Shown here piece after piece: positions 1 to 64,000 of a DNA stretch of 64,000 nucleotides. The DNA lies in assembly GCF_000423905.1 (NCBI RefSeq), contig NZ_AUIW01000003.1:1-64000 (forward strand), read 5' to 3'. Origin of the DNA: Thermus antranikianii DSM 12462 (GTDB taxonomy: Bacteria > Deinococcota > Deinococci > Deinococcales > Thermaceae). Numbering within the stretch: the first letter of the stretch is position 1; each line of letters begins with the position of its first letter. The notes under the pieces were generated by a model, which was given only the letters and a program-made list of their open reading frames with translations, searched no databases and was not told where the DNA came from. The position numbers and the translations under genes are program-made.

Positions 1-19
1 GCAAGGTATCCTGGTCCAC
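1..19 (-). CDS. 5' end of a divergent gene (partial, product unknown)
   Basis: Read leftward, a GTG at 19-17 opens six codons (M-D-Q-D-T-L) before the window edge. A very good ribosome binding site, GAGGAGGTG, lies a few bases upstream of it. The gene would be divergent from the LysR gene at 102, the usual place for a LysR target. Nothing can be said about the product from six residues. Confidence 0.35.
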
Positions 20-101
20 GGGGCACCTCCTCGTGCTAAGGTGTGCCCCCCTATTAAACACGGACCCTTACACATAAATCCTTACACGACCCCATAAGCC
101 C

Positions 102-1007
102 ATGCTCATATCTAGAAACGCTAAACTACCGAACCCCGCCGCATTACGGGTCTTCGTCACGGTGGTGGAGGAAGGAGGAGTAGGCCGGGCAGCCTTGGCC
201 CTGGGCATTACCCAGCCGGCGGTGAGCCAGTACCTGAGGGCCTTGGAGGAGCAAGTGGGCCATCCCCTCTTTGAACGCCGGGGGCGGCATCTGGTGCTTT
301 CCCGGGTAGGAGAAACCCTCCTGCCCGAGGCAAGGCGGGTGGTGCAGGCTTTGGAGGAGTTCCAGCGGGTCTCCCAGGCCATGGGCCGGCTGGAGCTGGG
401 GGAGGTTACCCTGGGAGCCGCCACCACCATGGCCACCTACGTGCTTCCCCTTTTCCTGAAGAACTTCCACGACACCCACCCCGGGGTGAGGGTATACGTG
501 GAAAGCGGCTCCTCCGAGCGCCTGGCGGAACGCCTGCTTATAGGGGAAGTGGAGTTCGCTGTGCTGGAGGGTGTGGAGCACTGGGAAGGCTACGAGCGCC
601 ACCTCTTTTACGAGGACGAGCTGGTCCTCATCGTGCCCCCCGACCACCCCTGGGCCGGGCGGGAAACCATCCCCCCCGAGTGGTTAAAGGAGGAAACCCT
701 CATCGTGCGCAAGCCCGGCTCCATGACCTGGCGGGCCCTGGAAAGGGCTTTTGAGCAGGCGGGCTTGGAGCTTAACCCCATCTTCTACACCGACAACAAC
801 GAGGTCACCAAGCGCCTGGTGCTGGCGGGGGCCGGGGTTGGGATCGTAAGCCGAGTGGTGGTCCAGCCCAACCTGAAGGTGGGGAACCTCCGGGCCTTAA
901 GGCTGGCTGCGCCCGTGGGGGAGATCCGCCGCTACTTCTGGCTGGTGCACCCCAAGAACGTGGCCAATCCGGCAGCCCGGGCCCTCATCTCCCTGCTTCG
1001 CTCCTAG
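102..1007 (+). CDS. LysR family transcriptional regulator
   Basis: A 301-residue protein of typical LysR length. Residues about 12-70 form the winged helix-turn-helix (RAALALGITQPAVSQYLRAL), followed by a linker helix and, from about residue 95, a periplasmic-binding-protein-like effector domain. It probably controls the divergent gene that starts at 19, and possibly the carbon-metabolism operon converging on it. Upstream, CCTTACAC occurs twice (66-73 and 80-87), one and a half helical turns apart, which could be part of its own binding site. The last 23 bases overlap the 3' end of the convergent psiE-like gene. Family is clear; the effector is unknown. A CbbR-like role is conceivable because a CbbY-like gene lies nearby, but this is inference. 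Confidence 0.9.
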   Translation: MLISRNAKLPNPAALRVFVTVVEEGGVGRAALALGITQPAVSQYLRALEEQVGHPLFERRGRHLVLSRVGETLLPEARRVVQALEEFQRVSQAMGRLELGEVTLGAATTMATYVLPLFLKNFHDTHPGVRVYVESGSSERLAERLLIGEVEFAVLEGVEHWEGYERHLFYEDELVLIVPPDHPWAGRETIPPEWLKEETLIVRKPGSMTWRALERAFEQAGLELNPIFYTDNNEVTKRLVLAGAGVGIVSRVVVQPNLKVGNLRALRLAAPVGEIRRYFWLVHPKNVANPAARALISLLRS

Positions 1008-1425
1008 TGAGGCGCATGGCTAGGGCCAGGGCCACCACCATAAGGGAAAGAAGCCCAAGCTCGGCCAAAACCGCCATGAAGGCGGGATCCGCCAGGTCAA
1101 ACTTCTCCACCGCCTCTGCGGTCAGCACCAGGATGCGGCGGATGGCGGCGATGAGCCCGATGACCAGAAAGGGAGTGGCCTCGAGGGTCCCTTCCTTGGC
1201 GAAACGCAAAAGGGTATAGAGGATCTCCGCCAACATCAAGGCCAAAAGGATCCGGTCCAGCAAGGCCAGGGCCACCTCCCCATAGTCCCCTTGCATGAGG
1301 TGGCGCACTCCCTCCACCAAGGTGGAAAGGAGCAGCACCGCCGCCCCACCAGCGATGAGAAAGCCGGCAAAAAGGTAGATTGCGGTTTCTGTTACCTGGA
1401 GAATCCGGTAAGCGTCCCGCCTCAC
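985..1425 (-). CDS. PsiE-like phosphate-starvation-inducible membrane protein
   Basis: A 146-residue protein with four hydrophobic segments (about residues 15-35, 55-75, 82-100, 118-138) and the overall pattern of the PsiE family of inner-membrane proteins, whose biochemical role is not known. It starts with GTG five bases after the stop of the preceding small gene, so it is probably the last gene of the operon that begins with transketolase. Its 3' end overlaps the lysR gene tail-to-tail. A second PsiE-like protein is encoded at 48160-48579. Confidence 0.75.
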   Translation of the reverse strand: MRRDAYRILQVTETAIYLFAGFLIAGGAAVLLLSTLVEGVRHLMQGDYGEVALALLDRILLALMLAEILYTLLRFAKEGTLEATPFLVIGLIAAIRRILVLTAEAVEKFDLADPAFMAVLAELGLLSLMVVALALAMRLTRSEAGR

Positions 1426-1429
1426 CGTT

Positions 1430-1699
1430 TTAGTCTACATCGTTGAGGTAGGTAAAATCCCCCTGCTCCTCCAAAAACTTCTGCATCTCATAGGGGGAGC
1501 GGATCCCTTCCTCCCCTGGGAAAGGACCTTCCATCCAGTGGGGCGGGGCCTCCGGCGGTGGAACCTGGAAGCCGTAGAAGTAGTAAAGAGCCCAGTACCC
1601 ATGGGCATCCTTCAGGACCACCGCATCCCCATACCCGTCCTCCAGCACCTTTACCGCCTGCTTCCTGGCCTCCCGGTAGGGCATTTCTGAGTAGTCCAC
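1430..1699 (-). CDS. Conserved small protein, paralogue of its neighbour
   Basis: About 89 residues, acidic and rich in Tyr and Trp. It aligns with the protein encoded immediately upstream (1709-1981): both have an N-terminal helix with REA..A.K.L.DG.G, then a strand ending in (Y/W)ALYYF, then W.EGP and a (S/D)PY segment. I do not recognise a described domain. The GTG at 1699 is chosen because AGGAGG ends five bases before it; a GTG two codons earlier is possible. It appears to be a tandem duplication within the tkt operon. Confidence 0.65.
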   Translation of the reverse strand: MDYSEMPYREARKQAVKVLEDGYGDAVVLKDAHGYWALYYFYGFQVPPPEAPPHWMEGPFPGEEGIRSPYEMQKFLEEQGDFTYLNDVD

Positions 1700-1708
1700 A
1701 CACACCTC

Positions 1709-1981
1709 CTACTTGGACTCGTTGATGAAGAGGGTATAGCCATTGTCCTCTAGCCAAAGGGCCTGATCATACGGATCCAGGAACTCCTCAGGGGAAGCCT
1801 TGGGTCCTTCCACCCAGTCCGGGGTCTCGTCCGGGTCTGGGGCCTTGCGCCCGTACCAGCTGTGGAAGTAGTAGAGGGCGTAGTACCCTCCCTCCCCCTC
1901 GAGAACCAAACCCTCCCCCAGCCCATCCACCAGAAGCTTCAGCGCCTTGGCCTCCGCCTCCCGGTGGGCTAGCTGCCGCAT
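1709..1981 (-). CDS. Conserved small protein, paralogue of its neighbour
   Basis: Ninety residues, homologous to the downstream gene product (1430-1699), with the core YYALYYFHSWYG and a C-terminal DPYDQALWLEDNGY. The start overlaps the end of the Dabb gene by 13 bases, so it is likely translationally coupled. No catalytic motif is visible. The compact size, the aromatic strand and the tandem pairing suggest a small alpha-beta protein, perhaps a dimer; function unknown. Confidence 0.7.
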   Translation of the reverse strand: MRQLAHREAEAKALKLLVDGLGEGLVLEGEGGYYALYYFHSWYGRKAPDPDETPDWVEGPKASPEEFLDPYDQALWLEDNGYTLFINESK

Positions 1982-2277
1982 AACACCTCCGTCATCACCA
2001 GGTAGTCGGTGGTGATCCGATCCTTGGCCATGGGGCGGAACACCCGGTTGGCGAACTCCACGTGTAGGGGATGGTCCCGGTAGAAGGAAACCACCTCCGG
2101 CCCCTCAAAGAGGACGGAGAGCCAGTAGCGGTAGCGGGCCCCTTCGGAAAGGGCCTCCCCGTAGCGGAGACCACAGACCCCGGGAATCTGAAGCAGAACC
2201 TCCTCGGCCTTCTTGACCATCTCCCGCACCTCCTCGGGGCTCACCTCGGCGTTGAACACGATCAGGTGCTCCACCAT
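1969..2277 (-). CDS. Dabb (stress-responsive A/B barrel) domain protein
   Basis: A 102-residue protein beginning MVEHLIVF, the typical first strand of the Dabb family, with the characteristic DHP..V.FANRVFRP helix near the C terminus and a final strand (DYLVMTEV). Family members form dimeric ferredoxin-like barrels; many have no known ligand. The ATG at 2277 is inside the end of the phosphatase gene (16-base overlap), indicating coupling in the same operon. Longer readings in this frame are not credible because they run antisense to the phosphatase composition. Confidence 0.8.
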   Translation of the reverse strand: MVEHLIVFNAEVSPEEVREMVKKAEEVLLQIPGVCGLRYGEALSEGARYRYWLSVLFEGPEVVSFYRDHPLHVEFANRVFRPMAKDRITTDYLVMTEVLCGS

Positions 2278-3017
2278 CCTCTCACCTCCTCCAGGTAGGA
2301 AAGGTCCACCACCACCCTCTCCCCGGCCCTTGGCCCCTGGAGCACAGGCGCAGGGTTCCCGGGCTCCCCCAGGTGGGGAAGAAGGGCGCGGGCTTCTTGG
2401 CAGTCCTGGTCCAGGGTATAAAGGCTTGGGGTGATGAGCACGGGGAAACCCGCCCCCAAGGCGCTCAGGAGGCCACTGCGGGAATCCTCCACCACCACCC
2501 CCTCCTCCGGGGCCAAGCCCAGGTGCTCCTGGGCCAGGAGGTAGATGCCGGGATCCGGCTTCTTCCTTGCCACCACATCCCCGGCCAAAACCAGGGAAAA
2601 CCAGCCCAATAGACCCGTGCCTTCCAGAAAGGCCTCGGCGTTTTCCGGGCTGGTGGTGGTGCAAAGGGCGAGGGCCACCCCCGCCTCCCGGGCTTCCGCA
2701 AGAACCCGGCGAACCCCTGGCCGCAACGCAACCCCTTCCTCCCGCAGAAGCCTCAGGTAAAGGTCCGTCTTGTACCGGTGGACCTCGGCGATCTCCTCCC
2801 AGGAAAGCCCAGGCGCCCCGGGGGTTTCCTCCAGGGCTCGCTTCAGGCGCTCCTTCCCCCCTGTGGTCCAAAGCAGGCGGGCGTAGGTTTCCTGGTCCCA
2901 GTAAAAGGGAAGGCCAAAGTGGGCGAAGGCCCGGTTGAAGGCCTCCCGGTGGAGTTCCTCGGTTTCCGCCAGGGTGCCGTCCAAATCCCAAAGAAGGGCC
3001 TTCAGCTTCCCCACCAT
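2262..3017 (-). CDS. CbbY-like HAD phosphatase
   Basis: A 251-residue HAD-IA hydrolase. Motif I is DLDGT (residues about 10-14), motif II the Thr/Ser in LCTTTSPENAEAF, motif III KKPDPGIYLLA and motif IV VVVEDSRSG. The cap segment TEELHREAFN..F..FGLP..WDQETYARLL..TGGKERLK closely follows CbbY, the xylulose-1,5-bisphosphate phosphatase found beside Rubisco genes; beta-phosphoglucomutase-like activity is the main alternative. The ATG at 3017 would be the independent start, overlapping the ancestral aldolase stop by 16 bases. In the sequence as given, however, the aldolase frame runs straight into this gene and could produce one 515-residue fusion. No Rubisco gene is in the window. Confidence 0.8.
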   Translation of the reverse strand: MVGKLKALLWDLDGTLAETEELHREAFNRAFAHFGLPFYWDQETYARLLWTTGGKERLKRALEETPGAPGLSWEEIAEVHRYKTDLYLRLLREEGVALRPGVRRVLAEAREAGVALALCTTTSPENAEAFLEGTGLLGWFSLVLAGDVVARKKPDPGIYLLAQEHLGLAPEEGVVVEDSRSGLLSALGAGFPVLITPSLYTLDQDCQEARALLPHLGEPGNPAPVLQGPRAGERVVVDLSYLEEVRGWWST

Positions 3018-3809
3018 AGGCGCATCCGGGCCATGGCCAAGTCCTTGAGGCCTTCCTTCATGGCCGCCATCAAGCTCATAGTCTTCCGCCTCCACTTTCT
3101 TCAGAACCGAGGCCGCCTCGAGGGCCAGGTCCGCATACAGGTTGATCTTGCGAATCCCCCTCGCCACCAAGGCCCGGTACTCCTCCGGGCTCAGGCCCGA
3201 GGCCCCGTGGAGGACCAGGGGCACGGGAAGCTGGCCGAGTTCCTCCAAAAGGGGCAGGTTCAAGCGCACCGGCCCCTTGTGCAGGCCGTGGCGGGTGCCG
3301 ATGCTTACCGCCAAAGCATCCACCCCGGTCTCCTCCAGGTAGCGCCTGGCCTCCAAGGGATCCGTGTAGGCCACCGGTTCCTGGGAAACCTCCCCCCCGT
3401 AGCCTCCCGGCACCGCCCCCACCTCCCCTTCCACCGCAGCCCCGTAGGCCCGGGCCACCTCCACCGCCAGGCGGGTCAAGTGGATGTTCTCCTCGAGGGG
3501 CAGGTGGCTTCCATCCAGCATCACGCTGGTAAAGCCGAGCTTTAAGGCTTCCACCACCTCCCCGAGGCTTTCCCCATGGTCCAGGTGCAGGGCCACGGGT
3601 ACCCTGGCCTCTTCCGCCAAAACCCTAAGCCCAGGTGCCAGGGCCCTTAAAGGCGGCCCCCCCAAATGGGGAGCCACGCTGAGGATGACGGGAAGGCCCA
3701 GGGTTTCCGCTCCCTCCAGGATGGCCTCCGCCCACTCCAGGCCCACCACGTCAAAGGCCCCCACCGCCCGGCCCTTCTCCGGCAGAACCTCCCGCAAGGT
3801 GGCGAGCAT
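3002..3809 (-). CDS. Class II (zinc) ketose-bisphosphate aldolase, frame disrupted near its 3' end
   Basis: Class II fructose/tagatose-bisphosphate-type aldolase. Visible are the zinc-site region ALHLDHGES, the VEGEVGAVPGGYGG segment, SIGTRHGLHKG, LVLHGASGLS and the phosphate-binding KINLYADL. The first 246 or so residues are normal. At 3072-3073 one base appears extra: dropping it restores the expected ending EDYEL-MAAMKEGLKDLA...LWWGS and a TGA at 3002-3004 overlapping the phosphatase start. As written, the frame instead continues through a poor linker into the HAD phosphatase. A sequencing error, a real indel creating a fusion, or frameshifting are all possible. It starts nine bases after the comB remnant, with GGGGGAGGG before the ATG. 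Confidence 0.75.
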
Positions 3810-3817
3810 CCCTCCCC

Positions 3818-4283
3818 CTAACCTCCAAAGGCCATGCCCTCACCCCGCATCCCCAAGAAGCGCGGGACAACCCCATGGACGTCCACCCGGGCGCACTCGG
3901 CCACATCCTCCCCCAAACCCACCCCCACCAGGGCCTTCGCAGCCTCGCTGCTGGAAAGAGCAGGGAACGAAGAAGTCTCTGCCAGGAAAAGGGCCAGATG
4001 AGCCATCCCCCCTCGCGGGGAAAACCCCGAGGCCTCAAGGCGTTTCCCGCTAACCCCGGCAGGATAGAAGTCGTCCAGGGCCATCTAGCCCTCCTTCCTC
4101 GTCTCCCGTGCCTTCTCCACCACCGCCCGGGCGTTTTGCAAGGAACCGAGAAGGATGTGGCCTGGCTCCCAGGGCGGCATGGGCGGCCCGGGTGCCGTTG
4201 GTGGTGGCCCGGATTATACCCACCACCATGGCCGTGCCCCGGTAGGTGCCGGGAGAGGGCAAGGGATCCACCCTAAACCTCAT
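3818..4283 (-). pseudogene. comB: comB remnant (2-phosphosulfolactate phosphatase-like), decayed
   Basis: Fragments of the ComB family in order: a start overlapping the tkt stop (ATGA), then VVGIIRATT joined directly to NGTRAAHAALGA, i.e. the stretch normally lying between the RATTT and TTNGTRA motifs is missing. Near 4163 one extra base shifts the frame; in the restored frame GHILLGSLQNARAVVEKA follows, then an in-frame TAG at 4085-4087 where the usual VCAG segment is absent, then ALDDFY and the normal C-terminal part ending ECARVDVHGVVPRF. At least three lesions argue for a true pseudogene rather than a sequencing fault. ComB hydrolyses 2-phosphosulfolactate in coenzyme M and sulfolactate metabolism. 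Confidence 0.75.
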
Positions 4284-6235
4284 AGGAGTTCTTCCAAAGC
4301 TCCCGCCACCCTCTCCGGGGTGAAGCCCAGCTTCTCGTAGACCTCAGGGTAAGGGGCACTGGCCCCGAAGCGGTCCAGACCCACCACCTTGTGGGCGTAC
4401 CGCTCCCAGCCCAGGGTAGCCCCTGCCTCCACCGCCACGGTGGGGAGGCCTGGAGGAAGCACTTTCCGCCGGTACTCCTCAGGCTGGGCCTCAAAGAGTT
4501 CAAAGGAAGGCAGGCTCACCACCCGCACCCGGCGGCCTTTTTCCGCCAGGAGAGCCCTGGCCTTCAAGGCCAAGTGCACCTCACTGCCCGTAGCCACCAA
4601 AATCCCCTCAGGGTCTTCCGCATCCTCCAGGATGTAGCCTCCTTTTAAGGCTCCTTTGGCCTTTTCCGGGGAAAGGAGGGGCACCACTTGGCGGGTGAGG
4701 ATGAGAGCCGTAGGACCTTCCTTGCGCCTTAGGGCCACCTGCCAGGCATAGAAAGTTTCGTAGGCGTCGGCAGGACGGATGACCCAGAGGTTGGGCATAG
4801 CCCTAAGGCTCATAAGGTGCTCCACGGGCTGGTGGGTGGGGCCATCCTCCCCCAGGGCGATGGTGTCGTGGGTGAAGACGAAGACCGTGGGGGTACCCAT
4901 GAGGGCCGCCAAGCGGATAGCCGGGCGCATGTAGTCGGAGAAAACCAAGAAGGTGCCTCCGTAGGCCCGGTAGCCCCCGTGCAAGTTCAGGCCATTCAGG
5001 ATGGCCCCCATGGCATGCTCCCGCACCCCGAAGTGAAGGTACCGCCCTGTGGGGTTCTGCGGGGAGAAATCCGCCATACCCTGGGCTTGGGTGTTGTTGG
5101 AGGGGGTGAGGTCGGCGCTCCCACCAAGAAGCTCGGGCATCCTGGGGGCGATGGCATCCAGGGCCTTACCGCTGGCTGCCCGGGTGGCCACGGGCTTGTC
5201 AAAGGCTGGGGGTTCCTCGGGAAGGGAAGGGAGGCCGCCCTTTAAGCGGCGCAAAAGCTCCTGGTGGAGATCGGGATAGGCCCGGGCATAGGCCTCCATG
5301 AGCTCTTCCCAGGCTTCCTGCCACGCCCTTCCCTTCTCCCGCATGTCCATGTGCCGGTAAACCTCCTCGGGCACCTCAAAGGGAGGATAGGGCCAGCCCA
5401 GGTTTTTGCGGGTGGCCTCCACCGCCTCCGGACCCAAGGGCTCCCCGTGAGCTTTGTGGGAGTCCTGCTTGGGGGATCCGTAGCCGATGTGGCTCCGTAC
5501 AGCGATGAGGGAGGGCCTTTCGTCTAACTGGGCCAGGCGGATGGCGTGGCGGAGGGCCTCGAGGTCGTTGGCATCCTCCACCCTGAGGGTGTGCCATCCA
5601 TAGGCCCGGTAGCGCGCCAGGACATCCTCGGTGAAGGCCAGGTCGGTGGAGCCGTCAATGGAGATGTGGTTGTTATCCCAAAACACGATGAGCTTGGAAA
5701 GCCTCCAGTGGCCTGCCAAGGAGCTGGCCTCCCCGGAAACCCCCTCCATCAGGTCCCCATCCGAGGCCAGCACGTAGGTGTAGTGGTTCACCACCTCGTA
5801 GCCCGGGCGGTTGAACTCCGCAGCCAACTTCTTCTCCGCCAGGGCCATGCCCACGGCGGTGGATATACCCTGGCCCAGGGGGCCGGTGGTCACCTCCACC
5901 CCTGGGGTGTGGCCGTACTCGGGGTGGCCCGGGGTCTTGGAGCCCCACTGGCGAAAGCGCTTGAGCTCCTCGAGGGGAAGGTTATAGCCCGTGAGGTGGA
6001 GGATGGCGTAAAGAAGCATGGACCCATGCCCTGCGGAAAGGACAAAGCGGTCGCGATCCGGCCAGTTCGGGTCCAGGGGATTGTGGCGCATGACCTCGCG
6101 ATACAGAAGATAGGCCAGGGGAGCCATGGCCATGGGCATGCCGGGGTGGCCGCTTTTGGCCTTTTCCACGGCATCTATGGCCAAAAACCGTATGGCGTTC
6201 ACCGAAAGGCGGGTGAGGTCCTTGGTCTCGGTCAT
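4280..6235 (-). CDS. tkt: Transketolase
   Basis: A 651-residue thiamine-diphosphate enzyme that transfers two-carbon units between ketoses and aldoses in the non-oxidative pentose phosphate pathway. Seen: the N-terminal KSGHPGMPM region, the ThDP motif [11 protein letters not shown]...NNHISIDG, the pyrimidine domain ending in [21 protein letters not shown], and a C-terminal domain ([13 protein letters not shown]). Start at 6235 is chosen because GGAGG precedes it by a normal distance; a longer reading upstream lacks a site. It is the first gene of a minus-strand operon reaching to 985, and its stop overlaps the start of the comB remnant (ATGA). Confidence 0.95.
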
Positions 6236-6528
6236 GTTGCCTCCAGGGTACGCCCCCGTGAAGGAGGGCACAAGCGGAGCCAGGGAGCCCTACTATAAGC
6301 CGAGGCTTATGTAGAACCCCGTTTCCCCCGGTGAAAGACTATACCCTCTTCCGCCCCCCTTCCTCCTTGCTGAGGCTCCGGGCCAGCTTTCAGGGGAAAC
6401 CCCGAGTGCCCATAGTCTGCTGGCGGGTGCCAAGAGGGGTTTCCCTGCAGAGGGAAAAGCAAGCGGCCATCGAGCTTACCGGCGTCCTGGGCCGTTTGGC
6501 CCTGGCCCGGACTTCGGGGTAGGGGGCA
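6236..6528. promoter_or_regulatory. Intergenic region with tkt promoter and a palindrome
   Basis: This 293-base gap holds no convincing gene. Reading leftward it contains two -10-like elements for tkt, TATAGT at about 6345 and another TATAGT within TTATAGTAGG near 6293. The perfect inverted repeat TAAGCC-GA-GGCTTA at 6296-6309 directly abuts the second one, so it could be an operator. The rest (6350-6528) shows nothing I can assign. Confidence 0.4.
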
Positions 6529-6882
6529 TTAGGGGAGCTTCCGTATCCTCAAACCTTTACCGGTAAGTACGGAAAACGCTTGAGCCAGTTGGGAACCATG
6601 TTCCTGTAGAGCCCATACCACCCGAGCCCACTTTTCCTCTGGCTTTAACCCCTCAAGACGAAGAAGCATCACTCCCCCGGGAACCAAGCCCTGAAGAAAC
6701 ACCAGCTCGCCAAAGTCCTTGTCAGTGGTGAGAAGGAGGGCTTCCCTCTCCTTGGCTAAGGCCACCACCTCCTGATCTCTCAACCCAGGGGCCAGCTCAG
6801 CCACGTACAGGACCTCGTGGCCCTCAGCCCGTAGCCGTGCCACAATCGGGGCGTCTACCCCTTCGTCAGCGACAATCTTCAC
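6529..6882 (-). CDS. DUF5615 PIN-like protein (putative toxin)
   Basis: A 117-residue protein of the DUF5615 PIN-like group: MKIVADEGVDAPIVARLRAEGHEV at the N terminus supplies the first acidic residues, and LLLTTDKDFGELVF the second acidic cluster. Members are usually the nuclease-like partner of DUF433 proteins in toxin-antitoxin-like pairs. Its start overlaps the stop of the DUF433 gene by four bases. Enzymatic activity is not demonstrated for most of the family, so the toxin label is inference from family and context. Confidence 0.8.
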   Translation of the reverse strand: MKIVADEGVDAPIVARLRAEGHEVLYVAELAPGLRDQEVVALAKEREALLLTTDKDFGELVFLQGLVPGGVMLLRLEGLKPEEKWARVVWALQEHGSQLAQAFSVLTGKGLRIRKLP

Positions 6883-7112
6883 GCCACCTTCTCAGGGACC
6901 GGGTAGTACACCTCTGCCCCGAGGGTTTCGGCCGCATAGAGCAACGCTGCCCTTAGACCCTCTGGCGTAAGGCGGGGGTGGGCAGCTAGAACCTCCTCGG
7001 GTGTTTCCCCAGCAGCCAAACGGCGGAGGATCTCCTCCACGGTGATCCGGGTACCGGCCACCACGGGCTTGCCCAGCATCACCTCGGGATCCCTGATGAC
7101 CCGGGCTTCCAT
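6879..7112 (-). CDS. DUF433 antitoxin-like protein
   Basis: Seventy-seven residues with the DUF433 signature: VIRDPEVMLGKPVVAGTRITVEEIL, then ETPEEVLAAHPRLTPEGLRAALLYA. This is a small helix-turn-helix-like domain, generally the antitoxin of DUF5615/DUF433 pairs. The ATG at 7112 has GGAGG upstream and a TAGTAT -10 at 7125-7130. The two genes form a bicistronic unit with the order antitoxin then toxin. Confidence 0.85.
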   Translation of the reverse strand: MEARVIRDPEVMLGKPVVAGTRITVEEILRRLAAGETPEEVLAAHPRLTPEGLRAALLYAAETLGAEVYYPVPEKVA

Positions 7113-7124
7113 ATGTCCTCCAGT

Positions 7125-7130
7125 ATACTA
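7125..7130 (-). promoter_or_regulatory. -10 element of the DUF433/DUF5615 pair
   Basis: TAGTAT on the minus strand, 12 bases before the ATG with GGAGG in between. No convincing -35 box. Confidence 0.45.
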
Positions 7131-7199
7131 CCCCGAACCTCTCGGCAGCGGATAGCAAAGGTGTTTTCCAAATCGCTCCCTTACCCGAGGACCATCCGC

Positions 7200-7228
7200 T
7201 TGCCTTGGCCTCTCAGGGCTGCTAGAAT
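7200..7228 (+). promoter_or_regulatory. Promoter of tRNA-Arg
   Basis: TTGCCT (7200-7205), a 17-base spacer, and TAGAAT (7223-7228), placing transcription start a few bases before the tRNA at 7242. Confidence 0.65.
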
Positions 7229-7241
7229 CCTCTAGGTGTGG

Positions 7242-7318
7242 GCGCCCGTAGCTCAGCAGGATAGAGCGGGGGCTTCCTAAGCCCTAGGCCGGGGGTTCGA
7301 ATCCCTCCGGGCGCACCA
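7242..7318 (+). tRNA. tRNA-Arg(CCU)
   Basis: Complete cloverleaf: acceptor GCGCCCG pairs with CGGGCGC, a D arm with GCTC/GAGC, anticodon stem GGGGC/GCCCT around loop TTCCTAA with anticodon CCT at 7276-7278, and a T arm with GGTTCGAATCC. The CCA tail is encoded (7316-7318). It reads AGG codons. A strong terminator follows directly, so it is transcribed alone. Confidence 0.96.
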
Positions 7319-7323
7319 AGAAA

Positions 7324-7356
7324 GCCCGCCCCCCTGGGGGCGGGCCCTTGATTTTT
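7324..7356 (+). terminator. Intrinsic terminator of tRNA-Arg
   Basis: A perfect 10-bp stem, GCCCGCCCCC and GGGGGCGGGC (7324-7345), followed by CCTTGATTTTT. Confidence 0.85.
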
Positions 7357-7358
7357 GC

Positions 7359-7391
7359 CGGGGCCCCCACCCTGGCTTCGCCAGGGTGGGG
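7359..7391 (-). terminator. Hairpin ending the helicase gene (recurrent type)
   Basis: Stem CCCCACCCTGGC / GCCAGGGTGGGG (7365-7376 with 7380-7391), six bases beyond the stop of the helicase gene. Instead of a U tract it is followed, on the minus strand, by GCCCCGGCAAAAATC. The same arrangement recurs at 26013-26047 and 36012-36047. Confidence 0.65.
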
Positions 7392-7396
7392 TGGTA

Positions 7397-8962
7397 TTAG
7401 AAGCGGCTGGTGCGGCGGCCTCGAGGCGATCCCCCCCGGGAGGCAGCGCCCGCATAGGCTTCCGGGAGAACCTCCACCCGCTTAGCCCTTTCCAGCTTCA
7501 CCCCCTGCACCTCGGAAAGCCTCGGCAGGTCCTGGGGGCGGAGGTCCACGTAAAAGCCCTCCTCTCCCTGGGCGATCTTGCCCACCTCGAGGCCCGCTTC
7601 CTTCAAGAGGGCCACCAACCGGGGCAGGGTGAGCCTGGGTCCCGTGGCCTTGAAGGTAAGCCAGCCCTCCTCGCCGGTAAGAAGGCTTTTCTCCTTGGGT
7701 GCCCCGCCCAGGAGAAGGGCCATGAGGGCCGCCACCACCTCCACCCGCCCCTCGGCGAACAGACGGCTGGCGAAATCCTGGTACAGCTTGTAGTCCCTCT
7801 CGGGTACCCGGGCCAGACGGGCCAGGAGATGGTGCCACTTGGCCTCGAGGACTTCCTCGGGCGTGGGGGGATTCACCCGCTTGAAGGTGCGACCCACGGC
7901 CCTTTCCAGCTCGGAAAGCTCCCGCCTTTCCCGGGGGCCGTAGAGGATCACCACCTCACCCCCCCGCCCGGCCCTGCCCGTGCGCCCCGAACGGTGCTGG
8001 TAGGTTTCCGGCTTGTCGGGGAAGCGGTAGTGCACCACCAGATCCACCTCGGGGATATCCAGGCCCCGGGCGGCCACATCCGTGGCCACCAGAACCCTTA
8101 CTTCCCCTTCCCGAAAGGCCCTCATGACCCTTTCCCGGTCCGTCTGGGAAAGATCCCCGTGGATGGCCCGCGCCGGATGCCCGAGGCGAAGAAGCCCCGT
8201 GGCCACCTCCTCGGTTTCCGCCTTGGTACGGGTGAAGACGATGGCCCGCTTGGGGGCCTTGACAAAAAGGATATCGGACAGGAGGGAAAGGCGGTCCCCA
8301 GGGGCGGGAATGGCCTCCTCCTGGTAGGTGATGCCCTCCTCCCGCACCACGTTGATGACCACCGGGCTTTTCATGTACCGCTCCGCCAGCTTCTTGGCCC
8401 AAGAGGGCAGGGTGGCGGAGAAGAGAAGGGTCTGGCGCTCCTTGGGGGTGGCGGAGAGGATGGCCTCCACCTCCTCCTCAAAGCCCATGGAGAGCATCTC
8501 GTCGGCCTCGTCCAAGACGGCGATCCGCACCTGGGAGAGGTCCAAGGCCCCTTGCCGCAAGTAGTCCAGGGCCCGCCCCGGGGTGGCCACCACCACATCG
8601 GCGCCCCGGGCCAGCTCCTCCTTCTGCTTGCCGTAGCCCGTGCCCCCGTACACCGTGACCACCTTGAGGTGGGGGGCCACCGCCTGCAACTCCCCGGAAA
8701 CCTGGAGGGCCAGCTCCCGGGTGGGGGTCAGCACCAAGGCCCTGGGGAGGCGGCCCCGCTCCTTGGAGGCCTCCAGGGCCTGGGCAATGGGCAGGGCAAA
8801 GGCCAGGGTCTTGCCGGTGCCCGTGCGGGCCTGGCCGATGAGGTCCTTGCCCTCGAGGGCCAGGGGCAAGGCCGCCGCCTGGATGGGGGTGGGGGCGGTG
8901 ATACCCCGGCGCAAAAGGGCTTCCTTAATCTCGTCCTTCAGGGGAAAGTCTTTGAACTCCAT
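7397..8962 (-). CDS. DEAD-box RNA helicase, Hera type
   Basis: About 521 residues. The RecA-like core has the Q motif (PTPIQAAALPLAL), Walker A ARTGTGKT, PTRELA, DEAD (VLDEADEM), SAT (LFSATLP) and HRSGRTGRAGR. A dimerisation segment and an RNA-binding C-terminal domain follow from about residue 370, and the whole resembles Hera, the heat-resistant RNA-dependent ATPase of T. thermophilus, which binds rRNA hairpins and RNase P RNA. The ATG at 8962 (MEFKDFPLK) is preferred over an upstream GTG. It has its own promoter, with the -35 box inside the end of moeA. Confidence 0.93.
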   Translation of the reverse strand: MEFKDFPLKDEIKEALLRRGITAPTPIQAAALPLALEGKDLIGQARTGTGKTLAFALPIAQALEASKERGRLPRALVLTPTRELALQVSGELQAVAPHLKVVTVYGGTGYGKQKEELARGADVVVATPGRALDYLRQGALDLSQVRIAVLDEADEMLSMGFEEEVEAILSATPKERQTLLFSATLPSWAKKLAERYMKSPVVINVVREEGITYQEEAIPAPGDRLSLLSDILFVKAPKRAIVFTRTKAETEEVATGLLRLGHPARAIHGDLSQTDRERVMRAFREGEVRVLVATDVAARGLDIPEVDLVVHYRFPDKPETYQHRSGRTGRAGRGGEVVILYGPRERRELSELERAVGRTFKRVNPPTPEEVLEAKWHHLLARLARVPERDYKLYQDFASRLFAEGRVEVVAALMALLLGGAPKEKSLLTGEEGWLTFKATGPRLTLPRLVALLKEAGLEVGKIAQGEEGFYVDLRPQDLPRLSEVQGVKLERAKRVEVLPEAYAGAASRGGSPRGRRTSRF

Positions 8963-9026
8963 TCTCTCTCGCTTCCCGGGCCCCACCCGCGCCCGAAAAG
9001 GAGGGGCAAAGCCCGTAAACCTTTCA

Positions 9027-9055
9027 AGTTTAGTGAACTAGAGCACGAATGTCAA
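9027..9055 (-). promoter_or_regulatory. Promoter of the Hera-type helicase
   Basis: On the minus strand, TTGACA (9055-9050), a 17-base spacer and TAAACT (9032-9027). The -35 hexamer forms Leu-Thr codons in the last codons of moeA. The leader to the ATG at 8962 is about 60 bases. Confidence 0.75.
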
Positions 9056-10252
9056 GGGAATGACCTCCACCCTTTCCCCTTCCCTGGCATCCCGGTCGGG
9101 GGGGAGGACCACCAGGGCGTTGCCCAGGGCCATGGAGCGCAAGACCCCGCTGGACTGGCTCCCGGTGGTGCGCACCACAAGCTCCCCTTCAAAGGAGAGC
9201 ACCCCGCGGCGGAAGACCTTTTTGCCCTGGGCGCCCTTAAAGGGGGTAAGGACCCTGGCCTCGAGGGAGCGGTAAGGGGGGTCGGTGCGGCGCTGGAGCC
9301 GGAAGAGGAAGGGTCTGCCGTAGAGGAAGAAGGTAACCATGCTGGAAACCGGGTTTCCCGGAAGCCCAAGGATGGGAAGCCCACCCAAACGGGCCAGGAG
9401 CAGGGGCCCCCCAGGCTGCTGCTTCACCTTCCAGAAGACCACTTCCCCCGCTGTCTCCAAAACCTTACGCACCACATCGTACTCCCCCATGGATACCCCC
9501 CCGGAGGTAAGGAGGAGGTCCAGGGGCCCTGCCGCCTCCAGCTTCTCCAACACGGTTTCCGGCCTGTCCTCCACCTTGCCCAAAAGGACGGGCTCACCCC
9601 CCGCCTCCTGCACCAATCCCAGAAGGCTGTAGGCGTTGGAGTTATAAACCCCCCCAAAGGGCAGGGGCTCCCCTGGCTCCACCACCTCATCCCCCGTGGA
9701 AAGGATGCCCACGCGGGGGCGCCGGAAGACCTTAAGGCGCGGATAGCCCATGGCCGCCGCCAGGCCCAGCCTTCCCGGGGTGAGGAGGTCCCCCCGACGC
9801 AGGTACACTTCTCCCTTCCTGAGGTCATCCCCCTGGGGCCGAATGTCCTTGGGGCTCGCCGGGGCGAAGAGGAGCACGTAATCCCCTTCCCGCCGGGTGT
9901 CCTCCACCCGGATAACGGCATCCGCGCCCTCCGGAATGGGAGCTCCGGTGTAAACGGCCACCGCCTCCCCCTTCCCCACCCGTCCGGCAAAGGGCCTTCC
10001 CGCCGGCGACTCCCCGATGACCCTGAGGCGCACCGGGTTCTCCCGGCTCGCCCCCAGGGTGTCCTCCTCTCGGCAGGCGTAGCCATCTATGGCGGTGTCG
10101 TCCTGGTCGGGGTGGTCCACCAAGGAAACCAGGTCCTCCGCCAGGACGCGGCCATAGGCTTCCTTCAGGGGTACCTCCTCCACGGGAAGCTCCCCTTTGG
10201 CCTCCGCCAGGACCAGCTCCAACGCTTCCTCCACGCTGATGCCCGTGCGCAT
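9038..10252 (-). CDS. moeA: Molybdopterin molybdenumtransferase MoeA
   Basis: A 404-residue protein matching MoeA/gephyrin E-domain length. Seen: DQDDTAIDGYA near residue 48, the domain II segment GAPIPEGADAVI, domain III with ILSTGDEVVEPGEPLPFG, LLTSGGVSMGEYD, and PILGLPGNPVSSMVTF. It inserts molybdate into adenylylated molybdopterin to finish molybdenum cofactor. It starts 29 bases after the MFS gene on the same strand and probably shares that transcript. Confidence 0.95.
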   Translation of the reverse strand: MRTGISVEEALELVLAEAKGELPVEEVPLKEAYGRVLAEDLVSLVDHPDQDDTAIDGYACREEDTLGASRENPVRLRVIGESPAGRPFAGRVGKGEAVAVYTGAPIPEGADAVIRVEDTRREGDYVLLFAPASPKDIRPQGDDLRKGEVYLRRGDLLTPGRLGLAAAMGYPRLKVFRRPRVGILSTGDEVVEPGEPLPFGGVYNSNAYSLLGLVQEAGGEPVLLGKVEDRPETVLEKLEAAGPLDLLLTSGGVSMGEYDVVRKVLETAGEVVFWKVKQQPGGPLLLARLGGLPILGLPGNPVSSMVTFFLYGRPFLFRLQRRTDPPYRSLEARVLTPFKGAQGKKVFRRGVLSFEGELVVRTTGSQSSGVLRSMALGNALVVLPPDRDAREGERVEVIPLTFVL

Positions 10253-10281
10253 AGGCCCAGTCTAGGGCAAAGGCCAAGGCC

Positions 10282-11436
10282 TCAGGAAGAAGATTCCCGG
10301 TAAACGGCCCGCAAGCGGCCAAAGGTCCAGGGCCAAAGGGCGATCCCCACGGCGTAAAGGCCCAGGGTAAGGGCAAAGAGGTAGTTGAAGGCGCCAAGGC
10401 CCCAGGCCTCCTGCACCACACCGGACAAGGCACTCCCCAAGGCAAAGAGAAGGCTCCAGAGGGCGGACTCCATCAGGAAGAAGCCCGGGCGCTCGTCTTC
10501 CTCCAGGTAGTCCATCACCAAGGCGGCGTACACAGGCCCGGCAGCGTTCATAAGGGCTCCCCGGATGAGGAGGGCCACGGTAACCAGGGGTAGCCAAGGC
10601 ACCCAGGCCAGGATGGCCATAAAGGGCAGGGACAAGGCCTGCACGAACACGATGGCCCCCAGTTTCCCAAGCCGGCGCACCAGAAGGGGCTGGAGCAACA
10701 TAGCTACCCCAGTAGCCAAGGCGGAAAGGGCGAAGACCAGCCCCATGGTTCCGTAGCTGAGGCCAAACTTTTCCCGAAGGTACAGGTTCAAGAAGGGGAT
10801 GACCAGCCCGGCCCCAAACCCGATCACCGCCTGGGGCAAAAAGAGGCGCAGCCAAATCCCAAACCGCCCCCTCAGCCTGGGGGGTGTTCCCTGCCCTTCG
10901 GGAAGGCCAACCAGAAAGGGAAGCGTCAGGAGGAAAAAGGGAAGGGCGAAGAGGATCACCCACCTGGCCCCCACCCATTCGGAAAGGGCACCGGCCAAAA
11001 GGGTGGAGAAAAAGCCCGAGGCAGTGGTCAAGGCCGCCTGCAGGCTGAAAAGGGAAACCCGCCTCTCGGCAGGGATCAACCGGGCCATGAGAGGTGCCCC
11101 CGCCCCCTGCACCAAGGCTCCCGCCAGCCCGTACCCCGCCAACGAGGGGAACACCAGCAGACCAAACCCCAAAAGAAGCCCGCTTCCCACCGCCAGGGCC
11201 AAAGCCAGAAGAAAGCTCTTCCGGTAACCCAGGCGGGGGATGAGGTAGGCCAGAGGGAGGGCAGAAACCACGCCCACCAGAAGAAGCAGGGCCTGGGCAA
11301 GCCCTATGGCCTGGCGACCATAGCCCAGGCCCTCGAGGTGAAAGTTCAGGAAAAAGTAGATGAGGTTAGCCCCGAAGGACCAGAGGAAGCTGGCCGCGAG
11401 GAAGCGATAAGCTGGTGAACCGAGTATATACTTCAC
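10282..11436 (-). CDS. Major facilitator superfamily transporter
   Basis: About 384 residues with twelve hydrophobic segments. There is an MFS-like loop between helices 2 and 3 (LIPRLGYRKS) and a similar one in the second half (RRLGKLGA). No substrate-defining motif is evident. The GTG at 11436 is chosen because GGAG lies nine bases upstream; coding-looking sequence further upstream belongs to the antisense shadow of nth. Gene order nth, MFS, moeA suggests one transcript; the substrate could be unrelated to molybdenum. Confidence 0.85.
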   Translation of the reverse strand: MKYILGSPAYRFLAASFLWSFGANLIYFFLNFHLEGLGYGRQAIGLAQALLLLVGVVSALPLAYLIPRLGYRKSFLLALALAVGSGLLLGFGLLVFPSLAGYGLAGALVQGAGAPLMARLIPAERRVSLFSLQAALTTASGFFSTLLAGALSEWVGARWVILFALPFFLLTLPFLVGLPEGQGTPPRLRGRFGIWLRLFLPQAVIGFGAGLVIPFLNLYLREKFGLSYGTMGLVFALSALATGVAMLLQPLLVRRLGKLGAIVFVQALSLPFMAILAWVPWLPLVTVALLIRGALMNAAGPVYAALVMDYLEEDERPGFFLMESALWSLLFALGSALSGVVQEAWGLGAFNYLFALTLGLYAVGIALWPWTFGRLRAVYRESSS

Positions 11437-11476
11437 GAAACTCTTCTCCAAGGAAACAAGCCCGGATCCAGGGCCC

Positions 11477-12130
11477 CTACCCCTGCCGGCTTGGGCAGTA
11501 AGGCGCCAGGGAACAGGCCCCGCACCGGGGCCTACGGGCCAGGCACACGTACCGCCCGTGAAGGACCAGGGCGTGGTGGACGAACACCCACTCCTCCTTG
11601 GGGAAAAGGGCCTCCAGGTCGGCCCCGATCCTTTCGGGAGCCTTGGCCAGGGAAAGGCAAAGCCGCTTCGCCAGGCGGGCCACATGGGTGTCCACGGCGA
11701 TGCCCGGCACGCCGAAGGCCGCTCCCAGGACCACGGTGGCCGTCTTCCAACCCACCCCGGGCAACTTCATCAGGGCTTTTTTATCCCGTGGTACCTTCCC
11801 CCCATGCTCCTCCACCAGCCTCCGGGCCAGGGCCACCAGGTTTTTGGCCTTGGTGCGGTAAAGGCCGATGCGCCGGATATAGGGCTCCACCTCCTCGGGA
11901 GTCGCCTTGGCCAGGGCCTGGGGGTCGGGGAAACGGGCAAAGAGGGCCGGGGTGGCCTCGTTTACGCTTTTGTCCGTGGCCTGGGCGGAAAGCACCGTGG
12001 CCACCAAAAGCTGGTAGGGATTATTGTGCTTTAGCTCCGTTTTAGCCCCCGGATACGCCGCCTTAAGGGCCTTCAGGATGGCCAAGGCCCGCGCTTTCTT
12101 CTCCTTTTGCCCTTCCTTAGGGCAACCCAC
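11477..12130 (-). CDS. nth: Endonuclease III
   Basis: A 217-residue HhH-GPD DNA glycosylase/AP lyase of base excision repair, acting on oxidised pyrimidines. Seen: helix-hairpin-helix LPGVGWKTA with the catalytic Lys, VDTHVARLAKRL with the catalytic Asp, and the [4Fe-4S] pattern C-X6-C-X2-C-X5-C (CLARRPRCGACSLAPYC) at the C terminus. The start is a GTG seven bases from a TAGAGT -10 element, so the mRNA is probably leaderless. The promoter overlaps that of the divergent ASCH gene. Confidence 0.95.
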   Translation of the reverse strand: MGCPKEGQKEKKARALAILKALKAAYPGAKTELKHNNPYQLLVATVLSAQATDKSVNEATPALFARFPDPQALAKATPEEVEPYIRRIGLYRTKAKNLVALARRLVEEHGGKVPRDKKALMKLPGVGWKTATVVLGAAFGVPGIAVDTHVARLAKRLCLSLAKAPERIGADLEALFPKEEWVFVHHALVLHGRYVCLARRPRCGACSLAPYCPSRQG

Positions 12131-12137
12131 GGGGTCT

Positions 12138-12147
12138 ACTCTACAAT
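12138..12147. promoter_or_regulatory. Overlapping divergent -10 elements, both leaderless
   Basis: The ten bases ACTCTACAAT hold TAGAGT for nth (minus, 12143-12138, seven bases from its GTG) and TACAAT for the ASCH gene (plus, 12142-12147, six bases from its GTG). The two hexamers share two base pairs. Only 23 bp separate the start codons. Confidence 0.65.
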
Positions 12148-12153
12148 GAGGGC

Positions 12154-12519
12154 GTGGAAAAGCCCAAGCTGGGCCTCATCGTGCGGGAGCCCTACGCCAG
12201 CTTCATCGTGGACGGAAGGAAGACCTGGGAGATCCGCAAACGCCAGACCCGACACCGGGGTCCCTTGGGGATCATCACCGGAGGGTATCTCATCGGCCAG
12301 GCGGACCTGCTGGACGTGCAGGGCCCCTTCACCGTGGAGGAGCTTCTGGCCCACCCGGAAAAGCACCTGGCGGAGGAGGCCTTTCTCAGGGCCTATGCCG
12401 GGGAACAGCCCCTTTACGCCTGGGTTTTGCACAACGCCTTCCGCTACGAAAAACCCCTCTTCGTACCCAAAAAGCCCGGTAGGGTCATGTTCGTGGATCT
12501 TTCCGAGGTATGGCCATAA
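12154..12519 (+). CDS. ASCH domain protein (predicted RNA/nucleoside-binding)
   Basis: 121 residues forming one ASCH (PUA-like) domain: LGLIVREPYASFIVDGRKTWEIRK is the typical start, with the family Lys and Glu in the basic cleft, and GRVMFVDLSEVWP closes the barrel. ASCH proteins bind RNA or modified nucleosides; E. coli YqfB of this fold deacetylates N4-acetylcytidine. It starts with GTG from a leaderless promoter and overlaps the end of the convergent ABC-GNAT gene by 35 bases. That partner also has an acetyltransferase domain, so a joint role in nucleoside modification is a reasonable but untested idea. Confidence 0.85.
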   Translation: MEKPKLGLIVREPYASFIVDGRKTWEIRKRQTRHRGPLGIITGGYLIGQADLLDVQGPFTVEELLAHPEKHLAEEAFLRAYAGEQPLYAWVLHNAFRYEKPLFVPKKPGRVMFVDLSEVWP

Positions 12520-14221
12520 GCCCCCCGTACCCCACGAAGACCAGGAGGTCGGGATCCAAGGAAGCGATCACCTCCTGGCGGTGGGTGGCCACCACCAGGG
12601 TGATCCCCGCCTGGCGCACCAGCTTCCCAAGACCCAGGGCCACCCGCCTGGCGGTGGGCACGTCCAGGTGAGCGGCAAACTCGTCGATCAGGAGGAGGTC
12701 AGGGCGCTGGGCCAGGAGGAGGGCCAAGCGGTAGCGCTCCCGCTGGCCCGTGGAAAGCTCCTTCGGCCTGGCCCGGTAGAGCACGGCGTCGGAAAGCCCC
12801 ACCCGGTTTAACACCTCAATGGCCGCCCCCACATCCTGAAGCTGGCGGTAAAGCCGCTCCAAGATGGGCTCCTGGCCCAGGTCCACCTCCCGCTCCCCGG
12901 GAATATAGGCCACCCGCCTGCCCTCGGGTACCTCCACCTCTCCCCCATCCGGGGGCTCCCCCAGGAGGAGGCGAAGGAGGGTGGTCTTCCCCGCCCCGCT
13001 GGCCCCAACCAGGGCCACCACGCTGCCCGGGGGAACCTCGAGGTCCGCCTCCCTAAGAATCGCCCGCTCCAACACCCGGGCCTTGACCCCGAAGGCCGCA
13101 AGGGTTTCCTGCACCTCTGGGGAAAGGTCGGAAAGGTCCAGGTGGCTCCGGTAGCCTTTACGAACCCCCACCAGCCGGATGGACCCCGAAAGCCCCCGCA
13201 CCCTCCCGAAACGGGAAACGAAAAGCCTTCCCCCATGAGCCCTGGCGTAAGGGTCTTCCTTCAAAAACCGATCCAGGTAGTGCTCCGCCTCCTCCGTAAG
13301 GGGATAGGCCAGCACGGGCCTTCCCGAGGCGGTGTCGAAGAGGTAGCGGAAGCCCACCTTCTCAAAAAAGGGGTGGTAGCGGGCCATCTGGGCCACGGTG
13401 TACACCAGGTGTTTCTCCCGCCTTCCCTCGGGCACAGCCCGCTCCTTCACCCACGCCAAAGCCAGCTCCACCAAAAGAGCCCCCAGGCCCTCCGAGCGGT
13501 AGTCGGGGTGCACCACCACCCGGGCGATGCGGCTGGCGGCGGTGTGCACCCGGTCCAAAGCGCTTTCCCAGTCCTTCCCGCCCTCAAAGGTCGGGTGGAA
13601 CCAGTCTTTGGGAAAGATGCGCTCCCGGATGTTCCGCTCCACGCTCCCGGGAATCCTGCGGTGCATCCGGGGAATGGGGGGGTCCAAACGCACATAGCCC
13701 AGGATCCTGGGCTCAAAGGGTAAGCGCTCCACCAGCTCCAGGATGAGAAAGCGGCTGGCCGGGGTAGAACCCCTGATCTCCTTTAGCCGGGCCTCCCCCC
13801 CGCATTCGCAAAGGGGTTTGGTGTTGGCGAAGAGGGTCTCGCCACAGCGGGGGCAGACCCATAGGGCCACCACCTCCTTCTCCGAGGCATAGTGGTACTG
13901 CTCCAGCTCGGCAATGGCCTCGAAATCGGCCTCATACATGGCCTCCCGCGCACGGAGGCGGTAGCGGTACACCTCGCCCCCTAAGGGGCTTTCCCTCACG
14001 TGGTCCAGCGCCCTGGAAAATAAAGGCCACAAGGGGAAAGCCCCCTCGAGGGCGTACTCGTCAAAGTCCAGAAGGGGTTTGCGGTATTCCGTGGCCAGCC
14101 TGACCCGGTCCGCGGGGCGAAGCCATTTGGCCGCATCCCCGGTCATGCGAAGCCTCAGGCCCCCCTCGAGGAAAACCTCCCCGAACCAGCGCCAGTAAAC
14201 CCTCCGCCCCAAGACGCGCAT
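12485..14221 (-). CDS. Fusion of zinc ribbon, GNAT acetyltransferase and ABC ATPase
   Basis: About 578 residues with an unusual architecture, matching the group described in COGs as an ABC-type ATPase fused to a predicted acetyltransferase (COG2401). In order: an N-terminal region of about 120 residues of unknown fold; a zinc ribbon (C123-X2-C126, C138-X-C140); a GNAT domain with the acetyl-CoA loop RVVVHPDYRSEGLGALL at about 234-250; then an ABC ATPase with Walker A GASGAGKTT (406-414), signature LSTGQ (489-493), Walker B LLLIDE (509-514) and a switch His near 547. There are no membrane segments, so it is not a transporter. The ATG at 14221 is preferred to a GTG seven codons earlier. An IS element sits 27 bases upstream of the start and may have changed its expression. 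Confidence 0.88.
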   Translation of the reverse strand: MRVLGRRVYWRWFGEVFLEGGLRLRMTGDAAKWLRPADRVRLATEYRKPLLDFDEYALEGAFPLWPLFSRALDHVRESPLGGEVYRYRLRAREAMYEADFEAIAELEQYHYASEKEVVALWVCPRCGETLFANTKPLCECGGEARLKEIRGSTPASRFLILELVERLPFEPRILGYVRLDPPIPRMHRRIPGSVERNIRERIFPKDWFHPTFEGGKDWESALDRVHTAASRIARVVVHPDYRSEGLGALLVELALAWVKERAVPEGRREKHLVYTVAQMARYHPFFEKVGFRYLFDTASGRPVLAYPLTEEAEHYLDRFLKEDPYARAHGGRLFVSRFGRVRGLSGSIRLVGVRKGYRSHLDLSDLSPEVQETLAAFGVKARVLERAILREADLEVPPGSVVALVGASGAGKTTLLRLLLGEPPDGGEVEVPEGRRVAYIPGEREVDLGQEPILERLYRQLQDVGAAIEVLNRVGLSDAVLYRARPKELSTGQRERYRLALLLAQRPDLLLIDEFAAHLDVPTARRVALGLGKLVRQAGITLVVATHRQEVIASLDPDLLVFVGYGGLMAIPRKDPRT

Positions 14222-14248
14222 CGTGCCCCCATGGTACCCCACTTAATG

Positions 14249-15209
14249 CCTTCGTGTGCTACTTGACCTAGACCCTCGGGGTGTGAAAAAAGAGGGGGTG
14301 CCATGCGGCAAGATCGTGAGCACCCCCAGAACGTAGCCTTTGGCTGACCTACTATCTTGACGCAGAGACCCTTCTGGTGGCTACCTACATCTGGGTAGAT
14401 GACGAACTGAAGGCCCTGCAGGCCCAAGGCTTCAAGCTCCCCCCAAAGCAAAAGCACCAGAAAGCCACCCTGGCCGAGCTCCTGACCCTCGCCATCTTTT
14501 TGCTCCTCCAGGGCCAGGACCTCGCCAAAGGCTACCTGGCCGCCAAGACCACCCTCAAGGCCTACTTCCCCTCCCTCCCCCACCCCAAGATGTTCCCCTT
14601 CGGGGAAGCAGCTCTCGCTTCTACCGGGTCCTTCAGAAGGCCCAGGGGCTGTTGGCTCACCTGGCCATGAGGCTCTCCGGGGGAAAAGGCCTCCTGCAGG
14701 TGGTGGACCTTAAACCCATCCCCCTGGCTCACGGCCACCGGATTCACGGCCTCTCTCTTCCTGAGGCCGCCGTGGGGGTGGGACCCCTGGGGGCTTTCGC
14801 GGGCTACGTTCTCATGCCGGTGATGAACGAGCGGGGCCTCTTTTTTCGTTGGGCCATTCTCCCCGGCAACGCCCGGGAGACCTGGGGGAGGGACCTGCTG
14901 GACGGTCTGCCCGCGGTCTTGGGGGACCGGGGCTTCCGCTGGGTCCAGGGGGTCAAGACCCCGCCCTATCGGGTCAGGGGAGGGAAGGTGGTGGAGACGG
15001 GGTGGAGAGAGTGGATGGGGAGGGTCAGGAACTGGATAGAGACCCGCTTCAGCGTGATGGTCCGGTCTTTGGGGCTTCATCGGATAGAAGCGCGGTCCTA
15101 CTGGGGTCTGGTGGCCCGGGTGAACCTCATCCTGCTCGTTCACAACCTCATCCGTAGCCGGGTGCTCCTGAAGATGGCCGGGGTGGAGCTATGAGGTAGC
15201 ACACGAAGG
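14249..15209 (+). mobile_element. IS element, IS982-like, 961 bp
   Basis: Bounded by inverted repeats CCTTCGTGTGCTAC (14249-14262) and GTAGCACACGAAGG (15196-15209). The bases AATG occur on both sides (14245-14248 and 15210-15213) as an apparent 4-bp target duplication. It carries one transposase gene in two frames. It landed between the ABC-GNAT gene (start 14221, minus) and the exported-protein gene (start 15227, plus). Confidence 0.8.
14377..15194 (+). pseudogene. IS982-like transposase, frameshifted
   Basis: The first frame (14377 to about 14605) reads ATYIWVDDELKAL...AELLTLAIFLLLQGQDLAKGYLAAK...AYFPSLPHPKMF, which resembles the N-terminal half of IS982-family transposases. Around 14602-14612 the reading must change frame, after which SSRFYRVLQKAQGLLAHLAMRLSG..LQVVDLKP..L.HGHRI supplies the DDE core and DRGFRWVQGVKT, ending in LLVHNLIRSRVLLKMAGVEL at 15194. 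One base indel separates the halves, so the copy is probably inactive unless frameshifting is used. Family assignment is moderate. Confidence 0.75.
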
Positions 15210-15214
15210 AATGT

Positions 15215-15220
15215 TAAGCT
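15215..15220 (+). promoter_or_regulatory. -10 element of the exported-protein gene
   Basis: TAAGCT, six bases before the ATG at 15227, implies a leaderless transcript. It lies just outside the right IS end, so any -35 contact would fall inside the IS. Confidence 0.5.
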
Positions 15221-15226
15221 CATACC

Positions 15227-15970
15227 ATGAAACGATCCCTTGCCCTGATTCTGGCCTTGTTCAGCCCGTTGGCCCTCACCCAGTCCCCCAAGGAAGCGGT
15301 GGAATCCGCCCTCAAGGCCGCCTTCGGCGACTGGAGGGGCAAGACCTACCAGGGCCTGGACCGGGTAGTCTACTTCACCCCCGAGGGCCAGGAAACGCAG
15401 GTCTTGCGGATCCGGACCTACCTTGACCTCGGCGGTTGCCGCCTTCGCCTGGAGATCGCCCCCGAGGGCGAGAAGGCGCCCGCCACCCTGGTCTACACCC
15501 GGGAGCGCCAGTTCCTCCGCCTCCCGGACGGCAGGGAAACCCCCCTGGACGACCGCCTCTTCCTGGAGCTCATCTTCGCCTGGCAGACAGGCTTCACCGG
15601 GGCCGCCTTCGGTTATGACGAGGTGGCTTCCCTGGGGAAAGTGACCCTCCCCGATGGCAGCGAGGCGGAGGCCTACCGGGTGGCGCGCCGGTCCCACGCC
15701 TGTCTCCCCAAGGGAGTGCTGGAGGCTAAACCCTACGAGGGAGAGGTCTACGTACAGGAAGGGAAGGTGGTGGGGGAGGGGCACTTCTCCCCCGTGCTCG
15801 GGATGGAGACCCTGACCCTCTACCGGGACCTTCGGAAGGAGGGGAGCGCGGGCTATCCCGTGAGGTCGGAGGGCTACCTCCGGACGGGGGACCGGTGGGT
15901 CCTCTTCTCCCGGGGAGAAACCCTGGAAGCCCAGGTGAGCCTCCCCCTGGAGGAAGCCCTATTCCGCTGA
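15227..15970 (+). CDS. Exported protein, possibly LolA/LppX-like
   Basis: 247 residues with a signal peptide (MKRSLALILALFSPLALTQS, cleavage near residue 18-20). The mature part has a helix (EAVESALKAAF) followed by alternating beta strands and two Cys residues (LGGCRLRLE and SHACLPKG). The pattern of an exported beta-rich protein that begins with a short helix recalls outer-membrane lipoprotein carrier folds, but the similarity is weak and I would call it hypothetical. It starts right after the IS end. It converges on the predicted beta-barrel gene with only two bases between the stops. Confidence 0.6.
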   Translation: MKRSLALILALFSPLALTQSPKEAVESALKAAFGDWRGKTYQGLDRVVYFTPEGQETQVLRIRTYLDLGGCRLRLEIAPEGEKAPATLVYTRERQFLRLPDGRETPLDDRLFLELIFAWQTGFTGAAFGYDEVASLGKVTLPDGSEAEAYRVARRSHACLPKGVLEAKPYEGEVYVQEGKVVGEGHFSPVLGMETLTLYRDLRKEGSAGYPVRSEGYLRTGDRWVLFSRGETLEAQVSLPLEEALFR

Positions 15971-15972
15971 GG

Positions 15973-16698
15973 CTAGAGGGGGCCCGTGAGTTCCAGGCCT
16001 AGGGCAAAGCCCCCGTCGCCGTACCTTACCCACACCCCCACCTCTCCCTTCCCTTCGGGGTCCAGGGCGTACCCCGCCCGCAGGAGGAGGGCTCCCCCGG
16101 GGGGCTCCAGCCCCAGAGGCAGGGAGAGGGAGGTCCCAAGCCCTAGGCTCCACACCTCGTTGGCCACCAGGGATAAGCCCAAGCCCAGCCCCAGGAGAGG
16201 CACACCGCCCCGGGGGTAGGAGACCCCCAGGGCCCAGGTGGCCACCACCGGATCCCTGAGGAGGCTCCCACTGGCCTCCCCTTCCAGGGCCCAGGGGTAC
16301 CCCAGCCCCAGGCGCACCCGGGGGCGGCCCCAGAGGTCGGGAAACCGGTAGGCCAGCCCCACCCCAAGGGAAGGCCTGCCCTCCCCTCGCCAGAGGACTT
16401 CCCCTGCCTCCCCGTAGTCCCGCCTCTCCCCAAAGAGGGTGTAGCCGCCCCCCAGCCTGCCCTCCAGGAAGAGGTCTGGAGCCACCCGGTAGCTGAGACC
16501 CAAGGACAGGCTCAATCCGTGCCCCACCCGCAGGAAAGCGTAGGGACCCCGTTCGTCCGCCCCCACCCCTTGGAGGGCAGAGGGGGCGTAGGAGAGGGTG
16601 AGGCGGTAGCCCAGGGGGGGCTCCTCCGCCGGGCGCAAGGGGTCCACCTGGGCCAGGGCCCAGGCGGCGAAGGCCAGGAAGAGGGGCAGAAGCCTCAA
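15973..16698 (-). CDS. Exported protein with predicted outer-membrane beta-barrel
   Basis: 241 residues with a signal peptide (LLPLFLAFAAWALA-Q). The mature part consists of repeated amphipathic beta strands rich in Gly, Leu and Tyr (LSLSLGLSYRVAPDLFLEGRL, LGVGLAYRFP, RVRLGLGYP, WSLGLGTSLSLPLGL). The strand count suits a small 8-12-stranded barrel; no family is recognised. The TTG at 16698 is chosen because GGGGGAGG precedes it and because TTGA overlaps the TGA stop of the C39-type peptidase gene. This coupling ties the two products functionally. Confidence 0.6.
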   Translation of the reverse strand: MRLLPLFLAFAAWALAQVDPLRPAEEPPLGYRLTLSYAPSALQGVGADERGPYAFLRVGHGLSLSLGLSYRVAPDLFLEGRLGGGYTLFGERRDYGEAGEVLWRGEGRPSLGVGLAYRFPDLWGRPRVRLGLGYPWALEGEASGSLLRDPVVATWALGVSYPRGGVPLLGLGLGLSLVANEVWSLGLGTSLSLPLGLEPPGGALLLRAGYALDPEGKGEVGVWVRYGDGGFALGLELTGPL

Positions 16699-17360
16699 GG
16701 CCACCTCCCCCCGAGGGCCTCCAGCCGGCGAAGCCGGGAAAGCGCCCAGGAGAGCTCCGCCTCCTGGTTGGCCCTTACCCGCCCCATCTGGGCCGCCGAC
16801 CGGGGAAGGGCCAGCAGGATGACCCCGGAGAAGCCCTTCTCCGTCACTAGGGCCTCTATGGGTACGATGCGCCGGCCCCACGAGGAGTCGGCGAGGAGCA
16901 CCTGGGCAGGGCCGCCCCCGGGCGGGTCCACGAGACCCGCGATCACCAGGAAGTGGAGCTGGGGCTTGGTGACGTGACCGATGACCGGAAGCCCGCCCCA
17001 GCGGAAGTAGTCAGCGAGCTGCTCCAGGTTCACCCTGTAGGCCCTCACCTCGTACCCCCGCCCCTCCAGGTACCGCTTCAGGGAAAGGGCGGTAAGCCCC
17101 TCCCGCGGGTCCTTCCCCGAGGCCTCCGTCTCACGCACGGCCACCTTTAGGACCTCGCCTTCCGTGGCCGGGTCGTCATAGTAGTGGGTGAGCAGCGTGG
17201 CCACCGCCGCCGCGCCGCAGGTGTACCAGTCCGTCTGGCCGACGACGTGGGTGTAGCGAAGGGTGCGATAAGAAGACAGGGCACTTGCTTCGGCAAAAAA
17301 CACCCAGAAGAGAAGTGGGAGGATGAGATGCAATATAGGAGCCGCGGGGACACAAGCCAT
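16695..17360 (-). CDS. C39-type (papain-like) peptidase domain protein, exported
   Basis: 221 residues. A hydrophobic N-terminal segment (residues 9-26) serves as signal peptide or anchor. The catalytic domain matches the peptidase C39 / C39-like pattern: Cys48 in QTDWYTCGAAAVATLL, His136 in KPQLHFLVIAGL and Asp158 in LLADSSWG. In bacteriocin systems C39 domains cut leader peptides after double glycine, but stand-alone exported members have other roles. It is followed by the beta-barrel gene (TTGA overlap). Twelve bases upstream lies a remnant of an IS end, so its original promoter may be lost. Confidence 0.8.
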   Translation of the reverse strand: MACVPAAPILHLILPLLFWVFFAEASALSSYRTLRYTHVVGQTDWYTCGAAAVATLLTHYYDDPATEGEVLKVAVRETEASGKDPREGLTALSLKRYLEGRGYEVRAYRVNLEQLADYFRWGGLPVIGHVTKPQLHFLVIAGLVDPPGGGPAQVLLADSSWGRRIVPIEALVTEKGFSGVILLALPRSAAQMGRVRANQEAELSWALSRLRRLEALGGRWP

Positions 17361-17371
17361 CTTTTGACTTA

Positions 17372-17450
17372 CGCCTTCCTGTGTTACCTCTTAGCTCCAC
17401 CCTAGCCATCCTGAGTAGAACCAGCCTGGTGTTCGATCTGACAAGAAAAT
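17372..17450 (-). mobile_element. Remnant of an IS end related to the 14249-15209 element
   Basis: On the minus strand the sequence encodes RLVLLRMARVEL followed by GAGGTAACACAGGAAGG. The intact copy at 15209 has SRVLLKMAGVEL followed by GAGGTAGCACACGAAGG. So the last transposase codons and the inverted repeat survive, diverged, while the rest is gone. It fills most of the gap between the C39-type gene and the small membrane-protein gene. Confidence 0.6.
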
Positions 17451-17466
17451 CATCAAAGGCTAAGAC

Positions 17467-17754
17467 TCAGTATCCGCGGGAGTAGAAAAGAACAACAAGA
17501 AATGATAAACCCACAACAATTAAGGCGACCAAGGAAAGAACGCCCAAAGCACGCCATTCGCCAACCTTTTTCACCCAAGAGAGTGTGGCATGATACAGGA
17601 AACTGAAGAAAAAGGCCTGCAACAGTAGCCCAGGAGCTTCTCTAGCCTCTACTCTTTTGTCGAGCACCAACGTAAACAGGTTAATAAGTCCAAAGAAAGC
17701 TAAAGCCACAAAAAGAAAGGATTGCCAAGGCCTAAGTTTCCACATCATCGCCAT
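17467..17754 (-). CDS. Small membrane protein, unknown
   Basis: 95 residues with two or three hydrophobic helices (about 12-31, 42-60, 70-92) and basic loops. The DNA is visibly poorer in G+C than its surroundings. The start could be any of three ATG codons (17754, 17748, 17745); GAGGT lies just before them. It follows the glycine-rich peptide gene by three bases. In a bacteriocin-like arrangement this position is typical for an immunity protein, which is only a suggestion. Confidence 0.5.
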   Translation of the reverse strand: MAMMWKLRPWQSFLFVALAFFGLINLFTLVLDKRVEAREAPGLLLQAFFFSFLYHATLSWVKKVGEWRALGVLSLVALIVVGLSFLVVLFYSRGY

Positions 17755-17757
17755 ACC

Positions 17758-18132
17758 TCACCAAGGCGAAGTTAAGAGTCCAAACACAAATCCATAAACA
17801 AAACCTTTACCAACGTTCGCCGCAAAGTCACGAGCATTCGCATGGCAACGCCCGGTATTGCAACCTATGGCTGCATCTACCGTATACGCTAAAGCAGCAC
17901 TAATCGCCCCTGAAAGACCACCAATAACCCCCGCGATAACTCCCTCTCCCTCGTAAAGAGCTAGCTCCTCATCCGAAAGAAGCGAAGGAGATTCAAGCAA
18001 GGAAGTAGCCCACTCAACTGTTTGAACTTCACCCCGTACTCCCAGGGCCAGGATGTGCCCCTGCGCCCTAGCGCCCAACGGGGCATAGGCCAAAAGCCCA
18101 AAGGCCATCAGCACCAAGAGGAATTTGCGCAT
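17758..18132 (-). CDS. Exported glycine-zipper peptide, unknown
   Basis: 124 residues. Signal peptide MRKFLLVLMAFGLLAYAPLGARA with cleavage near 23. The mature part has an acidic segment, then GEGVIAGVIGGLSGAISAALAY, a hydrophobic glycine-zipper helix, a C-X4-C pair (CNTGRC) and a second glycine-containing hydrophobic segment (GKGFVYGFVFGLL). This layout resembles membrane-active peptides. Base composition is lower in G+C than the neighbours. Together with the membrane protein and the C39-type peptidase it may form one secreted-peptide locus; no homologue is recalled. Confidence 0.55.
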   Translation of the reverse strand: MRKFLLVLMAFGLLAYAPLGARAQGHILALGVRGEVQTVEWATSLLESPSLLSDEELALYEGEGVIAGVIGGLSGAISAALAYTVDAAIGCNTGRCHANARDFAANVGKGFVYGFVFGLLTSPW

Positions 18133-18189
18133 GGCTCAACCCCCTCAAGGGTGAGGTTACCACGCCCCCCCCCCTTCCTGTCAAGAAGC

Positions 18190-19378
18190 TGTAGTCGGTC
18201 AACACATTTGAGACTCTGTGGGGACCGCCTCCCCCCGTATTCTAGCCAGGTACTCTAAAGGGGCCAGGCCCCCCAAGGCCCGGTGGGGTCGCCGGCGGTT
18301 GTAGTGGTCCAGGTAGGCGTCAAGCTCCCTTTGGAGCTCGGGGATCTGTGAAGGCAACGGTCGTGTGTAGAACTCATCCCTAAAGGTCCGCTGCATCCGC
18401 TCCACGTGACCATTGAGCTTGGGGCTCCTCGGAGGAAGAACGAAGAGCTTAACGCCCAAACGTTCACAGACCTCCTCAAAATCGGACATAAACTCGCTGC
18501 CCCCATCCACCTGCACCGCACGGATAGGAAAAGGCGCTCGCACCATCAGGCGGGCAAGAAAGCTGGCCGCCAGGTTGGCCGTGGCTCGGGTGTGGACTTC
18601 CGCAAGGGAGAAACGGGTGAAGAGGTCGACGGCCGAGAAGTGCTGGATCCTCTCCCCAGGGCCCAGGGTCACGGTGAGGGTATCCACCTGGATAAGGTCG
18701 CCAGGGTGACCCACCTCGTATCCCTTGGGCTTCCTTTGCGCATAGGGCCTCCTGGGTCTTCGCCCCCCCTTCCCCCGCCGGGCCTGGGCCAGAAAGGCGG
18801 CTACGCTTTCCACGCGGCCGTGTGCTTCCAGGTAGGCCAGGATCCGCCCCACGGTGCGCTCGCTCACCGCAAAGCCCTCCTTCCTTAGGGTCAGCCAAAT
18901 CGGCCAGCGGCCCCAGGTGGGGTTCTCCTTCCTTAGGGCTTCCACCCGGATCAGCAGATCGGAAGACCAGTAAATCCTCCGCCGCAAGCGCTGCGGTTCA
19001 TTTGGGGTAGGGGCCCCAAAGCGGACGTCTTGACCGAGGCTTAAGACCGGCAAGGCCCTCTTCCTTGAGGCGTTTCCGCCAGCGGTAATAGGTGGCCCGG
19101 CTGATCCCCAAAAGCTCCTGGATCTCGGGCCAGCCCACCCGGTATTTCCTGAGCGCCTCCACCTGTTTGAGCTTCCGTAAGCGGTCCTGAACCGTGGGAT
19201 CGCTGGCCCCGGCCGCAAGGTAGCCCTTCGGGCTGACCTTGGAGTTCCCGGGCCTTCCGCGCTCCCCGCAAAACCTCTTTGCCAACCGTGGTAAGCTGCA
19301 TCCGTGGGGACCCCCTCTCTTCTGGAGTGGTCCCCACATTTTTACTCGTCCAGTCTCACATGTGTCTGTCCGGGTTCA
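18190..19378 (-). mobile_element. IS481-like element, 1189 bp
   Basis: The ends begin TGTAGTCGG at 18190 and, on the other strand, TGAACCCGG at 19378. Both terminal regions share ACACAT(T/G)TGAGACT and, further in, TGTGGGGACC. The pentamer GAAGC flanks both sides (18185-18189 and 19379-19383) as target duplication. It carries a DDE transposase in broken frames. It lies upstream of the glycine-zipper gene. Confidence 0.85.
18199..19301 (-). pseudogene. IS481-like transposase, two frame disruptions
   Basis: The likely original start reads MQLTTVGKEVLRGARKA (19301). A frame change follows before NSKVSPKGYL..., which leads to the helix-turn-helix (YRVGWPEIQELLGISRATYYRWRKRL). A second change occurs near 19004 (CCC-AAA-TGA). 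The remaining frame holds the rve-type catalytic core: Asp in GDLIQVDTLTV, Asp in VQVDGGSEF and Glu in NGHVERMQRTF. With two indels the copy is probably dead. Confidence 0.8.
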
Positions 19379-19452
19379 GAAGCTTTCAAGAAGGTGCAAT
19401 CCCCCACCCCGCCCGTCCGGGACTGGCGAGAGGGGAGAAGGCGCCGAGAAGC

Positions 19453-22476
<3,024 letters not shown>

Positions 22477-22491
22477 TTGCCAAAGGCCCCT

Positions 22492-22518
22492 GGCCCCCGG
22501 GCAAGCCGGGGGCCTTTT
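22492..22518 (+). terminator. Intrinsic terminator of the S8 protease gene
   Basis: Stem GGCCCCCGG / CCGGGGGCC with a five-base loop, followed by TTTT. The apgM promoter begins six bases later. Confidence 0.8.
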
Positions 22519-22523
22519 GCCCA

Positions 22524-22529
22524 TAAAAT
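22524..22529 (+). promoter_or_regulatory. -10 element of apgM (leaderless)
   Basis: TAAAAT, six bases before the ATG at 22536. Confidence 0.55.
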
Positions 22530-22535
22530 GGCGGC

Positions 22536-23756
22536 ATGGACCTCTTCGCCGTGTTCAAGGAACTTCAGCAAAAAAGCGAGACCAAGATCCTCCTGGTGGT
22601 CCTGGACGGGGTGGGGGGGCTTCCCCTCGAGCCCGGGGGGCCCACGGAGCTGGAGGCCGCCAGAACCCCGAACCTAGACCGGTTGGCGGGGGAAAGCGCC
22701 CTCGGCCTCCTCACCCCGGTCTACCCCGGCCTTACCCCGGGCTCCGGCCCCGGGCACCTGGCCCTTTTCGGCTACGACCCCTTCCGCTACCTGGTGGGCC
22801 GGGGGGCCCTAAGCGCCCTGGGCCTCGGCGTGGACTTCCGGGATGGGGACGTGGCCTTAAGGGGGAACTTCGCCACCTTGGGCCCAGATGGACAGGTCCT
22901 GGACCGCCGGGCGGGCCGCCCCAGCACGGAGGAGAACCAACGGGTGGTGGCCAAACTCCAGGAGGCCATCCCCCGCATTGAGGACGTGGCGGTCTACTTC
23001 TACACGGAAAGCGAACACCGCTTCCTGGTGGTCCTCCGGGGCGAGGGCCTGGGGGATGGCCTCACGGACACCGACCCCCAGAAGACCGGCCTCCCTCCCC
23101 TCGAGGCCCAGGCCCTGGACGAAGCCTCCAGGAAAACCGCCCGGGTGGTGAACCTCCTTTCGGCGCGCATCCGGGAGGTGCTCAGGGACGAGCCCAAGAT
23201 CAACGGGGCGCTTTTCCGGGGCGCCTCAAGAAGGCCTTCCTTTCCCAGCATGACGGAGGTCTACGGGGTCAGGGCGGCCGCCATCGCCAGCTACCCCATG
23301 TACAAGGGTCTGGCCAGCCTGGTGGGCATGGAGGTCCTGCCCGTGGAAGGGGAAGGCGATGCCCACGAGGGGAAGCTCAAGGCCCTTCGGGAAAACTGGG
23401 AGAGCTACGACTTTTTTTACCTCCACTTCAAGAAGACCGACGCCAAGGGGGAAGATGGGGATTTCCCGGGCAAGGTGGCGGAGATCGAGCGCTTCGACGC
23501 CCTTCTTCCGGACATCCTTGCCCTAAAGCCGGACGTTCTGGCCATCACCGGGGATCACTCCACCCCCGCCCTCCTGAGGGCCCATTCCTGGCACCCTGTG
23601 CCCCTCCTCCTCAAGGCCCCTTACCTGCGAAGGGATGCCGCCCAGCGCTTCACGGAAAGCGAGGCCGCCAAGGGAAGCCTGGGCCACCTGAGAGGGATGG
23701 AGCTCATGCCCCTCCTCCTTGCCCATGCGGGAAAACTTCTCAAGTACGGGGCCTAG
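22536..23756 (+). CDS. apgM: 2,3-bisphosphoglycerate-independent phosphoglycerate mutase, archaeal type
   Basis: 406 residues of the alkaline-phosphatase superfamily ApgM group. Metal-binding Asp in [10 protein letters not shown], the nucleophile region [30 protein letters not shown], and the C-terminal metal site ITGDHSTPA. It interconverts 3- and 2-phosphoglycerate in glycolysis and gluconeogenesis. Leaderless promoter. Confidence 0.95.
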
Positions 23757-23763
23757 ATCCTGG

Positions 23764-23769
23764 TAAACT
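23764..23769 (+). promoter_or_regulatory. -10 element of the Uma2 gene
   Basis: TAAACT, eight bases before the ATG at 23778 and beginning eight bases after the apgM stop. Confidence 0.5.
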
Positions 23770-23777
23770 GGGAGAAC

Positions 23778-24317
23778 ATGGTTCGCCACCGCATCCGCAA
23801 GGAGGAGTTTGAAGCCCTCCTTAGGGAGGTGCCGGAAGGGGTGCGGCTTGAGCTCCTGGACGGGGAGGTTTACGAGATGGCCCCCATCGGTAGCGGACAC
23901 GCGGGGCTGGTTTCCTACCTGGCCAAGACTTTGGAAAGGCTCTACGGGGACCGGGCCATCGTCTCGGTACAAAACCCCATCCTTCTAAATCCCTTTTCCC
24001 TGCCTCAACCGGACATTGCCCTGCTAAAGCCCCGAGAGGACTTCTACGTCCAGTCCTTCCCCGAGCCAACGGACATCCTCCTGGTGGTGGAGGTGGCGTA
24101 TACCACCAAGGACATGGACGGAAAGAAGTTGGCCCTTTACGCCCAAGCGGGCATCCCGGAAAGCTGGCTGGTGGACGGGGAAACCAGCCTCCTGGAGGTC
24201 TACCGGGAGCCCCGGGGAGGCCTTTACCGTCTAAAGCGCCTGGTGGAACCGGGAGAGGAGGTGGCACCCGAGGGCCTAGGGGCCCCCTCCCTCGTCTGGC
24301 GCCCCCCCAGGCCCTAG
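23778..24317 (+). CDS. Uma2 family (DUF820) restriction-endonuclease-fold protein
   Basis: 179 residues. Hallmarks of the Uma2/DUF820 group are ELLDGEVYEMAPIGSGHAGLVSYLA, QPDIALLKP with the active-site Asp, VVEVAYTT with the catalytic Glu, and DMDGKKLALYAQAGIPESWLVD. The PD-(D/E)XK-like nuclease core is inferred from the family; biological roles are mostly unknown, and members often occur near mobile DNA. Convergent with nrnA (4-base overlap of stops). Confidence 0.88.
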   Translation: MVRHRIRKEEFEALLREVPEGVRLELLDGEVYEMAPIGSGHAGLVSYLAKTLERLYGDRAIVSVQNPILLNPFSLPQPDIALLKPREDFYVQSFPEPTDILLVVEVAYTTKDMDGKKLALYAQAGIPESWLVDGETSLLEVYREPRGGLYRLKRLVEPGEEVAPEGLGAPSLVWRPPRP

Positions 24318-25291
24318 AGGTACCCTGCCCGCCGAAGCTCTTCCGCCACCGCCTCGAGGACCAGCTCGTAGGCCCGGTCCAGGTCAACGTCCTTTAAGGT
24401 GGCCCCGGCAGCAGGTACATGCCCCCCACCCCCAAGCTTCACGGCGATGTTCTGGGCGGAAACCCCGCCCCGGGAGCGGATGGATACCTTCACCCCTTCC
24501 TCCCGCTTGCGCAGGAAGACGGAAACCACGCTCCCCTCCACGTAGCGGATGAGCCCCACGAAGTCGTCGGAGTCCTCCTCCTCCCGCTTGGCATCCTCGG
24601 GAAGGTGGGCGGTGACGAGAAGCCCCCCAAAGTGGAAGGCCACGGTGGAAAGCACCTGTCCCATAAGGCGGAAGTAGGAGGGGGGGCGGAACTGAAGCCG
24701 ATCCGTAAGCTCGGCCAGCTTCACCCCGTACCCCACCAACTCCGCCGCCACCCGCAGGACCTCGGGCGTGGTGTTGGCGAAGCGGAAGTTACCGGTGTCG
24801 GTGAGGATGCCGGTGAGGACGGGGGTCGCGATCTCCGCCGTCCACTCCACCCCAAGGAGATCAATGAGGTCCTTCACCATCTGGGCGGTGGCCGCCTTGG
24901 AGGGATCCACCACGGCGATATGCCCGAAACGGGGATTGGTGCCGTGGTGGTCAATGTTGATCACAAAACCCTCCACCGGCACCCCCACCACCCGGCTAGG
25001 CTCGGCGCTGTCCAGGGCCACCAGGGTAGCCCCCACGGGAAGCTTGTCCACGGGATCCGAGTACTCCTCCTCCTTCGGCAAAAAGCGCAGGAACCTAGGG
25101 GGCTCGGCCACCCAGTAGGCCTCTTTGCCCAGGGCCTTAAGGGCCCGGTATAAGCCTAAGGAGCTTCCTATAGCATCCCCATCGGGGTCCACGTGGGTGG
25201 CGATGTAGATGGGGCCTTCCACCGCCTTCAAGACCTCGGCCACCAGGCGCATCTTTTCCCAGTACCTGGGATCGGGAGCGTTCCCGTCCAT
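24314..25291 (-). CDS. nrnA: DHH phosphoesterase, NrnA-like (oligoribonuclease / pAp phosphatase)
   Basis: 325 residues. DHH domain: ATHVDPDGDAIGSSLGLYRAL, LVALDSAEP and INIDHHGTN; DHHA1 domain with GGGGHVPAAGATL. This matches bifunctional NrnA proteins, which degrade short RNA oligonucleotides and 3'-phosphoadenosine 5'-phosphate. The ATG is seven bases from a TAGGGT -10 element next to the vapC stop, so it has its own leaderless promoter. Confidence 0.92.
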   Translation of the reverse strand: MDGNAPDPRYWEKMRLVAEVLKAVEGPIYIATHVDPDGDAIGSSLGLYRALKALGKEAYWVAEPPRFLRFLPKEEEYSDPVDKLPVGATLVALDSAEPSRVVGVPVEGFVINIDHHGTNPRFGHIAVVDPSKAATAQMVKDLIDLLGVEWTAEIATPVLTGILTDTGNFRFANTTPEVLRVAAELVGYGVKLAELTDRLQFRPPSYFRLMGQVLSTVAFHFGGLLVTAHLPEDAKREEEDSDDFVGLIRYVEGSVVSVFLRKREEGVKVSIRSRGGVSAQNIAVKLGGGGHVPAAGATLKDVDLDRAYELVLEAVAEELRRAGYL

Positions 25292-25298
25292 AGGCTAT

Positions 25299-25304
25299 AC
25301 CCTA
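25299..25304 (-). promoter_or_regulatory. -10 element of nrnA (leaderless)
   Basis: TAGGGT on the minus strand, seven bases before the ATG, squeezed into the 13-bp gap after the vapC stop. Confidence 0.55.
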
Positions 25305-25724
25305 TCACGCAAAGGGGTTTCTCACCTCTAGCCCTCCATAGACCCCAGGGTGCAGGTCCTCGCTCCATACCACCTGGGCCTTTAGGGCCCGGGCGCTTTG
25401 CAGGATGAGGGCATCCCAGAAGGAGATCCGGTGGCGCTCTGCCAGGTGGGTGGCCTTAAGAACATCCCCTAGGGTGGGCTCGTGCACCCAGGCCTTACCG
25501 AGGTCGGTCAAGATCTGGCGGGCCACCTCCGGGGAAAGGGGGGCTTGGAGCTTACGGGTGGTGACCACGTAAAACTCCTGGAGCACTTGAAGGGATAACG
25601 CCAAGCGCCTTTCCACCATAAGGTGCTCCAGGAGCGCAAGGGCCCGCTCCCGTTTGGCCGGGGAGGAGCGGTCGTAGGCGTAGACCAAAACATTGGTATC
25701 CACGAACTCAGGGGGCTCTATCAT
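25305..25724 (-). CDS. PIN-domain ribonuclease (VapC-like toxin)
   Basis: 139 residues. PIN acidic residues are visible in FVDTNVLVYAYD, LQVLQEFY, SFWDALILQSA and VWSEDLHPG. Such proteins cut RNA in a metal-dependent way and are neutralised by the partner. The start overlaps the end of the ribbon-helix-helix gene by 17 bases, consistent with a VapBC operon. Confidence 0.88.
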   Translation of the reverse strand: MIEPPEFVDTNVLVYAYDRSSPAKRERALALLEHLMVERRLALSLQVLQEFYVVTTRKLQAPLSPEVARQILTDLGKAWVHEPTLGDVLKATHLAERHRISFWDALILQSARALKAQVVWSEDLHPGVYGGLEVRNPFA

Positions 25725-25950
25725 GCACCTCCTCCCGGGAGGGCAAGGGTATGCCCCCGGTATCCAGGATTCCCTGACGCATCCAGGAAAGTTGACGGCT
25801 AAAGGCCTCTTCTAGACCCTCCTCCCGCTCCACCTCCTTCTCCAAAAGCTCCGCCACCCAGGCGTTTAGGCTCAAGCCCCGCTTCAGGGCCAAGGCCCGG
25901 GCCCGGCGCACCAGCTCTGGGGGAAGCCTTAAGGTTAAGTTTCGGCCCAT
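25708..25950 (-). CDS. Ribbon-helix-helix antitoxin (VapB/CopG-like)
   Basis: Eighty residues. NLTLRLPPELVRRARALALKRGLSLNAWVAELL is a classical ribbon-helix-helix DNA-binding unit; the C-terminal tail (about 45-80) should bind the PIN toxin. The mRNA is leaderless (TAACCT six bases before the ATG). A palindrome at 25963-25978 right upstream is the probable autoregulatory operator. Confidence 0.85.
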   Translation of the reverse strand: MGRNLTLRLPPELVRRARALALKRGLSLNAWVAELLEKEVEREEGLEEAFSRQLSWMRQGILDTGGIPLPSREEVHDRAP

Positions 25951-25956
25951 GCCCTC

Positions 25957-25978
25957 AGGTTAGCACAACATGATGTGC
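25957..25978 (-). promoter_or_regulatory. Promoter and operator of the VapBC-like operon
   Basis: -10 TAACCT (25962-25957) followed upstream by GCACAACATGATGTGC (25963-25978), a palindrome matching at 14 of 16 positions, within the -35/-10 spacer. Confidence 0.55.
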
Positions 25979-26012
25979 ATTTGGGTAGGCTAGACCCAAA
26001 CGAGAGCTTCTT

Positions 26013-26047
26013 CCGGGGCCCCCACCCTGGCAAAGGCCAGGGTGGGG
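26013..26047 (-). terminator. Hairpin ending the SDR gene (recurrent type)
   Basis: Stem CCCCACCCTGG / CCAGGGTGGGG, beginning six bases beyond the SDR stop. It is preceded on the plus strand by CCGGGGCC like the copies at 7359 and 36012. No U tract. Confidence 0.65.
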
Positions 26048-26052
26048 TAGCC

Positions 26053-26757
26053 CTAGAGGTTCCACCCCCCCGCCACCTCGAGGACCTGCCCGGTCACGTA
26101 GGGCTCCCGCACGAAGAAGAGCACCGCCCGGGCGATCTCCTCGAGCAGGGCCAGACGGGCCATGGGGATCTCCTGAAGGGGTTTGGACACGGAGTTTTCC
26201 GCCACCCCCGGGGCCACCACGTTGGCGGTGATCCCCGCCTGGGCAAACCGCTTGGCGATGGCCTTGGTGTAGAGGATCACCCCGGTCTTGGCGATGGCGT
26301 AGGGGGTGATGTGGGTCCGGGCCAGGAGGTTCTGGGCCCCGGCGTAGCCCAGGTTCACGATGCGCCCATACCCCTGGGCCACCATGAGGGGAAGGACCTT
26401 CTGGGTGAGGAGGAAGGTGCTGGTGAGGTTGGAGTCCAGGATCCACCGCCACTCCTCCAGGGAAACCTCCTCTATGGGCTTATAGAGGTAATCCCCCACG
26501 TTGTTCACCAAAACGCCGATCCCTCCCAGGTGGTAGCGCACCTCCTCCACCAGGGCCAAGACCTCCTCCTCCCGGGTGAGGTCAGCCCGCACCTTGATGG
26601 CCTTGACTCCCAGGGCCTCCGCCTCGAGGCGGGTGGCCTCCGCCAGGCCCTCCGAGGTGCGGTAGTGCACCGCCACGTGAAAACCCTCCTTGGCCAGGGC
26701 CAGGAGGATGGCCCGGCCAATGCCCTTGGCGCTTCCCGTGACCAAGGCAACCCTCAT
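26053..26757 (-). CDS. Short-chain dehydrogenase/reductase, atypical catalytic region
   Basis: 234 residues, classical SDR fold: dinucleotide motif TGSAKGIGRA (8-17), NNVG at about 88, and Y-X3-K as PYAIAKTG. The Ser usually found in the strand before (IVNISS) is replaced by IVNLGYAGAQN, so the standard Ser-Tyr-Lys triad is incomplete. Related to FabG-like reductases; substrate unknown. ATGA overlap with the Nudix gene stop shows coupling. Last gene of the aroA operon. Confidence 0.85.
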   Translation of the reverse strand: MRVALVTGSAKGIGRAILLALAKEGFHVAVHYRTSEGLAEATRLEAEALGVKAIKVRADLTREEEVLALVEEVRYHLGGIGVLVNNVGDYLYKPIEEVSLEEWRWILDSNLTSTFLLTQKVLPLMVAQGYGRIVNLGYAGAQNLLARTHITPYAIAKTGVILYTKAIAKRFAQAGITANVVAPGVAENSVSKPLQEIPMARLALLEEIARAVLFFVREPYVTGQVLEVAGGWNL

Positions 26758-27173
26758 CTCCCCCCTTTTACCACCAGGTAGGTTTCCAGCAAAACCCGGG
26801 TGAAGCTATTCAGCGGAAAGGAAAAGCCCTCTTCCGGCCTTACCCAGGCCCACTCCAGAATCTCCTCGCCCGGCCGCACCTCCCCTTCCCCTTGGGCAAA
26901 GTAGTTGAAGAGGAGCATGTGGGTGGGCTTGTAGAACTCCGGGCTGAAGATGGCCTCCTGCACCAGGGCGAAGCGCACCTCCCTAAGGTCAAGGCCCACC
27001 TCCTCCCGGAACTCCCGCCTTAAGGCCTCCTCGAGGCTTTCCCCCCACTCCACCTTTCCCCCAGGCACCCCCCATAGCCCCCGCCACTTCGGGGTGCGCA
27101 CCAGAAGCACCCGGCCCCCCTGTTCCACCAGGGCCCCTACCGTGGGGATGGGATGGCGCGGAGGATTCTCCAT
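26754..27173 (-). CDS. Nudix hydrolase
   Basis: 139 residues from the ATG at 27173 (a TTG three codons earlier is the alternative). The complete Nudix box spans GGKVEWGESLEEALRREF and the following REEVGL, matching G-x5-E-x7-R-E-U-x-E-E-x-G-U. It hydrolyses a nucleoside diphosphate linked to some moiety; the substrate is not evident. It overlaps the phosphatidyltransferase gene by 37 bases. Confidence 0.9.
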   Translation of the reverse strand: MENPPRHPIPTVGALVEQGGRVLLVRTPKWRGLWGVPGGKVEWGESLEEALRREFREEVGLDLREVRFALVQEAIFSPEFYKPTHMLLFNYFAQGEGEVRPGEEILEWAWVRPEEGFSFPLNSFTRVLLETYLVVKGGR

Positions 27174-27910
27174 AGATACCAAAGGACAAGATACAGGGCC
27201 TGAAGGAGCACGAAGGTGAGGTAGGCCTCAGGGCTTTGGAAAAGCAAAAAGACCCCCAGGAAGAAAAGCTGGGTGGTGAGGCCCAGGTTCACCACCCCCG
27301 CCAAAGCCCCCTCGTCCCAGAAGCGCTCGGGAACAAGGCGAAAACGCCGGAGCACAAAGCCCTCCAGGGCCCTTATGCCCTGGTCCTGGGGCAGGAAAAA
27401 GAGGCGGTAGACCCCCCGCAGAAGACCCAGCAAAGGACTGGGGGGATCCTGCCTTTCCGCGGGCAGGGGAAGGCCATGGGCCTCCCTGTAGAGCCTTTCC
27501 AGGTTGAAGTCGTAGGATTGGACCAGGGTGAAAACCAAAAAGGCTGCAAAGGCCAGCTCCCAGGCCCCGGTGCGCGCCCCCAGGGCCAGGAAGAGGAAGA
27601 GGTTCCCCAAAAGATCCAGCTCCGTGTCCAGGTACCGCCCGAGCTCCGTGACCTCCCCCCTGAGGCGCGCCAGCTGGCCATCGGCGTTGTCCAAAACGGT
27701 TTTTAGCTGGAGAAGAAAGGCTGCGGGCACATCCTGGCCCAGATGGATCAACCTGGCGGCGAGCAGGACCAAGAGCGTATGGAAGAGGACCAGGTGGTGA
27801 GGCCTAACGCGGGTGCGGTACAGCAAGAGGACCAGCAGGTGGGCCAAGGGGCGGAAGAGAAGGACATTAAGGAACTCCTGTACCGGCCTTTCCTTGGCTC
27901 CCGGCACCAT
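27137..27910 (-). CDS. CDP-alcohol phosphatidyltransferase family protein
   Basis: 257 residues with about six membrane helices. The full family signature is present, D-x2-DG-x2-AR-x8-G-x3-D-x3-D, starting at DNADGQLAR and continuing to the two Asp of RYLDTELD. Enzymes of this family make phospholipids or inositol/glycerol phosphodiesters from a CDP-linked donor; the acceptor cannot be read from the sequence. It begins three bases after the cmk stop. Confidence 0.9.
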   Translation of the reverse strand: MVPGAKERPVQEFLNVLLFRPLAHLLVLLLYRTRVRPHHLVLFHTLLVLLAARLIHLGQDVPAAFLLQLKTVLDNADGQLARLRGEVTELGRYLDTELDLLGNLFLFLALGARTGAWELAFAAFLVFTLVQSYDFNLERLYREAHGLPLPAERQDPPSPLLGLLRGVYRLFFLPQDQGIRALEGFVLRRFRLVPERFWDEGALAGVVNLGLTTQLFFLGVFLLFQSPEAYLTFVLLQALYLVLWYLWRILRAIPSPR

Positions 27911-27912
27911 GG

Positions 27913-28551
27913 TCAGTCCTGGATGTGGGAGAGCACCCGGGCCACCACCTCCTCGAGGGTCATCCCGCTGGTATCGATCACGATGGCCTCGGGAGCAGGG
28001 GCGCTTTGGGCCCGGTCCAGCTCGTCCCGTCGGATCAGCTCCTTCAGCACCTCCCGGTAATCCTGTGGCCGCTCCAGGGTGCGCCGCCTGGCCCGCACCT
28101 CCGGCGTGGCCGTGAGGTAGAACTTGTGGGGCGCCTGGGGAAAGACCGCCGTCCCCATGTCCCGCCCCTCGGCCACGAAGGGAGGCGGCACTTCCCTAAG
28201 CCTCTCGTTCACCCAGGCCCGCACCCCGGGATGGCGCGCCACCTGGGAAACCACGCGATCCACCTCCGGGGTGTGAAGGTAAGGGGTCAGGTCCTCCAAG
28301 GTGGAAGCCTTCTCGGCCACCACCCGGTTGCCCTGAACCTCGGGGAGCAAACGCACCCGGTAAGTTTCCAAAAGAGCCAGGATACCTGGCTCATCCCCGG
28401 GATCCACCCCCACCCTCCGGGCCAGGTAGGCGGCGGCGCGGTAGAGGAGGCCGCTACTCAGGTAGGGTACCCCCAAGGCCTCCGCCACCTTTTTGGCCAC
28501 GGAGCTTTTTCCCGAGGCGGAAGGCCCGTCGATGGTCACGATGCCCCGCAT
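27913..28551 (-). CDS. cmk: Cytidylate kinase
   Basis: 212 residues, phosphorylating CMP/dCMP. P-loop [14 protein letters not shown] (8-21), the substrate segment [12 protein letters not shown] and [12 protein letters not shown] are typical; a lid Arg lies in [19 protein letters not shown]. The ATG at 28551 overlaps the aroA stop by 16 bases; adjacency of aroA and cmk is common in bacteria. Confidence 0.95.
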
Positions 28552-29825
28552 AGCCGCTTCAGGTCCTGGAAGAACCCAGGGTAGGAGATCTCCGCCCAAT
28601 GGGGCTCCCAAACCCTAACCCCCACGGGAAGCCCCGCCACGGCGAAGGCCATGGCGATGCGGTGGTCGTGGAAGGGTTCCACCTCCCCCGGCTTCACCCC
28701 ACCGCCTTGGATCCTAAGCCAGTCCGGCCCCTCCTCCACCCCCACCCCCAAAGCCCTGAGGTTATGGGCGATGGCGGCAACGCGGTCCGATTCCTTCACC
28801 CTTAGCTCGGAAAGACCTGGAATATAGGTCTCCCCCTCCGCCCAGGCGGCGGCGGCGGCCAGGACGGGCACCTCGTCCACCATGAGGGGGATGAGCCCCG
28901 GATCCACGGAAACCCCCTTCAGGGGGCTATACCGGGCCCGTATCCAGCCCACGGGCTCCCCCGCCTCCCCTTCCACCACCTGCCACTCCAGATCCGCCCC
29001 CATCTCCCGGAGCACCTTGAGAAGGCCAGTGCGGGTGGGGTTCAAGCCCACGCCCTCCACGGTGACCTCGGAACCCGGGGTGAGGAGAGCCGCCACCAGG
29101 AAAAAGGCGGCAGAGGAAAAATCCCCGGGCACGGTGAGGTCCCTGGCAGGGAAGGGCTCGGCCCTGCGGGTGCGGATGCGCGGGCCCTCGGTTTCCAAGG
29201 GAAGCCCGAAGTGACGGAAGAGCCTTTCCGTGTGGTCCCGGGTGGGAACAGGCTCCACCACCTCCGTGACGCCCTCGGCAAAAAGCCCGGCCAGGAGAAG
29301 GGCGCTTTTCACCTGGGCGCTGGGCACGGGAAGGGTGTAGGAAATTCCCTTTAAACCTCCGCCCCGCACCGCCAGGGGGGCCTTCTTACCCCCTTCCCTC
29401 CCATCTATGGAAGCCCCCATGGCCCTTAGGGGCTCCACCACCCGGCCCATGGGACGGCGGCGCAGGGAAGCGTCCCCCGTAAGGACCGCAAAAAGCCCCT
29501 CCTGCCCCGCAAGGATGCCCAGGATGAGGCGTATCAGGGTCCCGGCGTTGCCGCAGTCCAGCACATCCTCGGGCTCCTTCAAGCGTAGCCCCTGCCCCCG
29601 TACCCGGAAGTGGGGGCCCTCCTCGTGGACCTCCGCCCCCAAGGCCCTCAGGACCCGAGCGGTGGAAAGGGTGTCCCCAGCCTTTAGGGGATAGAAGAGC
29701 CTGCCCTCCCCCTGGCTTAGGGCCAGGAGCATGAGCCCCCGGTGGGTAACGGACTTGTCCCCGGGAACGCGCAGAACCCCCCGCAAGGGGCCACAGGGAC
29801 CTAGGTCCAGGTAAGGCCGGTCCAT
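28536..29825 (-). CDS. aroA: 3-phosphoshikimate 1-carboxyvinyltransferase (EPSP synthase)
   Basis: 429 residues, penultimate shared step of aromatic amino acid synthesis. Seen: [13 protein letters not shown], the [16 protein letters not shown]-binding motif, [15 protein letters not shown], and [13 protein letters not shown]. First gene of a five-gene minus-strand operon (aroA, cmk, CDP-alcohol transferase, Nudix, SDR). It is divergent from the STAND/BTAD regulator with 68 bp between starts. Confidence 0.96.
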
Positions 29826-29854
29826 GCCCCCCAGTCTCGGGGGAGTAAGGGGCT

Positions 29855-29882
29855 TTGGTCAAGGGCGACCCCCGCTTACAAT
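29855..29882 (+). promoter_or_regulatory. Promoter of the STAND/BTAD regulator
   Basis: TTGGTC (29855-29860), 16-base spacer, TACAAT (29877-29882); the ATG follows 11 bases later, leaving a leader of only a few bases. Confidence 0.5.
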
Positions 29883-29893
29883 GGAACCCAAGC

Positions 29894-32512
29894 ATGGCCC
29901 TGGCGTGGCAAAGCCCGGTTTATCTGGAACGGAAAAGGCTCCTGGAACGGCTACCCGAAGAACCTGGCTTTGCCATCCACCTCGAGGCCCCAGCCGGCTT
30001 CGGAAAAAGCGTCCTGGCGGGACAGCTTGCCGCCCAACTGGGCCTTCGCACCCTCTGGGCCAGCAGCCTTCTGGGCGAGCCCCGCAGCCTTCTGGCCAAG
30101 GCCCTGGACCTGCCCCAGGAAGTGCCCTGGGGAGGGGTGGTGGAGGCCCTTCGGGCTGAACCTACCCTGGTCGTCCTGGAGGACCTGACGGGAACGGAGG
30201 ATCTCTCCCCCCTCCTCCGCACTCTCCCCTGCCTCCTGGTGCTGGCCAGCCGAAAACCCCTCCCCTACCCCGAGCTTCCCAAGCTCCTGGCGGAGGGAAG
30301 GCTCGTGCACCTGAAGGCGGTGGACCTGGCCTTCACCCTGGAGGAAGCCAGGCTCCTCTTCGCTGGCAAGGAGGGGTATGAGGAAGCCCACCGGGCCACG
30401 GGGGGCTGGCCCCTTCCCCTTTTCCTCTCCGCCCTCACGGGAAGCCCTCCCGAGCCCATGGCCCTCATCCAGGGCCTGAAGGAGAGCCTATCCCCGGAGG
30501 AGTTCCAAGAAGGCCTTCTCCTGGCTGCTTTGCCTCATCTGCCCCTTGCCCTTGCCCGGCCGGAAACGGAAAGCCTCTTCCAAAAAGGGCTTCTAAGGCG
30601 CCTATCTGAGGGCTACGCCCTTCATCCCCTCCTGAAGGAGATGGCCAAGCGTAGCCTGCGCAGGGAAGTGCAGGAGGCCGTACGCCAAAGCGCCACCCGC
30701 CTTCCCCCTCTTCTTCTGGCCGAGGCCTACTGGGAAGCGGGCCTCGAGGGGGAACTTTTGGACCTGCTGGAGCGCCCCATCACCCTCCCCATCCCCGCAG
30801 AAAGGCTTCTGGAGTGGGAACACCTCCTGCGCCGCGGGGGCCCCAGGGCTCATCTGCGGCTCGGGGAAGCCCTGGCCCAGTGCGGGAGGAAGGAGGGGCT
30901 ATCCCTTCTGGAAAAGCTGGCGGAATCAGAGGCGGATAAGGACCCGGCTCTTGCCCTCACCGCCTTAGGGCACCTGGCCTACTACTTTTCCGAAACCCTT
31001 TTGGGGAAGGATCTTTCCCGGGCCCGCACCTACCTGGAAAAAGGTCTGGAGCTGGTTCCAAGGGTGAGGCCGGAACTGGCTGGACGCTTCCTGAACGACG
31101 TGGCCCAGGTGCCCTTTGCCGAGGGCAAGCCGGAGGAAGCCGCCCACCTCCTGGAGGAAGCCCTCAGGTACCTCCCCCCGGAAAGCCCCTACCGCATCGC
31201 CCCCCTTGTCAACCTGGCCCTGCTTCGCTTTGAGCTTCGGGGTAGCCTCGGGGAAAGGATCCAGGCGCTGGAGGAAGCCTTAAGGCTCATGGAAGAGCAC
31301 ATGCCCCAGAACATCCCAGGGCACCTCCGGGACCTGGGCTGGCTCCACCTTCTCCTGGGGCAAAGGGAGAAGGCCCGCACCTACCTGGAAAGGGCCGCCC
31401 AAACCCCCGGAAGCCCCCTGGCCTCCCTTGAGGCCAAGATGCTCCTCGCCCACCTGGAAGGGGATGCCGAGGCCCTTACCCGCCACGTGGCCCAGGCGGA
31501 GCTTTGGGAAACCCCCTACCTGGTGGAAAGGGGACGGGCCCTTCTCGCGGAGCTGAAGAAGGACCCAGGGATCCTCGAGGGGCTCTCCGGCTTGTTCCCA
31601 AGCCTCACCCGGGCCCTCTTGCAAAAGGACCCAGGCCTCCTTCCCCCCTACCCCGAAAGCCGGGAGGAAAGGCTTCTATGGCACGCCGCCCGCTACCGCC
31701 TCCTACGGGAAGAAGGGGATTTGGAAGCCCTCCTTGCCCTCACCGATGCCAGGGAAGGGATCCTCCCCGGCCTCCTTCCTCTGGAAACCCTGCCCCGTAA
31801 GCGGCCCGAGCTTGCCCGGGCCTATCCCCTTTTGGAGGTCCTGCGCCTGGGCTGGAAGGAAGCCATCGCCCTGAGGCTTCCGGAGATACCTCCCTTGAAG
31901 GTTGAGGTGGTGGGACGCTTCCATGTGGAAAACCCCTTGGGGCCTGTGGAGCTAAGGGGCAAGGCCAAGGAGGTCTTCGCCCTCTTGCTTCTCGGCCTTC
32001 CCCGGGAGGAGGTGGCCTTTGCCCTTTGGCCGGACCTCTCCGAGGAGGCTGCCCTCAACAACCTCTACGTGTGGCTTGCCCGCATCCGGAAGCTCCTGGA
32101 GCCCTGGGGGGTTCCCACCTACCTGGGGGAGGAGGGGTTGGCGCAGGTAACCTCCGACCTGGAGGCTCTGGAAGAAGCTCTTGTGCAGGAGGATGCGGAA
32201 GAAGTCCTTCGCCTTTACCAGGAACCCCTGTTCCCTGGCCTGGACCACCCCCATCTGGACCGCAAGCGGGAGGAGGTCTTCCACCGGGTGCGGACCCTTT
32301 TCCTGAAGAGGAGTGAACCCCGCTTCCTGGAGCGCCTCCTGGAGCTGGACCCCCTGGACGAGGAAGCCCTCATCCCCCTGGTGGAATCCTGCCTATCCCA
32401 GGGGCAACGGGCCCGGGCTCGAAAGCTTTTGGAGCATTACCGGAAAAGGCTTTGGGAAGAGCTTGGGGAGCGACCCTCCCCCAGGGTGGAAGCCCTTTTC
32501 AGGGCCCTGTAG
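29894..32512 (+). CDS. Large STAND-ATPase transcriptional regulator with BTAD domain
   Basis: About 872 residues. N-terminal NTPase with Walker A EAPAGFGKSVLAG (about 31-43) and a MalT-like arrangement, a long helical repeat region of TPR type (about 280-600: LRLGEALAQCG..., ARTYLEKGLELVP, PEEAAHLLEEALRYL), then a C-terminal winged-helix segment (KVEVVGRFHVENP...LRGKAKEVFALLLLGLPREEVAFALWP..SEEAALNNLYVWLARIRKLL) and a bacterial transcriptional activator (BTAD) repeat domain. Regulators of this type integrate a ligand through ATP-dependent oligomerisation; ligand and targets are unknown. It converges with manA (14-base overlap). Confidence 0.85.
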   Translation: MALAWQSPVYLERKRLLERLPEEPGFAIHLEAPAGFGKSVLAGQLAAQLGLRTLWASSLLGEPRSLLAKALDLPQEVPWGGVVEALRAEPTLVVLEDLTGTEDLSPLLRTLPCLLVLASRKPLPYPELPKLLAEGRLVHLKAVDLAFTLEEARLLFAGKEGYEEAHRATGGWPLPLFLSALTGSPPEPMALIQGLKESLSPEEFQEGLLLAALPHLPLALARPETESLFQKGLLRRLSEGYALHPLLKEMAKRSLRREVQEAVRQSATRLPPLLLAEAYWEAGLEGELLDLLERPITLPIPAERLLEWEHLLRRGGPRAHLRLGEALAQCGRKEGLSLLEKLAESEADKDPALALTALGHLAYYFSETLLGKDLSRARTYLEKGLELVPRVRPELAGRFLNDVAQVPFAEGKPEEAAHLLEEALRYLPPESPYRIAPLVNLALLRFELRGSLGERIQALEEALRLMEEHMPQNIPGHLRDLGWLHLLLGQREKARTYLERAAQTPGSPLASLEAKMLLAHLEGDAEALTRHVAQAELWETPYLVERGRALLAELKKDPGILEGLSGLFPSLTRALLQKDPGLLPPYPESREERLLWHAARYRLLREEGDLEALLALTDAREGILPGLLPLETLPRKRPELARAYPLLEVLRLGWKEAIALRLPEIPPLKVEVVGRFHVENPLGPVELRGKAKEVFALLLLGLPREEVAFALWPDLSEEAALNNLYVWLARIRKLLEPWGVPTYLGEEGLAQVTSDLEALEEALVQEDAEEVLRLYQEPLFPGLDHPHLDRKREEVFHRVRTLFLKRSEPRFLERLLELDPLDEEALIPLVESCLSQGQRARARKLLEHYRKRLWEELGERPSPRVEALFRAL

Positions 32513-33272
32513 GGCTCGCCCCGAGGAAAAACCCCTCCCCTTCCACCTGGATCCCTTCCCCCGGCTCCAGTAGGAAGGTGGCCGGGGGTGCCAAGGAAGT
32601 GCCCTCCACCTGGGCTTCGCCCTCCAGGAGGGTGAGGAGAAGGGGAGCCTGGGGCTTAAGATGAAGGACCCCCCGCAAGGGATAGCGATAGAGGTGGAAA
32701 TAGGGCGTCTTGAGGAGGCACTCTCCTCCTTCCACCGGCTCGGGCCGGACAGGGGGTAACGGGATGGGCTCCAGAATAGCCACCTCGAGGGCCTTGTCCA
32801 GGTGTAGCTCCCGGGGGCGGCCGTAATCGTAAAGCCGGTAGGTGAGGTCCGAGGGCGTCTGCACCTCGTAGACCCTCACCCCCGGGCCCAAGGCATGCAC
32901 CACCCCGGCGGGCAGGTAGAGCACCTGGCCCGGGGCCACGGGAATCCGGTTCAGGATAGGGTCCAGGTTCCCGCTGGCCACCGCATCCCTAAGCTCCTCG
33001 AGGCCCACCCGCCGGGAAAAGCCGTAAACCACCTCCCCTGGGGTGAGCACGTACCAGGCCTCGTATTTGCCGGGCCTCCCTTCCTTCTCTAGGGCATAGG
33101 CATGGGGTGGGTGAACCTGCACGGAAAGCCATTCCCCTGGGTCCAGGATCTTCACCAGGAGGGGCTCCTCCGAAAGCCACACCTCTCCCACCCCTGGGCC
33201 GAAGCCCAAGGCACCTCCCCCCCAGGGACGCAGCACCGGCTTGGGACGAAAAAGCCGCACGAGGGTTAGCAT
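32499..33272 (-). CDS. manA: Mannose-6-phosphate isomerase, type I (cupin)
   Basis: 257 residues, short class I isomerase. Zinc-site residues lie in LSVQVHPPHAYAL (two His), GKYEAWYVL (Glu) and LPAGVVHALGPG (His). It interconverts mannose- and fructose-6-phosphate. Start codons of manA and the divergent SIS gene are seven bases apart, so both promoters overlap the neighbouring gene. Confidence 0.9.
   Translation of the reverse strand: MLTLVRLFRPKPVLRPWGGGALGFGPGVGEVWLSEEPLLVKILDPGEWLSVQVHPPHAYALEKEGRPGKYEAWYVLTPGEVVYGFSRRVGLEELRDAVASGNLDPILNRIPVAPGQVLYLPAGVVHALGPGVRVYEVQTPSDLTYRLYDYGRPRELHLDKALEVAILEPIPLPPVRPEPVEGGECLLKTPYFHLYRYPLRGVLHLKPQAPLLLTLLEGEAQVEGTSLAPPATFLLEPGEGIQVEGEGFFLGASPTGP
33267..33272 (+). 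promoter_or_regulatory. -10 element of the SIS isomerase-like gene
   Basis: TAGCAT, seven bases before the ATG at 33280; it overlaps the first codons of manA on the other strand. Confidence 0.5.
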
Positions 33273-33279
33273 AAGGGGT

Positions 33280-34152
33280 ATGCGCGACCTAGACCGCGAG
33301 GAAACCTATCTCTCGGACCGCCGGGGCCTGGCCCTGGAGCTTCGCGACCTGGTGGGCTCGGGACCCGTGCCCACCCGGTCCTACCCCGCACCCCACGCCG
33401 CATTGGGCTATGGGGAGGGTCACTTCGCCGCCCGGCTGTCCGGCCTTCCCGATTGGACGGAGGAGGGAACCCTGTTCGTGCTGGAAGGAGGGTACGACCT
33501 GGGAGAAGCCGCTGCCCTTTCCCTTCTGGCAGAAACGGAGCGGGTGCAGGTGGTCAAGGTGGGCCTCCGCCCCGGGGTGGAGGTCTACCTGTCCCCTAGC
33601 CCCCTGAACCCTTACCGCTACCTGCGCTTCCTCCTTCTGGCCACAGGACAGGAGGAGGCCCTCTCGGAGGTGGATAGGACCCTGCTGGAGGAACGAAAAC
33701 GCCTCACCCCGGAAATCCCCCTCGAGGAGAACCCCGCCAAGTTCCTGGCCTACACCCTGGTGGAGCGGATCCCCCTCCTCTACGCTCCCTTTTACCGCCC
33801 CTTGGAGGAAGCGGCGCAAAGCCTTTTTGCCCGCATCGGCAAAAGCCTGGCCCTCACCCCACCCCATAGCGCCCTAGAGTTTTTCCTCACGGGCCTCGAG
33901 GCCCGCCACGAGCAGGGAGACCCCCTGGCCGCCCTCCTTTTGGGAGAAGGGGAAGCGGTACGTCTAGCCAAGGAAATCCTGGAAACCCGGGTGGACGCCA
34001 TCGCCGAGGTGCCCGCTCCCACGGGAAGCCGCCTGGCCCAGGCCCTGGCCCTCTGGTACCGGTTGGCCTGGACCGCCTACTACCTGGCCCTTCTCTACGG
34101 GGTGGATCCCTCCGACCCCGAGGTGCTGGAGCGCCTGCGGGAGGCCACCTAA
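33280..34152 (+). CDS. Phosphoglucose/phosphomannose isomerase-like SIS protein
   Basis: 290 residues, resembling the T. thermophilus phosphoglucose-isomerase-like protein of the same length. N-terminal half is a degenerate SIS domain (ALGYGEGHFAARL, GTLFVLEGGYDLGEA, LLAETERVQVVKV), and the C-terminal segment (LAWTAYYLALLYGVDPSDPEVLERL) matches the bifunctional PGI/PMI family. Several catalytic positions of true isomerases are not obvious, so activity is uncertain. The first base of an efficient reading is the leaderless ATG at 33280. Position beside manA fits a role with hexose phosphates. Confidence 0.7.
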   Translation: MRDLDREETYLSDRRGLALELRDLVGSGPVPTRSYPAPHAALGYGEGHFAARLSGLPDWTEEGTLFVLEGGYDLGEAAALSLLAETERVQVVKVGLRPGVEVYLSPSPLNPYRYLRFLLLATGQEEALSEVDRTLLEERKRLTPEIPLEENPAKFLAYTLVERIPLLYAPFYRPLEEAAQSLFARIGKSLALTPPHSALEFFLTGLEARHEQGDPLAALLLGEGEAVRLAKEILETRVDAIAEVPAPTGSRLAQALALWYRLAWTAYYLALLYGVDPSDPEVLERLREAT

Positions 34153-34166
34153 CCCCCGGAAAGCCC

Positions 34167-34844
34167 ATGATGCCCTTCCCCAAGCCGGAGGACCTTCAAA
34201 CGGCCATGGCCCTGCAGAGGAGCCTGGCGGAAAGGGTGATCCTGGAGGGAAGCCTCCGAAACGCCAAGCGGATCGCCGCCCTGGACGCCTCCCATAAAAG
34301 GGGGAAGCCCCTTGTGGCGGTGGCGGTGCTTTACCACCTGGAGAAGGGCCCCCTGGCCGTGGGAGTAGGGGTGGTGCCCGAGGAAGCCCTTTTCCCCTAC
34401 ATCCCCGGCTTCCTCTCCTTCCGCGAGGCTCCTGCCTATCTCCAGGCTTTACAGGCGCTTCCCGAGCCACCCGAGGCCCTTTTGGTGGATGGCCAAGGCA
34501 TCGCCCATCCCCGAGGCCTGGGCATCGCCAGCCACCTGGGGGTGCACCTGGACCTTCCCAGCATCGGGGTGGCCAAGAGTTTGCTCTACGGCCGCCTCGA
34601 GGCTCCCTTGCCCCTGGAGGCGGGAAGTGCGGTAAGGCTTCTCTCCCCGGAAGGCCGCCCCCTGGGCTACGCCTACCGCAGCCGAAAGGGGGTCAAGCCC
34701 CTTTTCATCTCCCCAGGGCACCGGGTGGGCCTGGAGGAAGCCTTAGCCTTCGTGAAGCATCTTCCCACCCGCTCCCGCCTACCGGAACCCTTGCGCCTGG
34801 CCCACCTCGAGGCGGGCAAGGCCCTCCGCCGGCTGGACCCGTAG
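34167..34844 (+). CDS. nfi: Endonuclease V
   Basis: 225 residues. Metal-binding residues: Asp in RIAALDASHK, Glu in FREAPAYL after the wedge motif FPYIPGFLSF, Asp in LLVDGQGIAHPR. It nicks DNA 3' to deaminated adenine (hypoxanthine), useful at high temperature. Next gene plsC starts ten bases after the stop. Confidence 0.94.
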   Translation: MMPFPKPEDLQTAMALQRSLAERVILEGSLRNAKRIAALDASHKRGKPLVAVAVLYHLEKGPLAVGVGVVPEEALFPYIPGFLSFREAPAYLQALQALPEPPEALLVDGQGIAHPRGLGIASHLGVHLDLPSIGVAKSLLYGRLEAPLPLEAGSAVRLLSPEGRPLGYAYRSRKGVKPLFISPGHRVGLEEALAFVKHLPTRSRLPEPLRLAHLEAGKALRRLDP

Positions 34845-34854
34845 ACTGAAGCCC

Positions 34855-35490
34855 GTGGAAAGCCACCGGCCTGACCCTCTTTACCAGGCTCTCTGGTACT
34901 TGGTCCGGCTCCTTCTTCACCTTCTTTTCGGCTTCCGCGCTGAAGGCGAGGAGAACGTTCCCCGGGAAGGCCCGGTAATCTTGGCTGCGAACCATCTTTC
35001 CGTCCTAGATCCCATCGTTATCGGAGCCGGGATACGGCGCCCGGTGAGTTTCTTGGCCCGGTCCGAACTCTTCCGCCTTCCCTTCCTATCCCGGCTCTTG
35101 CCGCGGCTGTACGCCATCCCCGTGGAGCGGGGGCAAAGCGACCTCTCCGCCATCAAGGGCGCCATCCGCGCCCTGGAACGGGGCATGGCCTTCGGCATCT
35201 TCCCGGAAGGAACCCGAAGCCGCACGGGCAAGCTCCAGCCCTTCAAGACCGGGGTGGCGGCTATCGCCCTGCGCACCGGGAGTCCCGTGGTACCCGTGGC
35301 CGTGGTGGGTACGGACCAGGCCTGGCCCGTGGGACGAAAGCTCTTCCGTCTGCGCAAGGCCATCCGGGTGATCTACGGCAAACCTATACCGGTTCCGAGG
35401 CTTTCCCGGTTTACCCACCAGGAGCTGGAAAGCCTGACCCGGGAGATAGAGGCCCGGGTACGGGAACTTCTGCCACCCCAGTACCGCTAG
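34855..35490 (+). CDS. plsC: 1-acyl-sn-glycerol-3-phosphate acyltransferase
   Basis: 211 residues with an N-terminal hydrophobic helix (about 12-26). Acyltransferase motif I NHLSVLD (H-x4-D), motif III FPEGTRSRTG, and VVPVAVVGTDQAWP. It makes phosphatidic acid at the inner membrane. GTG start. Confidence 0.92.
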   Translation: MESHRPDPLYQALWYLVRLLLHLLFGFRAEGEENVPREGPVILAANHLSVLDPIVIGAGIRRPVSFLARSELFRLPFLSRLLPRLYAIPVERGQSDLSAIKGAIRALERGMAFGIFPEGTRSRTGKLQPFKTGVAAIALRTGSPVVPVAVVGTDQAWPVGRKLFRLRKAIRVIYGKPIPVPRLSRFTHQELESLTREIEARVRELLPPQYR

Positions 35491-35548
35491 AGCCAATACT
35501 TCCGTTATCACACATTACTATACGCAGGTATACAAATGGGTCAGAGTA

Positions 35549-35578
35549 TTGCATGCCTGCATTCAGGCGTGCTATAGT
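35549..35578 (+). promoter_or_regulatory. Promoter of the HU gene with palindromic spacer
   Basis: TTGCAT (35549-35554), 18-base spacer, TATAGT (35573-35578). The spacer and -35 include GCATGCCTG-CATT-CAGGCGTGC (35551-35572), arms matching at eight of nine positions, a likely operator or an AT-poor structured element. Confidence 0.75.
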
Positions 35579-35612
35579 CCTTGCGGAAGGGAAAAGAGGA
35601 GGGAGGTGAAGA

Positions 35613-35906
35613 ATGGCAACAAAGAAAACGGTCACCAAAGCGGATCTGGTGGATCAGGTAGCTGCCGCAACGGGCCTCAAGAAAAAGGACGTGAAGGCGG
35701 CGGTGGATGCGTTCCTCTCCAAGGTAGAAGAGGCCCTTTCGGGGGGGAACAAGGTCCAGCTCACCGGCTTCGGCACCTTTGAGGTGCGCAAGCGCAAGGC
35801 TCGCACCGGCGTGAAGCCCGGCACCAAGGAGAAGATCAAGATCCCCGCTACCCAGTATCCCGCCTTCAAGCCGGGCAAGGCCCTAAAGGAAAAGGTCAAG
35901 AAGTAA
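35613..35906 (+). CDS. hup: DNA-binding protein HU
   Basis: 97 residues. HU fold: VTKADLVDQVAAATGLKKKDVKAAVDAFL, then GNKVQLTGFGTFEVRKRKARTG, the DNA-binding arm (PGTKEKIKIPATQYPAFKPGKALKEKV). Histone-like dimer that bends and stabilises DNA. Perfect ribosome site GGAGGTGA. Bracketed by its own promoter and terminator. Confidence 0.96.
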   Translation: MATKKTVTKADLVDQVAAATGLKKKDVKAAVDAFLSKVEEALSGGNKVQLTGFGTFEVRKRKARTGVKPGTKEKIKIPATQYPAFKPGKALKEKVKK

Positions 35907-35919
35907 GGTATTCCCTTCC

Positions 35920-35949
35920 CCCGGGGGGCTTTAGCCCCCCGGGTTTATT
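35920..35949 (+). terminator. Intrinsic terminator of the HU gene
   Basis: Stem CCCGGGGGGC / GCCCCCCGGG (35920-35929, 35934-35943) followed by TTTATT. Confidence 0.85.
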
Positions 35950-36011
35950 CCTACCCTTCTCCCTATGCCGTGCCCCTAGGTGTCCCAGAACATCGTGGGG
36001 GCAAGGATCTT

Positions 36012-36047
36012 CCGGGGCCCTCGCCTTGGCTTTCGCCAAGGCGAGGG
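36012..36047 (-). terminator. Hairpin ending ftsH (recurrent type)
   Basis: 13-bp stem CCCTCGCCTTGGC / GCCAAGGCGAGGG with a GAAA loop on the minus strand, five bases beyond the ftsH stop. Preceded on the plus strand by CCGGGGCC as at 7359 and 26013; the stem differs by paired changes. Confidence 0.7.
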
Positions 36048-36051
36048 GGTA

Positions 36052-37935
36052 TCAAGCTCCGCCCAACGCCCCTCCTGGTTTGACCTTGGGCACCACCCGG
36101 GGGGTTTCCTTTTCCGGGCGCTCCTGGGGGGTGCTTTCCTCCTCCTCCAGGGGCAGGCCCTCCACCACCTTCTGGAACTCCTCGGCGGTGAGGGTTTCCC
36201 GCTCCAAGAGGGTTTCCGCCACCCGCTCCAGGATCTCCCGCTTCTCCTGAAGGAGATTCTTCACCCGCTGGTACTGCTCCTCGATGAGGCGGCGTACCGC
36301 CTCGTCGATGCGCTTGGCGGTCTCCTCGGAATACTGGCGCACGTCGTAACCACCCAGGTAGGTATCCTCCCGCACGGCATAGGCTACCGGACCAAACTCG
36401 GGGTGCATGCCCCACTCGGTGATCATGCGCCGGGCCAACTCCGTGGCCTGGCGGAAGTCGTTTTCCGCCCCTGTGGTCACGTCCTCAAAGATGAGCTCCT
36501 CCGCCGCCCGCCCCGCCAGGGCCACAGCAATCTGGTCCAAAAGGCGCTTCCGGCTCCAGTGGAGCATATCCTCCCGCCTGGGCATCATGAAGCCTAAAGC
36601 CCGGCCCCTGGGCACGATGGTCACCTTGTGCACCCCATCGGCGTGCTCCAGGAAGTGGGCGGCCAGGGCATGCCCCGCCTCATGGTAGGCGGTGATCTTG
36701 CGGTCGCGGGGAGAGAGGACCAGGCTCTTCTTGGCCGGCCCCATCATCACCCGGTCGGCAGCCTCCTCGAGGTCCTTCATGGTGATCTTCTTGCGGCCTT
36801 CCCGGGCCGCCAGGAGGGCCGCCTCGTTCAAGAGGTTCTCCAGGTCCGCGCCCACGAAGCCCGGGGTACGCTTGGCCAAAAGGGCTAGGTCCACATCCTC
36901 CGCCAGGGGCTTACCCCGGGCGTGGATGCGGAGAATCTGCTCCCTACCCCTCACATCAGGAGCATCTATGGTCACCTGGCGGTCAAAGCGGCCCGGACGC
37001 AAAAGAGCCGGGTCCAGAACATCGGGCCGGTTGGTGGCGGCCATGACGATGATGGTGGAGTCCTTTTCAAACCCGTCCATCTCCACCAGAAGCTGGTTCA
37101 GCGTCTGCTCCCTCTCGTCGTTGCCACCCCCTACCCCCGCCCCGCGCCTGCGGCCCACGGCGTCGATCTCGTCGATGAACACGATGCAGGGAGCGTGGCG
37201 CTTAGCGGTCTCAAAGAGGTCCCTGACCCTGGCCGCCCCCACCCCCACGAACATCTCCACGAAGTCGGAACCGCTTGCGGTGATGAAGGGCACCTTGGCC
37301 TCCCCAGCCACCGCCCGGGCGATATGGGTCTTCCCCACCCCAGGTGGGCCCACCAGGAGAACCCCCTTGGGAATCCTGGCCCCCATCTCGTGGAAGCGGG
37401 CGGGGTTCTTCAGGAACTCCACGATCTCCTTAAGTTCCTCCTTGGCCTCCTCGGCCCCGGCCACGTCCTTGAAGGTCACCTTGGGGGCCTCGGTGAGCAC
37501 CTTGGCCCGGCTCTTGGTGAAGCTGAAGGCGGAGTCCGAGGGCCCGGCGCGCCCGCTGCGGGAGAAGTAGAAGAGGGCGCCCACCAAAAGGCCCACCAGG
37601 AGAAGGGGCCACAGGAAGCCCAAAGGGCTTTGGCCCTGGGGGGGCTCCACCCGCACGTGGACCCCCCTGCGAACCCAAGCCTCAAGGGTCTGGTTGTCCG
37701 GGGGGCTGGCGGCGTAGGTGGTGAAGGTGGAGCCATCGGTGAGGGTGCCCTGGATGCGGGTATCCCCGGCCCGCACCACCACCTCCTTCACCCGGCCCGC
37801 CTGCAGGTCTTCCAGGAAGGTGGTGTAGTTCACCCCACCCCCGGGGTTCCCCGCCGTGCCCGCCAGGCTGAAGGCCCAGGCCAAAAGGAGCAGGCCCAAT
37901 ACGAAGACCAAGAAGTTCAAGGGAAGCCGGGACAT
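36052..37935 (-). CDS. ftsH: ATP-dependent zinc metalloprotease FtsH
   Basis: 627 residues. Two N-terminal membrane helices (about 8-27 and 106-124) flank an extracytoplasmic domain; the AAA+ domain has Walker [10 protein letters not shown], Walker [10 protein letters not shown] and the second region of homology ([18 protein letters not shown]); the protease domain has HEAGH. It degrades membrane and regulatory proteins. The ATG at 37935 (MSRLPLNF) is preferred because the membrane helix follows directly. Divergent from dnaK. Confidence 0.95.
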
Positions 37936-38011
37936 GTCTTCTCTTAGGGTACACGCCCTGGTGGAAATCCGGGTAGCCTGGGGCACCATGATATAAATAG
38001 GCTCAACTCTC

Positions 38012-38041
38012 TTGACTTATCCATGTGGCATGGTCTATGCT
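38012..38041 (+). promoter_or_regulatory. Promoter of the dnaK operon
   Basis: TTGACT (38012-38017), 18-base spacer, TATGCT (38036-38041). The spacer contains the inverted repeat CCATG-TGG-CATGG (38021-38033). No CIRCE element is present. Confidence 0.65.
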
Positions 38042-38060
38042 CGAAACGAGAGGTGTAGCT

Positions 38061-39920
38061 ATGGCCAAGGCAGTGGGCATTGACCTGGGCACCACCAACA
38101 GCGTGATCGCCATCATGGAGGGCGGTAAGCCCGTGGTCTTGGAGAACGCGGAGGGCGAAAGGACCACCCCCAGCGTGGTGGCCTTCCGGGATGGCGAAAC
38201 CCTGGTGGGCCGCATGGCCAAGCGCCAGGCGGTTTTGAACCCGGAAGGGACGATCTTTGAGATCAAGCGGTTTATTGGCCGCCGCTGGGAGGAGGTCCAG
38301 GAGGAGGCCAAGCGGGTCCCCTACAAGGTGGTCCCCGGGCCCGATGGCGGGGTGCGGGTGGAGATCAAGGGCAAGCTCTACACCCCCGAGGAGATCAGCG
38401 CCATGGTCCTCCGCAAGCTGGTGGAGGACGCCTCCAAGAAGCTCGGGGAGAAGATCACCAAGGCGGTGATCACCGTGCCCGCCTACTTCAACAACGCCCA
38501 GCGGGAGGCCACGGCCAACGCCGGGCGGATTGCGGGCCTCGAGGTCTTGCGCATCATCAACGAGCCCACCGCCGCCGCTTTGGCCTACGGCCTGGACAAG
38601 AAGGGAAACGAAACCGTCTTGGTCTTCGACCTGGGGGGCGGCACCTTTGACGTGACGGTGCTGGAAATCGGCGAGGGGGTCTTTGAGGTGAAGTCCACCT
38701 CCGGGGACACCCACCTGGGCGGCAGCGACATGGACCACGCCATCGTGAACTGGCTGGCGGAGGAGTTCAAGCGGGAGTACGGGGTGGACCTCAAGGCGGA
38801 CCGCCAGGCCCTCCAGCGCCTCATCGAGGCGGCGGAGAAGGCCAAGATCGAGCTTTCCAGCACCGTGGAGACCACCATCAGCCTCCCCTTCATCGCCCTG
38901 GATCCCGCCAGCAAGACCCCCTTGCACCTGGAGAAGAAGCTTACCCGGGCCAAGTTTGAGGAGCTCATCGAGCCCCTCCTGAAGCGCCTTAGGGGCCCGG
39001 TGGAGCAGGCCCTGAAGGACGCAGGGCTCAGCCCAGCCCAGATCGATGAGGTGATCCTGGTGGGCGGAGCCACCCGGGTGCCCGCGGTGCAGAGGGTGGT
39101 GAAGGAACTATTGGGCAAGGAACCCAACCGCTCCGTGAACCCCGACGAGGTGGTGGCCATGGGAGCGGCCATCCAGGCAGGGGTCCTCATGGGAGAGGTG
39201 CGGGATGTGGTTCTCCTGGACGTCACTCCCCTCTCCCTGGGGGTGGAGACCAAGGGTGGGGTGATGACCGTGCTCATCCCCAGGAACACCACCATCCCCA
39301 CCCGCAAGTGCGAGATCTTCACCACCGCCGAGCACAACCAGACCGCGGTGGAGATCCACGTCCTCCAGGGCGAGCGCCCCATGGCCGCGGACAACAAGAG
39401 CCTGGGTCGGTTCCGCCTCGAGGGTATCCCCCCCATGCCCGCCGGGGTTCCCCAGATCGAGGTCTGCTTTGACATCGACGCCAACGGCATCCTCCACGTA
39501 ACCGCCAAGGAGAAGTCCACGGGCAAGGAGGCCTCCATCACCATCCAGAACACCACCACCCTCTCCGAGGAGGAGATCCAACGGATCATCGAGGAGGCCA
39601 AGCGCTACGCGGAGGAGGACCGGCGCCGCCGGGAGCACGCCGAGCTCAAGAACACCCTGGACTCCACCCGTGTCCAGGCGGAGAGGATCCTCCAGGAGAA
39701 GCAAAGCACCCCCGAGGCCAAGGCGCGCCTCGAGGCGGCCATCGCCAAGGCCAAGGAGCTGGTGGAGAAGGATGCTTCTGATCCCGAGCTGAAGGCCGCC
39801 ACGGAGGAGCTTCTGAAGGCAGTGGAGGCCTACGAAAAGGCCGCCACCGCCGGGACCACCGGGGCATCCAGCCGTGGCCCTGACGACGTGATCGACGCCG
39901 ACTACAAGCCCGCCGACTAA
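38061..39920 (+). CDS. dnaK: Chaperone DnaK (Hsp70)
   Basis: 619 residues. ATPase signatures [24 protein letters not shown] and [13 protein letters not shown]; a linker [13 protein letters not shown] leads to the substrate-binding domain and helical lid. The ATG at 38061 follows AGAGGTG; in-frame upstream ATGs would sit in the promoter. First gene of dnaK-grpE-dnaJ-dafA. Confidence 0.97.
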
Positions 39921-39924
39921 AGCT

Positions 39925-39954
39925 CCCCTGCCCTGGCCCCTGCCGGGGCAGGGG
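39925..39954 (+). terminator. Hairpin between dnaK and grpE (attenuator)
   Basis: Stem CCCCTGCCC / GGGCAGGGG without a T run, in the 62-base gap. Probably reduces grpE-dnaJ-dafA expression relative to dnaK or stabilises the dnaK 3' end. Confidence 0.55.
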
Positions 39955-39982
39955 CCTCCCCTTGCCCCCTCTTGGAGGAAAC

Positions 39983-40537
39983 ATGGAGAAGGAACGTGAG
40001 GAAACCCAACAGGAGCAGGCCGCCCAGGTGGAGCAAGACCTCCAAGCGGTAGGCGAGGAGGCCTTGGCCCTAGAGCAACGCCTCCTGGCCATGGAGGAGG
40101 AGCTTCGAGCCCTAAAGGACCGGTACGTGCGCCTCCTCGCCGACTTTGACAACTACCGCAAGCGCATGGAGGAGGAGCTTAGGGTTAGGGAACGGGAAGG
40201 AATCCTCAGGGCGGTCAGGGCCCTTCTCCCCGTCCTGGACGACCTGGAGCGGGCCTTGGAGTTCGCCGAGGCCAACCCGGAGAGCATCCTCAAAGGGGTT
40301 AAGGCGGTGCGGGAAGGCTTCTTCCGCATCCTGGCAGGGCTTGGGATCGAGGAGGTGCCGGGGGAGGGGGAGGCCTTTGACCCCCGCTACCACGAGGCCA
40401 TCGGCCTCCTCCCCGGGGAGCCCGGCAAGGTGGCCCGGGTCTTCCAAAGGGGCTTCCGACTGGGCGAGGCCCTGGTGCGCCCGGCCCGGGTGGCGGTGGG
40501 CGAGGAGAAAAGCCCCGAAGAAGAGGGCGTGGAGTAG
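39983..40537 (+). CDS. grpE: Nucleotide exchange factor GrpE
   Basis: 184 residues: a long N-terminal coiled coil (about 10-70, ALEQRLLAMEEELRALKDRY), a helical bundle, and the beta domain with the family segment GEAFDPRYHEAIGLLP and VFQRGFRLGEALVRPARVAV. Releases ADP from DnaK. TTGGAGG before the ATG; dnaJ starts three bases after the stop. Confidence 0.95.
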   Translation: MEKEREETQQEQAAQVEQDLQAVGEEALALEQRLLAMEEELRALKDRYVRLLADFDNYRKRMEEELRVREREGILRAVRALLPVLDDLERALEFAEANPESILKGVKAVREGFFRILAGLGIEEVPGEGEAFDPRYHEAIGLLPGEPGKVARVFQRGFRLGEALVRPARVAVGEEKSPEEEGVE

Positions 40538-40540
40538 GCC

Positions 40541-41600
<1,060 letters not shown>

Positions 41601-41684
41601 GCCCTGCTAGGGGTTTTGGCTTTCCCAAAAAGCTCCCCAAGCCAGTAAGGCCGAAGACCGGGACATTCCTCCCATCCTCCTTCC

Positions 41685-41770
41685 CTTATAATCAGGACAA
41701 AGAGCGTTGCCACCGCTCTCGTTCAGCGAACCTCTCCTGGGTGCGAGGTTGGGGTTGGTTATTTAGTATG
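41685..41770 (+). ncRNA. Possible structured leader or small RNA upstream of clpB
   Basis: In the 233-base gap between dafA and clpB a perfect TATAAT stands at 41687-41692, followed by two hairpins, AGAGCG/CGCTCT (41701-41719) and AACCTC/GAGGTT (41729-41750), and then a GGGGTTGGTTATTT stretch. There is no good -35 box. It could be an upstream clpB promoter with a folded leader or an independent small RNA. No coding potential seen. Confidence 0.3.
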
Positions 41771-41779
41771 CGCAGCTCA

Positions 41780-41809
41780 CTTGACATGACTTCTATCAAG
41801 TGATATGAT
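41780..41809 (+). promoter_or_regulatory. Promoter of clpB with inverted repeat over the -35 box
   Basis: TTGACA (41781-41786), 17-base spacer, TATGAT (41804-41809), close to consensus. CTTGA (41780-41784) and TCAAG (41796-41800), 11 bases apart, match the outer halves and spacing of the HspR site HAIR (CTTGAGT-N7-ACTCAAG). Confidence 0.75.
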
Positions 41810-41833
41810 TTAGGCAGTGGGAGGAAAGGGGGC

Positions 41834-44419
41834 ATGAACCTGGAACGTTGGACCCAAGCCGCCCGCGAGGCCCTGGCCCAGGCCCAGGTCCTGGCCCGGG
41901 AGATGAAGCACCAGGCCATCGACCTGCCCCATCTATGGGCGGTGCTCCTGAAAGACCCCACGGGCCTGGCCTGGCGGCTTCTGGAGAGGGCAGGGGGTAA
42001 CCCCAAGGCCCTCAGGGAAAGCGCCGAGCGGGAATTGGCGCGAATGCCCAAGGTGGAAGGGGCCGAGGTGGGCCACTACCTTTCCCAAAGGCTCGCCCGA
42101 GCCCTGGACCGGGCCGAGGCCCTCATGGGGGAGCTTAAGGACCGGTTTGTGGCCTTGGACACCTTGGTCCTGTCCTTGGCGGAGGCCTCGAGGGCCGAGC
42201 CCTCCTTCCAGGTAGGTATTCCCGAAGGAGGCCCTCTAAGGAAGGCTCTACAGGAACTGAGGGGGGGTAAAACCGTGCAGACGGAACACGCGGAAAGCAC
42301 CTACAACGCCCTGGAGCAGTACGGCATCGACCTCACCAAGCTGGCCGCCGAGGGCAAGCTGGACCCGGTGATCGGCCGGGACGAGGAGATAAGGCGCACC
42401 ATCCAGATCCTCCTCCGGCGCACCAAGAACAACCCCGTCCTCATCGGCGAACCCGGGGTAGGCAAGACCGCCATCGTGGAGGGGCTGGCCCAGCGCATCG
42501 TCAAGGGGGATGTGCCGGAAGGCCTCAAGGGCAAGCGCATCATCTCCCTGCAGATGGGCTCCCTCCTGGCCGGGGCCAAGTACCGGGGTGAGTTTGAGGA
42601 GCGCCTGAAGGCGGTGATCCAGGAGGTGGTGCAAAGCCAGGGGGAAATCATCCTCTTCATCGACGAGCTCCACACCGTGGTGGGGGCGGGCAAGGCCGAG
42701 GGGGCCGTGGACGCCGGCAACATGCTGAAGCCCGCCCTGGCCCGGGGGGAGCTTCGGCTTATTGGCGCCACCACCCTGGACGAGTACCGGGAGATCGAGA
42801 AGGACCCCGCCCTGGAAAGGCGCTTCCAGCCCGTCTTCGTGGACGAGCCCAGCGTGGAGGAGACCATCTCCATCCTCCGGGGCATCAAGGAGAAGTACGA
42901 GGTGCACCACGGGGTCAGGATCTCCGATCCCGCCTTGGTGGCGGCGGCGGTCCTCTCCCACCGCTACATCACGGAAAGGCGCCTTCCCGACAAGGCTATA
43001 GACCTCATCGACGAGGCGGCAGCCCGCCTGCGCATGGCCTTGGAAAGCGCCCCTGAGGAGATCGACACCTTGGAGCGGAAGAAGCTCCAGCTGGAGATCG
43101 AACGGGAGGCCCTAAAGAAGGAGAAGGACCCGGACTCCCAGGAAAGGCTCAAGGCCATCGAGGAGGAGATCGCCCACCTCAACCAGGAGATCGAGAAGCT
43201 CAAGGCCGAGTGGGAGGCGGAGCGGGAGGTCTTGAAGAAGCTGCGGGAGACCCAGCAACGCCTGGATGAGGTCCGGCGGCAGATCGAGCTGGCGGAGCGC
43301 CAGTACGACCTGAACCGGGCCGCCGAGCTCCGCTACGGGGAGCTTCCCCGCCTCGAGACCGAAGTGGAGGCCCTCTCCGAGAAGCTCAAAAACGCCCGCT
43401 TCGTGCGCCTGGAGGTGACCGAGGAGGACATCGCCGAGATCGTCTCCCGCTGGACGGGCATCCCGGTTTCCAAGCTCCTGGAAGGGGAAAGGGAGAAGCT
43501 CTTAAGGCTTGAGGACGAGCTCCACAAGCGGGTGGTGGGGCAGGAGGAGGCCATCCGGGCCGTGGCCGACGCCATAAGGCGGGCCCGGGCCGGCCTCAAG
43601 GACCCGAACCGGCCCATCGGAAGCTTCCTCTTCCTCGGGCCCACGGGGGTGGGGAAGACGGAGCTCGCCAAGACCCTGGCCGCCACCCTCTTTGACACCG
43701 AGGAGGCCATGATCCGCATTGACATGACGGAGTACATGGAGAAGCACGCCGTCTCCCGCCTCATCGGGGCCCCACCCGGCTACGTGGGCTACGAGGAAGG
43801 TGGGCAGCTCACCGAGGCGGTGAGGCGCCGCCCCTACACGGTTATCCTCTTCGATGAGATCGAGAAGGCCCACCCCGATGTCTTCAACATCCTCCTGCAG
43901 ATCCTGGACGACGGCCGCCTCACCGACTCCCACGGGCGCACCGTGGACTTCCGCAACACGGTGATCATCCTCACCTCCAACCTGGGAAGCCCCTTGATCC
44001 TCGAGGGTATCCAGAAGGGCCTGCCCTACGAGCGCATCCGGGAGGAGGTCTTCGCTGTGCTGCAAAAGCACTTCCGCCCCGAGTTCCTGAACCGCCTGGA
44101 CGAGATCGTGGTCTTTAGGCCCCTCACCCGGGAGCAGCTGCGGGAGATCGTGGAGATCCAGCTCCAAAGCCTCAGGGCCCGCTTGGCGGAAAAGCGCATC
44201 ACCCTCACCCTTACCGAGGCCGCCAAGGACTACCTGGCCGAGCGGGGCTACGACCCCGTCTTCGGCGCCAGGCCCCTGAAGCGGGTAATCGCCCGGGAGC
44301 TGGAAACCCCCCTGGCGGTGAAGATCCTGGCCGGAGAGATCAAGGAGGGGGATGCCGTGGTGGTGGACGCTGGCCCCATGGGCCTGACCTTCCGCACGCC
44401 CCAGCGGGTAGAGGCTTGA
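41834..44419 (+). CDS. clpB: ATP-dependent disaggregase ClpB
   Basis: 861 residues. N domain (1-145), first AAA+ with GEPGVGKTA and LFIDELHT, a coiled-coil M domain (about 395-525, very rich in Glu/Lys/Arg), second AAA+ with [10 protein letters not shown] and ILFDEIEKA. It rescues aggregated proteins with DnaK. GGGAGG site before the ATG. Followed by a chain of closely spaced genes, so clpB likely heads a long heat-shock operon. Confidence 0.97.
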
Positions 44420-44432
44420 GAAAGGAGGCGGT

Positions 44433-44825
44433 ATGAGGGTGGTGGAGGTCCTGCAAAAGGCCTACCGGGATGAGCTCTTGGATGCCCTGCGGGCGGAGCG
44501 GGCGGCGGAAAGGGTACCCTACCCCCACCTCCGGGCCCTCCTGCAGGAGGTGGCCCATAGGGAACGGACCCATGCCGAGGCCATCGCCGAAGCCCTCCGC
44601 CGCCTGGGCGCCTCCCTCCCCCCTACGCCCAAGGTGGAGGAAGAGGAAAGCTGGGAGGCGCTCCTCCGCCTTCTTTCCGAGGAAGGCTTTGACCGGGCCT
44701 ACTACCTGGAAAGCACCTTTCCCGAGCCGGACCTCGAGGCCCTCTTCACCCGGCTGGGCCAGGAGGAAAGGCTCAATCAAGAAGCCGTGCGCAAAGCCGT
44801 GGCCCTTTTAGGAGGTGGCCTATGA
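44433..44825 (+). CDS. Ferritin-like helical protein, unknown
   Basis: 130 residues, all-helical, with a partial ferritin/rubrerythrin pattern: EVAHRERTHAEAIAEAL (E..H spacing) and LGQEERLNQEAV. Two helices of each half of a four-helix bundle can be drawn. Metal ligands are incomplete, so di-iron function is uncertain. Starts 13 bases after clpB; the stop overlaps the next gene by four bases. Confidence 0.6.
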   Translation: MRVVEVLQKAYRDELLDALRAERAAERVPYPHLRALLQEVAHRERTHAEAIAEALRRLGASLPPTPKVEEEESWEALLRLLSEEGFDRAYYLESTFPEPDLEALFTRLGQEERLNQEAVRKAVALLGGGL

Positions 44826-46006
44826 TCGGGAAGGAAGAAATCCGGCGCATCAAGGAAACCCTGGCCATCGCAGAGGGGCCGATTCTCTCCCTTTACCTGG
44901 ACATCAACCCCGCCAAGCCGGAAAACGCCAACCGGGCCTATGCCCTAAGGGCCAAGGACGCCATGAAGGCCCTGGGGGTGCCCCAGGACCTGCAGGAGAG
45001 GGTCCTGGAAGTATTGAAAAACCAGGTTCTAGAGGCCAAGACCGCCGTTTTCTTCGCCAAGGACAAACTCTTTGAAACCCTCCTGCTCCAGGTGGAGCTA
45101 CCCTTGGTCTCCAGCCTCAAGACCACCTTCTTGGGGGAAAAGGAAAGCCGTTTCCTCACGGACGGGGCCTTAGCCCACTACGGCGACCCCTTCCTCCTCC
45201 CCCTCATCTACGCCCTGGACGAGTACGAGCGCTACGGGGTGGTCTACCTGGACCAGGAGCGCTGGCGGGTGTTCGAAATCTTCCTGGGCGAGATCCAGGA
45301 AGTGAGGGATGCCTTCCTCGCTCTGGACACCGAGGCCTGGCGCCGGCTTTCCCTGGACGCCCCAGGACGCCGCTTCAACCTGGGAGGCATCTCCCGGGGC
45401 GGGGCGGGGCAGGACCTCTTCGCCAAGCGCCTGGCTGCATGGGAAGAGCGTTTTTACAAGACCCTGAGCCACGAACTGGAGAAACTGACTGAGGAACACA
45501 GGTTCACCCGCCTCATCCTTATGGGCCCCGAGGAGCACACCAAGCTTTTCCTGGGCTACCTGCCCAAGCGCCTTAAGGAAAAGCTGGTGGCCCTGCTTCC
45601 CTCCTTGCCCCACCCCGGGGCCAGCCCCGGCGAGGTGCTCAAACGGCTGGAGCCCGCCTTGGAGGAGATGGAGCGCAAGGGGGAGGTGGAGCTTCTCAAA
45701 AAGCTGGAAGAAGCCTACCCCAAAGCGATCTTCGGCCCCGAGGCGCTGGAAAGGGTGCAGGAGGGTCGGGTGGAACTCTGGATCCTTCCCTGGCACCTGG
45801 ACCAGACCGCCTACGCCTGCGACGGGATCTTCTTCCCCGATGAGGCCAGGGCCTTGGCCCAATGCCAAAACCCTGAACCTAAGCCCCTGGCCGTGGTCCT
45901 GCCCGAGCTGGCAGCGGGGTATGCCACCAAGCTGGAGTTCGTGCGGGGTGAAGCGGAGAAAGAACTTCTGGAGCGCGGAGGCATGGCCGCGCTCCTGAGG
46001 TGGTGA
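44822..46006 (+). CDS. baeRF / VLRF1-like protein related to eRF1
   Basis: 394 residues resembling the bacterial archaeo-eukaryotic release factor (baeRF) families: an N-terminal domain (about 1-125, LSLYLDINPAK), a central eRF1-domain-2-like region with the loop FNLGGISRGGAGQDLFAKRLAAWEERFYKTLSHEL at 180-215, where eRF1 has GGQ, and a pelota/eRF1 domain-3-like C-terminal half (RLILMGPEEHTKLFLGYLP...). These proteins are thought to act on stalled ribosomes. Position within the clpB operon suggests translation rescue under heat stress. Function is inferred. Confidence 0.7.
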   Translation: MIGKEEIRRIKETLAIAEGPILSLYLDINPAKPENANRAYALRAKDAMKALGVPQDLQERVLEVLKNQVLEAKTAVFFAKDKLFETLLLQVELPLVSSLKTTFLGEKESRFLTDGALAHYGDPFLLPLIYALDEYERYGVVYLDQERWRVFEIFLGEIQEVRDAFLALDTEAWRRLSLDAPGRRFNLGGISRGGAGQDLFAKRLAAWEERFYKTLSHELEKLTEEHRFTRLILMGPEEHTKLFLGYLPKRLKEKLVALLPSLPHPGASPGEVLKRLEPALEEMERKGEVELLKKLEEAYPKAIFGPEALERVQEGRVELWILPWHLDQTAYACDGIFFPDEARALAQCQNPEPKPLAVVLPELAAGYATKLEFVRGEAEKELLERGGMAALLRW

Positions 46007-46022
46007 GAGGAGGTGAGAAGGA

Positions 46023-46439
46023 ATGTTGCGGTTTGATCCTTTCAGGGAGCTGGAGGAGTTGCAGGAGCGCCTGGCACGGGCCTTCGGCACTACCCCTCAG
46101 CAGGGGCCCAGGGTGTACGCCCCTCCGGTGGATGTGATGGAGGATGAGGCTGGCCTTCATGTTCTGGTCTACCTTCCCGGGGTGGATCCGGAGAAGGTAG
46201 AGGTGATAGCCGAGGAGGGCGTCTTGTCGGTGAAGGCGGAGCGGCCCTTTGAGAAGCGGGAAAACGCCACCTACCACCGCTTGGAGGGCCCCTACGGCTC
46301 CTTTGCCCGGAGCTTCAACGTTCCCAGCACCTTTGACCTCTCCCGGGTCCAGGCCCGGTTCCGCCACGGGGTGCTCCACCTCTTGGTGCCCAAGGCCGAG
46401 GAAAGCAGGCCCAAGAGAATCCAGGTGCAGGTGGAGTAG
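46023..46439 (+). CDS. Small heat shock protein Hsp20
   Basis: 138 residues with an alpha-crystallin domain (about 38-128: PPVDVMEDEAGLHVLVYLPGVDPEKVEVIAEEGVLSVKAER, and GSFARSFNVPSTFDLSRVQARFRHGVLHLLVPKAEE). N-terminal FDPFRELEELQERL is typical. ATP-independent holdase. A second Hsp20 lies at 47191. Confidence 0.92.
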   Translation: MLRFDPFRELEELQERLARAFGTTPQQGPRVYAPPVDVMEDEAGLHVLVYLPGVDPEKVEVIAEEGVLSVKAERPFEKRENATYHRLEGPYGSFARSFNVPSTFDLSRVQARFRHGVLHLLVPKAEESRPKRIQVQVE

Positions 46440-46449
46440 GAGGTGAGGT

Positions 46450-47136
46450 ATGCGGCGGACTATACGCTACATCCTGGCCACTTCCAACCCCATGGGCGAC
46501 CTCGAGGCCCTGGAAAAGCTGGTGAGGCTGGCCCCTGACACGGGAGCAGATACCCTCGCCATCGTGGGCAACCTCATGCCCAAAACAGCGAAGAGCCGCG
46601 ACTACGCCGCCTTCTTCCGCATCCTTTCCGACGCTCATCTCCCCACCGCCTACATCCCCGGGCCCCAGGATGCCCCCATCTGGGAATACCTCCGGGAGGC
46701 CGCCAACATCGAGCTGGTGCGGCCTGAGATGCGCAACGTCCACGAAACCTTCACCTTCTGGAAGGGCCCCTATCTGGTGGCAGGCATAGGCGGGGAGATC
46801 GTTGACGACGGGGAGCCCGAGGAAGGAGAGGTCCTACGCTACCCCTCCTGGGTGGCGGAGTACCACCTCAAAGCCCTTTGGGACCTAAAGGACTACCCCA
46901 AGATCTTCCTCTTCTACACCAACCCCTACCACAAGGGCCTGGGGGAGGGAGGGTCCCATGAGGTGGCCCATCTGGTCAAGACCCATAACCCCCTCCTGGT
47001 GATCACCGCCGGCAGGGGCCAGAAGCACGAGATGCTGGGGGCAAGCTGGGTGGTGGTGCCGGGCGACCTCTCCGAGGGTGAGTACAGCCTCTTGGACCTG
47101 AGGGCGAGGAAGCTGGAAACCGGGAACGTGCGCTAA
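46450..47136 (+). CDS. Calcineurin-like phosphoesterase with altered metal site
   Basis: 228 residues, corresponding to the structurally known T. thermophilus protein TT1561. The fold is metallophosphoesterase (ILATSNPMGDLEAL, AIVGNLMPK, YIPGPQDAPIW, YSLLDL), but expected ligands are replaced: the first D-x-H is S-N-P, GNHD is GPQD, and the last motif is GRGQKHE. Catalysis may be weak or lost, and a binding role is possible. It starts ten bases after the Hsp20 stop. Confidence 0.85.
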   Translation: MRRTIRYILATSNPMGDLEALEKLVRLAPDTGADTLAIVGNLMPKTAKSRDYAAFFRILSDAHLPTAYIPGPQDAPIWEYLREAANIELVRPEMRNVHETFTFWKGPYLVAGIGGEIVDDGEPEEGEVLRYPSWVAEYHLKALWDLKDYPKIFLFYTNPYHKGLGEGGSHEVAHLVKTHNPLLVITAGRGQKHEMLGASWVVVPGDLSEGEYSLLDLRARKLETGNVR

Positions 47137-47143
47137 AGCTCCA

Positions 47144-47167
47144 GGGCCCCGCCCTCAGGCGGGGCCC
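47144..47167 (+). terminator. Hairpin between phosphoesterase and second Hsp20
   Basis: Perfect stem GGGCCCCGCC / GGCGGGGCCC around CTCA with no U run; the next gene starts 23 bases later, so a partial terminator or processing site. Confidence 0.55.
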
Positions 47168-47190
47168 TATGCCCTTAAAAGGAGGTCAAG

Positions 47191-47604
47191 ATGCTGGAGA
47201 AGCTTTGGCCCTTCGGCCGGAACCGGGTGCGCAAGGCCCTTGAGGAAGCGCTAGAGCGGGTCTTTAAGGAGGAAGGGGAAACCCTAGAACCCCTTTCGGA
47301 ACTCTCCGAGCACGAGGACCACTACCTCTTGCGGGTAGAGGTTCCGGGCCTGGGCCCCGAGAACCTGGAGGTGCGCCTCGAGGGGGACCAGCTGGTGGTG
47401 GAAGGGGAGAAAAAGGAGGAAAAGCGCACCAAGCACCTCTCGGAGATCCTCTATGGGCGCATCTACCGTTCCTACCTCCTCCCCAAGGACGCCAAGAAGG
47501 AAGGTATTGAAGCCAAGCTCCACAAGGGCGTGCTGGAGGTGAGGATCCCCCGGGAGAAGCGCCCGCCCGAGCCCCCTGTGAGGATCCCCGTGCAGGAAGG
47601 GTAA
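47191..47604 (+). CDS. Small heat shock protein Hsp20 (second copy)
   Basis: 137 residues; alpha-crystallin domain about 36-127 (HYLLRVEVPGLGPENLEVRLEGDQLVVEGEKKEE, RSYLLPKDAKKEGIEAKLHKGVLEVRIPRE). It differs from the first copy in its basic N-terminal arm and looks like a divergent paralogue. GGAGG before the ATG. Ends with a strong terminator. Confidence 0.9.
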   Translation: MLEKLWPFGRNRVRKALEEALERVFKEEGETLEPLSELSEHEDHYLLRVEVPGLGPENLEVRLEGDQLVVEGEKKEEKRTKHLSEILYGRIYRSYLLPKDAKKEGIEAKLHKGVLEVRIPREKRPPEPPVRIPVQEG

Positions 47605-47648
47605 AAACCCCACCAACCCTTGGCCTTCCGCCTTGGGTTGGTGGGTTT
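47605..47648 (+). terminator. Terminator of the chaperone operon
   Basis: Stem AACCCCACCAACCC / GGGTTGGTGGGTT (one bulged C) followed by TTCTTAT. Confidence 0.75.
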
Positions 47649-47660
47649 CTTATCAGGAGC

Positions 47661-47690
47661 GTTGACAATGCTATTGTCAAGTCTTACCCT
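47661..47690 (+). promoter_or_regulatory. Promoter of the histone-fold gene with inverted repeat
   Basis: TTGACA (47662-47667), 17-base spacer, TACCCT (47685-47690). TTGACAAT-GCT-ATTGTCAA (47662-47680) is a perfect palindrome over the -35 box; in the clpB promoter TTGA and TCAAG have the same N11 spacing. Confidence 0.75.
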
Positions 47691-47711
47691 GGTGTGGGGA
47701 GGTGAGCGGGT

Positions 47712-48158
47712 ATGCTGATGAAAATAGCCGAGTTTGAGAAACTCTTCCGCCTGGCTGCAGGCGTGAACATGGACAAAAACGACCTTAAACGCCTTTCCGA
47801 TTTCCTCAGGAACAAGATCTATGACCTCTTGGTGGTGGCGGAGCGCCAGGCCAAGTACAACGGACGGGACATCATCCTTGAACCCGACCTGCCCCTCACC
47901 AAGGGGCTTCAAGAAACCCTAAAGGAGTTCCGGGCCATGGAAACCACCCTGGAGCTCAGGCCCGTGCTGGACGCCTTAGCCTCCTTGCCTCCTTTGGACC
48001 TGGAGATCTCCGAGGAGGTGCGCAACCTGCTTCCCGAGATCGCCGGGGCCCTGGTGGTGGCCTATGCCCGGGTTCTCAAAGAGCTAGACCCCGGGCTTAA
48101 AAACCCTCAGGCCGAGCACCATGAGCGGGCTGAGCGGGTCTTTAACCTCCTTCTCTGA
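47712..48158 (+). CDS. DUF1931 histone-fold protein
   Basis: 148 residues, close to T. thermophilus TTHA1479, whose structure shows two histone folds in one chain. First fold: KNDLKRLSDFLRNKIYDLLVVAERQAKYNGRDIILEPDL; second: LELRPVLDALASLPPLDLEISEEVRNLLPEIAGALVVAYARVLKEL. A basic surface typical of eukaryotic histones is less evident, so DNA binding is uncertain. It has its own palindromic promoter and a GGGGAGGTG site. The next gene starts one base after the stop. Confidence 0.88.
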   Translation: MLMKIAEFEKLFRLAAGVNMDKNDLKRLSDFLRNKIYDLLVVAERQAKYNGRDIILEPDLPLTKGLQETLKEFRAMETTLELRPVLDALASLPPLDLEISEEVRNLLPEIAGALVVAYARVLKELDPGLKNPQAEHHERAERVFNLLL

Positions 48159-48159
48159 G

Positions 48160-48579
48160 ATGAGCCAGAACCTGCTCCTCTCCCTGTACCGCCGGGCTAC
48201 CCGCCTGGTCTTCAACCTGGTGGTGGTGGCCCTTCTCATCGGTCTTTTCGTGGGGGTGGGGCGCACCTTCATGGAGCTGGGCCTCACCCTGAGCGAGCCC
48301 ACGGTGCGCCTGGGCCTTAAGGACCTCGTCACCAACGTCCTGAGCCTGGTCATCGTCCTGGAGTTGGTGCGGGTCTTCGTGGAGTACTTTGAATTCGAAA
48401 GGGTGCGCCTCGAGGTCCTCCTGGAGATCGGCGTGGCCCTGGCCCTGCGGGAACTTCTTCTCCTCCTTTTCGCCGAAAAGCTCTCTGGGGTGGACCTCTT
48501 CTTCTGGACCCTAGGCATCTTGGCCCTGGTGGCCGGGCGTACCCTGGCCGTCCAGTTTTCCCCCAGGAGGCGACCATGA
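48160..48579 (+). CDS. PsiE-like membrane protein (second copy)
   Basis: 139 residues with four membrane helices (about 16-36, 56-76, 84-105, 112-130), same family as the product of 985-1425. The ATG at 48160 overlaps the region right behind the histone stop (TGAGATG), implying re-initiation; a start at 48121 is possible. Possibly a membrane partner in ion or phosphate stress. Confidence 0.75.
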   Translation: MSQNLLLSLYRRATRLVFNLVVVALLIGLFVGVGRTFMELGLTLSEPTVRLGLKDLVTNVLSLVIVLELVRVFVEYFEFERVRLEVLLEIGVALALRELLLLLFAEKLSGVDLFFWTLGILALVAGRTLAVQFSPRRRP

Positions 48580-49049
48580 GGGTGGAGGAAGCGGTTCTTC
48601 CCGGCGTAGGGCGGAAGTACACCATCACGGTGCAAAGCGGCGACCGGATCGTCATCGTGGTCCACCACTCGGGGAAGCGGGAAGTCCAGTACTTTGAGGC
48701 GGGAGAGGAAGACGAGCCCACCATGGCCCTGGACCTCACCGACGAGGAGGCCCGGGAGCTTGGGGCCATCCTGGCTGGGGTGCTCTTCCACCCCGAGGCG
48801 GTGGGGGACACCCAAAGCAAGCTTGGACAGAAGGTCATCGAGTGGATCAAGGTCCTGCCCGGCTCCAAGCTGGTAGGCAAGCGGGTGGGGGAGCTTGCCC
48901 TGCCTCCTGGGGCCCACCTCCTGGCCGTGGACCGCCCGGGGGCTCCCCTGATCCCTCATCCCAGCCCCGACACCCTCCTGGAGATAGGGGACACCCTGGT
49001 GGTGGCGGGAAGCCGTGAGGCCGTGGAAACCCTGAAGAGGACCCTCTGA
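48576..49049 (+). CDS. KhtT-like regulatory subunit of a cation:proton antiporter
   Basis: 157 residues. N-terminal domain (about 1-75, RKYTITVQSGDRIVIVVHHSGKREVQYF) and a C-terminal TrkA-C (RCK-C) domain (about 90-157, KLVGKRVGELALPPGAHLLAVDR...LLEIGDTLVVAGSREAVETL). Such subunits gate antiporters in response to nucleotides. Overlaps the antiporter gene (TGATG). Confidence 0.88.
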   Translation: MRVEEAVLPGVGRKYTITVQSGDRIVIVVHHSGKREVQYFEAGEEDEPTMALDLTDEEARELGAILAGVLFHPEAVGDTQSKLGQKVIEWIKVLPGSKLVGKRVGELALPPGAHLLAVDRPGAPLIPHPSPDTLLEIGDTLVVAGSREAVETLKRTL

Positions 49050-50182
49050 TGCACCCTTCCGTGGAGGCTTTTACCCTGGCCGCAGGGCTTCTGGCCCTGG
49101 GAGCCCTTATTGTCCACAAGGCGGGGCTTCCTCCCCTGCCCGTGTACCTTCTCACGGGGCTATGGATGGGCGAAAGGCTCCCCGTGGAGGAGCTGGAACC
49201 CTTACCTTCCTTGGGGCTTCTTCTCCTCCTTTTCTCCGTGGGGCTGGAGTTCGGCCCCGACCGGCTTAAGGGGCTATCGAGCAAGGCCATCCGGGCAGGC
49301 CTGTACGACACCCTGGCCCTGCCCCTGGGTTTTATCCTGGGACTCCTGGCTGGGTTGGACCTCCGGGGGGCTGCCCTTCTGGCCGGAGCCATCTACATCA
49401 GCTCCAGCGCGGTGATCGTCAAACTCATCATCGACCTGCGCCGGGCAGCCAACCCCGAAAGCGAGGTGGTCCTGGGGGTCTTGGTCCTCGAGGACCTGGT
49501 GGTGGCCATCCTCCTGGCCCTCCTGGGCGGGCACGGCCCCGTGGGCTTCCTTGGAGGGATGGCCTTGGCCCTGGCCTACCTGCTCTTTGCCCGCTTTATC
49601 GGTCCCAAGCTGGTTTCCCGGGTGGGAGGGTTATCCCACGAGCTCATCCTCCTCCTCGGAGCCACCTTCACCACTGGAACCGCCCTGCTCTTCCACGCCA
49701 TCGGGGCCTCGGAAGGCGTGGGTGCGTTTCTCGCCGGGGTCATCGCTGCCGCTTTGGGCCTTCGGGAAAGGCTAGAGCACCTCTTCGGCCCCGTGCGGGA
49801 TCTGGGCGTGGCCCTCTTCTTCCTGGTGGTGGGGGCAAAGGCCCTCAGCCTCTTCCAGGGCTTGACGCCTGCGGTTTTAGTCCTGGCCTTTACCGGGCTT
49901 CTTCTGAAGCTACCCTTAAACCATGCGGGGGGCGCCCGGGTGGGGCTTTCCCGCAAACGCCGGCTCTATAGCGCCTTGTACCTGGTACCCCGGGGGGAGT
50001 TTAACCTGGTCCTGGGAAGTCTGGCCCTGGAACAGGGATATCCCCTGGTGGCCCAGGTGGCGGTGCTCTTGGTGCTTCTTTCCATCCCCTTGGGAGCCCT
50101 CCTCATCCGGTTTGCCCCTGAACTTGGCAGCCTCCTCCTGCGAGAAGCTCCAAGGCCCCGCCGCCCTGCCCGCTCCTCCTAA
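49049..50182 (+). CDS. KhtU-like CPA2 cation:proton antiporter
   Basis: 377 residues with about twelve hydrophobic segments. SVGLEF and a helix with AIYISSSAVIVKLI and LVLEDLVVAILLAL carry the CPA2 Asp/Glu region. Pairs with the KhtT-like subunit encoded just upstream, as in Bacillus KhtTU (K+/H+ efflux). The ion is inferred from the pairing. Confidence 0.88.
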   Translation: MHPSVEAFTLAAGLLALGALIVHKAGLPPLPVYLLTGLWMGERLPVEELEPLPSLGLLLLLFSVGLEFGPDRLKGLSSKAIRAGLYDTLALPLGFILGLLAGLDLRGAALLAGAIYISSSAVIVKLIIDLRRAANPESEVVLGVLVLEDLVVAILLALLGGHGPVGFLGGMALALAYLLFARFIGPKLVSRVGGLSHELILLLGATFTTGTALLFHAIGASEGVGAFLAGVIAAALGLRERLEHLFGPVRDLGVALFFLVVGAKALSLFQGLTPAVLVLAFTGLLLKLPLNHAGGARVGLSRKRRLYSALYLVPRGEFNLVLGSLALEQGYPLVAQVAVLLVLLSIPLGALLIRFAPELGSLLLREAPRPRRPARSS

Positions 50183-50189
50183 GAGACTA

Positions 50190-50195
50190 TATACT
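50190..50195 (+). promoter_or_regulatory. -10 element of the SDH-family protease gene
   Basis: TATACT, six bases before the ATG at 50202, i.e. leaderless internal promoter in the operon. Confidence 0.6.
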
Positions 50196-50201
50196 CTTCC
50201 C

Positions 50202-51035
50202 ATGGAAATCTTCTTCCAGCTCTTTTGGCTCTTCTTCATCCTTTCCGTCCTCACCCCCTACCTGCAACAGCAGATGCTCATGGGGGCCAGGGCCAGGAAG
50301 ATCGCCGAGCTAGAGCGGAAGCGGAAAAGCCGGGTCATCACCCTCATCCACCGCCAGGAGGCTGTAAGCTTTCTGGGAATACCCATAAGCCGTTTCATCA
50401 CCATCGACGACTCAGAGCAGGTCCTAAGGGCCATCCGCCTGACGGACAAGAATGTGCCCATAGACCTCATCCTCCACACCCCAGGAGGCCTGGTCCTGGC
50501 GGCAGAGCAGATCGCCGAGGCCCTACTGCGCCACCCCGCCAAGGTCACGGTTTTCGTGCCCCATTACGCCATGTCCGGGGGTACCCTCATCGCCTTGGCC
50601 GCCGACGAGATCGTCATGGATGAAAACGCCGTCTTGGGCCCCGTGGACCCCCAGCTTGGCCAGTATCCGGCAGCCAGCATTCTCAAGGTGCTGGAAAAGA
50701 AGCCCATCCAGGAGATCGACGACCAGACCTTGATCCTGGCGGATGTGGCGGAAAAGGCCCTGAGGCAAGTGAAGGCCACGGTGAAAAATCTGCTTCTCAA
50801 ACGCATGCCCGAGGAAAAGGCAGAGGAGGTGGCCACCCTCCTCTCCCAAGGCACTTGGACCCACGACTACCCCATCGACGTGGCCCAGGCCCGAGAGATG
50901 GGTCTTCCCGTGAGCACGGAGATGCCCCTCGAGGTCTACGAGCTCATGGACCTCTACCCTCAGGCCCAGGGGGGTAAGCCCAGCGTGCAGTACGTGCCCG
51001 TCCCCTATCGTCACCAGCAGCCCGGGAGGCCTTAG
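50202..51035 (+). CDS. SDH-family (ClpP-class, DUF114) serine proteinase
   Basis: 277 residues. N-terminal membrane helix (about 3-20), then a ClpP/SppA-like fold: DLILHTPGGLVLAAEQIAEALLRHPAKVTVFVPHYAMSGGTLIALAADEIVMDENAVLGPVDPQLGQYPA, with Ser in AMSGG and the PVDPQ segment of the family. Membrane-bound protease of unknown substrate. Adjacent rhomboid suggests membrane proteolysis. Confidence 0.85.
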   Translation: MEIFFQLFWLFFILSVLTPYLQQQMLMGARARKIAELERKRKSRVITLIHRQEAVSFLGIPISRFITIDDSEQVLRAIRLTDKNVPIDLILHTPGGLVLAAEQIAEALLRHPAKVTVFVPHYAMSGGTLIALAADEIVMDENAVLGPVDPQLGQYPAASILKVLEKKPIQEIDDQTLILADVAEKALRQVKATVKNLLLKRMPEEKAEEVATLLSQGTWTHDYPIDVAQAREMGLPVSTEMPLEVYELMDLYPQAQGGKPSVQYVPVPYRHQQPGRP

Positions 51036-51036
51036 G

Positions 51037-51669
51037 GTGTTTCCCCTCTACGACATCAACCACGCCCGCCGGCCCGCTTTCGTGGTCAAGGGCCTGGTGT
51101 TCTTTAACGCCCTGGCCTTTCTCTGGCAACTTTCCGTGGGCCTGGAGTGGTCGGCCCAAGCCTACGGTTTTGTTCCCGCCCTCTTTTTCCAGGATCCTGC
51201 CGGGGAGGGGTATCGCCTTCTCACCAGCATGTTCCTCCACGGGAGCTTTTTTCATATTCTTTCCAATATGTGGTTCCTCTGGGTCTTCGGGGACAACGTG
51301 GAGGACCGTATGGGCCACGGGCGCTTCCTCCTCTTCTACCTCCTGGGGGGGATGGCCGCCGCCTTGGCCCAGGGGCTTTTCTCCCTCACCTCCACCATCC
51401 CCATGATCGGGGCCAGCGGGGCGGTCTCGGCGGTGCTGGGGGCGTATTACGCCCTCTTCCCCAGGGCCTATGTGGTCTCGGTAATCCTCTTCATCTTTCC
51501 CCTCTTCGTAACCCTCCCTGCGGGCTTCTACATCGGATACTGGGCCTTCCTCCAGCTCCTGCAGGGGCTTTTGGGCCTACCCGGGGTGGCCTGGTGGGCC
51601 CACCTGGGGGGGTTCCTTTTCGGCACCCTCACGGCCCGGCGCTTTGCCCCCAGGTGGCGGCGCTGGTAA
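51037..51669 (+). CDS. Rhomboid family intramembrane serine protease
   Basis: 210 residues, six membrane helices. HGSFFHILSNMWFLWVFG (family His/Asn motif), the catalytic GASGAVSAVLG and a final His in WWAHLGGFLFGTL. Cuts membrane proteins. GTG start one base after the previous stop (TAGGGTG). Confidence 0.93.
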   Translation: MFPLYDINHARRPAFVVKGLVFFNALAFLWQLSVGLEWSAQAYGFVPALFFQDPAGEGYRLLTSMFLHGSFFHILSNMWFLWVFGDNVEDRMGHGRFLLFYLLGGMAAALAQGLFSLTSTIPMIGASGAVSAVLGAYYALFPRAYVVSVILFIFPLFVTLPAGFYIGYWAFLQLLQGLLGLPGVAWWAHLGGFLFGTLTARRFAPRWRRW

Positions 51670-51672
51670 ACT
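51667..51672 (+). promoter_or_regulatory. -10 element of the CBS gene
   Basis: TAAACT, seven bases before the ATG; its TAA is the stop codon of the rhomboid gene. Confidence 0.55.
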
Positions 51673-51679
51673 TTAGCCC

Positions 51680-52132
51680 ATGAAGGTAGCCGAACTCATG
51701 ACCCCAAACCCCGACACCATCGGACCAGAGGCCACCCTCGAGGAAGCCGCCCGGCGTATCCTGGAAAAGCGCTACGGTAGCCTGCCCGTGGTGGACCGAG
51801 AGGGATACTTGCTGGGGCTACTCCAGGTGGAGGAGCTCCTCCCCCACCCCGAAAACATCCCCTTCTCCGATGTGGAGGCCCTGCAGCTTTTCGGGGAGTG
51901 GGTAAATGGGGAGTTTTTGGAGGATATCTACCGGCGCTACCAGAAAACGCCAGTAAAAGCGGTTATGCGCACGGATATCCCCCGCCTGCATCCCGAGGAT
52001 CCGGTGGGAAAGGCTTTGGAAACCCTCCTCACCAGCGAGGTACGCCACCTGCCGGTGGTGGATCAAAGCAATAGGGTGGTGGGCATCCTCACCCGGAGCG
52101 ACTTCCTCAAGCTCATCCTAAGGAGGCGGTGA
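51680..52132 (+). CDS. CBS domain pair protein
   Basis: 150 residues: two CBS motifs (about 1-55 with MTPNPDTIGPEATLEEAARRILEKRYGSLPVVD, and 92-148 with VMRTDIPRLHPEDPVGKALETLLTSEVRHLPVVD). Senses adenine nucleotides or ionic strength in other systems. TGATG overlap with napA suggests it regulates that antiporter. Confidence 0.88.
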   Translation: MKVAELMTPNPDTIGPEATLEEAARRILEKRYGSLPVVDREGYLLGLLQVEELLPHPENIPFSDVEALQLFGEWVNGEFLEDIYRRYQKTPVKAVMRTDIPRLHPEDPVGKALETLLTSEVRHLPVVDQSNRVVGILTRSDFLKLILRRR

Positions 52133-53295
52133 TGCACGGAGCTGGGCACATCCTCGAGGTCTTCTACCTCATCCTGGCCGCCCAGGTCATGGCCTTCCTC
52201 TTCAAGCGCCTGAACCAACCCGTGGTTATCGGGGAGGTGCTGGCCGGCATCCTGGTGGGCCCTGCCCTCCTAGGTTGGGTGCACGAGGGAGAGATCCTGG
52301 AGTTCATCGCCGAGCTCGGGGCCATCTTCCTCCTCTTCATGGTGGGCTTGGAAACCCGGCTCAGGGATATCCTGGCCGTGGGCAAGGAAGCCTTCTTGGT
52401 GGCGGTTTTGGGGGTGGCCTTCCCCTTTCTTGGAGGCTACCTTTTTGGCCTGCAAATTGGCTTCGCCACCCTGCCCTCCCTGTTCCTGGGCACCGCCCTG
52501 GTGGCCACCAGCGTGGGGATCACCGCCAGGGTGTTGCAGGAACTCGGGGTGCTTTCCCGCCCCTACGCCCGCATTATCCTGGGAGCTGCGGTCATCGACG
52601 ACGTGCTGGGTCTCATCGTCCTGGCGGTGGTGAACGGGGTAGCCAAAACAGGGCAGGTGGAAACAGGGGCTATCCTGCAGCTCATCCTCCTTTCCGTGGC
52701 CTTCGTGGGCCTGGCGGTGGCCCTTTCGCCCCTTTTCGCCCGCTTGCCCTTAGAAAAACTCCCTGTGGGTAGCCCTGTGGGCTTCGCCCTGGCCCTGGGC
52801 ATCGGGATGGCTGCCCTGGCGGCCTCCATCGGCCTTGCCCCTATCGTGGGTGCATTCCTCGGAGGGATGCTCCTTTCAGAGGTGCGGGAGAAGTACCGGC
52901 TGGAAGAACCCGTGTTCGCCATAGAAAGCTTCCTGGCTCCCCTCTTCTTCGCCATGGTGGGGGTGCGGCTGGAACTCGCCGCCCTCATCTCCCCTGCCAC
53001 CTTGGTGGCGGGGACCGTGGTCACGGTGATCGCCATCCTGGGCAAGGTCCTGGGGGGGTTCCTGGGCTCCTTGACCCAAGGGGTACGTTCTGCCCTCACC
53101 GTGGGAGTGGGCATGGCCCCTCGAGGGGAGGTGGGGTTGATCGTGGCTGCCTTGGGACTTGCGGCGGGAGCCGTCAACGAGGAGGAGTACGCCATCGTCC
53201 TCTTCATGGTGGTCTTCACCACCCTCTTCGCCCCCTTCGCCCTCAAGCCCCTTATCGCCTGGACGGAAAAGGGGCTTCGCCAGGCTAAGGAATAG
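52132..53295 (+). CDS. napA: Na+/H+ antiporter NapA
   Basis: 387 residues, the CPA2 antiporter NapA of Thermus with about 13 helices. The ion-binding Asp pair is in AAVIDDVLGLIVLAV (about 156-157). FLLFMVGLETRL and PIVGAFLGGMLLSEVREKYRLEEP are family segments. Exchanges Na+ for protons, important for pH and sodium tolerance. ATG with AAGGAGG upstream. Confidence 0.95.
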   Translation: MHGAGHILEVFYLILAAQVMAFLFKRLNQPVVIGEVLAGILVGPALLGWVHEGEILEFIAELGAIFLLFMVGLETRLRDILAVGKEAFLVAVLGVAFPFLGGYLFGLQIGFATLPSLFLGTALVATSVGITARVLQELGVLSRPYARIILGAAVIDDVLGLIVLAVVNGVAKTGQVETGAILQLILLSVAFVGLAVALSPLFARLPLEKLPVGSPVGFALALGIGMAALAASIGLAPIVGAFLGGMLLSEVREKYRLEEPVFAIESFLAPLFFAMVGVRLELAALISPATLVAGTVVTVIAILGKVLGGFLGSLTQGVRSALTVGVGMAPRGEVGLIVAALGLAAGAVNEEEYAIVLFMVVFTTLFAPFALKPLIAWTEKGLRQAKE

Positions 53296-54925
53296 CCCGG
53301 TAGGCCGCGTAGGCGGAAAGCACCTGGGCTAGGTACTCCCGGGGCTCATCCCGCTCCTGGAAGCGAAGGAAGGCGTAAAGACCGCCTTCCCGGGCGATGC
53401 CCCTCAGGGTGTAGCCAACGCCTCCGTTATAGGCGGTTACGGCGCAGGCCACCTGTTCCAGGCCCCTATAGGCGGCGCACCTATCCATAAGCCAGCGCAG
53501 GTAGCGGGCGGCGTAGCGGATGCTGGCCTCGGGGTCAAAGGGATCGGCAGGAGGCTCTCCCAGCATCCGGGCCACATCCTCCCAGGTGCTCCTAAGAAAC
53601 TGGCCCAGGCCCAAGGCTCCCGTGGGGCTTACCGCCAGAGGGTCAAAGCGGCTTTCCACGTGGAGGAGGGCATAAAGCAGATTGGGGTCTAAGCCTTCCT
53701 TCCCGGCATAGGCCTCCACCCATTCCCGGTAGGGGCGGGGGTAGGCCAAGAGGGTGGGCCAGGCTGCCCGGATCCCCTCCCGGTAAGCCCCAAGGCGGTA
53801 CAGCAAGGGCACCAAGGCAGGCCAGTCCCCAGGCCTTTGCCAAAGGGCGTAGCGCACCACCCCCCGGGCCCAGGCCTCCTTGCCGAAAGCCACCAGGGCC
53901 TCCACCAAGGAAGCCTCTGGAGGCGGCGAGGAAGAAGGTGCCGGGGGTGGAGGCAGGGGCTCCTTCCCCAGGAGAAGGCCTAGCCCCCCTTGCACCAGGT
54001 CCAAGGCTTCCCTCCGGGATTCGGCTAAGCCCAGCTCCCCCGCCAGGATGTAGGCCCGAAGGGCAGCGTCGTCCGCATATGGGCTCGTGCCCCGGGCCAG
54101 GTCCAGATAAAGGGCCAGGGCCTCCTTCTTCAACCCCTGCCGTTCCAGAAGACCCGTGGCCCGCCAAATCCCCTGGGGGATGCTCTGCCGGTAGGCCTCC
54201 ACCGCCTCGAGGACCCTTCCCATCTCCTCCAGGATCCGCCCCTGGGCGTAGCGGCTTTCCGGATGGGGGTAGCGGGCCAAGGCCTCCAGGGCCTCCTCGA
54301 GGTGTTCCCCTGACGGGGAAGCAGCCCTTCGCCCAAGCCGCCAAAGGGCGTAACCCAGGCCCAGGTACCCCCTGGGGTCCCGCCTGGCCCACTCCCGGTA
54401 AAAGGGCAAAGCCTCCCCATAGCGCCCTAGCCGGAAAAACGCCTGGGCGCGGAGATCGGGACGCACCCCCAGGGGAAGAACCCGCAAAAGAGCCTCGTAG
54501 GCCCGCCCCTGGAAGAGGGCTTCCCAAAGCCTCTCCCCTTCCCCCAGGGAAAGGAGGGCGGCCACCGCTTCCTCCTCGGGCAAAAGCTTTTGCCAAGCGG
54601 AAAAGGCCCGGGGGTCCTGGGCTTTCTGAAGGAGGAAAGCGGCCTTGCGCCAGGCGGCTTTCGCTTCCCAGCCCGGCTCAAAGGCCCGCACCTCCTCCAA
54701 GAAGAGGGCGTAGCGCCAGGCGTACTCCGCCCGCTCCGCCAAGGGCACCTCCTCCCGGTCCACAAGCAGCCAGCCCGAAAGCATCCGGGCATACCCTTCC
54801 CCTCCCAAGGCCACCTGGCGCACCTCCTCTGTCACGCCCCTTTCCAGGCTGGCAAAGGGCTCAGGTAAAGCCTGGCTCCGGCAAGAGGTAAGGGCAATCC
54901 AGGAAAGGACGAGAAGCCACCGCAC
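53285..54925 (-). CDS. Lytic transglycosylase (SLT domain) with TPR-like helices
   Basis: 546 residues, N-terminal signal with lipobox-like ALTSC. Helical superhelix of repeats (about 30-400), then a C-terminal SLT domain: catalytic Glu in LLHVESRFDPLAVSPTGALGLGQFL, and VTAYNGGVGYTLRG. Cleaves peptidoglycan glycan strands. Overlaps napA tail-to-tail by 11 bases. Confidence 0.9.
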   Translation of the reverse strand: MRWLLVLSWIALTSCRSQALPEPFASLERGVTEEVRQVALGGEGYARMLSGWLLVDREEVPLAERAEYAWRYALFLEEVRAFEPGWEAKAAWRKAAFLLQKAQDPRAFSAWQKLLPEEEAVAALLSLGEGERLWEALFQGRAYEALLRVLPLGVRPDLRAQAFFRLGRYGEALPFYREWARRDPRGYLGLGYALWRLGRRAASPSGEHLEEALEALARYPHPESRYAQGRILEEMGRVLEAVEAYRQSIPQGIWRATGLLERQGLKKEALALYLDLARGTSPYADDAALRAYILAGELGLAESRREALDLVQGGLGLLLGKEPLPPPPAPSSSPPPEASLVEALVAFGKEAWARGVVRYALWQRPGDWPALVPLLYRLGAYREGIRAAWPTLLAYPRPYREWVEAYAGKEGLDPNLLYALLHVESRFDPLAVSPTGALGLGQFLRSTWEDVARMLGEPPADPFDPEASIRYAARYLRWLMDRCAAYRGLEQVACAVTAYNGGVGYTLRGIAREGGLYAFLRFQERDEPREYLAQVLSAYAAYRAIP

Positions 54926-55057
54926 ATCCCCACCCTAAGGGAAAAAGGTGAGAAACCCGAAGGTGACCCCACGGCCGAGGCCTTGAGAAGGCATGGCTTC
55001 CCTCGGCAATAGCCCCCTGGCAAAACCCGGGGGAGTGGGCGTAGCCTGGTAAGGCCT

Positions 55058-56398
55058 ATGGGTATGGAAGGCCGTATTCCCCCCCACAACCTCGAAGCGG
55101 AACAGAGCGTCCTGGGGGCCATTCTCCTGGATTCGGACGTGCTGGACGAGCTGGAAAGCCTCCTCCCCTCTCCTGAAGCCTTTTACGCGGAAGCCCACCG
55201 CAAGATCTACGCCGCCATGCAGGCCCTTAGGTCCCAGGGGAAGCCCGTGGACCTGGTGACCCTGGCGGAGGAGCTATCCCGCCGGGGGGAGCTGGAAGCC
55301 CTGGGAGGGGTCAGCTACCTGGTCCAGCTTTCCGAAGCTACCCCCACCGCCGCCTACGCGGAGCACTACGCCCGCATCGTGGCAGAGAAATGGACCCTAA
55401 GAAAGCTCATTCAGGCGGCAGGCGAGGCCATGCGCCTGGCCTACGAGGAGGCGGGAAGCCTGGACGAGATCCTGGACACCGCGGGCAAGAAGATCCTCGA
55501 GGTGGCCCTCACCCAGACGGAGACCGAGGCCCGCTCCATACGGGAGCTGGTCCACGAGACCTTTGAGCACATCGAGGCCCTCTTCCAGAACAAGGGGGAG
55601 GTTTCCGGAGTACGCACCGGCTTCAAGGAACTGGACCAGCTCATCGGTACCCTGGCCCCGGGCTCCTTAAACATCATCGCTGCCCGTCCTGCCATGGGGA
55701 AGACCGCCTTTGCCCTCACCATTGCCCAGCACGCCGCCTTAAAGGAGGGCATTGGGGTGGGCATCTACTCCCTGGAAATGCCCGCCTCCCAGCTCACCCT
55801 ACGCCTCATGTGCTCGGAAGCCCGCATCGACATGAACCGGGTGCGCCTGGGCCAACTCACGGACCGCGACTTCTCCCGCCTGGTGGACGTGGCGGGAAGG
55901 CTTTCCGAGGCCCCCATCTACATCGACGATACCCCAGACCTCACCCTGATGGAGCTCAGGGCCCGGGCCAGGCGGCTTAGAAGCCAGCACAACGTAGGCC
56001 TTCTCATCATCGATTACCTCCAGCTCATGTCCGGCCCTGGGGCCGGCAGGCAGGGGGAAAACCGGCAACAGGAGATCGCCGCCATCTCCCGCGGGCTTAA
56101 GGCCTTGGCCCGGGAGCTCAACGTGCCCGTGATCGCCTTAAGCCAGCTTTCCCGGGCGGTGGAAGCCAGGCCCAACAAGCGCCCCATGCTTTCGGACTTA
56201 AGGGAATCGGGCAGCATCGAGCAGGACGCCGACCTCGTGATGTTCATCTACCGGGACGAGTACTATAACCCCCATTCCGAGAAGGCGGGGATCGCCGAGA
56301 TCATCGTGGGCAAACAGCGGAACGGCCCAACAGGCACGGTGGAACTCCAGTTCCACGCCGCCCACGTGCGCTTCAACGACCTGGCCCGGGAGCCCTAG
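55058..56398 (+). CDS. dnaB: Replicative DNA helicase DnaB
   Basis: 446 residues. N-terminal helical domain (RIPPHNLEAEQSVLGAILLD), then the RecA-like hexamer core with Walker A ARPAMGKTAFAL, Walker B LLIIDYLQLMSG, and LRESGSIEQDADLVMFIYRDEYY. No intein. Unwinds DNA at the fork. ATG at 55058 or 55064. Upstream TAGCCT is a plausible -10. Confidence 0.96.
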   Translation: MGMEGRIPPHNLEAEQSVLGAILLDSDVLDELESLLPSPEAFYAEAHRKIYAAMQALRSQGKPVDLVTLAEELSRRGELEALGGVSYLVQLSEATPTAAYAEHYARIVAEKWTLRKLIQAAGEAMRLAYEEAGSLDEILDTAGKKILEVALTQTETEARSIRELVHETFEHIEALFQNKGEVSGVRTGFKELDQLIGTLAPGSLNIIAARPAMGKTAFALTIAQHAALKEGIGVGIYSLEMPASQLTLRLMCSEARIDMNRVRLGQLTDRDFSRLVDVAGRLSEAPIYIDDTPDLTLMELRARARRLRSQHNVGLLIIDYLQLMSGPGAGRQGENRQQEIAAISRGLKALARELNVPVIALSQLSRAVEARPNKRPMLSDLRESGSIEQDADLVMFIYRDEYYNPHSEKAGIAEIIVGKQRNGPTGTVELQFHAAHVRFNDLAREP

Positions 56399-56952
56399 GA
56401 GTGGCCCGCCTGCAGAAGGGCAGCCGCCCCTTGGGCCAAGGCCTCCTTCAGGTCCCGGTGGCCCAGGGAGAGGCCCAAGGCAAGGGCCTCGAGGTAGCTT
56501 TCCTCAATAAGGGCAATCTCTATAGCAATGATCTTCTCAAAAGCCTCCACCGCACTGTAAACCTCTGGGCCACGGAGGGCGGTGCGCAGGTGCTCGAGGG
56601 AGAGTTCTTGCACGATGCCCATGGCAGGGATCATGGCCCGGGGGCCGATGCCCAGCCTGGCGTGCACCAATCCAATGCGCCTGCGCCCTTCCGCATAGGC
56701 CCGGTCGTAGGTGCCTCCGAAAAGCTCGGCATACCAGCGGGCAAAGGTGCCATAAAGCCGCTCCACCCTTCCGGGCACGGCATAGAGGATCTCCGCCAAC
56801 TCCTTATCCCGCCCCAGGTAGTCGTAAAAAGCCAGGGCTACCTCGGGAGCCAAAGGGACCATGGTGGTTCCAAGCTCCCTTAGCAAATCCGCATGGGCCT
56901 CGGTAAATCCGGTGCGGCGCTTAAGGAGGTCCAAAAGGTCCCCGGGGTCCAC
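56395..56952 (-). CDS. Protoglobin (globin-coupled-sensor-type haem domain)
   Basis: 185 residues, single-domain globin of the protoglobin group. F helix with the proximal His97 (RRRIGLVHARLGIGP), and an N-terminal pre-A helix region. No transducer follows, so it is not a full globin-coupled sensor; roles in O2, NO or CO binding are possible. GTG start, leaderless (TACATT at 56964-56959). Convergent with dnaB (4-base overlap). Confidence 0.82.
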   Translation of the reverse strand: MDPGDLLDLLKRRTGFTEAHADLLRELGTTMVPLAPEVALAFYDYLGRDKELAEILYAVPGRVERLYGTFARWYAELFGGTYDRAYAEGRRRIGLVHARLGIGPRAMIPAMGIVQELSLEHLRTALRGPEVYSAVEAFEKIIAIEIALIEESYLEALALGLSLGHRDLKEALAQGAAALLQAGHS

Positions 56953-56958
56953 GGGACA

Positions 56959-56964
56959 AATGTA
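56959..56964 (-). promoter_or_regulatory. -10 element of the protoglobin gene
   Basis: TACATT on the minus strand, six bases before the GTG. Confidence 0.5.
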
Positions 56965-57084
56965 CCTCCCCGGGCCGCCCTTCGTCTAGGGCAAAGGCTT
57001 CTACCCCCTGGACCTCGAGGCCATGGGAAAGGCCAGGGGTCCTTCAACAAACCGCCCTGCGAGCCCCGAGCCCACCTCTCAGCC

Positions 57085-60000
57085 CTACTCCGTGCTCACC
57101 CCCTGCTCCACCTGCTGGCTCACGGGCTCCACCATGCGGAAGTGCTGGGCGGGATCCTCCAAAAGCTTCTCCAGGCGGGCCGCCTTCTCCTCCCGCTTGG
57201 CCTCCTTGAGGACCCGGATGTAGGCGGAAAGGAGCTCCCGCACATCCTCTATCCCCCTCAAGTCCAAGGGCTTCACCGCCACCTTCGCCCCCTTGGCTAG
57301 GCGACGCTTTATGGCCTCTTCCGTAAGGCCCATCTCCGGCCAGTGGCGGAGGTAGACCCGCCCCCCAGTCATGCCCGAGCAGATCCAAGGCCCGGGATCC
57401 CCCAAGACCAAGGCCCGCCCCCGGGTCATGTACTCAAAGGCGAACCCCTTGGCCTGGGCCCGGGCAGCCAGATTGCCAAGCTCATCCCTCAGGGGCCTTT
57501 CCGGCTCCCCACCCAGGATGACATCCGCCCCGGAAAGCCGGATGCAGAAGCGACTATCCGCCACCCCCTCCACGATGAGGAGGCCCCCAATGGCCCCGTA
57601 GGCAAAGCTCTTGCCCACGGAGCCATCCACATAGGCCCCGTAGGGATTGCGGCCCTTGAGGATGGCCACCGTGCCCCCAAAGGCGCTCTTGGCCACCCCG
57701 TCCTGGGCACCTCCTTCCACCACCACCTTCATGCCCTCGAGGTTAAAGGCCGCCAGGCCATTCCCAGCCACGCTTCCCGCGTCAAACCGGAGCTCCACCT
57801 CGGCGTCAAAGCCCTTGCCATAAAGGCGCCTTCTCGCGATCTCCCCCGCCAGGTGGGCCCCCAGGGCGCGGTCGGTGGAGTTCACCGGCCCCTCCTGGAA
57901 GACCAGCTTGCGGCTTCCTTCCCCATAAGCCCCCATCACCACCTCGGTGATGGTGCGGGTGAGCTGGTTCAAGGGTTTCCTGAGCACATGGGCCGAGGTG
58001 TCCTTAAGCCACTCGGGCTCCTCCACGGGCAGGAAGAAGTAGGAAAGATCGAGCTCCTCCAGGTGGTCCCGCTGGTAGAGGAGGTCCACCCGTCCCCTGA
58101 GTTCCCTAAGGGAGCGGGCCCCCAAGGCAGCTACCAGCTCGCGCAGGGCCTCCCCCTTGGCCTCAAAGAAACGGGTGAGCTGCTCCACCGCCCGGTCCAG
58201 GTCCTGGGGCACGAAGCGCTTTAGCCCATGGGCCAAAGCCTCCTCCACCGTCTCGATCTGGGTGGTGATGCCCACATGGCAGGTATCCAGCTGGCATCCC
58301 CGGCAGATGGTGCAGCCGATGGCCACCATGGCCATGGTGGCCATGCCCACCCGGTCCGCTCCCAAAAGGACCATGCGGAGCACATCGTAGGCGGTCTTAA
58401 GGCCGCCATCCGCCCAGATCTCCACCCGGTCGCGAAGCCCGGCCCGCACCAAAGCCCGGTGGGCCCGCCGCACGCCGATCTCCACGGGAAGCCCCGCATA
58501 CTTGAGGGCATGGAGCCTGGCCGCCCCCGTCCCCCCCTCAAACCCCGAGAGGGTGATGACATCCGCCCCCGCCTTGGCGATCCCCACGGCGATGGTGCCG
58601 ATCCCGGGAATCACCGGCACCTTTACGGAAACCAGGGCCTTGGGGTTCACCGTCTTCAGCTCTTCGATGAGCTGGGCCAGGTCCTCGATGGAGTAGAGGT
58701 CGTGGTTGTTGGAGGGGCTGATGAGATCCACCCCGGGCACGGCGTTGCGGGCGGCGGCCACCTTGGGGGAAACCTTCTTCCCCGGCAGGTGCCCCCCCTC
58801 CCCCGGCTTGGCCCCCTGGCCGATCTTGATCTCGATGACGCTGGCGGAGTTCAGCATGTAGGCGTGGACGCCAAACCGGCCCGAGGCCACCTGCTGGCCG
58901 CGCCAGTGGGTGTACTTGCCCAGCATGTCGGGGATCTCCCCACCCTCCCCGTTGATGCAGAGCATGTTGAGGCGCTTGGCCGCCTCCGCATAGGCGCGGA
59001 AGGAGGCCTCCCCTTGGGAACCGAAGCTCATGGCGCTGATCACGAAGGGCAGGGAATGGCCTCCCACGGAGAGGTCCACCTCCTCGGGAGAGACCTCGCT
59101 CCTCTCGGGGAAGCGCACCTCTAGAAGCTGCCTGGCCGCCACCGGGCTTTCCCGTTCCAGGGAGCGGACCTTTTCCTGGAAGTGGCTATAAGGGGCCTGG
59201 CCGCTTGCCACCTCCTGGGCCGCCTTGTAGATCCTGGGATTGAAGCGGAAGTCCTTGGCGGGCATGACCTTCTCTGCCCGGAAGAAGCCCTCCCGCTCCA
59301 AAAGGGTGCGCTCCAGCTCCAAAAAGCCGTACCCCCCGGTCTCCGAACCCAGGAAGTTCCGGGTGCCGAAGTACTCGGCAAGCTCCGGCTTAAGCCCGAT
59401 GGCGCTGAAGATCTTCCCGTAGCCCCGAAGCTCGTGGATACCCATGGTGGAGATGACCTTCTCCAGGCCCTTGCGCAGGGCCTCGAGGACGTTGGCCACC
59501 CCCTTCCTCCCCTCCAGGGCCCGGGCCTTCTCCTCAAGAAGCCAGGGGGCCACCGCCTCCGCCCCTAGGCCCAGGAGGAAGGCCACGTCGTGAAGGTTCC
59601 TCACCCCTCCGGAGTGCACCAGGATGGAGGTGCGCCGCCTCAGGGCGATCCCCTCGGCATCCCGCTTCATGAGGGCCCGGTTCACCGCCGCCACCGCCAG
59701 GCCGATATCGATCCAGATCCCACCCTGGAAGGCCTCCCGGTCGGAGAGGATGAGGACCTCGGCCCCTTCCTCCACCGCCTTAACCGCCTCCTCCTCTAGA
59801 CGCTTAAGCCCAAGAAGAAGCCCCTCCTCCACACTGAACTGGGGCACAAGGGTGGCGGTCTTGAAGCGGGATTTCACCTCAGCCAGGGTCAGGGTGCCGA
59901 AGCCTTCCGCCAGGCCCTGGTCCTCCTCCAAGACGATGGGCAAAAGAAGCTCCTCCACCCTTCCCCCACCCCGTCCATCGGGAAGGGGGCGCCGGCCCAG

Positions 60001-61563
60001 GAGGGTGCGGGTGGAGAAGTGTTCGATCTCCCGCTCCCGGTCGATGGCCGGGTTGGTCACCACCGCCACGGTCTCCTTGAAGAACTCGGAAAGGTTGGGC
60101 TTCTCCGGGTTCAAGGCGGCCAGGGGGCCGTCGTAGCCCAAGGAGCCGATGGGTTCGTTGCCGGTCTTGACCAGGGCCTCGAGGTAAGCTCCATCCCAGC
60201 GGTCCCAGCCGAAGGCCCTCTCCAAGCCCAACGGGGGCGGGGCCGGCTTCTCCTCCACCTGGGGCTCGCTCCCCCCGGCCACGGGGGGCGGAGCCTGGCG
60301 GATGGGCCCCGAAAGGTGGACCCGGTACCCCGCCACCGGGGTGCGGGCGGCGATCCGCTCCAGCACGAGGCGCTGGTGGCGGTCAAAGGGAAGGACCCGG
60401 GGGCCCTCCGGGGTCAGGCGCAGGTAAACCTTTTCCCCGGGAGCCAGGGGCTTGGGTTCGCCCACAAACTCCTCGGCGTTGAAAACCCCCCTTTCAGAGG
60501 AGAAGACGATCTCGTAAGGCGTTTCGAACTGCCAGAGGGGCCTCAAGCCCATGGCGTCGGTGGCGAAGACCGCCTCGTCCCGGTGGCGGCTCACGATGGC
60601 GGCAGGCCCCTGGGCCAGGGGGCCAAAGCGCTGGCGCAGGGCTAGGTAGAGGTCCTGAAGCTCGGGGGCCAAGCCCTTCACCTCCCCGAGGACAGGGGGG
60701 AAGACCAGGTCCATGGCCTCGGGCAGGGAAAGCCCGTAGCGGTAGATGAGCCCCTCCAGCATGCGGTTCAGGTCCTGGGAGTCCGAGCCCCCGGTGCGGG
60801 GGATGCCCAGGTAATCCATCTCCCGCCTGAGGCGCTCGATGGTGTTGATCTCCCCGTTGTGGCCCAAAAGGCCAAAGGGCTGGACCTGCTCGAAGGTGGA
60901 GAGGGTGTTGGTGGAGTAGCGGTTGTGCCCAAGGGCAATGGTGCTCTTGAACTCGGGACGGGAAAGCTCGGGGTAGTAACGCTTCAAAAGCTCCGCCGCC
61001 CCCCGCACCTTGTAGACCACGCTGTAGGTGGAAAGGGAAACCACATGGACGGGGAAGCTGGCCTCGAGCCTCAGGCCCAGCTCCCACAAGGGACCGTCCC
61101 CATCGGGGCTGAGCCCCGCCACCTGAAGGAAGATCGGCTCCGTGCGCCGGCCCACGGGGCCCAGGACCTCGCTCACCACCTCCCCCCGGCGGAAGAGGAC
61201 CGGGCGCACCCCAAGAGGCTGGCCCTCCCGCCTCAGTAACTCGTAGAACTCCTCGAGGCGCCCCGCCTCGCTTTTGGGCAGGAAAAAGTGCCCCACGAAG
61301 AAGCGGGGGTTAAAGGCCAACTCCGGCTCGAGCCCCGCCTCCTCCAGGAAGCGGGCCCATAGCTCCCGGGGGATATCGGTCTGGATGCCTGTCCCATCCC
61401 CTTCCCCCCGGATGGCCCCTGCCCGGTGGGCCATGCGGTAAAGGCTCTCCAAGGTCCTCCGCACGATCCGGTGGGAGGGCTTGCCGCTTTTCTCCGCCAT
61501 GGCGATGATGCCGCAGGCATCCTGGCCTAGGGGGATATCCGGGTAGGCTTCCTTCCAGGTCAT
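57085..61563 (-). CDS. gltB: Glutamate synthase, large subunit
   Basis: 1492 residues. Class II glutamine amidotransferase domain with Cys17 (GQDACGIIAM, a short propeptide is removed), central and FMN-binding domains (GQGAKPGEGGHLPGKKV, GGTGAARLHALKYAGLP), the iron-sulfur Cys segment CTICRGCQLDTC, and the C-terminal GXGXG beta-helix domain (AYVDGSVGKSFAYGAIGGLL). Makes glutamate from glutamine and 2-oxoglutarate. The small subunit gltD is not in the window. Has a good promoter at 61627-61655 and AAGGAG before the ATG. Confidence 0.96.
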   Translation of the reverse strand: MTWKEAYPDIPLGQDACGIIAMAEKSGKPSHRIVRRTLESLYRMAHRAGAIRGEGDGTGIQTDIPRELWARFLEEAGLEPELAFNPRFFVGHFFLPKSEAGRLEEFYELLRREGQPLGVRPVLFRRGEVVSEVLGPVGRRTEPIFLQVAGLSPDGDGPLWELGLRLEASFPVHVVSLSTYSVVYKVRGAAELLKRYYPELSRPEFKSTIALGHNRYSTNTLSTFEQVQPFGLLGHNGEINTIERLRREMDYLGIPRTGGSDSQDLNRMLEGLIYRYGLSLPEAMDLVFPPVLGEVKGLAPELQDLYLALRQRFGPLAQGPAAIVSRHRDEAVFATDAMGLRPLWQFETPYEIVFSSERGVFNAEEFVGEPKPLAPGEKVYLRLTPEGPRVLPFDRHQRLVLERIAARTPVAGYRVHLSGPIRQAPPPVAGGSEPQVEEKPAPPPLGLERAFGWDRWDGAYLEALVKTGNEPIGSLGYDGPLAALNPEKPNLSEFFKETVAVVTNPAIDREREIEHFSTRTLLGRRPLPDGRGGGRVEELLLPIVLEEDQGLAEGFGTLTLAEVKSRFKTATLVPQFSVEEGLLLGLKRLEEEAVKAVEEGAEVLILSDREAFQGGIWIDIGLAVAAVNRALMKRDAEGIALRRRTSILVHSGGVRNLHDVAFLLGLGAEAVAPWLLEEKARALEGRKGVANVLEALRKGLEKVISTMGIHELRGYGKIFSAIGLKPELAEYFGTRNFLGSETGGYGFLELERTLLEREGFFRAEKVMPAKDFRFNPRIYKAAQEVASGQAPYSHFQEKVRSLERESPVAARQLLEVRFPERSEVSPEEVDLSVGGHSLPFVISAMSFGSQGEASFRAYAEAAKRLNMLCINGEGGEIPDMLGKYTHWRGQQVASGRFGVHAYMLNSASVIEIKIGQGAKPGEGGHLPGKKVSPKVAAARNAVPGVDLISPSNNHDLYSIEDLAQLIEELKTVNPKALVSVKVPVIPGIGTIAVGIAKAGADVITLSGFEGGTGAARLHALKYAGLPVEIGVRRAHRALVRAGLRDRVEIWADGGLKTAYDVLRMVLLGADRVGMATMAMVAIGCTICRGCQLDTCHVGITTQIETVEEALAHGLKRFVPQDLDRAVEQLTRFFEAKGEALRELVAALGARSLRELRGRVDLLYQRDHLEELDLSYFFLPVEEPEWLKDTSAHVLRKPLNQLTRTITEVVMGAYGEGSRKLVFQEGPVNSTDRALGAHLAGEIARRRLYGKGFDAEVELRFDAGSVAGNGLAAFNLEGMKVVVEGGAQDGVAKSAFGGTVAILKGRNPYGAYVDGSVGKSFAYGAIGGLLIVEGVADSRFCIRLSGADVILGGEPERPLRDELGNLAARAQAKGFAFEYMTRGRALVLGDPGPWICSGMTGGRVYLRHWPEMGLTEEAIKRRLAKGAKVAVKPLDLRGIEDVRELLSAYIRVLKEAKREEKAARLEKLLEDPAQHFRMVEPVSQQVEQGVSTE

Positions 61564-61626
61564 CTTGGGGCTCCTTCTTTACGCTTGGGATTTGGTGTAG
61601 GCAAAGGTATGCACGTCGTTCTTGGG

Positions 61627-61655
61627 ATTATACACCCCCCTGGGGGTAGGGTCAA
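61627..61655 (-). promoter_or_regulatory. Promoter of gltB
   Basis: On the minus strand TTGACC (61655-61650), 17-base spacer, TATAAT (61632-61627). The spacer has a near-palindrome of C and G runs (ACCCCC and GGGGGT) that may be an operator. The leader is about 55 bases. Confidence 0.85.
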
Positions 61656-61691
61656 GGCGTTTGTTCCAACCCCCGCGAGCGGTCAAGCCCC

Positions 61692-61716
61692 CTTGGTCTG
61701 GCCAAGCCGTTAGTAT
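61692..61716 (+). promoter_or_regulatory. -10 element and palindrome before lutA
   Basis: TAGTAT (61711-61716) is eight bases from the ATG. Upstream, CTTGG-N5-CCAAG (61692-61706) occupies the position of a repressor or activator site. Confidence 0.45.
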
Positions 61717-61724
61717 AGGGGCAA

Positions 61725-62435
61725 ATGCGGGTAGCCCTCTTCATCACTTGTCTGGCCGATCAGTTCTACGCGGAAGCGGGGGTGGCCACGGTACGCCTCC
61801 TAAGGGCCTTAGGGGTGGAGGTGGACTTCCCCAAGGAGCAGACCTGCTGCGGCCAGCCTGCCTTCAACGCCGGCCACTGGAAGGAAGCCCGGTCCCTGGC
61901 CCAGCGGACCCTAGGCATCTTCCAGGATGCCGAGTACGTGGTCCTGCCCTCGGGAAGCTGCGCCAGCATGGTGAAAAACCACTACCTCGAGCTTCTTCCC
62001 GGGGACGGGGAGGCCCTTGGGCTTTCGGAGAAGACCTACGAGCTATCCCAGTTCCTGGTGCGGGTGCTGGGCGTGACCGAGCTGGGGAAAGGGCTTAAGG
62101 GGAAAAAGATAGCCTACCACCACGGCTGCCACGCCTTGAGGGAGCTTGGGGTCAAGGAGGAACCCCTTCTGCTCCTGAAAAACAGCGGGGCGGAGATCCT
62201 CCCCTGGGAGGCGGCGGAGGAGTGCTGCGGCTTTGGGGGGCTCTTTTCGGTGAAGCTTCCCGAAGTCTCCCTGGCTATGGCCGACCGCAAGATCTCCACC
62301 CTGCCCAAGGCGGATGCCCTCACCTCCACGGATGCCGGCTGCCTCCTCCACTTAACCGGACGCATGGGCAAACAGGGAAGGAACATGCGGGTGGTTCCCC
62401 TGGCCACCCTTCTATGGGAGGCGTATGCAGGTTAA
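61725..62435 (+). CDS. lutA: LutA, L-lactate utilisation Fe-S subunit
   Basis: 236 residues. Two cysteine-rich (CCG) domains: EQTCCGQPAFNAGH and later HHGCHALRELG...EECCGFGGLFSVKLP. Together with LutB and LutC it oxidises lactate to pyruvate. Overlaps lutB by 11 bases. Confidence 0.94.
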   Translation: MRVALFITCLADQFYAEAGVATVRLLRALGVEVDFPKEQTCCGQPAFNAGHWKEARSLAQRTLGIFQDAEYVVLPSGSCASMVKNHYLELLPGDGEALGLSEKTYELSQFLVRVLGVTELGKGLKGKKIAYHHGCHALRELGVKEEPLLLLKNSGAEILPWEAAEECCGFGGLFSVKLPEVSLAMADRKISTLPKADALTSTDAGCLLHLTGRMGKQGRNMRVVPLATLLWEAYAG

Positions 62436-63810
62436 GGCCAAGCTCTATCCCAAAGAAGCCGCCAGGCTCCTAAGGGAACACCCCGGGGTGCGGGAGGCGG
62501 TCACCGGAGCCACCCTGCACTTCGAGGAAGGCCGCAAGAGGGCTTACCAGGAGATCGACGCCGAGGCCTGGCGGGAAAGGGCCAAGAGGGTCAAGGACCA
62601 CCTCCTCACCCACCTGGACCATTACCTGGAGCTGGCGGAAAAGAGGCTACAGGAAAAAGGCGTCCGGGTGCACTGGGCGGAGGATCCCGAGGAAGCCCAC
62701 CGCATCCTGAGGGAGATTGTGGCCCGCCACGGGGTGAAGCGGGTGGTGAAGGCCAAGAGCATGCTCACGGAGGAGCTTGGGGTGAACCCCCTTCTCGAGT
62801 CCCTGGGGGTGGAGGTGTACGAAACCGACCTCGGGGAATACCTGATCCAGCTCCTGGGGGAACCTCCAAGCCACATCGTAGGCCCGGCCATCCACCTGGC
62901 CCTTCCCGACATCCAAAGGCTTTTCCACCAGCGCTTCGGTACCCCCCTGGACGCCTCCCCCGAGGCCCTGGCCGCCGTGGCCAGGAAGGTCTTGCGGGAA
63001 GCCTTCCTCACCGCCGACCTGGGCATCAGCGGGGCCAACTTCCTGGTGGCGGAAACCGGCACCCTGGCCCTCATGGAGAACGAAGGGAACATCCGCCTTT
63101 CCACAAGCCTCCCCAGGGTGCACGTGGCCTTCGTGGGGATCGAAAAGCTTCTCCCCCGCTTCGCCGACCTGGCCCTCTTCCTCCCCCTCACCGCCCGGGC
63201 CGCCACGGGGCAGCGGCTTTCCACCTACGTTTCCCTCATCCAGGGCCCGGCGAAGGAGGGAGAGGAGGGGCCTAAGGAGGTCCACGTGGTCCTGGTGGAC
63301 CACGGCCGCACCAGCCTTCTCCACGACCCCGAGGCCTGGGAGGTCTTGCGGTGCCTCCGTTGCGGGGCCTGCCTGAACGCCTGTCCCGTCTACCGCCAGA
63401 CCGGGGGGCACCCCTACGGCTACGTCTACTCGGGGCCCATCGGGGCGGTTCTGGACCCCGGGCTCCTGGGCCTCGAGGACACCTACCCCCTTCCCTACGC
63501 CTCCACCCTCTGCGGAGCCTGCTACGAAGCCTGCCCGGTGAAGATCCCCATCCCCAAGCTTCTCCTCACCTGGCGGCAGAGAGCGGTGGAGCGGGGCCTT
63601 GCCCCCACCTGGGAAAAAGGTGCCATGCAGGCCTTTTCCAAGGTGATGCAAAGCCCAAGCCTCTACCGGCTTTTCTCCAAGGCCCTAAGGGGCCTCCCCC
63701 TGCCCCAGGACCTCCTTCCCCTTCTTAAGGCCTGGACCGAGGGACGGGGTCCCTTACGGCCCAGCCCCAAGCCCTTCCACGAGCTTTGGCAGGAACTTAA
63801 CAAGGAGTAA
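62425..63810 (+). CDS. lutB: LutB, L-lactate utilisation LUD/ferredoxin subunit
   Basis: 461 residues. LUD domain (about 70-295, KSMLTEELGVNPLLESLGVEVYETDLGEYLIQL, ISGANFLVAETGTLALMENEGN), then two [4Fe-4S] motifs, CLRCGACLNACPVYRQTGGH and CGACYEACPVKIPIPKLL. Electron-carrying subunit of the Lut complex. lutC starts five bases after. Confidence 0.95.
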   Translation: MQVKAKLYPKEAARLLREHPGVREAVTGATLHFEEGRKRAYQEIDAEAWRERAKRVKDHLLTHLDHYLELAEKRLQEKGVRVHWAEDPEEAHRILREIVARHGVKRVVKAKSMLTEELGVNPLLESLGVEVYETDLGEYLIQLLGEPPSHIVGPAIHLALPDIQRLFHQRFGTPLDASPEALAAVARKVLREAFLTADLGISGANFLVAETGTLALMENEGNIRLSTSLPRVHVAFVGIEKLLPRFADLALFLPLTARAATGQRLSTYVSLIQGPAKEGEEGPKEVHVVLVDHGRTSLLHDPEAWEVLRCLRCGACLNACPVYRQTGGHPYGYVYSGPIGAVLDPGLLGLEDTYPLPYASTLCGACYEACPVKIPIPKLLLTWRQRAVERGLAPTWEKGAMQAFSKVMQSPSLYRLFSKALRGLPLPQDLLPLLKAWTEGRGPLRPSPKPFHELWQELNKE

Positions 63811-63814
63811 GGCC

Positions 63815-64000
63815 ATGGACGCCAAATCCCGCATCCTAAGCCGCATACGGCATGCCCTTAAGGAAAGGCCCAAGGCCCTTCTCCCCGAACATCCCCACCC
63901 GGCCCTTTCCCAAGATCCCCTGGAGTTTTTCCTGAAACGCCTGGCAGAGAACGGGGCCGAAGGCCACCTCGTGGATAAGGAAGGGGCCAGGAAGCTTCTT
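63815..64000 (+). CDS. lutC: LutC, lactate utilisation LUD protein (5' part)
   Basis: 62 codons to the window edge: MDAKSRILSRIRHALKERP, then PLEFFLKRLAENGAEGHLVDKEGA, typical for the N terminus of LutC/YkgG. Third gene of lutABC. Confidence 0.88.
   Translation, partial: MDAKSRILSRIRHALKERPKALLPEHPHPALSQDPLEFFLKRLAENGAEGHLVDKEGARKLL

Follow-up and report, generated by a model that had tools for sequence, protein, structure and literature searches.

The window, a stretch of 64,000 nucleotides of Thermus antranikianii DSM 12462 (contig NZ_AUIW01000003.1, positions 1 to 64,000), carries two genes that meet tail to tail. The initial annotation had described them as an ASCH gene beside a gene for a zinc-ribbon/GNAT/ABC-ATPase fusion, which was borne out by the open reading frames and the Pfam matches, and the 35-base overlap that it gave is exact from the open reading frame coordinates. 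A GTG at 14242, upstream of the ATG, is an alternative start of the GNAT-ABC gene, from which the product would have 585 residues. Both genes are conserved throughout Thermus and further out, with dN/dS of about 0.08-0.15 in the comparisons that had enough substitutions, so that neither open reading frame merely shadows the other on the opposite strand. The window genome is near T. scotoductus; L069 (DSM 8553) shows 99% identity across 5.3 kb. The genes, domains and motifs are located as follows.

12154..12519, + strand: ASCH gene, 121 aa from a GTG start, product closely related to TTHA0113
12214..12237, + strand: ASCH signature octapeptide GRKTWEIR (GxKxxExR), with Glu at the place of the nucleophile Thr of YqfB
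12485..12519, no strand assigned: tail-to-tail overlap of the ASCH and GNAT-ABC genes, 35 bases
12485..14221, − strand: GNAT-ABC ATPase gene, 578 aa from the ATG at 14221
12542..13114, − strand: single ABC ATPase domain, residues about 370-560 (Pfam PF00005)
12680..12697, − strand: Walker B LLLIDE (sequence, homologue table)
12743..12757, − strand: ABC signature LSTGQ (sequence, homologue table)
12980..13006, − strand: Walker A GASGAGKTT (sequence, homologue table)
13247..13936, − strand: GNAT domain, residues about 96-325 (Pfam, AlphaFold, Foldseek)
13481..13498, − strand: acyl-CoA-binding motif R242-x-x-G245-x-G247, invariant among tabulated homologues
13787..13861, − strand: zinc ribbon C123, C126, C138, C140, within the GNAT domain (sequence, AlphaFold)
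13889..13894, − strand: His110-Tyr111 in the first GNAT helix, candidate active-site pair (homologue alignment)
13937..14221, − strand: N-terminal beta-rich domain, residues 1-95 (AlphaFold; without Pfam match)

The 578-residue protein matched GNAT (PF13508 and PF00583) and ABC_tran (PF00005), all above the Pfam cut-off, and we take it to be COG2401-like, i.e. a fusion of an ABC ATPase with a predicted acetyltransferase. Residues 1-370 were modelled with confidence by AlphaFold (pLDDT 90.7). The Pfam matches, the RxxGxG motif and Foldseek hits that are themselves GNATs place the protein in the GNAT superfamily, and the invariance of the motif makes acyl-CoA chemistry likely. In the AlphaFold model, the zinc ribbon sits after the first GNAT helix (residues 97-111); its four cysteines are intact here and degenerate or partly lost in several relatives. 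The His110-Tyr111 pair was kept in every tabulated homologue except one (G051/L112, described below), and the ABC half contains a switch histidine. A reading of the sequence alone gave no membrane segments. The presence of one soluble ABC domain, together with the finding that no permease recurs as a neighbour across phyla, argues against an ABC transporter. An AtaT-type toxin-antitoxin module does not fit either, since the GNAT is part of a 578-residue multidomain protein and the partner is an ASCH protein, with no RHH or HTH antitoxin.

The smaller protein matched ASCH (PF04266) at 33.5 bits for a cut-off of 21.2. Together with its octapeptide, which conforms to the ASCH motif GxKxx[ETS]xR (PMC9599836), this match places it among the ASCH domains. 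The GxKxxExR class is that of ASC-1, EOLA1, ZmASCH and TTHA0113 (PMC6803910). TTHA0113 of T. thermophilus HB8, whose structure is solved (PDB 1wk2, 2dp9), is of the same family (E about 2e-65) and class as the window ASCH protein, with no essential difference between them.

Pairing of the two genes across genomes

Short peptide patterns were scanned against 85,000 species genomes, a search that was not exhaustive and returned 66 loci. The initial annotation had made its proposal depend on a conserved neighbourhood, and the claim was not refuted: ASCH and GNAT-ABC are adjacent or fused in several phyla, the pairing being present in Thermus, other Thermaceae, Thermomicrobia, Anaerolineae, WOR-3 and several archaea. 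Four arrangements were found. The pair is convergent, with ASCH beyond the 3' end of GNAT-ABC, at most Deinococcota loci and at five Thermomicrobia-type loci (L068, L120, L121, L124, L129), the Thermomicrobia pairs including NC_011961; the convergent ASCH mostly adjoins its partner directly and lies about 3 kb off in L079 and L082. The genes are divergent in L172 (Thermoproteota). L094 (Euryarchaeota), L100 (Diapherotrites) and L179 (Thermoproteota) have a co-directional ASCH gene immediately upstream of GNAT-ABC. At six loci, five in Chloroflexota (L101, L102, L107, L110, L116) and one in WOR-3 (L114), a single open reading frame encodes GNAT-ABC-ASCH, with ASCH as the C-terminus of the polypeptide; the L114 fusion gave a confident AlphaFold fold (pLDDT 89.4).

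Within the Thermus genus group, both genes were present in 22/27 genomes and neither in 5/27, so that presence and absence agree in all 27. Joint loss is weak evidence alone because the genes touch, and rearrangement is the stronger evidence for the link. Both genes were fragmented or frame-broken in G016, as was GNAT-ABC in G012 and G024, where assembly breaks are possible. Distances for ASCH and GNAT-ABC were correlated with r = 0.92 over 31 genomes, the pairs not being independent. The link between ASCH and GNAT-ABC is real: it exceeds chance and extends past the window. Since the two are fused elsewhere, the Thermus genes belong to one ancient system of thermophiles.

One Thermaceae lineage (G051 = L065/L112) has no ASCH gene. 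Its GNAT-ABC gene (5983-7749 in L112) is an open frame in which Walker B (Asp-Glu changed to Gly-Asp) and the switch histidine are lost and the surround of Walker A is altered. It is the only tabulated homologue with His110-Tyr111 replaced (by Asn-Phe), and no other branch of the GNAT-ABC tree comes near it in length. This parallel decay, seen in one lineage, suggests that the parts of the system depend on each other.

In a maximum-likelihood tree, the ASCH-linked lineages were a small archaeal group and all bacteria except the L112 and L081 rows, the latter being truncated by its contig end. A crenarchaeal clade of 36 rows has no adjacent ASCH, and the placing of the root decides which state came first. 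In most of the 11 ASCH-less crenarchaeal genomes that were searched, this ASCH subfamily was absent elsewhere too. ASCH is thus not obligatory in crenarchaea, where most GNAT-ABC genes are without it as a neighbour. The switch histidine was present in 30/31 ASCH-linked proteins compared to 11/37 readable proteins without a linked ASCH, the remainder having Asn, which suggests that proteins lacking a linked ASCH may use ATP differently. A trans-acting ASCH protein in the ASCH-less crenarchaea was rejected: the subfamily is absent from most of the 11 genomes searched, and the PF04266 count in Thermoproteota (matches in 24/27 GNAT-ABC-positive vs 8/27 negative genomes) is confounded by lineage and did not serve as evidence. 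The ten best-matching Thermoproteota PF04266 sequences, all from GNAT-ABC-positive genomes, were longer ASCH proteins with a TxR, not an ExR, octapeptide. Many Thermoproteota genomes contain a family of crenarchaeal ASCH proteins (L162-L171) whose open frames span about 195-280 residues and which combine the TxR octapeptide with an extended C-terminus.

The named hosts in the scan were Thermus, Thermaceae, Thermomicrobium, Desulfurococcales, Pyrodictiaceae, Acidilobaceae and others, and several hosts were MAGs. All named host groups are, as far as known, thermophilic. GNAT-ABC was found in 32/398 sampled Thermoproteota genomes. A phage or viral origin was rejected, no relative of GNAT-ABC having been found in phage records or IMG/VR contigs, and mobile spread was set aside, the sole plasmid match being the Thermomicrobium megaplasmid.

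Comparison with TmcA and other acetyltransferase systems

Foldseek searches of the PDB ranked NAT10 and Kre33 first (E about 1e-5), with AtaT, RimI and others within a factor of a few. In hhalign comparisons, archaeal TmcA scored above most of 28 control GNATs with overlapping values (best TmcA 50.1, best control 44.8), and PF13718 gave no match to GNAT-ABC in Pfam at E up to 1. These three results indicate that likeness to NAT10/TmcA is not clearly above that to generic GNATs, and homology to TmcA by profile comparison was therefore kept as a lead only. Also as a lead only, the first-helix HY, the HPDYRxxGxG stretch and the C-terminal SGxPxLxYPL resemble by eye AHYRN, HPxxQGxGIG and SGEYTLLVIKPL of TmcA. 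The initial annotation had proposed that one of the two proteins may write an acyl mark. The intact CoA-binding and ABC motifs of GNAT-ABC and its NAT10-like fold are consistent with its being the writer, but its likeness to TmcA is barely above that to generic GNATs.

Like GNAT-ABC, TmcA/Kre33/NAT10 combine a GNAT and an ATPase in one chain, and the first helix of their GNAT contains an HY pair. They differ in having a helicase and DUF1726 where GNAT-ABC has an ABC domain, a zinc ribbon and a beta-rich N-terminal domain; no RecD-like helicase module or DUF1726 was found in GNAT-ABC, whose ATPase is of the ABC type (PF00005). In the control set of Thermus composti, which has the pair (L073), there was no PF13718 protein. 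As crenarchaea have both TmcA and GNAT-ABC, the latter does not merely replace the former. Association of ASCH with cytidine acetyltransferase genes is also seen outside this system, since in two Thermoproteota ASCH lies directly after tmcA, with a 32-base overlap in L210 (tmcA-ASCH at 2324-5000) and 8 bases apart in L211 (2090-4730). The L210 ASCH protein carries the YqfB-like octapeptide GRKTSTIR, which makes it a candidate for hydrolysing the ac4C written by the neighbouring gene product.

Systems of the GNAT-EVE/ASCH type have reportedly been proposed by Iyer and colleagues. In the GNAT-EVE/ASCH/AAA_17 systems discussed in PMC7641849, the GNAT is joined to a PUA-like domain, and some operons contain ASCH and an ATPase. 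In contrast, Pfam gave no EVE domain fused to the GNAT in GNAT-ABC, PIN is lacking, and ABC takes the place of AAA_17; the pair resides in thermophile chromosomes and not in prophages or beside restriction systems. A Mom-like GNAT was also rejected, the PHROGs matches being weak generic acetyltransferases only.

Proposed function and alternatives

The domain make-up and motifs, the coupling and fusion with ASCH, the shared decay and the thermophilic range, all shown by computation, are consistent with a two-component ATP-driven acyltransferase of thermophiles. We propose, at about even chances, that it acts on RNA, most likely tRNA or rRNA. The GNAT domain would take an acyl group, presumably acetyl, from acyl-CoA, while a dimer of ABC domains would use ATP in loading a structured substrate, remodelling it or releasing it, a role that may parallel that of the helicase module in TmcA. 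ASCH, a PUA-like pocket protein, would serve as an adaptor or recognise the substrate, unless it reads the product; in Anaerolineae and WOR-3 ASCH is part of the GNAT-ABC chain itself. Our best guess is a reader or, better, an adaptor, whose role may be comparable to that of Tan1/THUMPD1, the partners of the acetyltransferases Kre33/NAT10 (PMC9957541). Also in favour are the invariant CoA motif, NAT10 and Kre33 as the best Foldseek hits, the ASCH genes directly behind TmcA genes in two Thermoproteota, and RNA binding by ASCH proteins, of which ZmASCH is an example (PMC5615036). ac4C is tied to thermotolerance in T. kodakarensis, which becomes heat-sensitive on loss of its writer (PMC6393311); an RNA-stabilising role of the pair would be in keeping with this. 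A reading that takes in DNA as well as RNA, namely an unrecognised acylation machine in which the ABC ATPase drives the GNAT, ASCH recognises the substrate and the hosts carry a novel acylated nucleoside, is possible, with the chances leaning against it. Several points count against the proposal: most crenarchaeal GNAT-ABC genes have no ASCH neighbour, the NAT10/TmcA likeness is not clearly above that to generic GNATs, neighbour clustering across phyla revealed neither a known RNA gene nor an operon for RNA modification accompanying the pair, and to our knowledge ac4C has not been reported from Thermus RNA.

In the model of the initial annotation, one protein writes the mark and the other reads or erases it. 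The writer remains plausible and the reader or adaptor is retained; the eraser of YqfB type found no support. YqfB, the N4-acetylcytidine amidohydrolase of E. coli, shares the ASCH fold and octapeptide with the window protein and requires Lys21, Thr24 and Glu74 (PMC6972931). That ASCH removes an N4-acyl group added by GNAT-ABC is suggested by Lys23, Arg28 and His71, at places comparable with Lys21, Arg26 and His70 of YqfB, and by the octapeptide of the tmcA-adjacent ASCH in L210. However, the nucleophile Thr24 corresponds to Glu26 here, and to Glu in 12/12 aligned family members, and the acid Glu74 has no conserved counterpart in the family alignment, so that only the lysine of the triad is kept; fusion of a writer with the hydrolase that undoes its work would moreover be self-defeating. 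An eraser role is thus very unlikely. About equally improbable is an ASCH ribonuclease restrained or aimed by GNAT-ABC, for instance to control RNA quality or to form a toxin-antitoxin pair. ZmASCH, a single-strand-specific ribonuclease of the same fold and GxKxxExR class (PMC5615036, PMC6803910), binds nucleic acids and cleaves single-stranded RNA, but its measured activity is weak and its gene context is stand-alone. In addition, the pair has no toxin-antitoxin features and no DNA-binding antitoxin, its distribution in Thermus is core-like, and a toxin-antitoxin fusion would be odd.

The substrate could also be a protein, possibly ribosomal, if a RimI-like GNAT were brought to the ribosome by an ABC domain docking like ABC-F/ABCE, with ASCH binding rRNA to position the complex. 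RimI, Ard1 and AtaT folds come close behind NAT10 in Foldseek, and ABC-F proteins such as YheS and EttA are the best PDB sequence matches of the ABC domain. The latter match weighs little because ABC domains are all alike and NCBIfam ranks the transporter ATPase AztA first, and a PUA-like base-binding domain fused to GNAT-ABC points to a nucleic acid rather than a protein, which leaves protein acetylation rather unlikely. Acylation of DNA bases as a self mark or defence, on the model of the GNAT-EVE/ASCH systems (PMC7641849), would use a parts list similar in kind (GNAT, PUA-like reader, ASCH protein, ATPase), but we consider it improbable: the neighbours that recur next to the pair across phyla include no restriction enzyme, nuclease or defence gene, PADLOC matches were limited to ABC/AAA domains plus one weak ASCH match, GNAT-ABC was not found in phages or viral contigs, and the pair is widely retained in Thermus under purifying selection. 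A defence system was rejected, as PADLOC and neighbour clustering gave nothing specific. There is next to no chance that the two genes are unrelated neighbours; convergent genes need no common function and the crenarchaeal clade has no ASCH neighbour, but six fusions and four arrangements across phyla refute this explanation.

If the proposed acyltransferase is correct, Thermus, which is amenable to genetics and apparently lacks TmcA, would gain its own nucleic-acid acylation machine, and an ABC ATPase would be linked to nucleic-acid modification. A function would also be provided for the solved TTHA0113 structure and for an acyltransferase-ATPase family spread through archaea and bacteria of hot environments. 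The two-part system is real and apparently undescribed: our literature search found no description of it or of COG2401, a possible prior mention being Iyer et al. (2005/06 on ASCH, 2013 on base modification).

Other neighbours of the genes

Neighbour clustering revealed no conserved third partner across phyla, and the genes next to GNAT-ABC in Desulfurococcales (Maf, AGOG DNA glycosylase, creatininase-like, radical SAM) are lineage-bound and were set aside as partners. The Maf nucleotide pyrophosphatase gene lies directly downstream of GNAT-ABC at L103:5977-6633, with relatives in L096, L099, L106 and L109; it may indicate a link to modified nucleotides or reflect lineage inheritance. The AGOG gene is near GNAT-ABC in several Desulfurococcales (L093, L096, L099, L103, L104, L106, L109). 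In the window, a transposase-like stretch (14260-15230, open reading frames 14377-14670 and 14652-15194) lies just upstream of the GNAT-ABC start. It has a weak DDE_Tnp_1 match, is apparently frame-broken and occurs as a single genomic copy; it is common to T. scotoductus (L039, L069) and unaligned in the next relative, L040. The start of the ASCH gene is adjoined by a gene for Endonuclease III (HhH-GPD, 4Fe-4S motif; 11477-12130, − strand), and some other Thermus loci also have a gene at this place.
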